NCBI GenBank assembly: GCA_012519845.1 | Contig: JAAYPK010000119.1 | Span: 1-64,000, forward strand | Direction of reading: 5' to 3' | DNA length: 64,000 nt | Source: Clostridiales bacterium | GTDB taxonomy: Bacteria; Bacillota; Clostridia; Clostridiales; Clostridiaceae | Shown here: positions 1-64,000 of the stretch, piece by piece | Layout: each line of letters opens with the position of its first letter | Numbering within the stretch: position 1 is the first letter of the stretch | Program-made: the position numbers and the translations under genes | The notes under the pieces: generated by a model | Databases searched by the model: none | What the model was told of the DNA's origin: nothing | Seen by the model: only the letters and a program-made list of their open reading frames with translations

Positions 1-189
1 GGTTGTCAGCATAAATCTAACATGTTTGAGGTTTATATGCTACTTTTTTATTCAAAATTTTATTGGTAATATATGAATTAAGAACCAATGGTAAAATTTC
101 TTAAATTAATGCACAAGTCAAGTAATTTAATTATACCAAAGAAAAGAGCTTAAGGAAGCAATCTGCCTCCCAAAGCTCTTACTTATTAA

Positions 190-918
190 TTAACTACAAT
201 AAATCTCAATGGCCTTGGACATAAATTGTGCTGTTCCTTCACCATTTTTATCAATATTTTTTGTAAAACGTTCATCTTTAATATACATTACCCCTAAACC
301 AGATAATATTTCATTAGTACACTTATAGAAATTATCAGTTATATAATCTTGCCATTTCTTAACTAATTCTTGTACTTCTCTGCTATCTGGTGATAGATTT
401 CTGTATACAGCAAACTTTTCTAAAATTTTATCCCCATCTGCCTGAATAGTTTTCCACTTTTCATTATCATAACCTGCTGTTTTCTGTTCACTTTCTTTAT
501 AAGCATCTGTATGTCCATAACGTTCCTTAACTTCTTTAGCATACTTCTTTTTATTTTCTATTAATTCTGAATTATCAAATTCCTTAAAGCTCATACTATT
601 ATCTCCTTCTATAATTTGTTCTATAAGCTCTATTAAACTTTTTAGTCGATTTTCTTTCTGTATAAGAAGCTCCCTGTGTTTTTTAAGAGCTTCTTCTTTA
701 GAATATGAAGAGCTTAACATAATTTCTTTAATATCTTTAAGAGAAAAATCTAATTCTCTGAAAAAAAGAATTTGCTGTAGCTTTTCCAGTGCTTCTTTAT
801 TATATAAACGGTATCCTGAATTTGAAATTCTACTTGGTTTTAATAATCCAATTTCATCATAATAATGTAAGGTGCGCACAGTAATTCCTGTTAATTTGGC
901 TACCTCATTTATCTTCAT
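190..918 (-). CDS. MerR family regulator with TipAS-like C-terminal domain; likely start MKINEVAKLTG at 918 (ORF extends to 960)
   Basis: MKINEVAKLTGITVRTLHYYDEIGLLKPSR N-terminal MerR HTH; TipAS-like C-terminus. Confidence 0.9.
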   Translation of the reverse strand: MKINEVAKLTGITVRTLHYYDEIGLLKPSRISNSGYRLYNKEALEKLQQILFFRELDFSLKDIKEIMLSSSYSKEEALKKHRELLIQKENRLKSLIELIEQIIEGDNSMSFKEFDNSELIENKKKYAKEVKERYGHTDAYKESEQKTAGYDNEKWKTIQADGDKILEKFAVYRNLSPDSREVQELVKKWQDYITDNFYKCTNEILSGLGVMYIKDERFTKNIDKNGEGTAQFMSKAIEIYCS

Positions 919-946
919 TTCCAAAGTTATTTCATCTCCTCTCATC

Positions 947-968
947 AAATATAGTTGCAACTATATTT
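947..968. promoter_or_regulatory. 22-bp perfect palindrome AAATATAGTTGCAACTATATTT, candidate operator of the adjacent merR gene
   Basis: Perfect inverted repeat directly upstream of the merR start. Confidence 0.6.
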
Positions 969-1023
969 ATACAATACACTATGACGAAAGGTGAGAGTCA
1001 ATACTTTTTTATAATAAATATTT

Positions 1024-1701
1024 TTAATTAACAAACCTATACCCTACACCCCAAACTGTAATAATACGCTTAGGATTTTTAGGATCCTTCTCAATTTTTT
1101 CTCTTAGCCATTTAATATGAACAGTTAAGGTTTGCTGTTCACTAAAGCTATCAAGACCCCATATTTCATTAAAAATATGTTCCTTATTTAAGGTTTTTCC
1201 CTTATTTTCAATAAGTAATAATAATAACTCATATTCCTTTACTGTTAAAGATAATTCTTTATTATTTAAGTAAGCACTTCTTGAGTCTTTATTTATTTTA
1301 ATATTATCCTCAATTATTATATTTCCTTTAGCTCTACGCTTAAAAATCCCAGAAATTTTAGCAAGCAAAATATCAATATCATAAGGCTTTTCAATATAAT
1401 CATCTGCCCCAAGTATTAAGCCATTTAGCTTATCTTCCTTATTTATTTTGGCACTTACAATAATAATTGGAGTGTTACTTTCTTCTCTTATTTTTTTACA
1501 AACTGCAAAACCATCTACTCCAGGAAGCATAATATCTAAAATAACTAAATTTATAGTGTTTTCAGAAAATATTTTTAATGCCTCTTCTCCACTATCTGTA
1601 ACTAAAACCTTATATCCTTCTGCCTTTAAAAAATCAGAAAGTATTTCAGAAATCTCCACATTATCTTCAACAATAAGTATATCTATCATATTACCATCCA
1701 A
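1024..1701 (-). CDS. OmpR/PhoB-family response regulator
   Basis: Receiver domain (LVILDIMLPGVDGF, K in VSAKIN) plus winged-helix domain (TVWGVGYRF). Confidence 0.93.
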   Translation of the reverse strand: MDGNMIDILIVEDNVEISEILSDFLKAEGYKVLVTDSGEEALKIFSENTINLVILDIMLPGVDGFAVCKKIREESNTPIIIVSAKINKEDKLNGLILGADDYIEKPYDIDILLAKISGIFKRRAKGNIIIEDNIKINKDSRSAYLNNKELSLTVKEYELLLLLIENKGKTLNKEHIFNEIWGLDSFSEQQTLTVHIKWLREKIEKDPKNPKRIITVWGVGYRFVN

Positions 1702-2449
1702 GCTCCATTAACCAATTATTTATTATTTTTTCTCTTTCCTTTAGTGTACATTCATCATCATAAATTCCAAGTTTATACTCGCCTTGTATATTACCATCAA
1801 CTAAATAAATAACTCTTGAACACTTTGCAGCTACTTTAACATCATGGGTTACAAGCATAATAGTTGTCCCTTCTTTATTTATTTTGTTAAGTTCATTCAT
1901 AACTTCCTCTGAAGCACTACGATTTAATGCTCCTGTAGGTTCATCTGCAAATATCATCTTAGGATTATTTATAATACTTCTGCAAATACATGCCCTTTGA
2001 AGTTGTCCTCCTGATACCTCATTAATATCATTTTCCGATATATCAATTATACCAAGTTTTCTCATTAATTCCTTACCTTTTTCTTTAATTTCTACTCTAC
2101 TGCTTTTTTTAGATTTATAAGCAGGAAGTATAATATTATCAAAAACATTTAAATTTTTAAGCATATACATTTGTTGAAATATAAATCCCATTTCATTTAG
2201 TCTGACTTCAGCAAGACTTTTTTGAGATAAGGTACTTAAATCTTTACCAAAAAAATCCACATTTCCTGCTGTCATTGTGTCCATCCCCGATACTGTATAT
2301 AAAAGAGTTGATTTTCCAGAACCAGAAGGACCCATAACTGCAACCATTTCTCCTTCTTCAATTGTAAAATTAATATTTTTTAATACATTTTTTTGTCTTT
2401 TATTTATAACATAAGTTTTACATAAATCTTTAACTTTAATTCCGCTCAT
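1691..2449 (-). CDS. ABC transporter ATP-binding protein (MacB/LolD-like)
   Basis: Walker A GPSGSGKST, signature VSGGQ, Walker B MIFADEPTGAL; overlaps the response-regulator gene. Confidence 0.95.
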   Translation of the reverse strand: MSGIKVKDLCKTYVINKRQKNVLKNINFTIEEGEMVAVMGPSGSGKSTLLYTVSGMDTMTAGNVDFFGKDLSTLSQKSLAEVRLNEMGFIFQQMYMLKNLNVFDNIILPAYKSKKSSRVEIKEKGKELMRKLGIIDISENDINEVSGGQLQRACICRSIINNPKMIFADEPTGALNRSASEEVMNELNKINKEGTTIMLVTHDVKVAAKCSRVIYLVDGNIQGEYKLGIYDDECTLKEREKIINNWLMELGW

Positions 2450-2462
2450 AACCTAACGCTCC

Positions 2463-4829
2463 TTACTCTATATTATTTGTTTCTGAAACTGTAATTTTTC
2501 TTATTTGAAGAGTGGTTAAGAAGCTACTTACAGTTACAAAGAATAATATTAATATTGGATAAATAACATATGCTTCTAATGGATTAATAACAAATTTTAT
2601 TTGGCTTGCCCCCATAAATTCAAATACTTTTCCTGAGGTTGCCTTAGTTATTGGATTTGCTAACAAAATACCTAAAATCGTAGATACAACCATTACAATT
2701 CCCATTCTTGTTGTTTGCCACAAAATAATACTACTATTTTTAAATCCAATAGATTTTAACATTGCTATTTCACCTTTTTCTTTTATAAGAAAGCTTTTTA
2801 CCATTAGTATTGTTACCAAACAATTTATTACTATTGTTATTAATAATAACAAATTTTTAACTTCATCAATTTGTGAAACTATATCTCCCATCATATGTTT
2901 TAAAAATCCTTCTCCATTGTAAACAGTATATTCTGGAAATATATTCTCTATTTTATTAAAATAATTTTCCTTTTCAATCTCTGTAGGGTTTCCTCTAAAT
3001 CTTATTTGAATTCCCATAGTTCCTGTAACTAGGTTGTAATCAATATTATCTTTTTCAGAAAATCTTATACCTTCTCCCATGTTCATCATTGATTGATAAG
3101 TAGCTGTAACTACATAATTTTTAACATTATCTCCTTGTTTTATAGAAACTGTATCTCCAATTTCTGCTCCAATATTTTCTTTAACAAGATTTGATAAAGC
3201 AATTTCATTATCATATATTGGGGCAGTACCTTCTAAATAATCGTAATTATCAGCACTAATTCCTATCCCTTGCATTGATATTGAAGTATAACTCTTATCA
3301 TTATGGGATATTCTTAATTTAAAAGCCATTTCCGTAAATACATCTGCATCTATATTTTCTTTTTTAAGCTTTTCATTCATATCTGATAAATATGATTCTA
3401 TAAATGTATGACTTTTGCTACTAAGAATTGTATTTGCTTCTTTATCTGAAACTAAAAATACATCACTTTCTGTCATATTAAAGGTTTTTATCAGGCTTTC
3501 ATCCTGAAGAGTATTTCCTGTACTTATTAGATTTATCATTAATATAATACCTAAAGTAAAAATAAAAATTAATACAACAAACCTTTTTATGCCGGTTAAT
3601 ATATCATTTATGGCCATATATAAAATTGTTGGTGTTCTTTTTAATTTACTTAATGAAAAAATGCTCTTTGAATGATAGCTTTCTCCAGTATTTCCTCCTC
3701 TAATGGCATCTATAGCAGTAAATTTGTTAATATGTCTGCTACAGAAATAAGTAAATAGCATTACAACTAAAACAACTAAAATTGAACATATAAAATTAAT
3801 TAATAATCCATTGGTATTCTCTTCAATAACAAGATTTTTTGAAACAGATTCTAATAACATATTTCCAAAAGGTATACTTAAGAAAAATCCTATTACAGCA
3901 CCTAATATTGAAATAGCAAAATATTTCACAGTATATATAAGCTTAATATCATTTGGCTTTATACCAATTGCTTTCATTATTCCAATTTCTTTAAACTCTT
4001 CTTGTAATGTAAAAACAATTGTAAATCTTAAAATTATCATTGAAATAAGTATAAGGAAAATACTTAATACCATTAATACTCCTGCAATAATCATATCCAT
4101 AATATATGAATTTGATATTAATGCTTTATCACATGAAAATATTATTGGAAAGCCTTCATTATTGTAGTCCTCTGTAAAACCCTTTATGTCATTTGTATTA
4201 ATGGAATACATCTTCATTTCCACATTATCATATTCTTTTTTTAAGTATTCATAATCCTCGTCACTAAAAATTAATCTTTTTACTCCCATCATTGATGAAC
4301 CTAAAAAAGCATCCTTAAAAGCTCCTTTAACAATGAAGGTTTTACCTTGAAAGATAATTTTATCTCCTTGTTTAAGGTTATTTTTCTCCATATCTGAAGT
4401 ATTAATTAAAATTTCTCCTTCATTGATATTAGTAATTTCATTATTATTTTCATCAAAGAATTTTTGTTGATTAATTTTTAATTTACTAAGAAACATAGTA
4501 TCTGAAGTAAATTCTAGTTCATCTCCATTTGGGAATTTCATATTATTATCACCAAAGGATATAATACTGTCTATTTTGTAGTTATCTACATTTTCATTTT
4601 TATTTAGAAAATCACAAATATCTGTATTAATACTTTCATCATTATTGGCTAATATTATATAATCAGCTAATTCTGCTTTATTAAAGTAACTTTCTAAGGC
4701 CGTTGATGTAGACAATAAATTCCTAACACTACTTGCAATAAATGTTACTGCTAAGGTAATGAATATTAGCAGAATTATATTCATTGTCTTCTTTCTTTTT
4801 AGATCTTTTTTAAGAATTTTTAAATACAT
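2463..4829 (-). CDS. FtsX-like ABC transporter permease
   Basis: 788 aa with two FtsX-like transmembrane blocks and large extracellular domains. Confidence 0.93.
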   Translation of the reverse strand: MYLKILKKDLKRKKTMNIILLIFITLAVTFIASSVRNLLSTSTALESYFNKAELADYIILANNDESINTDICDFLNKNENVDNYKIDSIISFGDNNMKFPNGDELEFTSDTMFLSKLKINQQKFFDENNNEITNINEGEILINTSDMEKNNLKQGDKIIFQGKTFIVKGAFKDAFLGSSMMGVKRLIFSDEDYEYLKKEYDNVEMKMYSINTNDIKGFTEDYNNEGFPIIFSCDKALISNSYIMDMIIAGVLMVLSIFLILISMIILRFTIVFTLQEEFKEIGIMKAIGIKPNDIKLIYTVKYFAISILGAVIGFFLSIPFGNMLLESVSKNLVIEENTNGLLINFICSILVVLVVMLFTYFCSRHINKFTAIDAIRGGNTGESYHSKSIFSLSKLKRTPTILYMAINDILTGIKRFVVLIFIFTLGIILMINLISTGNTLQDESLIKTFNMTESDVFLVSDKEANTILSSKSHTFIESYLSDMNEKLKKENIDADVFTEMAFKLRISHNDKSYTSISMQGIGISADNYDYLEGTAPIYDNEIALSNLVKENIGAEIGDTVSIKQGDNVKNYVVTATYQSMMNMGEGIRFSEKDNIDYNLVTGTMGIQIRFRGNPTEIEKENYFNKIENIFPEYTVYNGEGFLKHMMGDIVSQIDEVKNLLLLITIVINCLVTILMVKSFLIKEKGEIAMLKSIGFKNSSIILWQTTRMGIVMVVSTILGILLANPITKATSGKVFEFMGASQIKFVINPLEAYVIYPILILFFVTVSSFLTTLQIRKITVSETNNIE

Positions 4830-5090
4830 TTTTTATCTCCTTTCTTATTCATTGATTTTATTATAGTTAGGAATTTATTAAATAATCCTTAAATCCTATT
4901 TCTCTTTTTTAAATTGTTTGTATGATTTCTTTATATTGGAGCTTGTCCCCAACCCAATCACCTACAAATTCAATATTTCTCCAGCTCTTCTCTAAACAAT
5001 TTATTGGATAATATTAGTTTAATTAAATCTAAATATAAATACAATCATTGGGAGTTTTTTTATAAATCAAAATAAAATTCTTGTAATTAC

Positions 5091-5127
5091 AAAAACCACC
5101 TACCTTTAAAAAGATAGGTGGTTTTTT
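5091..5127. terminator. Intrinsic terminator hairpin AAAAACCACCTA/TAGGTGGTTTTTT
   Basis: Perfect stem with flanking A/T runs downstream of the 5178-7082 gene. Confidence 0.8.
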
Positions 5128-5177
5128 ATAAATATTTATTAACTTCCATCTAACATCTATGTGTCTCTACTTGGATA

Positions 5178-7082
5178 TTACTTTGCTCTCTTTTTTGATG
5201 TAAGAATTACACCTGCTCCTGAAATTATTGCCACAATCAATAGCATTGTAATAGGAGTATTATCGCTAGTCTTAGCTTCACTTGTTTCATTTGTTTTACT
5301 TGTTTCACCTAATATTGTCATTGTTGTTTCAGCATAACCATCTGTGTATTTTACTTTAATATTATGTGTTCCAAGAGAAAGTGTCTTCATATATTCTGAT
5401 GTAAATGTAATAATTGTTGAACCACTTTTTGCTGTATAGTACTTTTTATCAACTAATTTGCCATCTATATATAAATCTACAAACTTTGCAAAATCTCCAT
5501 CAATTCTTATAGTATATTCACCTGAACCCATTACAAAACTTCCATTTGCCCCTTCAATAACAGGATAATTATTCATTGTTCCAATTGCATAATCTGAGAA
5601 TTTGTCTGACTTGAATGTTAATGTTCCTTTTGCTTTATCATAAGTAGCAGGAATCTGTTCATAAACACCTTTATGTTTACGTATAACCACATATGATTTT
5701 GTTGCATCTAATTTTGTTCCAACATTTAGGGCAATAGTTACCTTTTGGCTTAATTCCTCTAATTCTGTTGTCCACATATCCAAGCTGTTTCCTTTATTTA
5801 TTATTTGTTCCAAATCAACCTTTAACCAGTTTGTAATTGTTACACCAGAACAAGCTTCACTTGACATCATTTCAGTCTTTTCTGAGTCCTTCATAGTGGA
5901 ATCCATTACTTTTAGCTTTAAATTACCAGAAGAAATAACACCAGCTCCACCATCAATTGTAGCTGAAGTTATACCATCAGCTGAAACATCAACTTTATCA
6001 GGATTTTTTGTAAATAATGCACTTAAATGCAAATTGGTATTTGGCATTACAAAAGTAAATGTACCAACCTCATTGCCTGCTATAACTTCATTCCCATTTA
6101 ATGAGCCTGACATAAACTGATATCCATAGTCTGGTATAATTTTTACAGTTACAGTACTTCCAGGTATAATAGCAACTCGTCCACCAACTTCATCCTGTAT
6201 ATTATTTACACCCGGGAAAATTTCTGGTTCTATTCCTGACCACTGTTCGGTTTCACCAGGTTTTATTGCTGAAATTATTTCTACTGTTCCATGCTCAACC
6301 TTTCCATCTGGACCAAAAGCATCATCATATGCCCATACAACAGTCCTAACAATTTTGTCAATTTGGATAGAATATTCAAGTTTTTCACTTACTACATATT
6401 CTTTTCCACTTTCTATAACTCCATTATCTCCCCAACCTGGACTTTGTACCATTATATCACTTGAGTTATATGTAACTTTTACCTTTGCTGTTTCTATATT
6501 ACTATCAAGAGTTGTATTTGTATTGATAGTATTCCAAGTTAATCCATTATCTGTGGAATACTGAATAGTAGCCTTGTCAGGTGAATCTCCTTCAATACGA
6601 AATGTTATTCCTTCTGTTGGTGTTGGTCCAGGTCCTGGATCATCAGAATTTTTAAACTCACAATTAAGTGCAAGATAATTACTTCCTGATTCTCCTGTAA
6701 TATGAACATCTGATGCCGTAAATGTATATGTCTTTGTACTACCACTTTCATTTACTACCCAGCTTGGCTCATTACCAGGATCACTCATACCTCCATATAC
6801 AAGATTCCCCACATTCCCTTCATCAGCATTCAAAGTAACAACTACTGTATCTGTAATCCCTATATCTCCAATCTCCTCAGTACTAGCTTCAGCTCCATTA
6901 ATTGTAACTTTAACTTTACCACCTTCATAATTAAACCAACTATCCGAATAGTTTGGATTTCCTTGCAAGCCAATGGTATAAGTACTTCCTATTGCCTTAA
7001 CTTCTATTGGTGCATAACCCAATGATACCAATAGACATACTGCCAAAAGACCTGCAAAAATTTTGTGTAACTTTTCTCTCAT
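5178..7082 (-). CDS. Secreted cell-surface protein with Ig-like/repeat regions and a C-terminal anchor-like segment
   Basis: Signal peptide MREKLHKIFAGLLAVCLLVSLG; C-terminus KTSDNTPITMLLIVAIISGAGVILTSKKRAK. Confidence 0.75.
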   Translation of the reverse strand: MREKLHKIFAGLLAVCLLVSLGYAPIEVKAIGSTYTIGLQGNPNYSDSWFNYEGGKVKVTINGAEASTEEIGDIGITDTVVVTLNADEGNVGNLVYGGMSDPGNEPSWVVNESGSTKTYTFTASDVHITGESGSNYLALNCEFKNSDDPGPGPTPTEGITFRIEGDSPDKATIQYSTDNGLTWNTINTNTTLDSNIETAKVKVTYNSSDIMVQSPGWGDNGVIESGKEYVVSEKLEYSIQIDKIVRTVVWAYDDAFGPDGKVEHGTVEIISAIKPGETEQWSGIEPEIFPGVNNIQDEVGGRVAIIPGSTVTVKIIPDYGYQFMSGSLNGNEVIAGNEVGTFTFVMPNTNLHLSALFTKNPDKVDVSADGITSATIDGGAGVISSGNLKLKVMDSTMKDSEKTEMMSSEACSGVTITNWLKVDLEQIINKGNSLDMWTTELEELSQKVTIALNVGTKLDATKSYVVIRKHKGVYEQIPATYDKAKGTLTFKSDKFSDYAIGTMNNYPVIEGANGSFVMGSGEYTIRIDGDFAKFVDLYIDGKLVDKKYYTAKSGSTIITFTSEYMKTLSLGTHNIKVKYTDGYAETTMTILGETSKTNETSEAKTSDNTPITMLLIVAIISGAGVILTSKKRAK

Positions 7083-7203
7083 AATTAATACCTCCCATTG
7101 TTATAATTCTCATTTTTACAGTAAAAAAGTGTTACCATAATTTTTATATCATAACCAATGTGAGTTTCACAGTTTACATTTGTCTCTATTTTATATTAAT
7201 GTA

Positions 7204-8088
7204 TCAATCTGCTTCATTCCATGTATAGTAGAATTGAAGTAATCCAATTCTAGACTTAGTTTTCGTTTTTTCATTAAGACTTCCAATATGCCTGTATAAT
7301 GCTGCCCTTGATATAAAAAGTTGATCAGCAATATCTTGTGCACTTTCATCTGAAGATAATAAAATTTTAAGAACCTCCTTTTCTCTAGCTGTTAGTGAAA
7401 ATACTTCAGAAAACCTAGAAAACCTTTCTTCTTCATCTTCCATTTTTATTTTCACAAATTGTTCTACCTTATCTTCTGTATACTCATTAATTCTTAATTG
7501 ATTTGAATAAATAAAAATCGTTACACTTATTAACATGAATAAAAATAATGCTATAATAGTCATTGCCATATTATTTGCTAATGTTAATAATGTAACTGAC
7601 AATGCTCCTGTTATTACAGCGCCTGCATTGTTTATAGCACGTCCAAGTCCTGCCCAAAATTCAGGAATATTCATATAATATGATAAATCCATAAAGCTAG
7701 CAGTAAAAAATACTGCAAAAAATCCTGCTGAAAGGTAAAATACAATTAACCCTATTAAAAATGGTCCTCCAAACTCCATGACCACTACACAAGCCGTTGA
7801 CAAAAGTGTTACACAATACATCATTATATTCATATATCTACGTTTTTTTATATCAAATAAAAATCCTGCAGTTAATCCACTTAAAGCTAATAATAATCGT
7901 GGCCACTGTCCTATGTCCACATTCCCTGTTGCATGGACAAGCGTTACTGCATTATCTAATGTTGCAAATATACAGGTCATTAATGCAACCATAATAATTA
8001 AAGTCACACCTGCAATAATAGGGTTCTTTAGAACATATTTATCCTTTTTATATTTTTCAATTAACTTATCTTTTTCTATCCTTACCAT
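7204..8088 (-). CDS. C-terminal half of an MFS-like protein with LuxR-type HTH (longer ORF starts at 8118)
   Basis: Loop plus about 6 TM helices, then SLTAREKEVLKILLSSDESAQDIADQLFISRAALYRHIGSLNEKT. Confidence 0.75.
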   Translation of the reverse strand: MVRIEKDKLIEKYKKDKYVLKNPIIAGVTLIIMVALMTCIFATLDNAVTLVHATGNVDIGQWPRLLLALSGLTAGFLFDIKKRRYMNIMMYCVTLLSTACVVVMEFGGPFLIGLIVFYLSAGFFAVFFTASFMDLSYYMNIPEFWAGLGRAINNAGAVITGALSVTLLTLANNMAMTIIALFLFMLISVTIFIYSNQLRINEYTEDKVEQFVKIKMEDEEERFSRFSEVFSLTAREKEVLKILLSSDESAQDIADQLFISRAALYRHIGSLNEKTKTKSRIGLLQFYYTWNEAD

Positions 8089-8612
8089 TAAAATAACAAA
8101 ATTACCAAAAACACCCATAGAACCATTGATTCAGTGGTATCATTATTTATAAAATTATTATTAATAAATTGAAGTAGTATCCCAACTCCATAGGCCATTC
8201 CAACAGTTTTGGCTAAGTTTTTTCTATTATTAAGAGCACAAGCAGCTATATAGTGAACTGCACTTCCTACAATTCCTAGTATTACAAAAATAACAAGCCC
8301 AGATATTAGTATTGATTTGTATGAAGTATGCTGTTTAATAATGAAAATACATATAATACTAACCATAGAAGTGGCAAAAACTATACTAAATTTATTTTTT
8401 TCCTTAATAAACCTATTTATAATTGGAAAAAGAATAAATCCAATAACACTTGCTCCAAAAATATAGCTTTGTGCAGCTACTACCCCTTTTGAATCAATTA
8501 CATTTGCCATCATATTATCAAACATATACTCTGTTCCAAGAAATATAAAGTTGAATAATGCCAAAATAACAATTACTCTAATACTTTTATAATTCATAAG
8601 TTCTTTTTTCAT
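8088..8612 (-). CDS. N-terminal half of the same MFS-like protein (about 6 TM); stop overlaps the next ATG (TAATG)
   Basis: Hydrophobic 174-aa ORF ending at the TAATG overlap at 8086-8090. Confidence 0.7.
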   Translation of the reverse strand: MKKELMNYKSIRVIVILALFNFIFLGTEYMFDNMMANVIDSKGVVAAQSYIFGASVIGFILFPIINRFIKEKNKFSIVFATSMVSIICIFIIKQHTSYKSILISGLVIFVILGIVGSAVHYIAACALNNRKNLAKTVGMAYGVGILLQFINNNFINNDTTESMVLWVFLVILLF

Positions 8613-8799
8613 AAGTTCAATACCCCATTCAAATATGATATTTTAATTATAGACGAATGTCTCATATAATCAAATTGACAAAAGTCTCATTTACTAAAAC
8701 AAATCAAGAGAATTTTACATGTGAAAAAATGATGTTTGGATTGGCTGTGAAGCTGCTATTATGGCAGTGGTTACCAAAGATGTTTTGCCTTATACATTG

Positions 8800-10056
8800 T
8801 TATAGCTTAAGTAGAGTTTCAAATGCTACTTTCATGTAAACATCACTTTTAGATAAACCCTGATGAAGAGTTAATCCTCTTTGTTCCCATATATCTGAAT
8901 CTAAATTATCTGCTGCATATAAAAATTGTGCAAATTTAATATTTCTATGTTTACTTAATGCAATTAATGCAGAACATTCCATGTCCACAACAGTACATCC
9001 AGATTGTTTTCTTCTTTCTACCTTACTTTTAGTCTCTCTATAAAAGGCATCTGTGGTCCATGTCTTACTAATCATATATTTATACTTAAACTCCTCCATT
9101 ACTGACTTTAAAGCTGTTACTGATTCCTTTTCCATGAAAATACTATCTGAAGGAGGTGCATAATGATAACTTGTCCCTTCATCTCTAAGGGCCTCATAAG
9201 GAATAATTATATGACCATCAGCTATTTCATTATTTAATACTCCACAGGATCCAAAAACAACTATCTTTTTTGCCCCTAAGGCTATAATATCTTCCATAAT
9301 TCCAGTACATATTGAAGCACCCACTAAAGCTAAACAAAATCCAATTTCTTTATTTTTATATTTAATTTTGTATATTGGTATCTGACCATTTGCAGAGCCT
9401 GTATATCCAATAAAGGTGCTATCTTCAAAGGATGCCCATTTATCTATAATTGATTTTGTAAAAGTCATAACAAAAAGCTCTGGCACATTAAAATCCCCTT
9501 CTAAAGTATCATCAGGGTTAATTACGGCTTTTTCTTCTTTATCATACTCACTTAATAAGTTTGTATACATTACTTTTTCATAGCTAACTATGGTCATATT
9601 ATCTTTAATATTTATTTCGCCTTCTGACCTTTTGAAGCCTGCTTTCTCATATAAATGACAATTGCGCTTTTCTTCCTTAATAGTTGATAAAATAAAACAT
9701 TTAGCTTTTGAATATTTTTGAAATATCATAGTTAATACTTCATAGCCTATAGATAATCCTTGATATTTGGGAATTATAAAAAACGGACTTATTCTATATA
9801 TGTTTTTATTTTTATTTTCAATTCTAATGCCACCTATATTATCATTATTAACAGAAATAATATAATAATCTGAGCTCTCATCACTAATTTCCTTATTTAT
9901 TTTCTCTATGCTTTCTAAGGCTGGGTTAGTATCATAATCTTTATACTTATTAAGTATTTCCATAAAACTTTCTTTTTTAAGCTCCTGTAAAAGTAAATTA
10001 TCCTTTTCTTCAGCCTTTATTAATTTTACCTTACCAAAAAAATCAAACTTATTCAT
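8800..10056 (-). CDS. Fusion: N-terminal GNAT acetyltransferase and C-terminal nucleoside phosphorylase (PNP_UDP family)
   Basis: GNAT region (PFFIIPKYQGLSIGYEVL, HLYEKAGFKRSEG); phosphorylase region (FGSCGVLNNEIADGHIIIPYEALRDEGTSYHY, VDMECSALIAL). Confidence 0.88.
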   Translation of the reverse strand: MNKFDFFGKVKLIKAEEKDNLLLQELKKESFMEILNKYKDYDTNPALESIEKINKEISDESSDYYIISVNNDNIGGIRIENKNKNIYRISPFFIIPKYQGLSIGYEVLTMIFQKYSKAKCFILSTIKEEKRNCHLYEKAGFKRSEGEINIKDNMTIVSYEKVMYTNLLSEYDKEEKAVINPDDTLEGDFNVPELFVMTFTKSIIDKWASFEDSTFIGYTGSANGQIPIYKIKYKNKEIGFCLALVGASICTGIMEDIIALGAKKIVVFGSCGVLNNEIADGHIIIPYEALRDEGTSYHYAPPSDSIFMEKESVTALKSVMEEFKYKYMISKTWTTDAFYRETKSKVERRKQSGCTVVDMECSALIALSKHRNIKFAQFLYAADNLDSDIWEQRGLTLHQGLSKSDVYMKVAFETLLKL

Positions 10057-10135
10057 CTTCTCACCCCAAAATCTATATGAAAATTATACCATAAACTGTA
10101 AAGAACTCATACAATATATAATACTAATAATAAGG

Positions 10136-10546
10136 GTGCTCAATATGCTTAATTCTGATGAAAATAACATAGATATTAATGAGATACAGGATTTGTTATC
10201 TCAGCTTCAAATATTTAACATTTCTGAAACAGTGATTTATTCTTTAGTTGCAGCTTTAGGGATTAATATAAGATACATTCATATTCTTAAAGGGCAAATA
10301 TATGATAAACTTAATGGCACTAATTATTATAGTGATTTAAAAAACATAAATATTCTTCCACTCACTTCTAACAGAATTTTTACCATTGGTACTACCATCT
10401 TTTTACTTATAAATTATAATAATTTTGTTAAAGCTTCAAATTCAGATGAAAGTGAAAGTAACAAAACAGATGCCTTTGAAAATTATTTTGCTACAGCACT
10501 TATTTTATTTGCAACCATTTTATCAGGCAGTAATATAAATCTATAA
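10136..10546 (+). CDS. Hypothetical small membrane protein
   Basis: 136-aa ORF with hydrophobic segments. Confidence 0.6.
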   Translation: MLNMLNSDENNIDINEIQDLLSQLQIFNISETVIYSLVAALGINIRYIHILKGQIYDKLNGTNYYSDLKNINILPLTSNRIFTIGTTIFLLINYNNFVKASNSDESESNKTDAFENYFATALILFATILSGSNINL

Positions 10547-10635
10547 AAATAATAAAATCTCCATAAAGATAAAGTATGATTTTAACATAGTTTATGCCAT
10601 TTATGGAGAGTATTATCTATATAATTATTTAATTA

Positions 10636-11466
10636 TTAAAAACTACCACTGCTTCCTCCATGGGATCGTCCTGATGAACTACTATGTGTGCTACTTCCTC
10701 CTCCACTGCTATTATTCTTAGGCTTAGCAGTTCTATTAACATTTCTATATAAAAACATATCTGTATCATTTGTTAGCTCTAAGCTACCATCAACAACATA
10801 ATTTTTTGCTGTTCTTTGCATTTCTACAGTTGTTAATGATTTTTTCATTACAAACATAATAATAAATGCTATAACTGCACCAATTCCAAGGTCCCCAAGA
10901 ATCCATAATGGACTTACCTTTCCTTTTGGCATATTATTGGTATCATAAGGCTTGCCTGCCTTTGCCTCAGTAATGAAATCATCACAATAGTCTGCAAAAG
11001 ATGTAAATGCTTCACTATATTTGGCATCACTAAGTAATGGTGTAACTTGATCCATAATATATCTTTGACCAGCATCAGTAAAAGCTCTAATACCATATCC
11101 ATAAGTAGAAATTGCCCAATCTCTATTTTGCATACTTATTAATAATAATATTCCATCATCATTGCTTCCCATTCCATAACCATTATAATCATAAAAATCA
11201 TCAGCGTACTCAGTTGAAGTTTTACCATCTAATGATTTTACTGTTACTATTGCCACATCACATTGCTGTCTTTCACTAATTTCATCAACCATAACTAATA
11301 ATTTTGCTTTTTCACTTTCTGTAAGTAATCTTGCATTATCTACAACCCTTGGAAGTAGTCTATCTTCTGGGATTTCAGTTGCATTAACATTAAAAGAAAG
11401 AGAAAACACAGTGATAAATAAACATAAAATTAAAGCGAATTTTTTTGCCATAATATTTTTTTTCAT
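10636..11466 (-). CDS. TPM-domain (YgcG/YdjH-like) membrane protein with Gly/Ser-rich C-terminus
   Basis: RVVDNARLLTESEKAKL...DDGILLLISMQNRDWAISTYGYG; GGGSSTHSSSSGRSHGGSSGSF tail. Confidence 0.88.
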   Translation of the reverse strand: MKKNIMAKKFALILCLFITVFSLSFNVNATEIPEDRLLPRVVDNARLLTESEKAKLLVMVDEISERQQCDVAIVTVKSLDGKTSTEYADDFYDYNGYGMGSNDDGILLLISMQNRDWAISTYGYGIRAFTDAGQRYIMDQVTPLLSDAKYSEAFTSFADYCDDFITEAKAGKPYDTNNMPKGKVSPLWILGDLGIGAVIAFIIMFVMKKSLTTVEMQRTAKNYVVDGSLELTNDTDMFLYRNVNRTAKPKNNSSGGGSSTHSSSSGRSHGGSSGSF

Positions 11467-11479
11467 AAATTTCCCCTCC

Positions 11480-12565
11480 TTATATCAATACATACAGCCA
11501 CATTAACCCATAAATAACTGCCCCTATTATAACTGTTAAACTAATAAACCATTTCCAATAAACAGCTTTATCCACAGGCATATTTCCAACAAACTTACCA
11601 GTTTGTCCATTCATAGCAAAAATATAATTTTCATCTTTCCATTTTGTTGTAAGAACCCAAACTGGATAAAGAACATATTTAACCTTACCATCTTGAATAT
11701 TAATACTGCTATTTTCACAAACTACTGAGCTATAGCCTTTTACAGTATTTCTAAAGGAATCTTCTGTGCTTGCCTTAACACGCTGATTTGCCCTTTCTAT
11801 ACATACATCAGAATTCACATCATATTTATCAGCAAGATACCCAGCAAGATATGCTGTATTAAAATCAACAGCTTCTTTAAAATCAAATGGCTCTACTGAT
11901 TCCATAAGATCATCTGGCATTTTAGAAGAGCCATCTACAGGAACAAGCTTAAACCTTAATTTACCACTACGCATAACTAAATAATAACTTGTTTCTTCAT
12001 AATTATAGTCGCTATTGCTCCAGCATCTAACCTTTGTTGCCTTATATCTTATGTTAGCATTTGCATCTGCATCAAAAAGCCAAAAAGGAACATAAACTCC
12101 TTTTATTTCTTCAATATGATTTTCATCTTTAAAAACTTTAGGAAGAAGGCGCTTTCCAGTCATATGTTTTTTTAGTGCTTCCTTTGCTTGCTTTTTATTA
12201 AATTTAAAAGGAATAACATAATCTGGACGAAGAGATCCTTTGAACTGTCCAGTCATAACAACTGGGCTACCACAATATGGGCAACTTGTAGCTGCAGTAT
12301 TTTCATCTGCAATAATTTCACCACCACAAGATTCACAGGAATAAACTCTCATTCCTTCCTGTTCACCTTCTTGCCACTCTCCTCCAATATCTTCATTCCA
12401 AGACATATTAGAATCACTATCATTTTTTAATTCTTCATCATATGCCTTTATTGTTTCCATTTCAAATTCTGTATCACAATAGGGACATTTCATTTTTTGA
12501 ATGGAGCTATTAAACTCTATAGCCCCACCACAACATGGACATTTATATTCTTTTATTTCAGACAT
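11480..12565 (-). CDS. Zinc-ribbon (TFIIB-like) membrane protein, YdjG-like
   Basis: CPCCGGAIEFNSSIQKMKCPYCDTEF and CESCGGEIIADENTAATSCPYCGS; C-terminal TM. Confidence 0.85.
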   Translation of the reverse strand: MSEIKEYKCPCCGGAIEFNSSIQKMKCPYCDTEFEMETIKAYDEELKNDSDSNMSWNEDIGGEWQEGEQEGMRVYSCESCGGEIIADENTAATSCPYCGSPVVMTGQFKGSLRPDYVIPFKFNKKQAKEALKKHMTGKRLLPKVFKDENHIEEIKGVYVPFWLFDADANANIRYKATKVRCWSNSDYNYEETSYYLVMRSGKLRFKLVPVDGSSKMPDDLMESVEPFDFKEAVDFNTAYLAGYLADKYDVNSDVCIERANQRVKASTEDSFRNTVKGYSSVVCENSSINIQDGKVKYVLYPVWVLTTKWKDENYIFAMNGQTGKFVGNMPVDKAVYWKWFISLTVIIGAVIYGLMWLYVLI

Positions 12566-12604
12566 TCTTAATCCCCCCTTTTTTAGTAGTAAGCAATATA
12601 CTAA

Positions 12605-13930
12605 CTACTTCTCATCCTTTTCATTAAATGGGTCTCCACATTCAGGACAGAATTTAGGAGGATGCGCTGGGTCTTTTGGTTCCCATCCACATTTGTCACA
12701 TTTATATAATGGTGCTTCTTCTGGCTTCTTAGCTCCACATTCTGCACAAAATTTTCCTTTATTAATAGCTCCACATTCTTTACAAGTCCATCCATCTTCT
12801 TGCTTAGGCTTTCCACATTCAATGCAGAATTTTCCTGTATTTTCAGCTCCACAATTGCAAGTCCATGAATCAGACTTCTTTTCTTCTTTTTTATTTTCTG
12901 ATACCTGGTTTTCTGATTGTTGTTTCTGGCCCATTTCAAAAAGACTTTGTGCATTCATTCCACCAGCATTTTGAGCCATATTCATTCCCATAAAGCCCAT
13001 CATAGCTCCATTATCATTTCCTGCAGCTGTTTTTAAAGCCTCTGCTTGAGCATCAACTAATCTTGCCCCTGCCATATTTCCATTTCTGAAAACAGCAGTT
13101 TTCTGTAAGTCCTTAATCATATCTTCATCTTCTTTAGGCGCAGTTACAGAATTAATTCCAAAAGAGGCAACAACTATCCCTCTGTTTTCAGCCCATTTCT
13201 TAGTAAGAACTTCATTAAGAGCATCTGAAATTTCCATAGTATGCCCTGGAAGAGCACTATAACGAACTCCAAGTTCTGATATTTTTGCAAATGCAGGCTG
13301 AAGAGCTGTAAGTAGCTCTGTTTTTAACATACTATCAATTTCTTGTCTTTCATATGTATTTTCAACATTTCCACAAACATTAGTGTAAAAAAGTATTGGA
13401 TTAATAATCTTGTAAGAATATTCACCATTACATCTAATAGAGATATCTACATCAAGACCTAAGTTTTTATCTACAACTCTAAATGGTATAGGATTAACTG
13501 TACCGTATTTATTCCCTAAAATTTCTTTAGTATTTATATAATATACTCTTTGATCTTTTCCAGTATCTCCGCCATAAGTAAAACGTTTCCCAATCATGGA
13601 AAATGTATTTTTAATACCTTCTCCTAACCCACCAGTAAAAATACTTGGTTCTGTTGAAGTATCCCAAATAAACTCTCCTGGTTCAGCACACACCTCAACT
13701 ACTTTACCTTGTTCAACTATAATCATGCATTGCCCATCATTAACAGCTATACCTGAGCCATTTGAAATTATATTCTCATCACCCTTAGTATTTGATGAAC
13801 GCTTTGAAACTTTCTTTCTTCCCTTTGCCACAAGTATATCTGCCTCTAATGCATCACAATAAAAGAACTCCTTCCACTGATCAGCCATAACTCCCCCAGC
13901 TGCACCTATTCCAGCTTTAATAAGTCCCAT
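12605..13930 (-). CDS. SPFH-domain/virion-core-like protein with C-terminal zinc ribbons, YdjI-like
   Basis: MGLIKAGIGAAGGVMADQWKEFFYCDAL N-terminus; three C-terminal CxxC ribbon pairs. Confidence 0.88.
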   Translation of the reverse strand: MGLIKAGIGAAGGVMADQWKEFFYCDALEADILVAKGRKKVSKRSSNTKGDENIISNGSGIAVNDGQCMIIVEQGKVVEVCAEPGEFIWDTSTEPSIFTGGLGEGIKNTFSMIGKRFTYGGDTGKDQRVYYINTKEILGNKYGTVNPIPFRVVDKNLGLDVDISIRCNGEYSYKIINPILFYTNVCGNVENTYERQEIDSMLKTELLTALQPAFAKISELGVRYSALPGHTMEISDALNEVLTKKWAENRGIVVASFGINSVTAPKEDEDMIKDLQKTAVFRNGNMAGARLVDAQAEALKTAAGNDNGAMMGFMGMNMAQNAGGMNAQSLFEMGQKQQSENQVSENKKEEKKSDSWTCNCGAENTGKFCIECGKPKQEDGWTCKECGAINKGKFCAECGAKKPEEAPLYKCDKCGWEPKDPAHPPKFCPECGDPFNEKDEK

Positions 13931-14016
13931 ATATATACCTCCCTGTAATATTTTTCATTTATATATTCTTTTTCATTATACCAAAAAAATGTTAAATATA
14001 TAACTGAAACATAATA

Positions 14017-14056
14017 AAAGGATGTGCAAAATGAATTTTCATTTTGCACATCCTTT
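14017..14056. terminator. Hairpin AAAGGATGTGCAAAATGAA/TTCATTTTGCACATCCTTT
   Basis: 19-bp perfect stem between 12605-13930 and 14068-15417. Confidence 0.75.
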
Positions 14057-14067
14057 GAAATATACAT

Positions 14068-15417
14068 TTAACTATAAGATTTTTTACTATTTAATATCCC
14101 TTTAGGATCTAAAGATTCTTTAATTCCCTTCATAAGAGAAATATTTATTTCATTGTCTTTTCTTATGAAATAAGGCTTTTTAGTTAATCCTATTCCATGT
14201 TCTCCTGATGGAAGTCCACCAAGTTCATTGGCTTTTGAATAAATCAAATTCATTACCTTATGTAAGTCTTTTTTCCAAGTTTCATCATCTCTATGTCCTC
14301 TTATTACGCAAAGATGAACATTTCCATCACCAGCATGTCCAAAACTTATCATTTTAACTCCTGTTTCCTCTTGAACTTCATTTACATAAGAGATAAAATC
14401 TGCAATTTTGTTTATTGGCACTACAATATCAACTGGCTCTTGTTCTGATACTGCTTCTACTGCTTTAACAAGAACACCTCTTATTTTCCACACAGTTTCG
14501 ATTGTTTTTGGATCATCTAAAACTAATACATCAGAGGTAATTATTTTCACCTTATTTATATTATTATTTATTTCTTCAATGCTGTCTCCATCAAAGGTTA
14601 GAATTATATAAGCTTGTCCATATTGCCTAGGAAATTTTAAATTTAAATAACTTTCTCCAAGTTCTATAACCTTTCTTTCAACAAATTCTATAGCTGTAGG
14701 GTTTGCATTTTCCTTAATAATTTCTATAACCTTGTTAATTCCAGCCTTTAAACTTTCAAAGGTTACTAAAACACTTAAGGATTCCTTTGGCTTTGGAACA
14801 AGCTTTAATACACACTTTGTAATAACTGCTAAAGTTCCTTCTGAGCCAATTATAAGATTTTTTAGGGATAAGCCTGAGCTGTCTTTAATAACATTTTTCC
14901 CTATGTTAACCACCTGACCATTAGCTAAAACAACCTCTAAAGCTCTTACATAATCTCTTGTCACTCCGTATTTTACAGCTCTCATACCCCCTGCATTCGT
15001 ACTAATATTACCACCTATTGTTGCAGTTTTTTCTCCTGGATCTGGTGGATAAAATAAATCTTCTTTTTCCACATATTCTTGAAAATCCTTTAATACAACA
15101 CCAGGTTCTACAGTTGCAGTAAAGGTTTCTTTATCTAGCTGTAAAATTCTATTCATTTTTGATAAATCAATAACTATGCCACCATCTGTTGGTACTGTTG
15201 ATCCTACAAGGTTAGTTCCTGCACCTCTTGGAGTTACAGGAATTTTATTATTATATGCAAATTTTAATACTCCACTAACCTCTTCTGTAGATATGGGAAA
15301 TACTAAAGCATCAGCTTTTCCCTTTAGTCTTCCAAGAGTATCTGTTAAATATTTTTCCTCTATATTATTTAAAATAACTCTATTTTTATCTTTTATTATT
15401 TTATATAACTCTTCCAT
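14068..15417 (-). CDS. FAD-linked oxidase, GlcD/D-2-hydroxyacid dehydrogenase-like
   Basis: PRGAGTNLVGSTVPTDGGIVIDLSKMN FAD-binding motif; GEHGIGLTKKPYF C-terminal motif. Confidence 0.92.
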   Translation of the reverse strand: MEELYKIIKDKNRVILNNIEEKYLTDTLGRLKGKADALVFPISTEEVSGVLKFAYNNKIPVTPRGAGTNLVGSTVPTDGGIVIDLSKMNRILQLDKETFTATVEPGVVLKDFQEYVEKEDLFYPPDPGEKTATIGGNISTNAGGMRAVKYGVTRDYVRALEVVLANGQVVNIGKNVIKDSSGLSLKNLIIGSEGTLAVITKCVLKLVPKPKESLSVLVTFESLKAGINKVIEIIKENANPTAIEFVERKVIELGESYLNLKFPRQYGQAYIILTFDGDSIEEINNNINKVKIITSDVLVLDDPKTIETVWKIRGVLVKAVEAVSEQEPVDIVVPINKIADFISYVNEVQEETGVKMISFGHAGDGNVHLCVIRGHRDDETWKKDLHKVMNLIYSKANELGGLPSGEHGIGLTKKPYFIRKDNEINISLMKGIKESLDPKGILNSKKSYS

Positions 15418-15426
15418 TTTATATCC

Positions 15427-16089
15427 CTACTTTCTTGTAACTAATCTAGATAGTAAGTCTCCTAAGCTTTGTCCTACTTGAACTACAACAACTAATATAA
15501 GGACAGTTACAATCATTACTCCAGTTTCATAACGATAATAACCATATTGGATAGCAAGGTTTCCTATACCTCCACCACCAACTAAGCCAGCCATTGCAGA
15601 GTATCCAACAATACTTACAAAGGTTACTGTAGCTGCTCTTACTAAAGATGGAAAAGCTTCTACAAATACTACTCTTTTTAGTATTAAAAAAGTTCCTGCA
15701 CCTGTTGCTTTAGCTGCTTCTAAAACACCTTTGTCCACTTCATTTAAAGAGCTTTCAACTAGTCTTGCAAAAAAAGCTATGGATGCAATAGCTAAAGGAA
15801 CTGATGCAGCCTCTGGTCCAATACTTGTACCTGTAATTAGCTTCATTAATGGAATAAATAAAACCATTAATATTACAAAGGGAATTGAACGAATTATATT
15901 TACTATAGCACCTGAAATAGCATTAATAATCTTATTTTTGAAGAAAAGATTACTTGAAGTTAAGTAAAGTGCAAGTCCTAATAAGGTTCCAAATATAAGG
16001 GCTACAACCATTGAGTATCCTACCATTTCAGCTGTTTCTATTACAGCCTTTAATAATTCTCTATTTAATATTTCATAAGTTTCACTCAT
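15427..16089 (-). CDS. metI: Methionine-type ABC transporter permease
   Basis: MetI-like permease next to metN/metQ; ALIFGTLLGLALYLTS, NIIRSIPFVILMV. Confidence 0.9.
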   Translation of the reverse strand: MSETYEILNRELLKAVIETAEMVGYSMVVALIFGTLLGLALYLTSSNLFFKNKIINAISGAIVNIIRSIPFVILMVLFIPLMKLITGTSIGPEAASVPLAIASIAFFARLVESSLNEVDKGVLEAAKATGAGTFLILKRVVFVEAFPSLVRAATVTFVSIVGYSAMAGLVGGGGIGNLAIQYGYYRYETGVMIVTVLILVVVVQVGQSLGDLLSRLVTRK

Positions 16090-17108
16090 TATTGTACATC
16101 CCCCTTACTAATAATTTCATAGTTATATACATTATCTTTTATATAATTTCTTGCATTTTCACGTTCTTCTGTAGTACCTTGTATTTTGATTAATAAAATA
16201 CCAAAAGCCTTTCCGTGAATATAATCAATTTTTCCATGAATTATATTAACATTAACCTTATAGTCTCTTGATAAATTACTTATTACAGATTCATAGGCTT
16301 TTTCTCCTACATAATATATTTTTAGTACTTCTTCATTATCTAAAATCTTAAGCTCCTTTGGGTATTCAATATTTAATACTCTTGAAACTAAAGCTTTTGT
16401 TACTTCATGCTCTGGCTTTGTAAAAATGGAGTATGTATCATTTATCTCTACAATTTCTCCATTACTCATTACTGCAACTCTATCAAAAAGCTTTTTTGCC
16501 ACATCCATTTCATGAGTTATAAAAACAATAGTAATATTAGATTTTTCCTTTATTTTTCTTAAAGTTTCTATTACTTCTTCAGTATTTTCTAAATCTAGGG
16601 CTGAAGTTGCTTCATCACATAGTAATATCTCTGGATTATTAGCTAATGCTCTTGCAATAGCCACTCTTTGCTTTTGTCCTCCACTAAGACTTGATGGATA
16701 AACATCTATTTTATCTTTTAAATTAACTAATTCTAAAAGTTCCTCTACACGCTGTCTCATTTTGTCCTTTGGATATTTATTGGCAATTAATGAAAAAACT
16801 ATATTATCATAAACAGTAGCACCACTAATTAAATTAAAGTGTTGAAAAATCATTCCTATTTTTAATCTTTCCTGTCTTAAAGCTTTACCTTTATAGCTTG
16901 TAATATTTTCGCCATTTATATAAACTTCCCCAGTAGTTGGTTTTTGAAGGAGGTTAATAGTTCTAACTAAGGTACTTTTCCCAGCTCCACTTGGTCCTAC
17001 AATTCCAAATACTTCACCTTTATTAATTGTTAAATTAACATTTTTAACACCATGAAATTCTTTGTTTTTTTGTTTGAAAATCACATTAATATTAGAAAGC
17101 TTAATCAT
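16089..17108 (-). CDS. metN: Methionine-type ABC transporter ATP-binding protein with C-terminal NIL domain
   Basis: Walker A GPSGAGKST, LSGGQKQRVAIARAL, NIL domain at C-terminus. Confidence 0.92.
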   Translation of the reverse strand: MIKLSNINVIFKQKNKEFHGVKNVNLTINKGEVFGIVGPSGAGKSTLVRTINLLQKPTTGEVYINGENITSYKGKALRQERLKIGMIFQHFNLISGATVYDNIVFSLIANKYPKDKMRQRVEELLELVNLKDKIDVYPSSLSGGQKQRVAIARALANNPEILLCDEATSALDLENTEEVIETLRKIKEKSNITIVFITHEMDVAKKLFDRVAVMSNGEIVEINDTYSIFTKPEHEVTKALVSRVLNIEYPKELKILDNEEVLKIYYVGEKAYESVISNLSRDYKVNVNIIHGKIDYIHGKAFGILLIKIQGTTEERENARNYIKDNVYNYEIISKGDVQ

Positions 17109-17128
17109 TACTTTAACCCCCTTAAAAA

Positions 17129-17980
17129 TTATTTATCTTTTCCGTATTTTTCTATCCACCAATCTGGTCTATCAAAGGCTTTAAAGGTACTTCCTTCAGC
17201 TGTTATAGCATCATAAAACTTTTCTGATTCTACAGCTGCCTTTAAATCTTTTCCAAGGTCACTGTCTAAATCTTCAGTTTTAACAGCAACTACATTTTTA
17301 AAGCCCTTTGCTAGCTTTTCAACTCCTAAAGCATCTTCGAATTTTAGATTTGCTGCTATAGCATAGTTTCCTGGAATTACTCCAATTGCAACACTATCTA
17401 GGCTTCTAGAAATCTGAGCTGCCTCAATTGTAACAAACTCTAAAGAATTTTTATTTTCACTTATATCTGCTGTAGTAGCCTTTGTTTCATCTATGTTATC
17501 TTTTATTTTTATTACTCCTAAATCTCTAATCAATCTTAAAGAACGTGCTAAATTTACTGCGTCTGTTGGAATTGCCACCTTATCTCCTGACTTTAATTCA
17601 TCAAAAGATTTAATAGAATTAGAAAATACACCTGCTCCTGCAGTTGGAACTTCAATTACACTTGAAATTTTAAGATTATTATCTGCTGCAAATTTTTCTA
17701 AATATACTGTGTGCTGCATTAAATTAGCATCAATTTCACCTGAAGCTAATGCTTGATCTGGTTGAACGTAATCTGTAAAATTAACAACTTCTACTTTATA
17801 TCCCTTTTCCTCTAAATATGGTGTTATTGCCTTTTCAACCATTTCCCCATATGGTCCTGGGCAAACTCCTATTATTATATTTTTACTATCTGTAGCATCT
17901 GCTTCTCCACATCCTGCTAATGTCCCAACTAATAATACTGATGATATTACAGTAGCTATTATTTTCTTCAATGATTTCAT
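17129..17980 (-). CDS. metQ: MetQ/NlpA-family substrate-binding lipoprotein; likely start at 17980
   Basis: Lipobox LVGTLAGCGE; VEVVNFTDYVQPDQALASGEIDANLMQHTVYLE. Confidence 0.93.
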   Translation of the reverse strand: MKSLKKIIATVISSVLLVGTLAGCGEADATDSKNIIIGVCPGPYGEMVEKAITPYLEEKGYKVEVVNFTDYVQPDQALASGEIDANLMQHTVYLEKFAADNNLKISSVIEVPTAGAGVFSNSIKSFDELKSGDKVAIPTDAVNLARSLRLIRDLGVIKIKDNIDETKATTADISENKNSLEFVTIEAAQISRSLDSVAIGVIPGNYAIAANLKFEDALGVEKLAKGFKNVVAVKTEDLDSDLGKDLKAAVESEKFYDAITAEGSTFKAFDRPDWWIEKYGKDK

Positions 17981-18096
17981 TTTATTTCCCCCTTTAATCA
18001 TATTAAACATATATTACATATACAATTGCTATGTTTAATATTATACACCTATGTCTTTTATTGTCAATAGCAATATAAATAATCTTTAAAAAGTAA

Positions 18097-18149
18097 AATA
18101 AGAGGGTAATAATATAATTAACTCTTAATCATATTATTACCCTCTTATT
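18097..18149. terminator. Long intrinsic terminator hairpin (19-bp perfect stem) downstream of phzF
   Basis: AATAAGAGGGTAATAATAT / ATATTATTACCCTCTTATT. Confidence 0.8.
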
Positions 18150-18202
18150 ATTCTTTAATGATACTTTATTTTCATTATTATCTTTTAAGATTCCATAAAT
18201 AA

Positions 18203-19099
18203 TCATTCTTCACTTATAAATATTTTTCCTTCTATAACAACTGTTGCTTTCCCACCAAACAATATATTTCCTTCCTGCATTTTTATCATAATCTGATTAA
18301 ATGCAATATTGTCGCCACCTTGCTCTACCACAACCGGCTCACCATTCCACAGCTTATTTTTCAATAAGTAATTTGCAAATGCACTGTTTCCTGAACCAGT
18401 TGCTGGATCCTCTAAATACCCAAACTTTGGAGCAAAAACTCTCGTATGTGCTATGTTCTCTGAATTACTTGTTTCTTTAGAAAATATCAATATAATATCT
18501 ATTTTATTTGCAATGCAAAACTCTTTTAACCGTTTTTCATCCGGATAAATTGATATTTCTTTCTCAAAAGAAATTATTGGAACAATAAGGGTTCTTAGTC
18601 CAGCATCAATAAATTCAACTGCCATATTCTCTTCTATATCATCTGGTTTAATTTCAAGTGCTTCTGATATGCTCTGTTTATCTAAGCTTAATTCTAGATA
18701 TCTGGCAGCAGGGGCAGTAATATATACTGCATCTTCACTATCAAGACAATTATAAACTGTAAGAATACCTTTTTTATTCGTTTCAATAGTTATTTCTGAT
18801 TTTACCCTAAGCTTCTCATCATTTTGAATTAAATCATACATAGTTGCCACCGTACCATGCCCACAAAAATCCACTTCACATTCTGATGAATAGTAAGTAA
18901 GCTTTTTATCTGCTTTATCTGAATCTGTACAAAAAACAACTTCTGAAACAAATCCTGCGTGTTCCTTGCCTACACGAAGCATTTCATTATGTGTAAGAAC
19001 ATCACCCTCCACAAGAAGATATGCTGCAGGATTCCCCTGTGAATCACTAGAAGTAAATGCATTTACTTTTTTATATTTATATGCTCTCACTAATTTCAT
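18203..19099 (-). CDS. PhzF-family isomerase
   Basis: VNAFTSSDSQGNPAAYLL, CGHGTVA, EDPATGSGNSAFANYL. Confidence 0.92.
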   Translation of the reverse strand: MKLVRAYKYKKVNAFTSSDSQGNPAAYLLVEGDVLTHNEMLRVGKEHAGFVSEVVFCTDSDKADKKLTYYSSECEVDFCGHGTVATMYDLIQNDEKLRVKSEITIETNKKGILTVYNCLDSEDAVYITAPAARYLELSLDKQSISEALEIKPDDIEENMAVEFIDAGLRTLIVPIISFEKEISIYPDEKRLKEFCIANKIDIILIFSKETSNSENIAHTRVFAPKFGYLEDPATGSGNSAFANYLLKNKLWNGEPVVVEQGGDNIAFNQIMIKMQEGNILFGGKATVVIEGKIFISEE

Positions 19100-19116
19100 C
19101 TCCTATCTTAATACCA

Positions 19117-19638
19117 TTAAATATATCGTCTAACCTTTTTCATATATTGTCTGTATGATTCTCCGAATTTAATAATGCACCATTTTTCTTCTGAAAGAAT
19201 AATCCAATGTGTTGAAATTTGAAATACTAAGATAATACCAAATAATATTAGTGACTGTGTTAAGAAAACGCAAGCTAAAAAAAATATAAAATATGATATA
19301 TACATTGGATTACGTGAAAGCTGATAAATTCCATTAGAATTTAATCCTTCATTTGAAGAATCTGCAAAATTTATTATTGAAATTACACAAAGTATTAGTC
19401 CAAATATATACAAAAGCAATCCTATATAGAATATCCAAGAAAATTCTATTGTAACTGTTTGAAAACATAAGTACACAAATATTGCAATATTTGAAATCTG
19501 ATATATCCAATATGCTAATATCTCATTCCCTTTCATTTGTGGAAAATGAGCCGCACGTTTTATCGCATCTTTGCTTAAACTTGCTAAAAGTCCAAACAGT
19601 ATAAGGAAAAATGGTATTAACAATAAAAAGCCATTCAT
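19117..19638 (-). CDS. Isoprenylcysteine carboxyl methyltransferase/PEMT-like membrane methyltransferase
   Basis: GIYQLSRNPMYISYFIFF and EEKWCIIKFGESYRQYMKKVRRYI. Confidence 0.85.
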   Translation of the reverse strand: MNGFLLLIPFFLILFGLLASLSKDAIKRAAHFPQMKGNEILAYWIYQISNIAIFVYLCFQTVTIEFSWIFYIGLLLYIFGLILCVISIINFADSSNEGLNSNGIYQLSRNPMYISYFIFFLACVFLTQSLILFGIILVFQISTHWIILSEEKWCIIKFGESYRQYMKKVRRYI

Positions 19639-19785
19639 TTTATTTCTTCCACTCCTTTCCTTAATACTTAAACTTATTCTATTTACATTTTTATTTATCT
19701 ATTCCATATTTTATCATGAATCTAAACAAAAGTCAGTTTTTTTCTTCACACACTTAATATGATCTTAGGTATAAAATAACAGAAA

Positions 19786-19811
19786 AGCACATCACTTTAT
19801 TGTGATGTGCT
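19786..19811. terminator. Hairpin AGCACATCAC/GTGATGTGCT
   Basis: Downstream of the 19836-22520 gene; U-rich on the minus strand. Confidence 0.75.
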
Positions 19812-19835
19812 ATCTATAGTATTTATTATACATGT

Positions 19836-22520
19836 CTATAATGTCTTATTTTTTCTCTCTATGGCTATAATTGCTATTGATGCTATAGCAGCAATTCCAA
19901 TTCCACATAGACTTAAATAATTAATATCTCCAGTTTTTGTTTTATTTGAATTATTGTTCTTTCCACTGTTACCTGAATTTATTTCGCTTTCTCCAAGTAC
20001 TTGCCCATAATTATTATCATTTATATCATCATTCTTATTGTCTTGATCTTCCTCTTTAACTTCAGCTTTCTTTTCAACATTCACCTTGCAAGTTGCTGAA
20101 ATATTTTCATTATTTTTTAGAGTAACATTTATTTCACAGTTCCCGTCTTTTATAGCAGTTATCACTCCATTTTCATCAACTTTAGCTATTGTTTCATCAG
20201 AAGATGTAAATACTAAATCTTTGGTTAAAGCATTTGCTGGATTGACAGTTGCATTAATTATTGCTTCTTCTCCTTCAGTAACATTAATATTGTCTTTTTC
20301 TAATGTAATACTTGAAGCAGGGAACTTTTCATTTAAATCCACTACAAATTGTGCTTCTGGTATCCATTTTGAATTTACAAAATCCCTTCCCTTCACAAGA
20401 AGTTTATCTTTGTAAACTTCAACATAATATCCTTGGCTACCTTCTTTATATTGTTGTGAATCTGTCCATAAATATCCTACTGAAGCTGTGTCAAACATTG
20501 ATGGCATTTTGCTTTCTCCATCATACATAACACTTTCAGATTCTAATTCCCAGTGAGAGTGACCTGAGAAATATATAACTTGTGGGTATTTTGCAATTAT
20601 TTCTCTTAGTTTTTCACTTTGTTCTACTCCATGCCAGCCTTGATCTCCTATTGATCCTGCTACTGTATTTGGAATTGATTGATGTAAAAATAAATATATA
20701 GGTTCTGATGAATCTTTTGATTCAGCTAATTTATCCTCTAACCATTTTAGTTGAGTATCTGAAAGATCTGCAAAATTCTTAACTGTTGTTGCTTCACTTC
20801 CTAAAGCTATAAAATGTTGTCCATTAATCCATTTATCAAAATAAATATCGCTATTTGTATTTTTCTTAAATAACTCTCTTCTTTGATCCACATTATAATT
20901 AGCTGTACTTGGATCATTTGAATTTGGGAATAGTTCATGATTTCCTAAAATAAAAGTAATGCTCGGAAGCCCTTCCTTATTTGCATCAATAATTGAATGT
21001 AAAGCGTCATATTCTATTTGTGAGCCATGGTCAACTGTATCTCCTACAGCAAATATTCCTGCACTATCTTTGCAGTTATTCTTTATATCTTGAAGTGCTA
21101 AACTTAAATGCTTATTATGAACACTATCATAAGAAGTAACATGGATATCTGACATTACTTGAAAATTGTATAAAGGATTTTCTTTATTGAATTTGTAATT
21201 ACTATCTATATCTATTGATAAATAGTCTTCTGATTCTAACTTACCTTTTCCAGTGTAAACTAAAATTTTAGTAGCTTCCTCTGGAATAAAAGTACTTTTT
21301 AGAAAATTATAGTTCACTGTTTTTTCATTAGTTTTTGGTATGCTTACTATTCTTGTATATTCTTCTAATTTACCTTCATCATTACCATAATATAATGAAT
21401 AATAATCAAAAGAAGATGTATCTTCAGGTTGTGTTATTACAATAGTTCCATCAGCATATCCTTTTCTAGTAGCAGTTCTATTATACTTAGCTTCACTTGG
21501 AATTACAGTTGGCACTGTTGTTTTTTCCTTAATTGTAAAGGTTACTCTTGATAAAATGTTATATCCATCATTCTCCATTAATATAGCATCATATACTCCT
21601 GGCTCTAAATCTTTACCTTTGAAATCTGCTGCAGTAAAAGTAACAGAACCATCCGGTTGAGATATATTTTTTGTGTAAGCCCATCCTATTGATGCTGGAT
21701 TACCATTTGGTATAGCCCCAGTATGATATATACCTATCCAATCATTTTTAGATGTTCCTGTATACTTTACAGTTATTGGTGAACCTACTGAAACCTCCTT
21801 TGTCTCAGTTGTTAGTGATGGTGCCTTATAATTATCACTTACTCCTTCTCCTTTAAACTCTAATGTACCAAAATTCCTAGTATCTTGCCAATTACTTGTA
21901 GTCCCATTCCATACTAAAACAGACTCTTCATCTTCTTCATGGAAAACCATAATATCAAAGCCCATTTTTGAAATTTGCGCTGGTGAAGATTGAACTGTAG
22001 ACCATGGAACAGCTACTTCCATGGTGTAGCCATCATTTTGATAGTTAGATTCTACTTTAATAGAGCTATAGTCTATATTATCATTGTTACCCATACCTAC
22101 ACATCCTTGTACAATTTTTGTACCTTTATCAAATACTTGTACCTGGAAATCTTTACTACTATAAGGGGTTCCTCTGTAGTTTAATGGCGACATATAAAAT
22201 GTAAAACTATCATCATCATAAGTAGTAACAGTATTATCACCTTTTACTTCTATACCAATGTATAAATTATTATCATCCCAAAGAGTTTTGTAGTTAGCAG
22301 TAATATTTGTTTTGTCTCCTACTATAAGTTTAGAAACTGATTCTCTATTATTCCACTGGCTTTCATCTAATTTACCATCTAGAGTAATAGAAGAAACCTT
22401 CTCCACTTGAAGTATTTTATTATTTGTTTCACTTGCTTGTGCTAATGGCGCTGTAATAATACTTACAGTAACAAGTAAAGCAGATATTAATGATATAAGT
22501 TTCTTTGATTTTTTTATCAT
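19836..22520 (-). CDS. Secreted multidomain metallophosphoesterase (CBM9-like N-terminus, calcineurin-like phosphoesterase, Ig-like BIG_2 domain, anchor-like C-terminus)
   Basis: Signal peptide; SDIHVT, GDTVDHG, LGNHE, FSGHSHWE motifs; SSITLEKDNINVTEGEEAII Ig-like; KTGDINYLSLCGIGIAAIASIAIIAIERKNKTL. Confidence 0.9.
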   Translation of the reverse strand: MIKKSKKLISLISALLVTVSIITAPLAQASETNNKILQVEKVSSITLDGKLDESQWNNRESVSKLIVGDKTNITANYKTLWDDNNLYIGIEVKGDNTVTTYDDDSFTFYMSPLNYRGTPYSSKDFQVQVFDKGTKIVQGCVGMGNNDNIDYSSIKVESNYQNDGYTMEVAVPWSTVQSSPAQISKMGFDIMVFHEEDEESVLVWNGTTSNWQDTRNFGTLEFKGEGVSDNYKAPSLTTETKEVSVGSPITVKYTGTSKNDWIGIYHTGAIPNGNPASIGWAYTKNISQPDGSVTFTAADFKGKDLEPGVYDAILMENDGYNILSRVTFTIKEKTTVPTVIPSEAKYNRTATRKGYADGTIVITQPEDTSSFDYYSLYYGNDEGKLEEYTRIVSIPKTNEKTVNYNFLKSTFIPEEATKILVYTGKGKLESEDYLSIDIDSNYKFNKENPLYNFQVMSDIHVTSYDSVHNKHLSLALQDIKNNCKDSAGIFAVGDTVDHGSQIEYDALHSIIDANKEGLPSITFILGNHELFPNSNDPSTANYNVDQRRELFKKNTNSDIYFDKWINGQHFIALGSEATTVKNFADLSDTQLKWLEDKLAESKDSSEPIYLFLHQSIPNTVAGSIGDQGWHGVEQSEKLREIIAKYPQVIYFSGHSHWELESESVMYDGESKMPSMFDTASVGYLWTDSQQYKEGSQGYYVEVYKDKLLVKGRDFVNSKWIPEAQFVVDLNEKFPASSITLEKDNINVTEGEEAIINATVNPANALTKDLVFTSSDETIAKVDENGVITAIKDGNCEINVTLKNNENISATCKVNVEKKAEVKEEDQDNKNDDINDNNYGQVLGESEINSGNSGKNNNSNKTKTGDINYLSLCGIGIAAIASIAIIAIERKNKTL

Positions 22521-22607
22521 TATAATCCCCCTTTAAAAAATATTTTACCCATCTTTCAGTATAAAAATTATTTGTTATGAACTTATTTATTATGAGTTAA
22601 TTTAAGG

Positions 22608-23339
22608 TTAACCTATGTTAAAAATATTCTGTATTAAATCAATATACATATATCCACCATTATCTTCTATGATCTTCTCATTTAGGTTTATCCAACTTTT
22701 ACAGTTATCTAAAATTATTGCATCACTTGTTACAACATTATCCAATGTTTTTAGTATGGCATCTACATTCTTTATGTTTTCCACCTGTACTTCAAAATTA
22801 TACTTTTCTAATAATTCTAAAATTCTTAATTTTAGTCTTCCTGAATTAGATACTGGAGAATCAAGATAAAATATGGCTCTTTTAATTTTATTTTTTTCTA
22901 GGATCTTTCCTATTTCTATTATGGCTATATCTGTTTTATCAATTAATCTATAAGTTCCTCTAAGGGCAGCTAAATCTCTAATAGTTCCATCCATAGATTT
23001 TAATAATAAGGATTTAGAAAAAGCCACTTCTAAAGTAATTATTGTATTAAAGCCATCTATATTTACTACTTTATTTTCTAAGCTACTTGTTATTTCTTTT
23101 TCTTTCCTTGTAGTAATATTATTTTCTGTAGAAACAACTCTTGCTAATGCTAATCTTTGTCTTTCTGATAATAAATAGTGATTTCCTACAAATACAGATG
23201 ATCCTTTTATTGGATAACCTCTATTTATTAGGTAATATAGATCATAGGCTGCCTTCCTTAAAGTTTTAACTGCCTCCTCATTAAATTCTTTTTCATCACT
23301 AGGAAAATACCCTCTTTTTACAATTTTACTCATGTCCAA
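22608..23339 (-). CDS. DUF434-family protein
   Basis: KRGYFPSDEKEFNEEAVKTLRKAAYDLYYLINRGYPIKGSSVFVGNHYLLSERQRLALAR. Confidence 0.8.
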   Translation of the reverse strand: MDMSKIVKRGYFPSDEKEFNEEAVKTLRKAAYDLYYLINRGYPIKGSSVFVGNHYLLSERQRLALARVVSTENNITTRKEKEITSSLENKVVNIDGFNTIITLEVAFSKSLLLKSMDGTIRDLAALRGTYRLIDKTDIAIIEIGKILEKNKIKRAIFYLDSPVSNSGRLKLRILELLEKYNFEVQVENIKNVDAILKTLDNVVTSDAIILDNCKSWINLNEKIIEDNGGYMYIDLIQNIFNIG

Positions 23340-23455
23340 TTCATTCCTAACTCATTTATATTTTCCATATATCTTGCCCTAAATATTGAACTTCATAAAC
23401 ATTTATATATAAAAAAAAGAAGAAACTCTTTAAGAATTTCTCCATTTTATAAATA

Positions 23456-24670
23456 CTACATTTTATATATTATACTAAGCAAATCATACCTTCCAAAACC
23501 TTCTTTATCAAGTTCAGTTATTAACTTATACAATTCTTTTTGATTATGACCAGTAATTCTTGTAAAATTAGAAATTACATTTTCAAAATCAATAGGTTTG
23601 ATTTCTAAATGCTTGTCCCATATGCAAAATAACTGGGCCATTACGGCAGTGTAACTTGCCATAACAATTCCTATTTCTGCCTCAATATTATTACTATTTA
23701 AAACCTTTGGAATATTATTAAATAATAAAGATACTATATAGTTTTCCATTACATATTCAAACTTCTTAAAATAAGTATTAAATTCTAATTCTTCCTTTAT
23801 AATCCCATCTATACCAATATCATTTGCATTACAAATGTAATACTTTATACTATTAACAAGTCCACTATAATAGGAATTATTATTAACCTTTTTTTCTAAA
23901 AAGCTTTTTAAAAATTTAACTCTTTTCAGAATATCCACATTATTAAAAGATTTTAGTAATTCTAAGTACTCCGTTGAAACTATAGCTTCTTCTACTTTTT
24001 TAAGCTTTCCTTCCCAATTATTATAGCACCCAATTATTTCTTGCACTTGATCTGTAGCTGAGTTTATCATTGCTATTCTTTGCCATAATGGAATATCCCT
24101 AAACTGAATAATATCAATAAATAAACTTCTTGTTTCTAATATAAAATTTAAATAATCTTCATCATAATTTTCAATATTGAGTTTTGTATTTTTAATTTCA
24201 AAATCATTTAGCTGTGTGTCCTCTAAATTAAAGTAAAGCTTTTCTTTGTTATTAAATAAATACTTGACTACTTCAGGACAAGATAAAGCTAAATATCTTC
24301 CATACAATTCATTGGAGTATTTTTCAATATTTCTAGGATATACTTTACAGGTATTACATAAATAATCTTCTCCATAATTAATATAGATATTACAAAGGTT
24401 ATTCTCATTCAAACATGGGCATTCACCCTTTTTATTTAATACAAATTCCCCATAAGCTGCTTCACTTTTGTCACTATAGCTATTAATTGAACTTTTTAAA
24501 TAATCACTGTATTCATCATTTGTTTTTTCATATTTTTCAAAAGAAAGTTTATCTATAATTATTCTCCATTCCTTGCAACAAGAATTAGAACAACTACTTC
24601 CAACACAAGTAAATTCCTTATAATAGCTCGGTTCAATTATCTTCATATATTCTTCCTCATACTCTCTCAT
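23456..24670 (-). CDS. fliB: Flagellin lysine-N-methylase (FliB-like)
   Basis: PSYYKEFTCVGSSCSNSCCKEWRIIIDK with CPCLNENNLCNIY cysteine clusters. Confidence 0.85.
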   Translation of the reverse strand: MREYEEEYMKIIEPSYYKEFTCVGSSCSNSCCKEWRIIIDKLSFEKYEKTNDEYSDYLKSSINSYSDKSEAAYGEFVLNKKGECPCLNENNLCNIYINYGEDYLCNTCKVYPRNIEKYSNELYGRYLALSCPEVVKYLFNNKEKLYFNLEDTQLNDFEIKNTKLNIENYDEDYLNFILETRSLFIDIIQFRDIPLWQRIAMINSATDQVQEIIGCYNNWEGKLKKVEEAIVSTEYLELLKSFNNVDILKRVKFLKSFLEKKVNNNSYYSGLVNSIKYYICNANDIGIDGIIKEELEFNTYFKKFEYVMENYIVSLLFNNIPKVLNSNNIEAEIGIVMASYTAVMAQLFCIWDKHLEIKPIDFENVISNFTRITGHNQKELYKLITELDKEGFGRYDLLSIIYKM

Positions 24671-24732
24671 ATTTTTATAGGCTAATATGATTATAAAATA
24701 AAAATATTGCTAAAGTATGAACTAGTAATCAT

Positions 24733-25002
24733 TTACACTAATTCTGAAAATATAGTTAACATTGAGAGTATCATCCACACTGCTTTGACTAAATAAGCAT
24801 AACTACCTTTTTCTGATGGACTTGTTATTTTATAATTAAAACAATCCACTTCCTGAAGAACCTTTAAAACAATTTCCTCATTTATATTTCCTTCAAAGGA
24901 AAGATTGTTTTAGAGTAAATAGTTAAGGATGGGGGATCCTAAGTAAATAAGAAACAATGATATAATTATTGTGAAAATAGTTAGTTTGAATACTTTTTTC
25001 AT
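24733..25002 (-). pseudogene. Small membrane-protein gene with one in-frame TAA at 24910-24912
   Basis: MKKVFKLTIFTIIISLFLIYLGSPILNYLL*NNLSFEGNINEEIVLKVLQEVDCFNYKITSPSEKGSYAYLVKAVWMILSMLTIFSELV*, same frame; ATG overlaps the upstream stop as TAATG. Confidence 0.55.
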
Positions 25003-25832
25003 TACTTTCTATTTATCTTATCTTTTAGAAAATACCCTATAAAAACCCCTATAATACTGCCTATATATTGATATAAATTTATAGAAACATTTTGTCCTAA
25101 AATACATTTTAATAAAGAAATAATTAAGATAACTATAGGAATTATCGCAATCAGTATTATTTTATGTTTTTTAGTGAAATTATTAAATAAAAAAGGTATT
25201 GCAGCTCCCATAGGAATAGACAGAATTATATATTTAATTGCTGATAATAGTAAATTCCTCATATTATTACTAAGGTATATCTCTGAAAAATATAAATTTC
25301 CTAAACCTGAACTTATTTCTAATGGAAAAATAATTATGCTTAATATAGAAATTATATATACTCCGAATAAAATACTATATAGATTTCTATTATAACTTGA
25401 TATTATGCCATCCTTCTTATCTATTAACATATATATACAACTTATTATTAAATAAACAGGAATTAATAGTAAATACATGTGTATCCCTAAAGAAATTCCT
25501 TGAACATTAAGACTTATTAACTTAAAACCTATTACTAACACTAAAAGATAGGAAATACACAACTTTACTAAAATATTCATATATTTATTTTTATATTCAA
25601 ATATACTTGAAATATCTTTTTCAAGTTCACGAGAACTTCCAAACTTTTTCATTGCCTTTTCATAACTTACATCTAGTGAATAACCATCATTTATTAATAA
25701 TTCTATTTCCATTAAAATATGATCCTTCATGTCAGACTTTAGCTCTTCCATTTCATCTTTATCTCCACGAAATTTATTATATATTTTGCTTAAATATATA
25801 TCTATTTTTTTTTGTACTCTAATATCAACCAT
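25002..25832 (-). CDS. Membrane protein with N-terminal permease-prefix/DUF1700-like domain
   Basis: EELKSDMKDHILMEIELLINDGYSLDVSYEKAMKKFGSSRELEKDI followed by TM helices. Confidence 0.75.
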   Translation of the reverse strand: MVDIRVQKKIDIYLSKIYNKFRGDKDEMEELKSDMKDHILMEIELLINDGYSLDVSYEKAMKKFGSSRELEKDISSIFEYKNKYMNILVKLCISYLLVLVIGFKLISLNVQGISLGIHMYLLLIPVYLIISCIYMLIDKKDGIISSYNRNLYSILFGVYIISILSIIIFPLEISSGLGNLYFSEIYLSNNMRNLLLSAIKYIILSIPMGAAIPFLFNNFTKKHKIILIAIIPIVILIISLLKCILGQNVSINLYQYIGSIIGVFIGYFLKDKINRK

Positions 25833-25836
25833 AAAA

Positions 25837-26169
25837 TCACTCCTTATAAAATAAATCAATTATTTTTTTAAAAAATTCCCATTCTTCCTTTTTTGTTTTA
25901 AGATAAATTTCCCCTTTTTCTTTTATCCTATAATATCTTCTCCTTCCTCCACCTGTTTCACCCTCTTTTTCCCAAAAAGATTCAACCAAATCTTCTCGCT
26001 CTAATCTTTTTAAAATAACGTATAATGTTCCTTCTTTTATTTGAAATTGCTCTTTACTAACTTTACGTATTTTCTTAATGATTTCATATCCATAACTTGG
26101 ACCCACTCTTAAAGTATTTAAAATAATTATCTCAAGATATCCCTTTAATTGCTCTTTATTTATTTCCAT
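25837..26169 (-). CDS. PadR-family regulator (listed ORF to 26415 is over-extended)
   Basis: MEINKEQLKGYLEIIILNTLRVGPSYGYEIIKKIRKVS; RBS immediately upstream of 26169. Confidence 0.9.
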   Translation of the reverse strand: MEINKEQLKGYLEIIILNTLRVGPSYGYEIIKKIRKVSKEQFQIKEGTLYVILKRLEREDLVESFWEKEGETGGGRRRYYRIKEKGEIYLKTKKEEWEFFKKIIDLFYKE

Positions 26170-26190
26170 ATTATACCTCCATAAAAGTAT

Positions 26191-26233
26191 AATAACACAA
26201 AGTACTCTATAAAATAAAGTACTTTGTGTTATT
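26191..26233. promoter_or_regulatory. Candidate PadR operator: 16-bp perfect inverted repeat AATAACACAAAGTACT/AGTACTTTGTGTTATT
   Basis: Located 21 bp upstream of the padR start; no T-run. Confidence 0.65.
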
Positions 26234-26239
26234 ATGAAG

Positions 26240-26460
26240 TAAGGGATACAGCAAAACTTGGTGTAAAAACTTTTTTGATTGCTGTAAATCCCTATAATTT
26301 CTTTCCTTTCTCCATGATATCGGAGAGAATGTCCAGTTCCGCATCCTATTTCTAACAATTTAAATATTATATCACTAGATTCCATCATAATAATATTTTT
26401 ATTTCTTGGCTTCATACATTGATTAATAATATTTTCTTCTAGATATTTATCCTTGTTTAT
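26240..26460 (-). pseudogene. Decayed SAM-dependent methyltransferase fragment
   Basis: In-frame KLLEIGCGTGHSLRYHGERKEIIGIYS (motif I) upstream of padR without a complete gene. Confidence 0.4.
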
Positions 26461-26548
26461 GTAATTATAGAATTATTATACACTGGCATGAAATATTAAA
26501 CTTATTTTAGTTAGTTATTTCTATACTTATATTGAAGGGTGAGGGAAA

Positions 26549-27136
26549 ATGGGTATTATTGATATTTTAGTTCAGCAATGTAGAAAGCCAAATGGTATTC
26601 TTGGAGCCATTATGATGAAGAGTTTTGATATTATAAATGAAGGTTTTTTTGATTGGGCTTTGAACTTAGTTGATATACAAGATGGAAACATACTAGATAT
26701 TGGCTGTGGAAGTGGAAAAACTGTATATAAACTTGCAAAAAAATATAATAATATTCTAGTTCATGGTATGGACTATTCCAATGATGCTGTTAAAAGTTCT
26801 ATAAAAAGGAATAAGAAATTTATTGAAAAAGAAAAGGTTAAAATTTTTTGTGGTTCAGTTGAGAAAATTCCTTTTGCAGATAATTATTTTGACTATATTT
26901 TTGCTATTAGGACTCATTATTTTTGGGTTGATTTACAGTTAGCTTGCATGGAAATTTTCAAAAAGTTGAAACATGGAGGAAAATTTATAGTAATCTCAGA
27001 AACCTATAAAATACAGTATCATATGAGTTATTATAATACTGAGGATTCATTTAAAAAATTACTTTTAGATGTTGGATTTTCAAAAGTAGAATTGATTAAC
27101 AAAGAAAAAAGTATATGTATGATTGCTCAGAAATAA
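26549..27136 (+). CDS. Class I SAM-dependent methyltransferase
   Basis: GNILDIGCGSGKTVYKLAKKY, VEKIPFADNYFDYIFAIRTHYFW. Confidence 0.92.
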   Translation: MGIIDILVQQCRKPNGILGAIMMKSFDIINEGFFDWALNLVDIQDGNILDIGCGSGKTVYKLAKKYNNILVHGMDYSNDAVKSSIKRNKKFIEKEKVKIFCGSVEKIPFADNYFDYIFAIRTHYFWVDLQLACMEIFKKLKHGGKFIVISETYKIQYHMSYYNTEDSFKKLLLDVGFSKVELINKEKSICMIAQK

Positions 27137-27150
27137 TTTGAAAGTAATAA

Positions 27151-27180
27151 AAAAGTGTTTTAAATTTTTAAAACACTTTT
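27151..27180. terminator. Bidirectional terminator AAAAGTGTTTTAAA/TTTAAAACACTTTT
   Basis: Perfect stem between convergent genes. Confidence 0.75.
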
Positions 27181-27194
27181 CTTATTTATTCACT

Positions 27195-27620
27195 TTATCT
27201 TTCAGTTTGTTCTGTCATCAATACCCATCTAAAACCAAATTTATCAATTAGGGATACTGAACAAGAACTGTATGTTGTGCTATGTACAGGATAAATTATT
27301 TTACATTCTTCTTTTAAAACATCATAGGCTTGCATTACTTCTTCTTTTGTATCAAAAATAACAGTTAAAGATAAGGAAAGGCTTGGTTCAAAAGGAATAT
27401 CCATATTATCACTCATCATAATTCTCTGATTCCCAATGAAAATCTCTCCATGGTAAATATAAGCTTTTTCAGTTTCAGTAAGCTCCTTATTAAAATCTTC
27501 TTTTTGAGCATCTGAATATCTTAGGAAGCATCCAATTTTTGCACCAAATGCCTTTTGATAAAAATACATTGCTTCTTCGCAATGCCCACCAAAATTAAAA
27601 TTAGGGGTAAAAATAGCCAT
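27195..27620 (-). CDS. VOC/PhnB-like glyoxalase-fold protein
   Basis: FNFGGHCEEAMYFYQKAFGAKI; LIDKFGFRWVLM. Confidence 0.88.
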   Translation of the reverse strand: MAIFTPNFNFGGHCEEAMYFYQKAFGAKIGCFLRYSDAQKEDFNKELTETEKAYIYHGEIFIGNQRIMMSDNMDIPFEPSLSLSLTVIFDTKEEVMQAYDVLKEECKIIYPVHSTTYSSCSVSLIDKFGFRWVLMTEQTER

Positions 27621-27634
27621 ATATCTTTTCTCCT

Positions 27635-27868
27635 TTATGATTTTTTTTTAGTAAATACATCAATGATAAAACAAATTGCTATAGTGGTTATAATTAATAA
27701 AATCAATCCTATAATACTAAAGCTTATCCCATTTTTTCTAAATGTAAAAGCATTTAAAATATCAGTATTAAGAAAATAACCTATAATGTAGTATATAAAC
27801 ATTGTCCCTAATACAATTAATAATATTATTTTTTTGTTCCCTGAATTAATAAATACATTTTCCTCCAT
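27635..27868 (-). CDS. Small membrane protein
   Basis: 77 aa with two TM segments. Confidence 0.55.
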   Translation of the reverse strand: MEENVFINSGNKKIILLIVLGTMFIYYIIGYFLNTDILNAFTFRKNGISFSIIGLILLIITTIAICFIIDVFTKKKS

Positions 27869-27971
27869 GTTATTATGCCTCTCTTGCTAATTTTATCTAA
27901 AATTATATAATATTACAAGTAAAAATTCAAAAAGTAAGAGCTAGAGGAATTTCTATCTCTTACTTCTTAAT

Positions 27972-28646
27972 TCATAAAACTCTAATTCTTTCCCCTGCCT
28001 TAATCACATTAGGATTTTCTATAGCATTTAGCTTAACTATACTATTAATTGTTACTTTAAACTTATTAGCAATTTTATATATAGTATCTCCTTTTTCAAT
28101 AGTATAATAAACTTTCTTATTACTATTATAGTAGTTGGAGATACCATTAAATAATGCCTCTGACATTTTCTTTATATTATAAATCCTCATGTCCTCTTCA
28201 CTATCAATAAAAGCACATTCTACTAATAAAGCAGGCATTACAGTATTTTTTAGTACATAAAGATCCTTTCTTATTTTAATCCCTCTATTTTTAAAGCCTA
28301 ATAATTGAGTTTCCTTAAGTATAAGTCTTCCTATTTCTGCACCTATCCCCTCCTTATATACTAATACTTCTGATCCATAACCTCCTATACACTTGTTATG
28401 ATGAATAGATAAGAAAAAATCTACATTTTCTGAATTTGCAGTTAAGCATCTTTTTTCTAAAGATTCACCTAATGTGGATGCATAAGAAGGTGTACAATTT
28501 ACAACTGTAAAGCCTTCCTTCTTTAGTTTACTAATTAGTAATCCTCCAACTAATAAATTTAATTCATCCTCATTTCTAATTCCTACTGCCCCTACATCTC
28601 TTGAAAGATTGTGTCCAATATCAATGCCAATTTTTTTCATAATCAA
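27972..28646 (-). CDS. N-acetylmuramoyl-L-alanine amidase (Amidase_3) with C-terminal LysM
   Basis: IGIDIGHNLSRDVGAVG...FFLSIHHNKC...LLVECAFIDS; YYTIEKGDTIYKIANKFKVTINSIVKLN. Confidence 0.92.
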   Translation of the reverse strand: MIMKKIGIDIGHNLSRDVGAVGIRNEDELNLLVGGLLISKLKKEGFTVVNCTPSYASTLGESLEKRCLTANSENVDFFLSIHHNKCIGGYGSEVLVYKEGIGAEIGRLILKETQLLGFKNRGIKIRKDLYVLKNTVMPALLVECAFIDSEEDMRIYNIKKMSEALFNGISNYYNSNKKVYYTIEKGDTIYKIANKFKVTINSIVKLNAIENPNVIKAGERIRVL

Positions 28647-28706
28647 TCACCTCCATAATATAATATATGGATTTTTTGAATATTCTTTAATATGGAGGTG
28701 AAAAAA

Positions 28707-29294
28707 ATGAATATTAATTTATTAGAATCCTTAGTTAAAAAAGCAAAAAATGGAGACAAGCAATCTAAAGAAGTAATTTTAAAAGAATTTACACCCTTAA
28801 TTGTTAACCTATCTAAAAATATCCATATTCCTGGATTTGATTATTATGACATTAATAATGAGTGTTACTTATCACTGCTAAAAGCTATAAGCTGTTATGA
28901 ATTTAAAAAATCTAATGATTCAAAATTTGTTTTTTATGCTACATCAACAATCAAAAAAAATCTTTATTATTTAATAGAAAAGAACATTAAAATATCTAGG
29001 CCTAATGGTGAAGACTACTTGGAATTTAATGAAGAAATTGATATTAATCAAAAGTTTAGCACTAATAACATTGAGGATTACCTAAAAGAAATAAATAATA
29101 AAGATTTTATTAATGAAATTGTTTCTTCCCTTAATGATGAGGAAAAAAACTTGTTCTCCTTCTTATTTTTAGAAAATAAATCCATTTCAGACTATGCTTA
29201 TTCAAACAATATTTCCTACAATTATGGCTATAAAAAGAAAAATAAATTAATTAATAAAATAAAGAACATGTATAGTAAAGAATACCTTAATTAG
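28707..29294 (+). CDS. Sigma-70-family-like RNA polymerase sigma factor (SigO/TcdR-like group, tentative)
   Basis: LVKKAKNGDKQSKEVILKEFTPLIVNLSKNIHIPGFDYYDINNECYLSLLKAI (region 2-like); C-terminal HTH-like; GGAGGTG RBS. Confidence 0.8.
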   Translation: MNINLLESLVKKAKNGDKQSKEVILKEFTPLIVNLSKNIHIPGFDYYDINNECYLSLLKAISCYEFKKSNDSKFVFYATSTIKKNLYYLIEKNIKISRPNGEDYLEFNEEIDINQKFSTNNIEDYLKEINNKDFINEIVSSLNDEEKNLFSFLFLENKSISDYAYSNNISYNYGYKKKNKLINKIKNMYSKEYLN

Positions 29295-29295
29295 A

Positions 29296-29310
29296 CATAT
29301 ATCTTATATG
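29296..29310. promoter_or_regulatory. Palindrome CATATA-TCT-TATATG, copy 1, just upstream of the yvrJ-like RBS
   Basis: CATATATCTTATATGAAA is repeated exactly at 29515. Confidence 0.6.
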
Positions 29311-29326
29311 AAAGGAGCTGATAAAG

Positions 29327-29497
29327 GTGGAAATAGCTGAATTTGTTAATCTAGTTGGTAATAACTGCTTTCCAATTGTGGTATCTGCTTTTTTATTAAT
29401 TAGACTTGAAAAGCAAATGACAAATATAGCCACTTCAGTAAACACATTAAGTACCATAGTTACTTCTATACTTGAAAAAGAATTAGGAAAGAAGTAA
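29327..29497 (+). CDS. YvrJ-family small membrane protein (GTG start; absent from ORF track)
   Basis: MEIAEFVNLVGNNCFPIVVSAFLLIRLEKQMTNIATSVNTLSTIVTSILEKELGKK. Confidence 0.82.
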   Translation: MEIAEFVNLVGNNCFPIVVSAFLLIRLEKQMTNIATSVNTLSTIVTSILEKELGKK

Positions 29498-29514
29498 AGA
29501 TTACAAAACAAAAC

Positions 29515-29529
29515 CATATATCTTATATG
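29515..29529. promoter_or_regulatory. Palindrome CATATA-TCT-TATATG, copy 2, just upstream of the DUF1659 gene RBS
   Basis: Same sequence as 29296-29310 with the same position relative to the RBS. Confidence 0.6.
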
Positions 29530-29545
29530 AAAAGGAGGTGATATT

Positions 29546-29767
29546 ATGGCACTAGAAAAAATAGTAACTTCTAAAAGTTTAACTCTTGCATTTTTCTCAG
29601 TTGATGCTGAAGGTAAAAGTGTAACTACAAAGAAAACTTTATCTAATGTTGATCCTTTAGCTAAAGATGAGGACATTTATGTTGTAGCAAATGCTATTTC
29701 TAAAGTATTAGAAAAACCAATGGATGAAGTAAGAATTAATGATATTAGTAGAATCCATCAAATATAA
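29546..29767 (+). CDS. DUF1659-family small protein
   Basis: MALEKIVTSKSLTLAFFSVDAEGKSVTTKKTLSNVDPLAKDEDIYVVANAISKVLEKP; AAAGGAGGTG RBS. Confidence 0.82.
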   Translation: MALEKIVTSKSLTLAFFSVDAEGKSVTTKKTLSNVDPLAKDEDIYVVANAISKVLEKPMDEVRINDISRIHQI

Positions 29768-29803
29768 CCTTTAAGAAAATAATAAGAAAGGAGGCATAAT
29801 AAT

Positions 29804-30019
29804 ATGGAGTATATATTAACATTAAGTTTTTTATGTAGCAATAATACTAAATCTTCTATTTCTATAGAAGGTGCAAATAAAATGTTATCTTCTGAGGAAG
29901 TAACTACCCTTATGGATACAATAATTGAAAAGAATATTTTCAAAAGTAAAAATGGAAGCTTTATTAAAAAAGCTGGTGCTGTTTTAACTCAAAAAGCTGT
30001 TTCTAAGTTTACTGTATAA
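29804..30019 (+). CDS. DUF2922-family small protein
   Basis: MEYILTLSFLCSNNTKSSISIEGANKMLSSEEVTTLMDTIIEKNIFKSKNGSF. Confidence 0.82.
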   Translation: MEYILTLSFLCSNNTKSSISIEGANKMLSSEEVTTLMDTIIEKNIFKSKNGSFIKKAGAVLTQKAVSKFTV

Positions 30020-30349
30020 ATAAAGAAGTCCTACAAATTGATTAATTTCATTTTGTAGGACTTCTTTATTTAGATTTAACCTAAAAGCCACTTTCCGAAG
30101 CTGCTTTTTTATAGAAGTAAATTTCTGAAGAATAAATTGAAGGACTTCTTCATTTACTTCTGTTTCATCTAAATTAACTGCAATATAAGAACTTGTAGAA
30201 GGTTTATTGATTTGAAGTATGTCTTCCTCTAGTTTTTTCGTTAATTCTTCTTGGCTATTTAAAGAATCTAAATGTTCAATCCAAATTTCTCCACCTCTAA
30301 AATATAATGAGAAGGACTTTTTCTTTATTCCTGATTTACTTTTTACCAT
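29984..30349 (-). CDS. Uncharacterised protein; 3' end overlaps the DUF2922 gene antisense
   Basis: ORF coupled to the upstream ORF (ATG at 30349 inside its last codons). Confidence 0.6.
   Translation of the reverse strand: MVKSKSGIKKKSFSLYFRGGEIWIEHLDSLNSQEELTKKLEEDILQINKPSTSSYIAVNLDETEVNEEVLQFILQKFTSIKKQLRKVAFRLNLNKEVLQNEINQFVGLLYLYSKLRNSFLS
30018..30071. terminator. 20-bp stem AAATAAAGAAGTCCTACAAA/TTTGTAGGACTTCTTTATTT, inside the coding end of the minus-strand ORF
   Basis: Perfect inverted repeat directly after the DUF2922 stop. Confidence 0.75.
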
Positions 30350-30743
30350 AATATCTGTCACTAACAAGCCATGTTTTCCCTTCTTCCATATCAGTAGATA
30401 AATAGTAACATCCAGGTTGTAATACCTTTGCCTTTTTCATGGCTCTTTTTATATGCCATAGACTTATCCTGTCACTAGCTATTGCAAGTTTAATTATTTT
30501 AGGACTTAATCTTTCAATATGCTGTATAACTTTTTCTAAAACTGGTTTAGTTAGTTTTGTTTCATAAAAATCCATTAAAATTCTACGTTTTTCAGGAGAA
30601 GCTAAAATAAAAGCTTCTTCCTTCTCCATCATAGCAAGAAAAGCTTCTGTATTATCAAAGTAACTTCCATAATGCACTCCATGAAAATACCCTCCTTTGT
30701 AATAGTATGGGCTTAAAGCACCACTTGGAGATTTAGTGATCAT
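30336..30743 (-). CDS. Uncharacterised protein; likely start MITKSPSGALSPYYYKGG at 30743
   Basis: ORF in operon with padR, RBS AAAGGGG before 30743. Confidence 0.65.
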   Translation of the reverse strand: MITKSPSGALSPYYYKGGYFHGVHYGSYFDNTEAFLAMMEKEEAFILASPEKRRILMDFYETKLTKPVLEKVIQHIERLSPKIIKLAIASDRISLWHIKRAMKKAKVLQPGCYYLSTDMEEGKTWLVSDRYYGKK

Positions 30744-30764
30744 AAATATTACCCCTTTCATTTT

Positions 30765-31301
30765 TTATTCTATTAATTCTGATAATGGTTTTTTCTCCCT
30801 AATATGATGACACCACTCAATAGTCTTTTGAGTAATACAAATACCATAGTAAAGTGTAGATAGCTTATAATAAAAGCAATCTTTATTATCCATTTTATTA
30901 AATTCTTTTTCTAAAGCCTGAAGCTTATGTAAATAGTTAGTATTATTAATTTCATATTCTAAAAGTTTACCTTCACGAATTTCCTGTGGTAATTTATCAA
31001 AAAAATATATTTTAGCTAAATTGGCATTTGCTCCATCCAAAACATCCATAGGAGATGAAAGCCAATCAAAAAAATTCTCCTTTCCTTCCTCTGTTATATG
31101 ATAAAAGATTTTTTGTCTTCCTCCCTGAGGTTGTTCACATGTAGTTACATATCCTTTTTCTGTTAGCCTTTTTAAAGCTGGGTATAAACTTCCAAAACTA
31201 GCTTTGTAAAAAATACCAAAGCTCTTTTCTATTAGTTTTTTTATATCATACCCTGTTAAATCCTCTTCAAGGACCATACCTAATATTAAAGATTCAAGCA
31301 T
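30765..31301 (-). CDS. PadR-family regulator with Vir_act_alpha_C-like C-terminus
   Basis: LESLILGMVLEEDLTGYDIKKLIEKSFGIFYKASFGSLYPALKRLTEKGYV. Confidence 0.92.
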   Translation of the reverse strand: MLESLILGMVLEEDLTGYDIKKLIEKSFGIFYKASFGSLYPALKRLTEKGYVTTCEQPQGGRQKIFYHITEEGKENFFDWLSSPMDVLDGANANLAKIYFFDKLPQEIREGKLLEYEINNTNYLHKLQALEKEFNKMDNKDCFYYKLSTLYYGICITQKTIEWCHHIREKKPLSELIE

Positions 31302-31317
31302 TTTTATCCTCCTTTGA

Positions 31318-31343
31318 ATATATCGTATAGATATATTGTATAG
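31318..31343. promoter_or_regulatory. Tandem 13-bp direct repeats ATATATCGTATAG ATATATTGTATAG upstream of padR
   Basis: Two adjacent near-identical repeats 17 bp from the padR start. Confidence 0.5.
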
Positions 31344-31454
31344 CTATATATTGATTTTGTAAATAGTTTGTTGAATTGGTATAAAAATTGTAATAAACTA
31401 AAGATAAATCAGTACAAATTAGCAATTCTTTATAAATTCTAAGGGGGAATTTTA

Positions 31455-32078
31455 ATGGAAAATAATAAAATGACATGTGCAGACTGTGCCGTAATTAATT
31501 GTTCTGAGCAAAATAAAAGCTATCCATCATTTTGCTTGACCACTCATATGGATGAAGAAATTAAAAATGAAGCTTTAGACTTAATTAAAAATGAAGAAAA
31601 TCAAAAAGTAATGCATACGGCTGCAAATGTTGAACGGATAGGATATTTAAAATGGTGTCGTGTAGAGGAAACTATTGAATTTGCAAAAAGAATGGGATAT
31701 AAAAAGATAGGCATAGCTACCTGTGTCGGCTTAATTTCAGAAACAAGAACTTTAGCAAAAATATTAAGAAGTCATGGTTTTGAAGTATATGGAGTTGCAT
31801 GTAAAGTAGGAGCTATTCCTAAAACTGATGTAGGAATTGATAAAGCTTGCTTAGAGGTTGGGGTAAATACATGTAACCCAATTTTACAAGCAAAAATATT
31901 AAATAAAGAAAAAACTGATTTAAATATTGTTATGGGCTTATGTGTAGGACATGATAGCCTATTTTATAAATATTCAGAGGCTCTTGTAACTACATTAGTA
32001 GCTAAGGATAGAGTCATGGGACATAATCCTGTTGCAGCGATATATACAGCAAATTCATACTATAGTAAATTAAAGTAA
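31455..32078 (+). CDS. DUF1847-family Cys-rich protein
   Basis: MTCADCAVINCSEQNKSYPSFCLT; GVACKVGAIPKTDVGI. Confidence 0.85.
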   Translation: MENNKMTCADCAVINCSEQNKSYPSFCLTTHMDEEIKNEALDLIKNEENQKVMHTAANVERIGYLKWCRVEETIEFAKRMGYKKIGIATCVGLISETRTLAKILRSHGFEVYGVACKVGAIPKTDVGIDKACLEVGVNTCNPILQAKILNKEKTDLNIVMGLCVGHDSLFYKYSEALVTTLVAKDRVMGHNPVAAIYTANSYYSKLK

Positions 32079-32162
32079 ATATTTAGAATATAAAATTTTA
32101 AGAATGAAGGCATAAATTTTGCATAGGCAAGTTCATTCCTTCATTCTTTAATTTTTTCATTA

Positions 32163-32951
32163 TTAATTAATAATAAAAGGTATTTGTATAATTTGATATT
32201 TATATGCAATTAATATTCCTATCATAAGTAAAGGAATGATAATTAAACCTAATAATGCTTTATTCATTTTAATTTTAGTAGTATTATTTCCTGATATCTT
32301 TTCACTAAATTCTCTATGAATACTTTTCTTATAGATAAATAGGAATGTAATACCAATTACTGTTGCAATTAAGTGCCATAGGTTTGTAGCAGAAAATGAA
32401 GCTACACAAGTAATAACAATATAAATTACAATTATTGTTACTACATAAACATATGTTAATACTTGGTTGTAATTCTTTTTTTCCTTTAATGCTTTTACAA
32501 TAATATATAGGGCTATAGGCACATATGCATATACAATACCTGAAGCACCTACAGAAGCAGGGTTTTCCATATTTAAGATACTGCTTGCAATAATTCTTCC
32601 AGCTAATATATTAAATGCTCCTGCTACAAATGTAATTATAAACATTTTATTTGAGCCTAGATTTCTTTCAATAATTAACCCAAACAATAATAAAATTGTT
32701 AAATTAATTCCAAGATGCAAAAATAAAGACATAGGTGCTAGCTCTCCAGTAACTAAATTAAAAATTGTATGTTCAAAAATTCCTGAGAAGTATTGCCAAA
32801 AGAAAGATGGCTTTGAATATGTTGCAAATACATAAATTAATTTATTATCAAAGTAAGTTGGAATGCTAACTATTAAACAAGTTATTGCAAATATAATTGT
32901 AACTATTGGCATAGTATATTTTTTACTTTTATATAATTCTACTAAATTCAT
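32163..32951 (-). CDS. Rhomboid-family intramembrane serine protease candidate
   Basis: HLGINLTILLLFG, catalytic-like VGASGIVYAY (GxSG), later TM His in LWHLIATVIG. Confidence 0.7.
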   Translation of the reverse strand: MNLVELYKSKKYTMPIVTIIFAITCLIVSIPTYFDNKLIYVFATYSKPSFFWQYFSGIFEHTIFNLVTGELAPMSLFLHLGINLTILLLFGLIIERNLGSNKMFIITFVAGAFNILAGRIIASSILNMENPASVGASGIVYAYVPIALYIIVKALKEKKNYNQVLTYVYVVTIIVIYIVITCVASFSATNLWHLIATVIGITFLFIYKKSIHREFSEKISGNNTTKIKMNKALLGLIIIPLLMIGILIAYKYQIIQIPFIIN

Positions 32952-33097
32952 ATCTCTAATCCCCTTTATAAATATTATTAAAAATCAAATTTAACTCTCA
33001 TAATTCCTTTTACTTTCCTATAACTTGTAGTCTTTGTTAACACTAATTAAATACTATTAAACTTCATATTTATAAACTATAAAAAAAATTAATTATT

Positions 33098-33131
33098 TTG
33101 TCATAATAATGTCATATTATTAGGCTATAAT
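33098..33131 (+). promoter_or_regulatory. Pho-box-like promoter: TTGTCATAATAATGTCAT, 10 nt, TATAAT
   Basis: 11-bp-spaced direct TGTCAT repeats directly upstream of a -10 box. Confidence 0.5.
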
Positions 33132-33137
33132 AAAGTC

Positions 33138-33243
33138 ATAAAGTAAATCAAAATAAATTTTTCATTTTGAACCCCTTAATAATATAATCATCCCCCTAAG
33201 ATGGTTATACCCAAGGAATCCCCCTTCCTTGGGTCTTTTTTTA
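33138..33243 (+). ncRNA. Candidate sRNA 1 (about 105 nt), C-rich motifs, terminator loop UCCCCC
   Basis: Promoter, no ORF, intrinsic terminator ACCCAAGGAA-TCCCCC-TTCCTTGGGT then T-run. Confidence 0.5.
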
Positions 33244-33244
33244 T

Positions 33245-34393
33245 TTATGATAATTGTTCCTTTTTCTTTATGTAAACATTTTTGGCATATCCCATCAATT
33301 CCCGTTCCCCCTGCATTTCACTATTATATGGATATTTTCTTGCAAATTTTTCAAATGCTTTATACTGCATTTCTGCTGCCTTTTCATCATTATTATAAAG
33401 CAATTCATAAGCATACATTATTCTTATAAATGATGGATACTTTTTTAAAGATTTTCCTACCTTTTTAACTTCTGCAGTAAACATAGCATCAATTTTTTCC
33501 TTAGAGTTATCACCTATAAGCTCTAAATAGATCCTTTCAAAAGTCAATATATACTTGTAAATAGGAACCAAATTATTAGAATTCTTCATAAGCTCTTCTG
33601 AAATTTCCCTAGCCAATTGGAAATTTTCATCATCAATGGCTCTGTTAAAAGCCAAAACTGCCATTGTATTACAAAGACTATTTTTCATATCCTCATTACT
33701 AGGTATTTCAAACCATTCATCAGGCATATCTTTTAATCTAAGGCCTTTAGATATCCTTGCATTTATTTCTAATTGTAACCAAAAACTCCATTTAGCCCTT
33801 TCATTCTTGCTAATATTTAAAGTGTTACTTCCATCATTATCTACAGGTCCAAAATGTATTGGCAATCCATTTGTAATTGCAAAAAATGTACCTAATATAG
33901 CCATAAAAAGAAATAGTATGGACAACACCTTATAATCTTTCATTACAAAAAATAATATTATTGAAATTATTGATACTATAATATTGGCTATAATGCCCCC
34001 TAAATTATATAAAACAAAAGGCATATTCTCATTATATGGTTTTGGCAGTGCCATAAGGCATTGTCCTGCAGTTCCCATTAATGAAAATCTTTTTATTTGT
34101 AGCTTTCCTTCTTTTTTAAAGAACATAAAGCTTCCTACTCTAAAGGACACAAACTCATAACCACTAATTAAACCAAATATTAAATGTCCTGATTCATGGA
34201 CTATAATCTGAACAAAAATGGATAGATATAGAATTATCATAATACCAAATATCCAAATTATACATTCTTCTAATGAAGTACTATTATTCATTGCTACCTT
34301 CATACCAAATGCTCCACATATTCCTCCAATTATCATAAAAAATATCATAAATATAGTGGAACCAATTTTTGATTTTTTCTTTTCTTTTTCCAT
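33245..34393 (-). CDS. M50-family (site-2-protease-like) membrane metallopeptidase
   Basis: IVHESGHLIFGLISG (HExxH) and NGLPIHFGPVDNDG second motif. Confidence 0.8.
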   Translation of the reverse strand: MEKEKKKSKIGSTIFMIFFMIIGGICGAFGMKVAMNNSTSLEECIIWIFGIMIILYLSIFVQIIVHESGHLIFGLISGYEFVSFRVGSFMFFKKEGKLQIKRFSLMGTAGQCLMALPKPYNENMPFVLYNLGGIIANIIVSIISIILFFVMKDYKVLSILFLFMAILGTFFAITNGLPIHFGPVDNDGSNTLNISKNERAKWSFWLQLEINARISKGLRLKDMPDEWFEIPSNEDMKNSLCNTMAVLAFNRAIDDENFQLAREISEELMKNSNNLVPIYKYILTFERIYLELIGDNSKEKIDAMFTAEVKKVGKSLKKYPSFIRIMYAYELLYNNDEKAAEMQYKAFEKFARKYPYNSEMQGERELMGYAKNVYIKKKEQLS

Positions 34394-34433
34394 TCCTTAA
34401 ATTCCCCTAACTTTTTTATAATTTATTATCCTT

Positions 34434-34467
34434 TTGACATACTAATGACATATTATATACATATAAT
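34434..34467 (+). promoter_or_regulatory. Pho-box-like promoter copy 2: TTGACATACTAATGACAT, 10 nt, TATAAT
   Basis: Same spacing and architecture as 33098-33131. Confidence 0.5.
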
Positions 34468-34473
34468 AAAAAT

Positions 34474-34557
34474 ATAGATAAGATATATTTATCATTTTAT
34501 TCCCCAATATTAATAATAATATAATAAATGCAAGGTTTGTCCCCCATTCCTTGCATT
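34474..34557 (+). ncRNA. Candidate sRNA 2 (about 85 nt), C-rich motifs, loop containing GUCCCCC
   Basis: Homologous layout to 33138-33243; hairpin AATGCAAGG-TTTGTCCCCCATT-CCTTGCATT. Confidence 0.45.
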
Positions 34558-34617
34558 AATTATATTTCTATAACTTTATCTAAATCTTTAGCTTAAGTTC
34601 TCTAATGATTCTTACCT

Positions 34618-35067
34618 CTATGTTAATGTTAAATTAATCATCATTCCGCTACCTTCATTTTCATTTGGACGAGCTCTAAACCCTAGCTTTTCATAAAATT
34701 GATCTTTACCTTTTGCAGCCATTAATCCTACCTTTATGTCACAATTTTTCATACCATTTTTTCTTATATATTCTAATAATTTATTTACAATTAACTTTCC
34801 AATACCTTTTTTCTGAAATTCAGGCTTAATAAATAGGTCTTGTATGTAAAAATTTCTTGCACCATCACCAACTAATCTTCCCATTCCAGCTATTTGCCCA
34901 TCAATATAAGCTGATAATGTATAAATACTATTTTCAATTGCCTTTTCAGTCTGCTTAAAATTTGGTGATCCAAAACCTACTGCTTCTTGTAAAACTGTAA
35001 ATTCTTCAGCTGTTAATTTATTTTCTAGTATTTTTATTTTATCTTTATCATGTTGTAAATTTGTCAT
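34618..35067 (-). CDS. GNAT acetyltransferase
   Basis: YIQDLFIKPEFQKKGIGKLIVNKLLEYI; FYEKLGFRARP. Confidence 0.9.
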   Translation of the reverse strand: MTNLQHDKDKIKILENKLTAEEFTVLQEAVGFGSPNFKQTEKAIENSIYTLSAYIDGQIAGMGRLVGDGARNFYIQDLFIKPEFQKKGIGKLIVNKLLEYIRKNGMKNCDIKVGLMAAKGKDQFYEKLGFRARPNENEGSGMMINLTLT

Positions 35068-35118
35068 AAAAAACCTCCTTATTTTGAAATAAAAATATCA
35101 ATGACTATTTGTCTTTAC

Positions 35119-35627
35119 TCATAATATAATCCAATATCTTCGAGTTATTCTTTTATTTCCATCAATTATATTTTCAATCTTATCTTGCAGAATCCCTCCA
35201 TTTTTTTCAATAACACATTGAGAACCATAATTATCATCATTACATGTTATTAATACTTTACTAAGTTGCAAATTTTCCTTTGCATATTTTAAGGCTTGTC
35301 TTAGCATTTCTTTACCTATTCCTTCATTCCATCTAGAATATCGTACACCATATCCTATATTTCCTCCAAATCTCAACAGAGAACTTGTTAGGTAGTGGCG
35401 AATACTAATTTCACCTAAAACTCATCCTCATTAACCATCCATAGATATGTTGCAGGAACAAATCCATCAGGCAGATTTTTCCCATATTCAGAACTGGCTA
35501 TATATTCAAATATATCATAAGAATCTATATCAAGAAAACTATAGGTTGATACTTTATTAGCAACATATTCTTCTATTGCTTCAGTATAACTCTCATAATA
35601 TTTTTTATTTGGCTTAATTAATTCCAT
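35119..35627 (-). pseudogene. GNAT acetyltransferase disrupted by a single-base frameshift near 35416-35420
   Basis: Two ORFs join as VNEDEFLGEISIRHYLTSSLLRFGGNIGYGVRYSRWNEGIGKEML if one T is restored in GAGTTTTAGG. Confidence 0.85.
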
Positions 35628-36074
35628 TCATCCCACTCCAATCTTCTTTAATGAAGATAAAATATCTTTATATACTAATGACTGCATACTATCACTATAT
35701 ATCTCTACATCTGCTTTTCTTAATGCTTCTTTAATATCTTGAACAAGCTCTGGTTTATATTCTGCAATACTTGGCAATGCCTTAATACATTGTCTTGCTG
35801 TAATTGGTTTTTCATCTGAAATGTGTTTCAAATAATCATCGATAATTTCATCTATTTTATTGTCTATATCCCATTTAGCATTTACAGATATTAAAACAAT
35901 ACCCCTGGTTCTAATATATGAGTTTTTATTGTCCATCATTTCAGCAAATTTATCAAAATATTTATATACAGAATTAGATTTTTCACTTTCAATTTCCAAG
36001 ATCTGCAATGCTTCATATGCAATTTTATTATCTTTAGAATATAATCTTTCAATCAATTCTTGAATACTTTCCAT
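35628..36074 (-). CDS. HEAT-repeat-like hypothetical protein
   Basis: 148 aa, helical repeat character. Confidence 0.5.
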   Translation of the reverse strand: MESIQELIERLYSKDNKIAYEALQILEIESEKSNSVYKYFDKFAEMMDNKNSYIRTRGIVLISVNAKWDIDNKIDEIIDDYLKHISDEKPITARQCIKALPSIAEYKPELVQDIKEALRKADVEIYSDSMQSLVYKDILSSLKKIGVG

Positions 36075-36086
36075 AATTCCACCTAC

Positions 36087-36611
36087 TTAAAGTAAATTGT
36101 TAACCTTTAATTTTGATTTAAAAAAATTCAAATATCTCTTTTTTTGTGTGTCTATCATATTATCTGAATTTATAAATTCAATAAAATCTTTTTCACTTAT
36201 CCATTTATAAGACATAGTTTCTCCCTTTTGCAACTTAATACTGTTCTTATCACAGTCAGTCACACATAAAAATGAATAAAAAATACATTGATTATGTTCA
36301 TCTATATTATAGGCTATTTCTTCAAAATTACTTGATACTATACCAGTTTCCTCAAACAATTCTCTTTTTATGCAAGCTATTTTATCTTCACCTTTTAATG
36401 CTGAACCACCAGCAGTAGCCTCAAAATATTTAGGATAATTTGGCTTAGAAATATCTCTTTGCATTAATAAATAATCACCATCTACATGCTTAACAAGAGC
36501 TTCACAAACCAAATGGTATTGTCCTTTAGGTATTCCTTTTCCACGGATTAAATCTATTCCTGATAATGATCCATCTCTGAAATATCCATCCCAAATTTCC
36601 ATTATAATCAC
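36087..36611 (-). CDS. NUDIX hydrolase
   Basis: GGSALKGEDKIACIKRELFEETGI Nudix box. Confidence 0.92.
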   Translation of the reverse strand: MIIMEIWDGYFRDGSLSGIDLIRGKGIPKGQYHLVCEALVKHVDGDYLLMQRDISKPNYPKYFEATAGGSALKGEDKIACIKRELFEETGIVSSNFEEIAYNIDEHNQCIFYSFLCVTDCDKNSIKLQKGETMSYKWISEKDFIEFINSDNMIDTQKKRYLNFFKSKLKVNNLL

Positions 36612-36881
36612 CTCTTCTTATTTACAAGACATTCTACTAAATTGGGTTATTTAATTTCCTAATATAAACATATTTATATTATAAATGCCTCATCCCACTA
36701 AATTACTATTTATCTCACATTTGAAATTTTATCTTTTTATTATAACATATTTTGTGAATTTTTCATTCTTATGGTATCAATCAAAATCAAAGGAGAAAAC
36801 TGAACTTATATCAATATAGTAGATACAAGTCCAAAATCTCTTTAATTATTGTGCTGTAGTAAGTGTGTTAGACATTGTTCT

Positions 36882-37079
36882 TCATTTTCCTCTTCTTGTT
36901 TTATTCAATATGTCTCGATTTAATTTTTCACTATATTTATCGGCCCACTTTTTCGTGTCACGTAAAAACTCATGGCAAAATCCTGCTACATCTTCACCTG
37001 TTACTTCAAGAATTTGAATTTTTTTAAATGCAAACCTATAATCTTCTGGCAATGAATCAACTCTCTTCATCATTTGCAT
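36882..37079 (-). pseudogene. DUF1048-like protein with apparent internal deletion
   Basis: VDSLPEDYRFAFKKIQ joined directly to ILEVTGEDVAGFCHEFLRDTKKWADKYSEKLNRDI. Confidence 0.6.
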
Positions 37080-37151
37080 ATAAGCTCGTTTTTCTTCACC
37101 ATAAATAACACTAAAAAAGTAGCCTCCACTTACAATTGGACGCTACTAATT

Positions 37152-37496
37152 TTATTCTAAACTTTTTACCATTATATATTCTTCTTCATTTTCTTTAACA
37201 ATTTCAAATCCAATTTTTAAGTACATTTTTAATGCATAGTTCTCTTTCTGTACTGATAAAGATACCTTCTCATATCCTTTTCTCTGTAATAGTAACAATA
37301 TTTTTTTCATAAAATCAGTTCCTATTCCAATTCCTCTATATTCTTTATATAAGGATATTGCAATGGATGGAGTTGTATTATCAATATGACCATAATCATT
37401 CATAATTCTAACCCAAACAGCACCTACAACTTTTCCATCAATTTCAGCAACTAAACAATTATCATCTTTTCTAAGTTCTCTAATCAAGTAATTCAT
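37152..37496 (-). CDS. GNAT acetyltransferase; likely start MNYLIRELRKDDN at 37496
   Basis: YKEYRGIGIGTDFMKKIL; YLKIGFEIVKENEEEYIMVK. Confidence 0.88.
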   Translation of the reverse strand: MNYLIRELRKDDNCLVAEIDGKVVGAVWVRIMNDYGHIDNTTPSIAISLYKEYRGIGIGTDFMKKILLLLQRKGYEKVSLSVQKENYALKMYLKIGFEIVKENEEEYIMVKSLE

Positions 37497-37584
37497 TTTA
37501 TACCTCCCATTTATTATTTTAGTAATTGGATTTACTTCCACACATACCATAACTCCACCACCCTCTCTGTCTATATATTGAAAT

Positions 37585-38108
37585 TATTGTTATAATTCAT
37601 TATATACAAATAACTTCAATGAACAACTTCAAGAAAAATTGGTTATAGAGATTTATCAAGACCTAAATGAACTTCATATGGCTTTGGGACTTCCAGATGC
37701 ACCTGATTGGATTAGAGGAGGACTTGGAATAGGTAAAATTGTAATAGCATCACCTTTAAACCCACCACCAGGTTCAGATTTTAATAACGTTTTAAATACA
37801 GCAGTTCACGAATTTGTGCATATCATTCCTACATTTAAAGATTTAGATACAGGAGAGGATTTTGAAAAGTTTTTCCAGCTTAATGGGTATCAATACTCAT
37901 ATACTATAGTAGAATCAATAATTTGTTTGGCTATGAAAAGTTGCGTAACTTAATAAAAGCTCCTAATAGTTTTGTTGAGATTTTTGGAATAACCCAAGAT
38001 GAACTTCAAGATAAATGGATTCTTTATTCAGTTGATAGAAAACCAGAAAATCGAATGCAATATAATATCCACATACTGATATTCCTAAATTTTAAATCAG
38101 CCAGATAA
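37585..38108 (+). pseudogene. Truncated, frameshifted zincin-like gene fused at its 3' end to a membrane-protein tail
   Basis: NTAVHEFVHI HExxH; frame change near 37918-37925; tail LYSVDRKPENR also occurs at 52135. Confidence 0.6.
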
Positions 38109-38189
38109 CTTAAATTTTATCAAATTGTTTTTAATTTTCTAATATCTAGTGAAAGTGTATCAATTCCTTTAAATTCTGGTACTACAATT

Positions 38190-38661
38190 GTAAATGATGC
38201 TTTACCATTTTATTCTTGTGTCTATATTCTACATAATTATGCTATAATTCTAAGGTAATTTTAGTAATCCGTAGTTGGATGGCTACGGGGGTTTTGAGCG
38301 TTTTATCCCCTTGGACTATTGGTGAATATTTCATCATAGTTAGGGGGTGGTATTGGATATGCTAGAATTGACTTTAAAAATCTTTTTTGTTATTTATATT
38401 ATTAGATTAGTTTTAAAACATAATCTTTTTATTTATAAATTAATTGTGAAGATTGAATTTCTTGGAATTCATGTAGAAATTAACAGCAAAGAGAAAAAGC
38501 ACCCATCCGACAAAGAATAGTGCTTCACTCTAGAATATAATATTAATTTAAATTCATCCAATAGCCCTAAAACAAAATAAATGTTCTAAGACTTAGCTTA
38601 GTGTTACCAGCACTAAGCTTTTCTTATTTATATTATATCAAATTCTAATAAAAAATAAACA
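38190..38661 (+). repeat. Repeat element copy A: promoter/leader, small ORF, CCAATAGCCCTAAAACAAAA block, terminator
   Basis: Long shared blocks with 53245-53757. Confidence 0.75.
38359..38520 (+). CDS. 53-aa hydrophobic small protein, family copy A
   Basis: MLELTLKIFFVIYIIRLVLKHNLFIYKLIVKIEFLGIHVEINSKEKKHPSDKE; paralogous to 53414 and 55998 ORFs. Confidence 0.65.
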   Translation: MLELTLKIFFVIYIIRLVLKHNLFIYKLIVKIEFLGIHVEINSKEKKHPSDKE

Positions 38662-38690
38662 TAAATAATTATTAAAAAAACTAAACTGCC

Positions 38691-38801
38691 CTACAAATTA
38701 GAATTTATCTGTTTTTTTTCAATTTTACTTATCTCAAAACCATTATCTAAATAAAGCTTTAAAGCTTTTTCATTCCATTTTGCTACATGATTAATAACTT
38801 A
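38691..38801 (-). pseudogene. C-terminal GNAT remnant
   Basis: VINHVAKWNEKALKLYLDNGFEISKIEKKQINSNL*. Confidence 0.65.
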
Positions 38802-38954
38802 CAATTTAAGATATTTACGTGACAATAATATATGTATTCATAATATTCTATTTTTAATAAATATATCAATAAGCTTTATTCTTTTATTGTAAATAAAAAC
38901 CCTTACCTATAGATTAACTATAAGTAAGAGTCTTAATATCTTATAACACTATTT

Positions 38955-39356
38955 CTATTTTTCAGGTTGGAAAGAAAAATGAGCATGAACAATTTTCCAC
39001 TTACCATTTATACATTCTAAATATAAAGTGCTCCTTACTACTGGAATTGGAAAACTTTTATATTTGGAGATAAAACATAAACAAGCCGCACTTTCTTTAT
39101 GAAATATATTCAAGTTTTCTATTATTAGCTTCTCAACACCTCCAGACTCAGTTTCCTTTCCCTTAACAAAGAAGTCAGAAATTAATTTCAAATGTTCATC
39201 TAGAGTATATGTATCATTACCTTTATGATTATCAAAATATATTAATACATTACTTTCACTATCATAAAACTCTTTTAGACTTACTATATCCTTATTGTAA
39301 AAACACTCATTATATTGATTTAAAAAATCAATAAAGATATCATTATCATTCTCCAT
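38955..39356 (-). CDS. NTF2/SnoaL-like protein
   Basis: FLNQYNECFYNKDIVSLKEFYDSESNVLIYFDNHKG; WKIVHAHFS. Confidence 0.75.
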   Translation of the reverse strand: MENDNDIFIDFLNQYNECFYNKDIVSLKEFYDSESNVLIYFDNHKGNDTYTLDEHLKLISDFFVKGKETESGGVEKLIIENLNIFHKESAACLCFISKYKSFPIPVVRSTLYLECINGKWKIVHAHFSFQPEK

Positions 39357-39478
39357 TATACCCCTCCACCATTATATTTTTGGCTATTCAAACTTCTATT
39401 TATTCGTCTGAATTCCCAATAACTTACTAATCAATTATAGCATAAGACATTATACTTTAATACATTGACATATTTCAA

Positions 39479-39557
39479 TTACATTATTTATATGTATATT
39501 CTAAATTAATTACAAATGTTAAATTTCTTGGAATTAATATAGAAATTAAAATTTATG
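39479..39557 (+). pseudogene. Remnant of the small hydrophobic protein family
   Basis: LHYLYVYSKLITNVKFLGINIEIK resembles HNLFIYKLIVKIEFLGIHVEIN. Confidence 0.5.
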
Positions 39558-40323
39558 CCTTTCTTGCTAAATATAAATCCATTGTATCATATATATTTAT
39601 TTTTCCACCTATTTCATCAATAGCATTTTTCATATCTGTTTCAAAATTATTTTTTATTTCTAGAGGTAATGCTCTATGGTCTGAGTATGTATTTAATAAA
39701 CAGATATATTCATTTGATGTAAGGGTTCTTTGTCTATAATATAATTTACAAGTTATATCCTTGAATCCAAATTGATCTAATTCATCAATCCGTTTTTGAG
39801 TATCATTTTTACTAAACTCAATTATCTCTTTATCACATGGCCTATATTTATCATATATTTTCTTATTTGCAATATTACTTATATCATCTTTTCTATTTGG
39901 AAATGGATGATTCCAAAATAAAGCTATAACACCATTATCCTTCAGTATATTTCTCACTTTTCTATACCCCTCCTCTAATGGTAACCAATGAAAAGCGGTT
40001 GCACAATATACTAAGTTGAAAGTTTCAGCTTCAAATTGGTGTTCAATAAAATCTGCATTAATAACCTCAAAGTTCCTATAACCTCTATACTTATCCGCAA
40101 CATATTTGGTAAGGTTAACCCCAATGTCTATTGCAGTTACTTTACAACCAAGTTGCAGAATTGGTAATGTAGCTTGTCCTGTACCAATTCCTATTTCCAA
40201 TGCTTTAGAGTCCCTTGATATATTAGAATAATTAATAATATCAGAAAACAATTCTTTTGGGTATGTTGGTCTATAGTTATCATAATTTCTTACATCTTCA
40301 TTAAATTTTAAACGTAAATCCAT
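39553..40323 (-). CDS. Class I SAM-dependent methyltransferase
   Basis: RPTYPKELFSDIINY, ALEIGIGTGQATLPILQLGCKVTAIDIG, YCATAFHWL. Confidence 0.93.
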   Translation of the reverse strand: MDLRLKFNEDVRNYDNYRPTYPKELFSDIINYSNISRDSKALEIGIGTGQATLPILQLGCKVTAIDIGVNLTKYVADKYRGYRNFEVINADFIEHQFEAETFNLVYCATAFHWLPLEEGYRKVRNILKDNGVIALFWNHPFPNRKDDISNIANKKIYDKYRPCDKEIIEFSKNDTQKRIDELDQFGFKDITCKLYYRQRTLTSNEYICLLNTYSDHRALPLEIKNNFETDMKNAIDEIGGKINIYDTMDLYLARKA

Positions 40324-40375
40324 ATAATATCGCCTTCTCTAAATTACTTTTAATCCAATAGCCCTAAAACAAAAA

Positions 40376-41170
40376 TCATTTTATTATATAATTTTTAAGA
40401 TACTGTACTGATTCCCTTAAACCTTCTATTGTCTTAGTTTCTAAAACACATGTACAATTATTTTTTGCTGCAATGTTTATCCTATCTTTAATATCAATTT
40501 CACCTTTTCCAAGTGGTAAATGATTTTTATCCTTTGTTGCATCATGTATATGCATATGTTTTAATTTATTTATATTCTTTTTTATAAATGTTATATCATT
40601 ATTTCCAATACAATAATCATGTCCAATATCAAAGGTTAATGCAAAAACCTGGCTCTGAAGTAATATATCTATTGATTCTTTCATAAAATCTGTATAACCA
40701 TCACTATTTTCTATACAAATCTTTATATTTCTTTTACCTATCTTTTCTTCACATAAATCTCTAAATTTAATTAATTTATTTAGGTATATATCTTTGTACT
40801 TTTCAAATAGATATATTTTTTCATTAGGCAAAGTAAAATACACGCCCTTATCCATATGCATATTTAGTATTGGTATATTTAATTTTTTTGCAATATCTAT
40901 TGTAAATAACACTGTATTTATATAATCTTTTGATACCTCTTCATTAAAATCACACACTCTTAAATTCTCATCTAAATGTATAGTAAAAAATATATTATCA
41001 TTTATAATACTACGTTTCATCATATTTATATCTATATTATTTTTCTGATATTGTGGTAAATTCATATTAATTTCTATAAAATCTAGTTTAAGTTCTTTGC
41101 ATAACTTTATAGTTTTATCTAAAGAATCACATTCTATTAATGTAGGCATACCATATAATATTCTATCCAT
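40376..41170 (-). CDS. Sugar phosphate isomerase/AP-endonuclease-2-like TIM-barrel protein
   Basis: IENSDGY, ALTFDIGHDYCIG, HMHIHDATKDKNHLPLGKGEID. Confidence 0.88.
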   Translation of the reverse strand: MDRILYGMPTLIECDSLDKTIKLCKELKLDFIEINMNLPQYQKNNIDINMMKRSIINDNIFFTIHLDENLRVCDFNEEVSKDYINTVLFTIDIAKKLNIPILNMHMDKGVYFTLPNEKIYLFEKYKDIYLNKLIKFRDLCEEKIGKRNIKICIENSDGYTDFMKESIDILLQSQVFALTFDIGHDYCIGNNDITFIKKNINKLKHMHIHDATKDKNHLPLGKGEIDIKDRINIAAKNNCTCVLETKTIEGLRESVQYLKNYIIK

Positions 41171-41320
41171 ATACTCACCTCAAATAAATTTAAATTGTAT
41201 TTTTATATTCTGTAGCTTTTAACCTTTCTTTATATTATATCAGAAGGAGTTTTTTGTTGTGAACCCTAGCTAAAAGCCTTTTGTAACCCACCTCTAACGT
41301 GGGGTTTTCTATAAAAAAAA

Positions 41321-41344
41321 AGGTTGTAGTTTAAACTACAACCT
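41321..41344. terminator. 24-bp perfect palindrome AGGTTGTAGTTTAAACTACAACCT with T-run on the minus strand
   Basis: Downstream of the zinc-ribbon ORF. Confidence 0.8.
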
Positions 41345-41358
41345 AAAACAATCTAAAA

Positions 41359-41511
41359 TTATCTTCTATTTTGTTCTTTTTTAGCTCTTCTACAAGATAC
41401 ACATCTTGTTGGCTCATTTTCGAATCCTTTTTCCTTGTAGAATTCTTGTTCTCCTACTGAAAATACGAATTCACTTCCGCAATCTTTACATACTATTGTC
41501 TTATCTGTCAT
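41359..41511 (-). CDS. 50-aa zinc-ribbon protein (absent from ORF track)
   Basis: MTDKTIVCKDCGSEFVFSVGEQEFYKEKGFENEPTRCVSCRRAKKEQNRR. Confidence 0.88.
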   Translation of the reverse strand: MTDKTIVCKDCGSEFVFSVGEQEFYKEKGFENEPTRCVSCRRAKKEQNRR

Positions 41512-41672
41512 AAATATTCCTCCTAAATTTAAAGATTCTAAATTGATATATAATCTCTTATTTACGAGAAACTATTTACCTAAATGAAACTTTTTATTGT
41601 TAGCAATCTTTGCTACTCATTAATAATAACACAGTATTTATTTAAATGCAACCTTTTTTTATTTTTTTTTCT

Positions 41673-42218
41673 TTAAGAACCTATTTTTAATATTTTTGGC
41701 TTCATAGTGCCATTACTATATTTCTTGAAGAATAAGAAAAACTCCTCTTTATTAAATTCTCCATTCTTTATTAAGATTTCCTGTTTTTTATTTCCTAGCT
41801 CCACTAAATATCCAGTCTCTTTATATCCGTTATTAATATAGAATTTTTTACGTTTTAATCTTTGTTTAATGTCTTTTGCTTCCTGATCACATCTTTCAAT
41901 AGAAACAATTATTTTACTATTAGTATGCATTGATTGAATTTTCTCTAAAATAAAGCTACCATATCCCTTTCCCCTAATGTTTTCATCAACTGCTAAGAAC
42001 ATTACAAAAGTTAAATTCTCAATTGTTGACATATAAACAAAGCCACATAAAGTATCTTTGTCATGAAATGATATAAATTCAGTGCTGCTCATCTTTGCCA
42101 TTATTAGCATCATAATAAAAGACATACGGTCTCCTTTAGGAAAAGAAGATTTATATATTTCCTTTATTTTTTGTTTCTCTTTGTTTTTTCTAGTAACATT
42201 CTCAATTCGTAAATCCAT
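41673..42218 (-). CDS. GNAT acetyltransferase
   Basis: FLAVDENIRGKGYGSFILEKIQ; FYINNGYKETGYLVEL. Confidence 0.85.
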   Translation of the reverse strand: MDLRIENVTRKNKEKQKIKEIYKSSFPKGDRMSFIMMLIMAKMSSTEFISFHDKDTLCGFVYMSTIENLTFVMFLAVDENIRGKGYGSFILEKIQSMHTNSKIIVSIERCDQEAKDIKQRLKRKKFYINNGYKETGYLVELGNKKQEILIKNGEFNKEEFFLFFKKYSNGTMKPKILKIGS

Positions 42219-42228
42219 TTTTCTTTAC

Positions 42229-42777
42229 CTAATTCTCCATAGTTTCTTCTAAAGTAACATAAATACTATTAGTTATTTTTTCGATTCTATCAATACTTTT
42301 ATATCTGACCTTTAAATATTCTTCAATATCAACTTCATTTTCCTTTATATATAATACTCCCAATTTATAAATTCCATTATTAAGGGAACAGTTGAAATAA
42401 AAAACTTTATTTTCTTCAATTTCATCACCAGATGGTGGATTTAGTTTGATTGTTTTAGTTAATAATTCATAATCAGGATTTTCTATGCTATCTATTACTT
42501 CTTCAAAATTATAATTAGTAATTGCCTTATCCCCACTAATTGAAACTATTTCTAACATCTCCTCAGATACTGCTGTAATTATATCTTGATTTTCTTTACA
42601 ATAAGTAATTAATTGCTTAAACTTATCTTCTACAATTTCTTTATCTGTGAATTCCTGAATTTGTTTAGAATCATCCACTAATTTCTCATCTTGCCCTTTA
42701 GCACTGCAACCATAACTACTTATAACTAACATTACTAAACACATACATAAAGTTAAATATCTCATACTATTCCTCAC
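42229..42777 (-). CDS. Lipoprotein of unknown function
   Basis: Lipobox LVISSYGCSAKG. Confidence 0.75.
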   Translation of the reverse strand: MRNSMRYLTLCMCLVMLVISSYGCSAKGQDEKLVDDSKQIQEFTDKEIVEDKFKQLITYCKENQDIITAVSEEMLEIVSISGDKAITNYNFEEVIDSIENPDYELLTKTIKLNPPSGDEIEENKVFYFNCSLNNGIYKLGVLYIKENEVDIEEYLKVRYKSIDRIEKITNSIYVTLEETMEN

Positions 42778-42789
42778 AATTTAATTATT

Positions 42790-45700
42790 TTATTCAAATT
42801 TATATGTGCTTGAATTCCATACATAGTTTTTCTGATCTGCTTCATTTCTAAATATAACATTTGATTTTATTGCCTTTGACATAACTTGATCTTTTCCACT
42901 TGGCACATAATATTGCCATGTATTCTCACTAAAAGCTAATAATATCATTTCTATATCATTTGCACAAGCATTTCCATTGTTCCTCATTAATCCATTGCTT
43001 TGTGGCAAACCAAAATCCAAATTGCTATAAATGATTTCTGCATTAGAAAGTGGCTCATATCCATGATTTACTGAAGCACTACCATATAAGTCTTTTAACC
43101 CAAATACATGTCCAAATTCATGTGCTGATGTTCCTTCATATTGTCCTAAACTATATAAACTACCTGAATACTTAGAACATGCACTACTTTTTTTATTCTT
43201 ATGTCCACTCTCCTTACAATAGCTAGAATACATTGTCACAACACGATTACAGTTTGTTTTCCAATCTACACCAGACTGATTGCATACTCCACAAACACCA
43301 TCTTTTACATTTACAGTAATAGTTTTTTGTAACCATGTAATGGAGCTTGTATTTTCTGATATTTCAACATTAAAATTAACTTTTAGGTCCTTATAAAAGT
43401 CATATTCATTACCTGTATAATTTCCTTCAAATCGACTTCGTATACCATCCATTATCAGTTCCTTAAAGGTTATTTGATTACCTAATTTATTAATAATATT
43501 GTCCATTTCTGTTTGATGATTTGCAGATAAATTTGTAGTTTTAAGAGATGTACTAGCAATCTTATTAGCATCCTCTTTAAATACTATTTCCACATGTAGT
43601 GTAACATCATTATCTTTAATTGTAACATAAGATGGATAACTGGATTTATTTTCCTCGTTATTTTTTATTTCAGGAAATAAAGTTTCTACTGTATCTTTAT
43701 GAAGTGGACCAATATTTTTGTATCTTTCATCCACTCCATCCCATTTACTCTCATCTATATCTAATATGCCATCTTCATCACTATCTTTTAGAGTTGGATC
43801 AGATTTTATTGGTAATACATAAATTTCAGATAATATCTCCATTAGATTTTTTCCATTTATTTCATATATATTGTTGTACCTAGACAAATTGTAATTATTA
43901 AATAAGCTACCAAACTTTGTCATTTCTAAATACTCAATATAGGTTGGTAAATTAACAGAACCATCTCCATTAACAGTAACCTTCTTTTGGTCTACCTCTT
44001 CCCAATCTGTTAATCCATCACCATCTGTATCAGTAATCCCCCTTGAATTTAATTCTGCATTTAACACAATTAGCTTCAAGCCAGCAGATGTAATCATCTT
44101 ATATTTATACATTGGTACATTAGGTAAATAGCCATAAATAAATTCTAGCACTTCCTCTGTAAAATCAATGTAGCTATAAATTAGTAATCCTTTGCTTTCT
44201 TTTGATAATCTATCATACCAAGAACCTACTTGAGTAGCTGGTTCAGCTATACAACAATGAATATTAGCATCTGCCACCTTCTGTATAAGAGAATTAGTCT
44301 CGCTGGACATATATGCATTACCAATAAATATTGATGTTTTAAATGCATCAGCCCTTAATGGCAGAGTATTAATCATTGTATTTACTTGTTTATCTATATA
44401 CGGTGTTTGTGGTGGTGTATTTAATAATTTCTGTATCATTGAAGATAATTGTGTTGTATTACTTGCATATTCTTGTCCAAAAGATGTTTCTACAACATTT
44501 CCATTTTGATCAAGAACATAAATCCTAACATCCTTAGTTTCATAGAACAAAGCTTTTCCAATTAATTCAATATTTGTTTTAATGCTTTGAAATTCAGATA
44601 AAGTAAGTCCTTTAACATTATTATTCAAATTAAATATAACATCAATTTTATCTTTTGACTCTTCCTCTGGATTCATAATTGCATTTTTATTCATCAATCT
44701 ATTTACACTACTATATGATGCATCACTCTTGGCACTTGCTTCTACCTTCTCCTGCAAAATATCCTTATTTTCCATAGAGAATGTTTTAGATTGAAATTGG
44801 TTATTATCTGCAATTTCATACCCTAAATTACTTAACCACTTTTCCATGTCTACTAAACAATAAGTTCCAACCTTTTCTACATCAGCTATAAGAGTGTTAT
44901 TAACCTCATCTACTTCAGTAGTTATTGGCATCAATAACCCTTCTTCTTCATTATACCAAAACACATTATATCTACGAACACCCTTTAAATCTTCAGTACT
45001 ATACTTCTCATGAATGTTTATATCACTTATTGAAAATTTAAGTTTTACAGTAGAAATATTATTGTCCTTATTAGTAGATATAATTTCAGGTGCTATACCA
45101 AGTATACTATCATTTTTTAGAATAGATGAATATGCACTTTCTCTTACAATTAAATTCGAATACACACTTCCCTGTGCTTCAAATTCTAAACTTAATTTAT
45201 AATCATCATTATCCTTATTAATCTCTTCTAATAATTTATTTTCAGCATTCACCTTTTGAGTTGACTTGTACTCTTTATCTGGATAAGAAAATGTTTTTGG
45301 ATTTAATGGATCCAATCCTATTAATATTTCATCTCCATCTAACACAGTATCCTTATCTGTATCTGTAACAAGAGGATCTGTGTTATGAATAGTAACTTCC
45401 TCTCCATCTGATAGTCCATCTCCATCAGTATCTACAACAAGAGGATCTGTTCCTAATTGAAATTCCTTTATTGTAGTAAGTCCATCTTCATCTGTATCTA
45501 AGTCTGCATCACTTACACCATTGTCTAAAGTAGAGATCTTCAATGGGTTAGTTGATGAATGTAATACTTCATAACCATCTGAAAGCCCATCTCCATCAGT
45601 ATCTGGATTATTTAGATCTGTTCCTATTTCACTTTCATAGTCATCTGGAAGTCCGTCTCCATCAGTATCAATCATATCTTCCCAAGACTTTGCTCGTTGA

Positions 45701-46443
45701 AATCCATCATCATTTTCTTCTTCATCTGCCAATTGACACTTTCCAGTTACTTCTACATTAACTGTATAATCTTCCTCAGAAATAGTAATAGTTTTTTCCT
45801 TAGATGTATTAATATCAATAATTTTGGCTTTTACTGGAGTTGCATTACCAAAAACTAATCCACCCATAAAAGTAGAAACAATAAAAATAGAAATAATTTT
45901 TTTCCCTTTTTTAGTTTTCATAAGAAATACTGTTGATCCAACTACTAATAACATAACAATTCCTGTTTTTATCATTGTGTTAGCATCACTCGTAATTGGC
46001 ATATTATCTGATTCTGAAGATTTGTTATTACCCTCTTTACCTTCTACTGGCTTATCAACATCTACATCTACTATGATATGGTCGCTTTGCTTTTCTTCCA
46101 TTTTTAATGTAATTTCTAATTCAACTAATTCCCCCGCTTTAATTGAATTAACCTGCCAGATAACATTCTCTTCTGTTATCTCCCCTTGTGTATCTAGAAC
46201 CTTTAGTCCTTTAGGAATAATTGCCTTGACACTTATATCTGTTACATCTGACCTATAATTATTATCAAGTTTAATAGAATATTTAATTTCATCCTTTTGT
46301 TCATATACTTCCTTTTCCGTAGTTACATTTAATTGTAATTCACTGTTTTCTTTGGCACTAGTTGGTAAGGCTACATTAACAAAGATTAAAATTACAAATA
46401 AAGCCAGAATTATTTTATTTTTTCCCCTTCTCACAAATATCAC
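42790..46443 (-). CDS. Large surface protein: DUF11-like region, internal anchor-like TM segments, thrombospondin type-3 Ca-binding repeats, C-terminal metzincin-like protease
   Basis: DTDGDGLPDDYESEIGTDLNNPDTDGDGLSDGYE repeats; EGTSAHEFGHVFGLKDLY (HExxHxxGxxD) and NGLMRN Met-turn-like motif. Confidence 0.85.
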   Translation of the reverse strand: MIFVRRGKNKIILALFVILIFVNVALPTSAKENSELQLNVTTEKEVYEQKDEIKYSIKLDNNYRSDVTDISVKAIIPKGLKVLDTQGEITEENVIWQVNSIKAGELVELEITLKMEEKQSDHIIVDVDVDKPVEGKEGNNKSSESDNMPITSDANTMIKTGIVMLLVVGSTVFLMKTKKGKKIISIFIVSTFMGGLVFGNATPVKAKIIDINTSKEKTITISEEDYTVNVEVTGKCQLADEEENDDGFQRAKSWEDMIDTDGDGLPDDYESEIGTDLNNPDTDGDGLSDGYEVLHSSTNPLKISTLDNGVSDADLDTDEDGLTTIKEFQLGTDPLVVDTDGDGLSDGEEVTIHNTDPLVTDTDKDTVLDGDEILIGLDPLNPKTFSYPDKEYKSTQKVNAENKLLEEINKDNDDYKLSLEFEAQGSVYSNLIVRESAYSSILKNDSILGIAPEIISTNKDNNISTVKLKFSISDINIHEKYSTEDLKGVRRYNVFWYNEEEGLLMPITTEVDEVNNTLIADVEKVGTYCLVDMEKWLSNLGYEIADNNQFQSKTFSMENKDILQEKVEASAKSDASYSSVNRLMNKNAIMNPEEESKDKIDVIFNLNNNVKGLTLSEFQSIKTNIELIGKALFYETKDVRIYVLDQNGNVVETSFGQEYASNTTQLSSMIQKLLNTPPQTPYIDKQVNTMINTLPLRADAFKTSIFIGNAYMSSETNSLIQKVADANIHCCIAEPATQVGSWYDRLSKESKGLLIYSYIDFTEEVLEFIYGYLPNVPMYKYKMITSAGLKLIVLNAELNSRGITDTDGDGLTDWEEVDQKKVTVNGDGSVNLPTYIEYLEMTKFGSLFNNYNLSRYNNIYEINGKNLMEILSEIYVLPIKSDPTLKDSDEDGILDIDESKWDGVDERYKNIGPLHKDTVETLFPEIKNNEENKSSYPSYVTIKDNDVTLHVEIVFKEDANKIASTSLKTTNLSANHQTEMDNIINKLGNQITFKELIMDGIRSRFEGNYTGNEYDFYKDLKVNFNVEISENTSSITWLQKTITVNVKDGVCGVCNQSGVDWKTNCNRVVTMYSSYCKESGHKNKKSSACSKYSGSLYSLGQYEGTSAHEFGHVFGLKDLYGSASVNHGYEPLSNAEIIYSNLDFGLPQSNGLMRNNGNACANDIEMILLAFSENTWQYYVPSGKDQVMSKAIKSNVIFRNEADQKNYVWNSSTYKFE

Positions 46444-46530
46444 CCCTCAGATATACTTCTATCAAAATATATCATATATGGAATTATTTAACAACCGTGT
46501 TTTTATGTAATATTCAAATGGGTAATATTT

Positions 46531-47256
46531 TTATTCTATACCAAATTTATTTTCCGGATTAAAATCATCAGGATACTTTTCTGAAATAGTTAGTTTTTTA
46601 TTTTCATCTACACCTGCATAATAAACATCTTCAATGTTATTTATACTTTTCTTTTTAAGTTCAGATTGTAACCACTTTTTACTTATACCAGCAATTGCAA
46701 GATTCTTATCAATTATTTTGCCATCAATTATAATATCATTTAGTAAAGAAATATTTTTTACCTTAAGATCCATATGGTATGGAGTTACTGGCTTTTTATT
46801 TGCCTTTATTAATACTGATACTTGTCCATTGCTCTCCATTAATGCAAATTGTACATCCTCTAATCTAAAAACATCCTTTTCTCTTAACTTCATCATAAGC
46901 TCATTTATTGTAATCCTAAGCCTTTTCATATTTTTATCAATAATACGTCCATTTTCTACTAATATCAATGTTTTAGCATTTATTATCCTTCTAGCTGTAT
47001 AACTTTTTAAATTTAAATAGCTAGTTGCTATAGTTAATAATGTAAAAACTATTAATGCTATAATTCCTGAAAATACTACATGATCTTTATTAATTATAAT
47101 TTTAGCAATCATGGAGCCTACAGATACTCCCATAATAAAATCAAAGAAATTCATTTGTGAAATAATTTTAATACCAATTAATTTACTTAGAACTAGCGCT
47201 AAAACAAATATAAAGATACCTTTTATTATTGTGCTAATTAATATACTAATATACAT
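46531..47256 (-). CDS. DUF421/YetF-family membrane protein
   Basis: N-terminal TMs; NAKTLILVENGRIIDKNMKRLRITINELMMKLREKDVFRLEDVQFALMESNGQVSVL. Confidence 0.88.
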   Translation of the reverse strand: MYISILISTIIKGIFIFVLALVLSKLIGIKIISQMNFFDFIMGVSVGSMIAKIIINKDHVVFSGIIALIVFTLLTIATSYLNLKSYTARRIINAKTLILVENGRIIDKNMKRLRITINELMMKLREKDVFRLEDVQFALMESNGQVSVLIKANKKPVTPYHMDLKVKNISLLNDIIIDGKIIDKNLAIAGISKKWLQSELKKKSINNIEDVYYAGVDENKKLTISEKYPDDFNPENKFGIE

Positions 47257-47271
47257 AATTCATTTAATCTT

Positions 47272-47535
47272 TTATTGTTTCTTTATATAACTTTGATGCT
47301 TTATAAATGCATTAAGATTTATTGTGCCTGTTAAAACCAATGATACTAATATGACAAAATAACTAATAGCAAAACTAAGCCACATATTAGAAGCTCTCTT
47401 ATATCTAGAAGCTTTTGAAATTTTGTCTGAAAAAATATCGTCCTCACTATTTTCTGATACTTTCTTAAAATATTGCTTTCCGCTAGATTTAGTGCCTAAA
47501 ATGTTATTCCATCCTGAATCTTCAAGAGTAACAAT
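47272..47535 (-). pseudogene. 5'-truncated DUF2812-like remnant
   Basis: VTLEDSGWNNILGTKSSGKQYFKKVSENSEDDIFSDKISKASRYKRASNMWLSFAISYFVILVSLVL, no start or N-terminus. Confidence 0.5.
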
Positions 47536-47540
47536 TTAAT

Positions 47541-49367
47541 TTAAATAGCCACTCCAAACTGACTGTAATAAAGAGAAGCATAAAAACCTTTTTGTGCTAG
47601 AAGGCTCTCATGATTTCCGCTCTCTACTATATCACCATCTCTTACAACCAAAATTTTATCAGCATTTTGGATTGTTGATAATCTGTGAGCTATAACAAAA
47701 CTTGTTTTATCCTTCATAAGTCTTGTTAGGGCTTTTTGAATTTCTACTTCTGTTCTTGTATCTACACTAGAAGTAGCTTCGTCCAATATCATAATTGTAG
47801 GATTAGTTAGCATTGCACGAGCAATAGTTAAAAGTTGCTTCTGTCCTTCTGATATAGTAGATGTCTCACTAGAGATTACAGTATCATATCCTTTAGGAAG
47901 TGTACGAATGAAATGATCACAGCAGGCAGCTTTAGCCGCTGCTACAATTTCCTCTTTTGTTGCATCGATCTTACCATAAGCAATATTATCAGCTATTGTG
48001 CCTTCAAATAGCCATGTATCTTGAAGTACCATACCAATTTGTCTTCGCAATTCACTACGAGAAAACTCAGCAATATTAACTCCATCAATTGAAATTGTTC
48101 CACCATTCAACTCATAAAAACGCATAATTAGATTAATTAATGTACTTTTTCCTCCACCAGTCGGACCAACAATAGCTACCATTTCATTAGGCTTAACTTC
48201 TAAATTCAAATTCTTTATTATAGTTTTCTCTGGTGTGTATCCAAATTTTACATTATTAAACGTTACTCTTCCATTAGATATTTCATGTTTAGAAGATGCA
48301 TTATCTATAATCTCTTCCTCTTCATCTAAGAATTCAAAGACTCTCTCAGCTCCAGCTATAGCAGATTGCAATGACATAATAACATAAGAAGATATAGTAA
48401 CAGGCTCAGAAATTTGATTTACATATTGTAAAAATGCCTGAATAGCACCCAAAGAAATATAACCATTAAGTGTCATTATTCCTCCTACAATAGCTGTTGC
48501 CACAAAACCTAATTGACCCAAAAATCTTATAGTTGGATATATGGCAAAATCAACAAATTGTGCTTTTCTATTTGCTTCAAACTGATTTTTATTCAACTTA
48601 GAAACATCTTCAATAACCTGAGATTGTTGATTAAATATCTTTATCACACTATTACCTGAATATACTTCTTCAATTTTCCCACTTAACTCATCCATAGCAG
48701 CAAAATTTTCTCCATAATAACGCTGACTTAATTTAGATACAAAGTTTGTTGCAATAGCACTGATTCCTACAAATATAAGAACCAAAATAGTTAACTTTGG
48801 ATTCAATGAAATCATTGCAATAATTGTAAATACAATTGTCAAGGAAGAAGTTATAAACTGCATAAAGCCAACCTGCATAACTACTGACACTTTTTCAAGA
48901 TCATTTGTGACTTTACTCATAACTTCTCCTGTTTTATGGGAATCAAAATAGCTAAGTGGAAGCCTATTTATTTTCTTACTTATTTCCCTACGAAGTGATA
49001 ATGTTAAATTTTCACCAACACTTGCAATTATGTACTGTTGCATATAAGTAAGTAAACTATTTAATATTGAAAGTATTACTAATACTAAAACTGGCGTAGC
49101 TATTGCATTTGTAACCATAGAAAAAATACTTTCAGAACCAGTAAAATTGCTAATTGCATTTACTAAATTATCAATAGCTTTCCCAATCATAAGTGGCATA
49201 CATGCATAGGCTGCACTGCTGATTAATACTGATATACCTACAATTAATAGCTTTTTATACTGCTGCTTTAATCCTTTCATTAACCGATTAAGAGTCTTTT
49301 TCGTATTTTTAGGGATATCCTGACTAAATGAGGTCATTTCATTATCTTGTTCATTATTATTATGCAT
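47541..49367 (-). CDS. ABC exporter half-transporter (TMD-NBD)
   Basis: GPTGGGKSTLINLIMRFYEL, ISEGQKQLLTIARAM, ILDEATSSVD. Confidence 0.95.
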   Translation of the reverse strand: MHNNNEQDNEMTSFSQDIPKNTKKTLNRLMKGLKQQYKKLLIVGISVLISSAAYACMPLMIGKAIDNLVNAISNFTGSESIFSMVTNAIATPVLVLVILSILNSLLTYMQQYIIASVGENLTLSLRREISKKINRLPLSYFDSHKTGEVMSKVTNDLEKVSVVMQVGFMQFITSSLTIVFTIIAMISLNPKLTILVLIFVGISAIATNFVSKLSQRYYGENFAAMDELSGKIEEVYSGNSVIKIFNQQSQVIEDVSKLNKNQFEANRKAQFVDFAIYPTIRFLGQLGFVATAIVGGIMTLNGYISLGAIQAFLQYVNQISEPVTISSYVIMSLQSAIAGAERVFEFLDEEEEIIDNASSKHEISNGRVTFNNVKFGYTPEKTIIKNLNLEVKPNEMVAIVGPTGGGKSTLINLIMRFYELNGGTISIDGVNIAEFSRSELRRQIGMVLQDTWLFEGTIADNIAYGKIDATKEEIVAAAKAACCDHFIRTLPKGYDTVISSETSTISEGQKQLLTIARAMLTNPTIMILDEATSSVDTRTEVEIQKALTRLMKDKTSFVIAHRLSTIQNADKILVVRDGDIVESGNHESLLAQKGFYASLYYSQFGVAI

Positions 49368-49370
49368 AAA

Positions 49371-51098
49371 TCAAGCCTCCTTTATATTCATCTGACTTTT
49401 AGCAATATCCTGATATACAGAACAGTTTTTCATTAGGGTATCATGGTTCCCAATACCTACTAATTTTCCTTCATCCATTACTAGGATTTGATCTGCATCC
49501 ATAATAGTACTTACCTTCTGGGCAATTATTATCTTAGCTGCATCCTTCATATTTTCTTTTAGGGCTTTACGAAGTTCAGAATCAGTTTTTGAATCTAATG
49601 CAGAAAAACTATCATCAAAAATGTATACTGATACTTTTTTTATAAGTGCCCTTGCAATAGCCAAACGTTGTTTCTGTCCTCCTGAGAAGTTAGATCCCCC
49701 TTGAGAAACTTCAGAATGTAATCCATCAGGCAATTTATCTACAAATGAATCTGCCTGAGAAATCATTAATGCTCTCTTCATATCTTCCTTAGTTGCATCC
49801 TTATATCCCATTTTTAGGTTGTCCTCAATTGTACCACTAAATAAGAATGCCTTCTGAGGAATACAACCAATTCTATCTCTTAATTCTTCTTGTGATAAGC
49901 TTCGTATATCCTCACCACATAGATTAATCTCTCCCTCATCTATGTCATGTAATCTAAGAAGAAGATTAAAAATAGTGCTTTTACCTGAACCAGTACTTCC
50001 AATAACAGCTGTAGTCTGTCCTTTATTACAGGAGAATGATAGATTTTTTATAACTGGTTCCTCTGCTCCATGATAAAAGAAGGATACATTTTTAAATTCT
50101 ACAACTGGTGCATTACTTTGTACCCCTACTTGTTCTTTGCTTAAATCCTGAATTTCTGGATTAATATCTAATACTTCTTCAATACGATTAAGACATGCTT
50201 TCATTTTAGGAAGTGTAACACTTGTTGTTGTTGCCATTATTAAATAACTTAATGTAATAATTGAGTATTCCGTAACTGCAGTAATTTGTCCTATTTCCAT
50301 ATCTCCTTTCATGGAAAGCAGTCCACCTAACCAAACTATAGCCGCCATAGACAAACCAATTATAATCCATACGCTAGGATTCAAAACAGCAAATAGTTTA
50401 TTAAGCTTAATCATATCTGTAGCATACTTCTCAAAAGCTTTACTTGATCTACCTTCCTCGTACTTTTCATTCCCAAAAGCACGAATAACACGTATTCCAG
50501 TAATAGCTTCTCTTACTACTTGGTTAATATTATCTAATCTAGCCTGGACTCTCTGAGATATATAATTTGATTTTTTTAGTACCACTATAGAAAAGCAAAT
50601 AAAAATCACTACACATAAAATCAATATTAATGATAGTGGCAAACTAGCATATGATGTCATAACAATAGATGCCAATATAATAAGTGGAGTTGGAACTATC
50701 ATCTGAAAGACCAGTCCAAGAGTCTGTTGCAAATTTGATATATCAGAAGTAGTACGTGTAATCATAGATGAAACACCAATAGTATCAAATTCTCGAATGG
50801 ATAATTCCTGACTCTTACGAAAAACCTTATCTCTCATGTCATAACCAAAAACTGCTGCTAAATCAGCAGAATAATAGCTTCCCAAAATAGATACAATAGT
50901 TGTTAATATTAAAACTATTATCATCTGCACTCCTATACGAAGAATTTCATTTATATCTCCTTTTAAAATTCCATTATCAACAATATTAGCTATTAGAAAT
51001 GGAATTAGTAATGTTCCTATTGCTTGCCCTAAAAGCATAACCAATGTTATTGCTACTTTTCCTTTTCTCTCTTTTAGGAACAGTTTTAAATACTTCAT
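49371..51098 (-). CDS. ABC exporter half-transporter (TMD-NBD)
   Basis: GSTGSGKSTIFNLLLRL, FSGGQKQRLAIARAL, YIFDDSFSALD (Asp at the catalytic-Glu position). Confidence 0.95.
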   Translation of the reverse strand: MKYLKLFLKERKGKVAITLVMLLGQAIGTLLIPFLIANIVDNGILKGDINEILRIGVQMIIVLILTTIVSILGSYYSADLAAVFGYDMRDKVFRKSQELSIREFDTIGVSSMITRTTSDISNLQQTLGLVFQMIVPTPLIILASIVMTSYASLPLSLILILCVVIFICFSIVVLKKSNYISQRVQARLDNINQVVREAITGIRVIRAFGNEKYEEGRSSKAFEKYATDMIKLNKLFAVLNPSVWIIIGLSMAAIVWLGGLLSMKGDMEIGQITAVTEYSIITLSYLIMATTTSVTLPKMKACLNRIEEVLDINPEIQDLSKEQVGVQSNAPVVEFKNVSFFYHGAEEPVIKNLSFSCNKGQTTAVIGSTGSGKSTIFNLLLRLHDIDEGEINLCGEDIRSLSQEELRDRIGCIPQKAFLFSGTIEDNLKMGYKDATKEDMKRALMISQADSFVDKLPDGLHSEVSQGGSNFSGGQKQRLAIARALIKKVSVYIFDDSFSALDSKTDSELRKALKENMKDAAKIIIAQKVSTIMDADQILVMDEGKLVGIGNHDTLMKNCSVYQDIAKSQMNIKEA

Positions 51099-51148
51099 AT
51101 TTTACCTCCGTTATGTAACTAAGTTTGCAGAAATCTCTGTTCGGTGTT

Positions 51149-51179
51149 AGTATAAAGGTTAAAGTGACTTTAATGTCAA
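51149..51179 (-). promoter_or_regulatory. MerR-type promoter TTGACA-19 nt-TATACT with spacer dyad TTAAAGTCACTTTAA
   Basis: Minus-strand reading of 51149-51179; abnormal 19-nt spacer upstream of the ABC pair. Confidence 0.75.
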
Positions 51180-51214
51180 TAGGCTGATAAAAAATAGGGT
51201 GGTGTAACCTACTA

Positions 51215-52015
51215 ATGAAAAATATAACTTATATGACTATCAAGGAATTTTCACGTCTTACTGGTATTAAACGTGAAAACTTAAGATATTATGACCAAAT
51301 TGGGTTATTGTCTCCAGAATGTCGTGGAGAAAATGGCTATAGATATTATACTCAAAGGCAGCTTACCAGTGCATATTTAATAACTTCACTAAGAGAACTT
51401 GGCATTGGTATAGAAGAAATCAAAAAGTATACAGACAGACGTACTCCTTATGAGATGTTTTCTTTGTTTAAATCACAGAGAGAAAATATATTAAAGGAAA
51501 TGAAAAAACTTCAATGTACTCTGGAAATCATGGAATTATATGTAGATATGGCTGAAGATGCTCTTAATTCTGAAGAAAACAATATAAAAATAGAATATAA
51601 AGAAAAAGAGCCCATTTTTTTAGGACCTATATTTTCTACTGATGACCTAGATGATTCTATAATTTCATTTTATGATTATGCTGCTGAAAAAGGATTCGAT
51701 TCAGGCTATCCTCTTGGCACTATTGTTTATAAAGAAAGTTTCAACTTTGAAAATCCTTTATTAGTTGTTCAACATTATTTCAAGGTAAAAAATGATCACA
51801 ATTCTTATAAACCAGAAGGTAAATATGTGGTACTCTATGGAAGATGTGGTTATGGGAAATCAGAAAAACTTTATAAAAAGCTATTTACATTTATAGAAGA
51901 AAATAATTTGCGAGTTTGTGGCAATGCATATGAAGAATACCCTCTAAATGAACTTTCAATTAGAGATGAAGAAAAATACTGCGTGAAGATAGAAATTATG
52001 GTTGAAGATGTTTAA
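51215..52015 (+). CDS. MerR-family regulator with effector-binding domain
   Basis: MTIKEFSRLTGIKRENLRYYDQIGLLSPECRGENGYRYY. Confidence 0.93.
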   Translation: MKNITYMTIKEFSRLTGIKRENLRYYDQIGLLSPECRGENGYRYYTQRQLTSAYLITSLRELGIGIEEIKKYTDRRTPYEMFSLFKSQRENILKEMKKLQCTLEIMELYVDMAEDALNSEENNIKIEYKEKEPIFLGPIFSTDDLDDSIISFYDYAAEKGFDSGYPLGTIVYKESFNFENPLLVVQHYFKVKNDHNSYKPEGKYVVLYGRCGYGKSEKLYKKLFTFIEENNLRVCGNAYEEYPLNELSIRDEEKYCVKIEIMVEDV

Positions 52016-52212
52016 CCTACAACTTCTTTTTAGAAAAATACAAATATGACAATACACTGATTGGAGCAAAATATGCTTATACAGCAGATTTGATTTATTT
52101 TTTAATGAAACCATTAGAATGGTTATTTTTAATTGTTCTTTATTCAGTGGATACAAAACCAGAAAATCGAATTGCAGTACAATATCCACATACTGATATT
52201 CCTGAATTTTAA
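52015..52212 (+). pseudogene. C-terminal fragment of a membrane protein
   Basis: FLEKYKYDNTLIGAKYAYTADLIYFLMKPLEWLFLIVLYSVDTKPENRIAVQYPHTDIPEF*, no start; tail shared with 38021-38100. Confidence 0.6.
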
Positions 52213-52355
52213 ATATTTTTGTGTAATACTTAATTAGTTATGGCTTTCTTGTTAAGTATAAGGAAACATAAACAATTTAAATAACATTCCTAATATCCTG
52301 ACAATTTGGAATTTAATGCTCACCATAATTTAAGATTGCGAAGTAACTATTTTTT

Positions 52356-52787
52356 CTATTTGCATTTTAAAATGCATCTGTATCTTGTTATACCTACTCT
52401 GTATTTATCCCCTAAGGATAATATATCGAAACCGAGCTTTTTATAAAATCCAACAGCATCATCATCTGTTTCAGCTACAATATCATTAGGTTTAAATGTC
52501 TTAATACAATGATTAATCAAAGAACTACCAATACCAGATTTTTGACAATTGTTAGTAACTGCAATTTCGAGTATTGTGATTTCTTTAATATTATTTATAT
52601 CCAAAATAATAATACCTTTATACGTATCATTATTTTTAATTGCAAATATTGCAGTACTCTGATTTGTAATGTACTTATCTGCACGATTATTTAGCCTTTC
52701 CTCTGTGGGGTTATATACACTTTCAGCAAAAATAGGCAACAAATCTTTAGTTTTCAGTAGTGATTTAGCTTCAATTATCTGTTCCAT
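52356..52787 (-). CDS. GNAT acetyltransferase
   Basis: TNNCQKSGIGSSLINHCIKTF; GFYKKLGFDILS. Confidence 0.85.
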   Translation of the reverse strand: MEQIIEAKSLLKTKDLLPIFAESVYNPTEERLNNRADKYITNQSTAIFAIKNNDTYKGIIILDINNIKEITILEIAVTNNCQKSGIGSSLINHCIKTFKPNDIVAETDDDAVGFYKKLGFDILSLGDKYRVGITRYRCILKCK

Positions 52788-52860
52788 AATACCTCCATAT
52801 ACTATAAAAATCTTTAGTTGGCTTTTTAGTAAGTTATAATCATCAAAATTCTTTTTATGA

Positions 52861-53167
52861 TTATAACTTATTAACTAATCCAATTGCTATGAACTCACCA
52901 CATATTTTATTAAAGTCATGTAATATCAAATTACTCGCTTTATAAAAAACACTTTCTTCATCTTCACTAGTGAGTGAAATGGTACCATGCAATACCCAAT
53001 TATCTGGACAATACCACTCCCATCCATTCGTATCAATAATTTTCATATAATGTTAAGTGAGAACGTGTTTTCCACTCCAAAAACTTTGTACTAAATTTCT
53101 CATCTGAAACTCTCTGTGCTAAATCAAATAATTGTTGCTCTGTACTTTTATCATATTTGTCTTTCAC
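52861..53167 (-). pseudogene. Frameshifted small gene, possibly 2H-phosphoesterase-like
   Basis: VKDKYDKSTEQQLFDLAQRVSDEKFSTKFLEWKTRSHLTLYENY, then frame change to DTNGWEWYCPDNWVLHGTISLTSEDEE... Confidence 0.4.
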
Positions 53168-53244
53168 TTAAAACTTATTTACTATCTTATCATAACATAT
53201 TTTGTTATTTAATATTACTTATGATACGGTTCTTCGCAACAATA

Positions 53245-53757
53245 GTAAATGATGCTTTACCATTTTATTCTTGTGTCTATATTCTACATAATTATGCTAT
53301 AATTCTAAAGTATTATTTAGAAATTCCGTAGTGGATGGCTACGGGGGTTTTGAACGTTTTATCCCCTTGGACTATTGGTGATACTTCATCATAGTTAGGG
53401 GGTGGTATTGGATATGCTAGAATTAATTATAAAGAACTTTGTTGTTATTTATATAATTAGATTAGTTTTAAAACATAATCTTTTTGTTCATTATTTAAAG
53501 ATTTCAGTAAAATTTATTGGTCTTGATATTGAAATTAAAAGCAAACAAAAAGATGCTCCATCCCGCAAAGATTAGCATCATTTTGTTTATATAACCAATT
53601 ATATTTCCAATAGCCCTAAAACAAAATAAATGTTCTAAGGATTGCTTAGTGTTATCGCACTAAGTTTTTCTTATTTAGCCTTGCATAAGTTCGATTCACT
53701 AAATCAAAGATATAGAATCTCACTTATATTATATCAAATTTTTATAAAAAATAAACC
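53245..53757 (+). repeat. Repeat element copy B (same layout as 38190-38661)
   Basis: Shared GTAAATGATGCTTTACCATTTTATTCTTGTGTCTATATTCTACATAATTATGCTATAATTCTAA, leader, ORF and CCAATAGCCCTAAAACAAAATAAATGTTCTAAG. Confidence 0.75.
53414..53575 (+). CDS. 53-aa hydrophobic small protein, family copy B
   Basis: MLELIIKNFVVIYIIRLVLKHNLFVHYLKISVKFIGLDIEIKSKQKDAPSRKD. Confidence 0.65.
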   Translation: MLELIIKNFVVIYIIRLVLKHNLFVHYLKISVKFIGLDIEIKSKQKDAPSRKD

Positions 53758-53810
53758 TATATTATTTTTTTCTATTTAAAAGTCTTAATATCACCACTAT
53801 AAATTATAAT

Positions 53811-54218
53811 TTATTTAATAAACGTCTTTGCTTCCTTTAATATTCTTTTTGAACTATCAAATTGAAGTACATTCATTATTTCCTCATATTTCATTAAATA
53901 AGCGCCTTCTAGTTCATCTTCTTGATAACATAGCTTTTGCTTATCATACTCTGCAACAAAATATATTATTCTTTTAATAACATCTTTCTTATTTGGAATT
54001 GGATATTCATCTATTGTTCTAAATCCTTTAATAATATGTGCTCTTATACCTATTTCTTCATATATCTCCCTTAATGCAGCCTCTTCTTCAGTTTCATTTG
54101 CTTCAATATGCCCTTTTGGAAATCCATAATATCCTTCTAAAGATTTTACAATCGCAAAATAAATATTATTTTCTTTACGCGTAAATACTACCGCTCCGCT
54201 TGATACCTCATATTTCAT
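53811..54218 (-). CDS. NUDIX hydrolase
   Basis: GFPKGHIEANETEEEAALREIYEEIGI. Confidence 0.93.
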   Translation of the reverse strand: MKYEVSSGAVVFTRKENNIYFAIVKSLEGYYGFPKGHIEANETEEEAALREIYEEIGIRAHIIKGFRTIDEYPIPNKKDVIKRIIYFVAEYDKQKLCYQEDELEGAYLMKYEEIMNVLQFDSSKRILKEAKTFIK

Positions 54219-54560
54219 ACCTCACCTACTCAAATTCATTTATAATTATTTCTGATATTATACTATGTAAAAACTTATTCTATCGCTCTCTAGTTTCACT
54301 TTCTTCTAGAACCTTGGTGAACCTCGCTAAGATACCCTTTTATAAATTTCATCTTACTTATGATACGGTATCTTCACAAGCAAAAATATTCTTAGCCATT
54401 GAAAACACTAGCTTAAGAGTACTTTTCGCACTTACTTGTGGTACGGTTCCCCGTATCATAAGTAAGTGAGGTTTTCCCATTTTATTATTATGTATATATC
54501 ATGTAAATTTGCAGAATATCTGATATTAATTAGTTACTAAGCTTACAGTATATAGTATTA

Positions 54561-55835
<1,275 letters not shown>

Positions 55836-55997
55836 TCATTCTCCTTTCTATATTATTTATGATAAAAACAATTCTTCTCTATTTTTACCTTATAGCATAC
55901 TATTACCTTAATTAGTATGTCAGATTTTATTTTTATTTATTACAACTCCAAATGTTTCTGTGAACTATTTCACTATAGCTAGGAGGTGGTATTTGAT

Positions 55998-56120
55998 ATG
56001 TTTGATACTATTTATGTTATTAGGTTAATTCTAAATCACTTAAAAAATAAGATTAAACTTCTTGGTCTTGATATAGAAGTTAAAAACAAAGAAAAAAGTG
56101 CTCAATCCTCACAAGATTAG
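55998..56120 (+). CDS. 40-aa small protein, shortened family copy C
   Basis: MFDTIYVIRLILNHLKNKIKLLGLDIEVKNKEKSAQSSQD; AGGAGGTGGT before the start. Confidence 0.55.
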   Translation: MFDTIYVIRLILNHLKNKIKLLGLDIEVKNKEKSAQSSQD

Positions 56121-56203
56121 CACCTTTTCTTACTTATTTTATATCAAATTTTTATAGAAAATAATAACTTTCTTAATTACATTCTTCCTTATATTTTTAA
56201 ATA

Positions 56204-58915
56204 CTATAGAAAATTACCATATCTTCTTATATATATTTTTTTCAATATTGTTACTAAAACCATATATGCTAATATCATCCCTATTAACCATAAGAAGTAC
56301 ACTGAAGGCATAGGCGACATTCCAAGCATTTCACCTAAATTAGTATAAGGAATCATTGTCCCCACTAAAATAGCAGTTGTTGTAAAAATTAATATTGGTA
56401 AAGAAGCTCTACTTTGAATAAATGGTATTTTGGGTGTCCTTATCATATGAATTACGAGAGTTTGTGACCATAATGATTCAATAAACCATCCTGCATTAAA
56501 TAACGTCATAAATAGTACATTATCTACACCTGCTGAGCCATATGCTCCACCACAAACTGCTGGACATATTACAAAGAACATAATAATGTAGGTTGCAATA
56601 TCAAATACTGAGCTTGTTGGCCCTATCCAACGCATGAAACTTCCAATTGAAGAAGCATCCCATTTGCGTGGTTTTTTAAGATAATCAACATCTACATTAT
56701 CCCATGGAATTGAGATACATGAAATATCATAAATAAGGTTTAGCACTAGAATTTGAACAGGTAACATTGGTAAAAAGGGTAAAAAGGCACTTGCAATTAA
56801 TACACTAAACATATTCCCAAAATTAGAGCTTGCAGTCATTTTAATATACTTGATAATATTAGCGAAAATTCTACGCCCTTCTATTACACCACTTTCAAGC
56901 ACCATTAAATCTTTTTCAAGAAGAATAATATCTGCTGACTCTTTTGCTATATCAACAGCAGTATCTACGGAAATACCAACATCAGCCTTCCTCATTGCTG
57001 GTGCATCATTAATTCCATCTCCCATAAAGCCTACAACATGTCCATTATCTTTTAAAATTGACACTACTCTAGATTTCTGCTCAGGAGATAATTTAGCAAA
57101 TATATTAATTTTCAAAACAGCCTCTTTTAACTGTAAGTCGGTCATTGCCTCAATGTCTGAACCTAAAAGTATATTAACTGTAGGAATACCAACCTTATTG
57201 CAAACATATTTTGTTACTTTTTCATTATCACCAGTTAGAACTTTAACATCCACTCCATTTTCATGTAAAGCCTTAATTGCTTTAGTTGATGATTCTTTTG
57301 GCGGATCTAAGAAACTAATATAACCCATCAAAACCATTTCTGATTCATCTTTAATAGAAAATACGTCCTTTGGTGATGGATCTGTTTTTTGGGCTACTGC
57401 AATAACTCTCATTCCGCTTTCATTAAGTTCATCTACAGTTGTAAGAATCTCTTCTTTTATATCATCTGTAAGTTCAACTACACTACCTCTATATTCTGCA
57501 AAAGTACATACGGACAACATTTCTTCTACTGCGCCTTTAGTAATTAACTGTGTTTTTCCACTTTTATCTTCTAGCACTACTGACATTCTACGCCGTGTAA
57601 AATCAAATGGAATTTCATCTACCTTCTCATACATTGTTATTAAATTATCAAAACCTTCTTCATCACCATGTTCAAGTATTGCTATATCAAGCAAATTTTT
57701 AAGACCTGTTTGAAAATAACTGTTTAAATAGCCGTGTCTTAATACTCTAAAATCTTCATTTCCATGAATATCAAGGTGACGTTCTAAAACAATTTTATCT
57801 TCTGTAAGTGTTCCAGTTTTATCTGTACACAAAACATCCATTGCTCCAAAGTTTTGAATTGAATTTAAGCTTTTTACTATTGTTTTGTGTTTTGACATCA
57901 TTACTGCACCTTTTGCAAGGTTTGTAGTAACAATCATTGGAAGCATTTCTGGTGTAAGCCCAACTGCTACTGATAAAGAAAATAAAAATGCCTCAAGCCA
58001 ATCACCTTTTGTTATTCCATTAATTATAAATACAACTGGCACCATACATGCCATAAATCTAATTAATACCCAGCTTACTGAATTTACACCCTTATCAAAA
58101 CTTGTAACTTCTCTTTTTTCTGTAATTGAATCTGCCATAGTTCCAAGGCATGTCTCATTTCCTGTTGAATTAACAATTGCAGTAGCAGTTCCACTAATAA
58201 CATTTGTTCCCATATAAGCTAAGTTTTCTAACTCTAAATGGCTCAATACATTCTTATCTTTTGTATATTGATGTAGCTCACTATGCTTTTCAACTGGTTC
58301 AGACTCTCCTGTCATTGAAGATTGACTAATGAATAAGTCTTTAGAAAAGATTATTCTTACATCTGCTGGAATCATATCACCTGCTGCAAGTTGTACCACA
58401 TCTCCTGGAACTATTTCAGAGATAGAAATTTCATTTGCATCTCCATTTCGTATAACCATAGCTGTAGTTTTAATCATAGCCTTTAATCTTTCCCCAGCCT
58501 TATTCGATCTGCCTTCTTGAATTAAATGAAGACTTCCGCTTATTGTAACCATTATTCCTATAATTATTGCTGTCCCTAAGCTTCTATCTTCAGGTGAAGC
58601 AATTACATAATCTGTAATAAAAGATACTACTGCAAGTAAAATTAGTATTACAGAAAATGGATTTATAAATGCATTAATTAATTTTTTAAGCAAAGTTTCT
58701 TTATTAGCATGATTTATTTCATTGTGTCCATATTCCTCCAATCTCTTTTCAGCTTCTTTATTTGTAAGTCCTTCAATTTTAGTATTAAGCTTTTTTAGCA
58801 TATCCTTTCTTTCTAATAATCCAAATTGAAGTAACTTTTGAGATATTTCATCTCTGTTAACATTTTTTTCTATAACCGCTTTATTAACTTTATCTTTATC
58901 AAAAAAAAATTTCAT
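56204..58915 (-). CDS. mgtA: Mg2+-transporting P-type ATPase (MgtA/MgtB-like)
   Basis: [28 protein letters not shown], Mg-type C-terminal TM region. Confidence 0.93.
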
Positions 58916-58999
58916 TTCTATTCCTCCTGTATAATTAGATTTAAAATTTTATACACCATTGGAATAGACATAAGTAAAAATTTATTGAATTAACCTCTA

Positions 59000-59182
59000 C
59001 TAATGATTACCTCTTCTAAAAAATATAATTTTATCATCAGAAAATAAGCAGTACCTTAGTTGTAGATACTTAGATAATATTTCAATACTTATACAGTTAT
59101 TTTCTTTATTCATATTGCCAAAAAAATATTTTTCTCCGGGATAATCATCGTCTATCCCAATTCTACTACTTTCCGGTTCCAC
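59000..59182 (-). CDS. 60-aa leader ORF between the M-box terminator and mgtA (GTG start)
   Basis: RBS GAGGTGAT then GTG: MEPESSRIGIDDDYPGEKYFFGNMNKENNCISIEILSKYLQLRYCLFSDDKIIFFRRGNH. Confidence 0.6.
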   Translation of the reverse strand: MEPESSRIGIDDDYPGEKYFFGNMNKENNCISIEILSKYLQLRYCLFSDDKIIFFRRGNH

Positions 59183-59217
59183 TTATAATCACCTCACTTT
59201 TATTTAAAAAAACAAAA

Positions 59218-59247
59218 ATCCTCGTTCACCTAAAGCTGAACGAGGAT
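59218..59247 (-). terminator. M-box expression-platform terminator ATCCTCGTTCA/TGAACGAGGAT followed by TTTTTGTTTTTTT
   Basis: 11-bp stem plus long U-tract on the minus strand. Confidence 0.88.
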
Positions 59248-59254
59248 ATAAAAA

Positions 59255-59450
59255 AAAAGCTTATTAATTACATAAAAATAGACTCTCTATCCGTTCAAGC
59301 TTTAGCTTCATAGGGCAATGAAATTGCATTAAAATACGCCTTAATTCTCGACGTATTCTGCTAACCTTCTCATAGTGTCTCCACTACTCTGCGGCAGCAA
59401 CCCGTATCCCTATGGTAACCTCACCTACCGATTTTTATTCAATTGTATAT
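59255..59450 (-). ncRNA. M-box (ykoK-leader) Mg2+ riboswitch aptamer
   Basis: Minus-strand GGTAGGTGAGGTTACCATAGGGATACGGGTTGCTGCCGCAGAGTAGTGGAGACACTA, upstream of a terminator and a Mg2+ ATPase gene. Confidence 0.85.
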
Positions 59451-59467
59451 TTGTCTTTTACAATCTT

Positions 59468-59496
59468 AGTATATGTTCTAATGCAAAATTTGTCAA
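59468..59496 (-). promoter_or_regulatory. Vegetative promoter for the M-box transcript: TTGACA-17 nt-TATACT
   Basis: Minus strand TTGACAAATTTTGCATTAGAACATATACT. Confidence 0.8.
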
Positions 59497-59545
59497 TAGA
59501 TATACTTTTATTCCAACATAAATATAATATTTCTAATCTATTATG

Positions 59546-60361
59546 CTAAAAATCATTTTTAGAGATTTCTCTAGGCCATGAAAGTAACCTCTTTCTTGAT
59601 ATTTGTAATTGTTTTTCATTAGGGAAATTTAAATCACAGAAATAATTATGATAATTAGCTGTCCAAACATATTTGTCCCATACACTTATATTTTTTTTAC
59701 TTAAATCTAGCATTTCTTCAACTTTAACTTTATGCCTAAGAAGTAACTCTATTTGTACTTTTTCAAACTCATATTCATTATTACATTCTGTGTAATATTT
59801 AAATATAGTATTTAAATAATTTAAAAACCACTGTCCATCACTACCAATAAGTATTTTCTTCTTTTGTGGCGCAACATCATAATTATTTATGTACTTTTGT
59901 AATCTACTTACTGTCTTATGGTCTAATATAATTCTTGGATAGCTGGCTAGATTAATCTCAGTATTATGCGCATCCAAAAGAGCTGGTCCAAAAACAATAT
60001 CTTCATTTATATAAAATTCACCTACACTCACTCCCCCTCTAACAAAAAGGCCTTCTAGTGCTAGGTTAAATTGATATTCTGATACGTTATCCAATATTTC
60101 GTCTAATTCTTCCTCCCCATCATCTTTTATAGGGTATCCAACAATCATATTATCAGTATATATTTTTATCTTACCTTGACTATATTTATTTGGGAGTATA
60201 CATTGTTTATTCTTATTTATAAGAGAGCTAATATCACTAAGTAGCTTATTTCCGTATCCCTTACTACAAGAGTCTATTATCATTTGTGAAAATCCTAATA
60301 TATCTATAGTACATACCATAGAATTAATAAGTTTTGGATTATCCTGATCATATTTTTGCAT
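59546..60361 (-). CDS. Stand-alone class III nucleotidyl-cyclase-like protein (tentative)
   Basis: VCTIDILGFSQMI, KIKIYTDNMIVGYP, LFVRGGVSVGEFYINEDIVFGPALLDAH. Confidence 0.5.
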   Translation of the reverse strand: MQKYDQDNPKLINSMVCTIDILGFSQMIIDSCSKGYGNKLLSDISSLINKNKQCILPNKYSQGKIKIYTDNMIVGYPIKDDGEEELDEILDNVSEYQFNLALEGLFVRGGVSVGEFYINEDIVFGPALLDAHNTEINLASYPRIILDHKTVSRLQKYINNYDVAPQKKKILIGSDGQWFLNYLNTIFKYYTECNNEYEFEKVQIELLLRHKVKVEEMLDLSKKNISVWDKYVWTANYHNYFCDLNFPNEKQLQISRKRLLSWPREISKNDF

Positions 60362-60625
60362 ACTTTTTTCAACACATCCTTACTTAAATTGCTTCTATTA
60401 TTCATATTTTAACATTTAAAGTAAGTTGTTGTGAAGATACCATATTATATTAATGAAAATTCATATTATTAAATTTAGTGAAAAATTATTTATTTATGTA
60501 TGCTTCACCATACCGTAAGTAAAAAATTATAGACTTTCCCACATATAATATAATTAATAATATTTCAATTTAAAGTATTAATTGTATATTTCCATAAAAA
60601 ATAAGCAGTAAAATCTTCTTAATTT

Positions 60626-61198
60626 CTACTGCTTATTATTAATATTCATATTTAACCAATCAGGACTCTTTCTATCTTTCCAAATTATTTCTCCATTGTT
60701 AACAACCATTACCAATTTGAGCATTTCGGTATTATCATATATATTAATTTTATCACACATACTGATTACTCTATTTAAATTTTCTAATGAATCACTATAT
60801 CTTCTTTCTATAGCCTCTTCTGGTATACCATGACCACCTTTACTCACTCGTATTGCAACTCTTTCTTTAGCAATATCAATGCTTTCAACCCCTATATAAT
60901 TCATAGTAACATAAAATCCTTTTTCCTTTGCTAGTTTTATATTACTAATTATACTCTTCCCCGATAAAGTAGTTTCTTGGTTAAATGATATACCTTCAAC
61001 TATATATTTTTTTATTAATTTTACAGCTTCTCTTGCACATTTAATTTGGATATTAGTATCTTTCCAAGAACCTATTCTTGCAACCATTTCATCAGTGTTT
61101 ATTCTTTTCTCATCTATATTTTCATTATAATAAATAGATTTATATATAGAAGTTTTTCCTGCTCCATTAACCCCTGCAAATATAGTATAATTTTTCAT
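60626..61198 (-). CDS. Zeta-toxin-like P-loop kinase
   Basis: FAGVNGAGKTSIYKSIYY Walker A; FNQETTLSGKSI; RVAIRVSKGGHGIPEEAIERRYSDSLENL. Confidence 0.8.
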   Translation of the reverse strand: MKNYTIFAGVNGAGKTSIYKSIYYNENIDEKRINTDEMVARIGSWKDTNIQIKCAREAVKLIKKYIVEGISFNQETTLSGKSIISNIKLAKEKGFYVTMNYIGVESIDIAKERVAIRVSKGGHGIPEEAIERRYSDSLENLNRVISMCDKINIYDNTEMLKLVMVVNNGEIIWKDRKSPDWLNMNINNKQ

Positions 61199-61199
61199 A

Positions 61200-61364
61200 T
61201 TACTTACCTATAACTTTCATTTGCTCTCGTTGTAATATGATGTTGGATAAATTCGCATAAAAATCTTGTTCTTCTTTGCTTTTTGAGCTTTGAAGTAATT
61301 TCATAATATCATTATAGGAATATTTTGTAAAAATATCATATAAATCAATATCATTATTTTTCAT
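61200..61364 (-). CDS. 54-aa protein upstream of the zeta-like gene, candidate antitoxin (absent from ORF track)
   Basis: MKNNDIDLYDIFTKYSYNDIMKLLQSSKSKEEQDFYANLSNIILQREQMKVIGK; AGGAGGTAC RBS; TAA-T-ATG junction. Confidence 0.7.
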   Translation of the reverse strand: MKNNDIDLYDIFTKYSYNDIMKLLQSSKSKEEQDFYANLSNIILQREQMKVIGK

Positions 61365-61565
61365 ATAAAGTACCTCCTAGAAGAAGTTTATTTATATATT
61401 ATTATATACCGAATTCATCAAATAATAAACATTCTCTCTTTTAAATTACCTGCCAATTGTGTTTCTACACAGATACGCTCACCACATGGTAAATAAAAAT
61501 TTTACTCTTTCTTTAGCACTTGCGGATCTTATACTCCACATTGATTTGTTGATTTTTTCCAAATA

Positions 61566-61584
61566 CTACTGTATAATACAGTAG
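61566..61584. promoter_or_regulatory. Candidate PadR operator CTACTGTAT-A-ATACAGTAG
   Basis: Perfect 9-1-9 palindrome upstream of the padR gene. Confidence 0.65.
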
Positions 61585-61611
61585 CGCTTAATGCAATAAA
61601 AGAGGTAATAT

Positions 61612-62163
61612 ATGTCTACAATTGATTTAATAATTTTAGGTTCTCTTTGCGAAAGTCCCAAAAGCCCCTATGAATTACAAAAGCAAATTGAGGATAGAAA
61701 TCTATCCCGTTGGGTAAAGATTGGCTCCTATACAGTTTACAAGAAAGTTGTTCAATATGAGGCTAAAGGGTTTGTCACAAGCGAATCCACTAAAAATGGA
61801 AATATGCCTGAAAAAACTGTTTATACAATAACACCAGAGGGTAAAACATATTTTAATGATTTAATGACTAAGACTTCATTAGCACAAACCAGAATATTTT
61901 TGGACTTTAATGCTGTAATTGTAAACTTATCTCTACTTGATGACCATGCTTCCAAGGAATGTATAGAGAATATAAAAAACAGCATTCATAATACCAAAAT
62001 GCAAATTACTGAACAATTACCCAGTCATGAACACATTCCTCTATTTGGCAGAACCATACTAAAGCAACAGTACATGCTATTAGAAACTCTTGAAAAATGG
62101 GAACAGGAATTTGAGGCGCAATTATTATTAGAGAAAGAAAGTGATGAAAATGAACATAACTAA
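61612..62163 (+). CDS. PadR-family regulator
   Basis: IDLIILGSLCESPKSPYELQKQIEDRNLSRWVKIGSYTVYKKVVQYEAKGFV. Confidence 0.9.
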   Translation: MSTIDLIILGSLCESPKSPYELQKQIEDRNLSRWVKIGSYTVYKKVVQYEAKGFVTSESTKNGNMPEKTVYTITPEGKTYFNDLMTKTSLAQTRIFLDFNAVIVNLSLLDDHASKECIENIKNSIHNTKMQITEQLPSHEHIPLFGRTILKQQYMLLETLEKWEQEFEAQLLLEKESDENEHN

Positions 62164-62638
62164 TTACATTGTAATAAATATTATTCTCTATATGCCCTTT
62201 CATCTTTTTGAAGAAGCAATTGGCAATTTTCCCAAATGGATGTACGAACATAAATGGCTACCCTTCCACATGACACATGGACATTGGATGGCAAATAATA
62301 TTTTTATTTATTATCCCTTACTTTTACTGTCCGCATCTTTATTTTTCTTTGAGAATGACAATTTCACATGTTTTGGGGTGGCTATTTTAATATGGGGATT
62401 TATCAATTTCGGAGACCACTTTTTTTATACAGTTAAAGATAGAAAAATATCTCCAGGCTTGTTTACAGGAATACTTTTTCTTATTAATTCTGCATTGGGG
62501 TTGAGATGTTTTCTACTATCAGGAAATTTTTCAGCTTTACAGTTTATTCTTGCAATAATCATTGGTGGAGTATTATTTGGTGCCCCTATTGGATTATGTG
62601 TAGTTGCATATAAATTTTTTGACAAATATATAAAATAA
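62141..62638 (+). CDS. Membrane protein, translationally coupled to padR
   Basis: 165 aa with several TM helices; overlaps the padR 3' end. Confidence 0.7.
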   Translation: MMKMNITNYIVINIILYMPFHLFEEAIGNFPKWMYEHKWLPFHMTHGHWMANNIFIYYPLLLLSASLFFFENDNFTCFGVAILIWGFINFGDHFFYTVKDRKISPGLFTGILFLINSALGLRCFLLSGNFSALQFILAIIIGGVLFGAPIGLCVVAYKFFDKYIK

Positions 62639-62804
62639 TTGTTATTTCTATGGATTACTTCTTATTCTAAAGTTGCAACTGCAAGCTTTTTATTAGGAGC
62701 ATCCAACTTATCTATTACCTTTGCTCCCAACCATCTCTGTCCTGATATTTTAATATTATATTTCCTAATTGTAAAAATAATTGTTTATATGAGAGGTAAG
62801 AATA

Positions 62805-63371
62805 ATGAAAACAGTAAAAGAAATGAGAATTGAAACAGATAGATTAATAATTAGACCTTTTATTCAGAATGATTTAGTAGAGTGTTATGAATTAATGCAA
62901 GATGAAGAATTATTCAATTACTTGGATTGGAAAGTTACATCTATTGAGGCATTCAAAGGAACATTTAAGTGGTGGATTGATTTATATGAAACTACTTATG
63001 ATGGCGATTTTAAATATAATTTTGCGGTTTTTTTAAAGGATAACAATAAATTTATTGGTTGGGGTGGTTTTGGTGTTATTGACTGCTTTTATCCTGATAA
63101 AGAAATATACTATTTAATTGGAAGGGAGTATTGGGGAAAAGGATATGCTACTGAAATGATGAATGCTTTAATAGATTATTATTTCAATACAATAGGAATT
63201 AATAAAATTATTGCTTTAGCAAAACCCGAAAATATTGCGTCAAATAGAGTAATACAAAAATTAGGATTCAAGTTTCAATATTTTGTTAATGGATTACCAA
63301 AAGAATTTGATTTTTATAATGGAGAGCCTTATTATTCCCTAACTAAAGAGGAATATTTACAAAAAATATAA
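62805..63371 (+). CDS. GNAT acetyltransferase (RimJ/RimL-like)
   Basis: RIETDRLIIRPF; GREYWGKGYATEMMNALIDYYF; ASNRVIQKLGFKFQ. Confidence 0.93.
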   Translation: MKTVKEMRIETDRLIIRPFIQNDLVECYELMQDEELFNYLDWKVTSIEAFKGTFKWWIDLYETTYDGDFKYNFAVFLKDNNKFIGWGGFGVIDCFYPDKEIYYLIGREYWGKGYATEMMNALIDYYFNTIGINKIIALAKPENIASNRVIQKLGFKFQYFVNGLPKEFDFYNGEPYYSLTKEEYLQKI

Positions 63372-63431
63372 TATCAATAGTTCTCTATTTACAGATAATA
63401 AGCTAATTATAGCATAAGCCTATCTACTAAA

Positions 63432-63470
63432 AGGAGGGTACTGAAAACATAGATTTTTCAGTACCCTCCT
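63432..63470. terminator. 16-bp stem AGGAGGGTACTGAAAA/TTTTCAGTACCCTCCT
   Basis: Perfect inverted repeat between convergent genes. Confidence 0.8.
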
Positions 63471-63484
63471 ATATTAATTAAGCT

Positions 63485-63979
63485 CTATTTTTTCTTTACT
63501 GGAATCCAAATTTCACTATAGTAATTTTCATCTAAAATCCCCTTTTCATAGTTACTTGGATCACTGTACATTTCTATATTATATCCTGCTGCAATTTCAT
63601 AATCTCTACAGTTTGGTAACCATTCTGAAAATATTTTCTTATTAACTTCTTGAATTGCTGGTGCTGTAGGTCCATAGCAAGGGAAAACAGCCCAAGTAAA
63701 CTTAGGAATAGTTTTAACTATATATCCTTCCAAAGCTTCCTTCTCTTTAGTATAATCATCAGCAATAAGGTATTCAAATTCATTACCACTCATTTCCTCA
63801 TCAATGTTGATACCATACATTCCGCATATATCCTTTGTCTTTCCTTGTGAAATATGCTCATTCCAAAATGAAGGTACCTCCATAAATGCTGAATCATATT
63901 TGAATTTCTTATATGCTCCTACAACCTTAAACTCATCCTTCTCAACTATTTTATAGTCCATAATATATCCACCTTCCAA
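63485..63979 (-). CDS. GyrI-like/AraC effector-binding-domain protein
   Basis: YKIVEKDEFKVVGAYKKF; PKFTWAVFPCYGPTAPAIQEVNKKIFSEWLPNC; EIWIPVKKK. Confidence 0.85.
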   Translation of the reverse strand: MEGGYIMDYKIVEKDEFKVVGAYKKFKYDSAFMEVPSFWNEHISQGKTKDICGMYGINIDEEMSGNEFEYLIADDYTKEKEALEGYIVKTIPKFTWAVFPCYGPTAPAIQEVNKKIFSEWLPNCRDYEIAAGYNIEMYSDPSNYEKGILDENYYSEIWIPVKKK

Positions 63980-64000
63980 CGAAAATTTGATTTTAAGGGC

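Follow-up and report, generated by a model that had tools for sequence, protein, structure and literature searches.

What does the ORF-free interval at 33098-33243 of this 64,000-nt stretch of clostridial DNA (the window) encode, and what controls it? A sequence-only reading had described a C-rich anti-Shine-Dalgarno (anti-SD) sRNA gene behind a promoter resembling a Pho box. The elements it listed (box, 10-nt gap, TATAAT, ORF-free stretch, C-runs, terminator with a TCCCCC loop) are all in the sequence (Table 1). The TGTCAT hexamers of the box, at 33099-33104 and 33110-33115, are in 11-bp phase, and sequence reading of the promoter finds no -35 element at the usual spacing. The PWM box is common to the sRNAs of the genus and to htrA upstream regions. 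Downstream lie the C-runs AACCCCTT (33172-33175) and ATCCCCCTA (33192-33196) and the terminator stem ACCCAAGGAA/TTCCTTGGGT (33209-33234), which encloses the loop TCCCCC and is followed by CTTTTTTT.

The predicted RNA, hereafter sRNA 1, forms three hairpins when folded, a weak one at the 5' end, one in the middle and that of the terminator, and leaves three C-runs unpaired; none of 200 shuffled sequences is equally stable. ORFs of 30 aa or longer do not start within it, the closest being a 66-aa ORF that begins in the terminator. The middle hairpin and the CAT at 33163-33165 had no place in the sequence-only reading. The linker from this CAT to the following C-run is the antisense of GGGG-6 nt-AUG, combining an anti-SD with an anti-start codon, and the antisense reaches ATGAAAAATTT. 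A terminator scanner reported one terminator-like site against 0.9 expected by chance; the terminator of sRNA 1 is thus not significant by itself, while the composite of elements and its conservation are.

Table 1. Features of the two sRNA genes in the window.
Feature	Position	Strand	Basis
sRNA 1 regulator box, TGTCAT-N5-TGTCAT	33099..33115	+	direct sequence reading, PWM
sRNA 1 -10 element, TATAAT	33126..33131	+	10 nt 3' of box
sRNA 1 predicted transcript, ~105 nt	33138..33243	+	fold z -4.3; congener ortholog
sRNA 1 linker, CAT-TTTGAA-CCCC	33163..33175	+	sequence, CAT spacing statistics, TIR-vs-decoy test
sRNA 1 middle hairpin, CCCC exposed in loop (CCCCTAA)	33183..33209	+	folding
sRNA 1 intrinsic terminator, 10-bp stem, TCCCCC loop, T-run	33209..33243	+	sequence, terminator scan, fold
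sRNA 2 regulator box, TGACAT-N5-TGACAT	34435..34451	+	sequence reading
sRNA 2 -10 element, TATAAT	34462..34467	+	sequence reading
sRNA 2 predicted transcript	34474..34560	+	sequence, fold; G006 tandem ortholog, same loop

A second copy of the same family, sRNA 2, occupies 34432-34560 on the same strand. Its promoter is 79% like that of sRNA 1 across 39 nt, and its body carries a CAT (34493-34495), a CCCC run (34502-34505) and a terminator stem (34527-34535/34549-34557) whose loop contains TCCCCC, alike in kind to the loop of sRNA 1, with a weak T tail. The ortholog of sRNA 1 in the congener G006 is locus L007. Between the two window copies lies a weakly scoring M50-type metallopeptidase gene (33245-34393, minus strand, below the Pfam cut-off), which ends 2 nt past the sRNA 1 T-run and whose start is some 40 nt away from the box of sRNA 2; G006 has both sRNAs side by side without it. 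Elsewhere in the window, a strong inverted repeat, TAAATAAAGAAGTCCTACAAATTGA/TCATTTTGTAGGACTTCTTTATTTA, with an extra partial copy 60 nt further (30017-30072 and 30134-30156), looks like duplicated terminators.

Searching the 2.94-Mb genome for the box followed by TANNAT returned six matches, and none in the reversed control. Five stand 5' of a C-rich stem-loop RNA; the sixth lies inside dxr and was taken as chance. Besides the two window copies, these five comprise L055 in the tatD-metG gap, L056 on contig C103 and the short, atypical L054 on C48, giving a family of four to five copies in this genome. L055 and L056 fold with z-scores of -5.2 and -7.8 and expose their C-runs.

Comparison across genomes suggests that sRNA 1 belongs to a paralogous family of RNAs of about 70-115 nt, presumably acting in trans, and that this multi-copy family, previously uncatalogued, extends across Clostridium sensu stricto. 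The strict pattern of box, -10 element and CCCC has matches in 15 of the 68 congeners scanned, with no reversed match; box plus TANNAT occurs in 59 of the 68 (two reversed matches), most of which then carry the core GTAAAGTAGTTAAAGCATTATTA. Recurring box matches of the form TGACATAGTAGTGACATCTGT..GGTATGATAGG sit in the dxr coding sequence and were dropped as chance. In the 6.5-Mb congener G072, the strict and box/-10 scans combined, with the dxr match excluded, give about 11 candidate loci.

When the 32-nt core alone was used as a query, without the promoter, 43 loci were recovered in named genomes, nearly all of them named Clostridium (beijerinckii, tertium, paraputrificum, celatum, neonatale, sartagoforme and others). 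Because these loci were picked by their RNA, the box upstream of 43/43 (PWM 20-37), with a -10 element 6-7 nt 5' of the core, gives the promoter a test that does not depend on the query. metG adjoins in convergent orientation at every one of these loci. Compensatory changes affect 11 of 14 predicted stem pairs among 26 core-type sequences, a count confined to the metG-linked subset since the MAFFT alignment of all subtypes was too gappy mid-sequence for pair counting. Support for the family comes from pattern, synteny and alifold evidence. Members fold with z-scores from -3.5 to -9.8, their C-runs unpaired, and the terminator-type stems are of 56 distinct kinds, with CCC kept in 51 of 63 loops. 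Of the outcomes that the sequence-only reading had named as refuting it, lack of conservation in related genomes does not occur: promoter, C-runs and terminator are all kept there. Whole-element DNA matches (L002, L003) were set aside as chance AT-rich similarity. Core-type queries found no match in phage and plasmid records, so mobile carriage is not indicated.

Other Clostridiaceae genera also contain matches to box, -10 element and CCCC, with no reversed match in 226 genomes, and these appear to be looser relatives. Among the eight other genera whose matches were examined, six have RNAs built alike whose stems are unrelated, for example AGCAGTTGG with TCCCCC in the loop; in one genus the box matches (L317, L318) stand before a protein gene instead. 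Tandem sRNA copies lie beside metG in two genomes of one other genus. L327 (G225:C1), a locus likewise outside Clostridium, consists of three tandem copies adjoining metG, two of them with identical promoter and core.

The sRNA box also lies upstream of htrA in 30 of 30 congener loci, our genome included, where it reads TGACATATTATTGCCATAATAAGCCTATATAAT and is placed 41 nt 5' of the start. This link was first noticed among box matches without an sRNA and was then tested on 30 fetched loci; in each of the 18 loci that were compared with shuffles in the correct orientation, none of 200 shuffles matched the observed score. The htrA product has trypsin and PDZ domains. The PWM consensus of the shared box is TGWCAY-N5-TGWCAY, and its other occurrences were single cases (an MCP, a WYL regulator, a cytochrome-b5 lipoprotein and a GH28 gene).

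Because the box looks like an E. coli Pho box, the upstream regions of pstS were tested as well. If it were bound by PhoP/PhoB and the sRNA made at low phosphate, as the sequence-only reading had proposed, the resemblance to the E. coli PhoB box, whose geometry is the same, would be explained, and so would a family copy (L107, G020:C141) that lies about 110 bp upstream of pstS in divergent orientation. However, the box is found upstream of pstS in none of 30 congeners, our genome included, the best full PWM score being below 0 in all. These regions carry instead a conserved 11-bp-phased TTAACA/TAATAT array that ends near TATATTAT, and the sRNA box precedes htrA throughout. Control by phosphate is therefore very unlikely, and the look-alike is, on this comparison, most probably not a Pho box; the G020 copy leaves a small opening for a phosphate link. 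The L107 copy has a PAS/HAMP histidine kinase gene on its other side. A conserved clostridial Pho-type box, a TTAACATNNCTCTAATATAACTTAACATNTCTCTAATAATNGATTAACTAAAWGGGTATATTAT-like array, was observed upstream of pstS at L057 (G000:C61:35935).

The geometry of the repeat indicates that the putative regulator is probably of the OmpR family. Our genome encodes 16 OmpR-family regulators; a strong box precedes none of the 16, no autoregulated two-component genes were found, and NCBIfam models named none of the regulators. The most suggestive candidate is the system encoded by the genus-conserved prs-RR-HK-(HtrA-like protease)-pth operon (G000:C18), which would sense the state of the envelope, a tentative refinement of the explanation favoured below and not an exclusive alternative to it. 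Its RR, HK and HtrA-like genes occur together in 10/10 genomes examined, with an identical recognition-helix region (DSRTVDVH[IV]KRLREK) in all ten, and the operon encodes a second HtrA-like protein, of the PDZ type. Against it, no box lies upstream of the operon, and its conservation is not unique, other OmpR systems being conserved too.

Read in antisense, the linkers resemble translation starts: GGGGTTCAAAATGAAAAATTT for sRNA 1, GGGGAATAAAATGATAAA for sRNA 2, GGGGTAAATAATAATG for the genus core and GGGGTAAATATTTATGAAAAAA for the second subtype. Each is antisense to an SD and spacer, usually to the AUG too. In 41 of 54 members a CAT precedes the first CCC by 4-12 nt, compared with 4.7 in shuffles (maximum 11); with identical linkers collapsed, this holds for 15 of 28 compared with 2.6 (maximum 8), and 13 of the 28 distinct linkers lack CAT. 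In a sample of 416 genes of our genome, the sRNA 1 linker pairs more strongly than -16 kcal/mol with 51 translation initiation regions (TIRs) versus 5 internal-ATG decoys, and separates the two with an AUC of 0.82, shuffled linkers reaching at most 0.70. For some copies the reversed linker also favours TIRs, so part of the TIR signal is plain pairing of a C-run with an SD. The likely mode of action, as far as these comparisons go, is combined anti-SD and anti-AUG pairing. One of the best pairing sites in the sample is a gene start near sRNA 1 (31442-31457, plus strand, AAGGGGGAATTTTAATGG; -18.8 kcal/mol).

In the genus, most of the recurrent TIR matches stand before genes for exported or membrane proteins (MCP, OppA, lipoproteins). 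Among the 416 genes of our own genome, sRNA 1 shows a weak bias towards signal-like starts (AUC 0.58, p 0.02) that exceeds all 20 shuffles, and the other own-genome copies show none in this sample. Targeting of exported proteins is a lead. Conservation and the bias towards TIRs support the essence of the sequence-only reading, a C-rich anti-SD sRNA, putatively trans-acting, with a promoter of the activator type that has an OmpR-style direct repeat.

Two other views of the RNA were weighed against the same data. Repeated, exposed C-runs are what sponge RNAs display, and the C-runs could sequester a protein, or some other RNA, instead of base-pairing with mRNA starts; such a decoy, however, needs neither a CAU at SD-like spacing nor a preference for TIRs over decoys, and we consider it highly improbable. 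The gene could instead lie on the opposite strand; the antisense of the linker would then supply the true SD and ATG of a small peptide, with the C-rich RNA as a mere shadow or a type I antitoxin. Some copies do read GGGG-spacer-ATG in antisense, followed by a short open frame. But the antisense frame of the invariant core is ATG CTT TAA, that of sRNA 1 is ATG AAA AAT TTA TTT TGA, and the type-2 frames shift among relatives, while it is the C-rich strand that carries the conserved promoter, the covarying stems and the terminator; a gene on the opposite strand is extremely improbable.

The explanation we favour, and consider quite probable, is a stress regulon in which htrA and multi-copy anti-TIR sRNAs would be placed under a putative OmpR-family regulator. 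It builds on the established gene anatomy, conservation, stem covariation, common htrA box and anti-TIR bias. Extracytoplasmic stress, of the envelope or of protein folding, would activate the response regulator, which would bind TGWCAY-N5-TGWCAY 10 nt 5' of the -10 element and switch on htrA and every sRNA copy together. In the RNAs, unpaired C-runs would be presented in the linker, often in the middle hairpin loop, and in the terminator loop, the loops being likely sites of first contact. Because the linker is antisense to the translation initiation region (a GGGG SD, a spacer of 6-9 nt and usually the AUG), the sRNAs would pair with the SD-to-start regions of mRNAs and block ribosome binding. 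Transcription, the identity of the regulator, the inducing stress, translational repression and the targets are the inferred parts of this scheme.

Judged from the genomes compared, the family is real, conserved and new; the sequence-only reading spotted the C-rich anti-SD character correctly and was wrong in its attribution to phosphate. It had suggested an Rfam search, and at gathering score Rfam 15 matches neither sRNA 1 nor sRNA 2, the sole match in the window being an M-box (ykoK) magnesium riboswitch at 59278-59439 (minus strand, 98 bits). No description of the family was found in Rfam 15 or in the main texts of the papers searched, among them a C. acetobutylicum survey that is silent on metG and tatD, on C-rich motifs and on two-component control. 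Resemblance to a known design limits the novelty, as does the confinement of the comparison with earlier clostridial surveys to main text. The result provides Clostridium, a large genus whose solvent producers include C. beijerinckii, with a conserved, htrA-linked sRNA system of multiple copies, and the box motif can be used to find further family members and the regulon.

By function, the closest known systems are the csRNAs of Streptococcus and LhrC of Listeria. The CiaR-controlled csRNAs have a hexamer-N5-hexamer box 10 nt from the -10 element, a terminator, and htrA in their regulon (PMC3091779); their unpaired region is complementary to SD and AUG, with CAU in 53/61, and their box is NTTAAG-N5-TTTAAG (PMC3091779, PMC8186281). 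Like them, the clostridial sRNAs are multi-copy, related, similar in length and in some cases tandem, and have an OmpR-type direct repeat 10 nt 5' of the -10 element of a terminator-ended RNA, an unpaired anti-SD with CAU in the proportions given above, and an htrA gene with the same box. The csRNA features recur one after another except for the box sequence and the regulator. Unlike csRNAs, the clostridial RNAs have the box TGWCAY-N5-TGWCAY and extra C-rich sites, one in the loop of the terminator and often one in that of the middle hairpin, and they come from another bacterial class, with no sequence match found.

Listeria LhrC1-5 (RF00616) are multi-copy, LisRK-controlled and provided with three UCCC sites, and their LisR-responsive region lies further upstream, beyond -53 (PMC4132741). 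The folds of sRNA 1, L056 and L043 likewise present three C-rich sites (loop, single strand and terminator loop); however, the LhrC Rfam model scores sRNA 1 at 20.1 bits against a gathering score of 110, and the clostridial box stands 10 nt from the -10 element. The analogy with RsaE/RoxS drawn in the sequence-only reading holds for the C-rich unpaired motifs masking SD sites, which FsrA and IsrR of the Bacillales share; there is no Rfam match to these RNAs, they are not multi-copy under an htrA box, and csRNAs and LhrC are closer analogues. By the tests made, the clostridial sRNAs would work like csRNAs and LhrC and appear homologous to neither.

In E. coli, the sigmaE regulon includes degP and MicA/RybB, so that an envelope-stress regulator raises both the HtrA/DegP protease and translation-lowering sRNAs. 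The clostridial system resembles this in its logic of protease plus sRNAs and differs in regulator class, RNAs and bacteria. A broader and rather doubtful reading is that one envelope-stress two-component system, present throughout the clostridial genus, raises HtrA and, alongside it, as many as about 11 sRNAs. These would serve as general antisense versions of translation start sites and damp the synthesis of exported proteins; if true, the circuit would be the Gram-positive equivalent of sigmaE with MicA/RybB in its logic, and would have arisen separately from csRNAs and LhrC. The family is apparently the third case, after streptococci and Listeria, of a design that combines a two-component box, htrA and anti-SD/anti-AUG sRNA paralogs, and this third appearance makes the convergence of stress-sRNA circuits testable.
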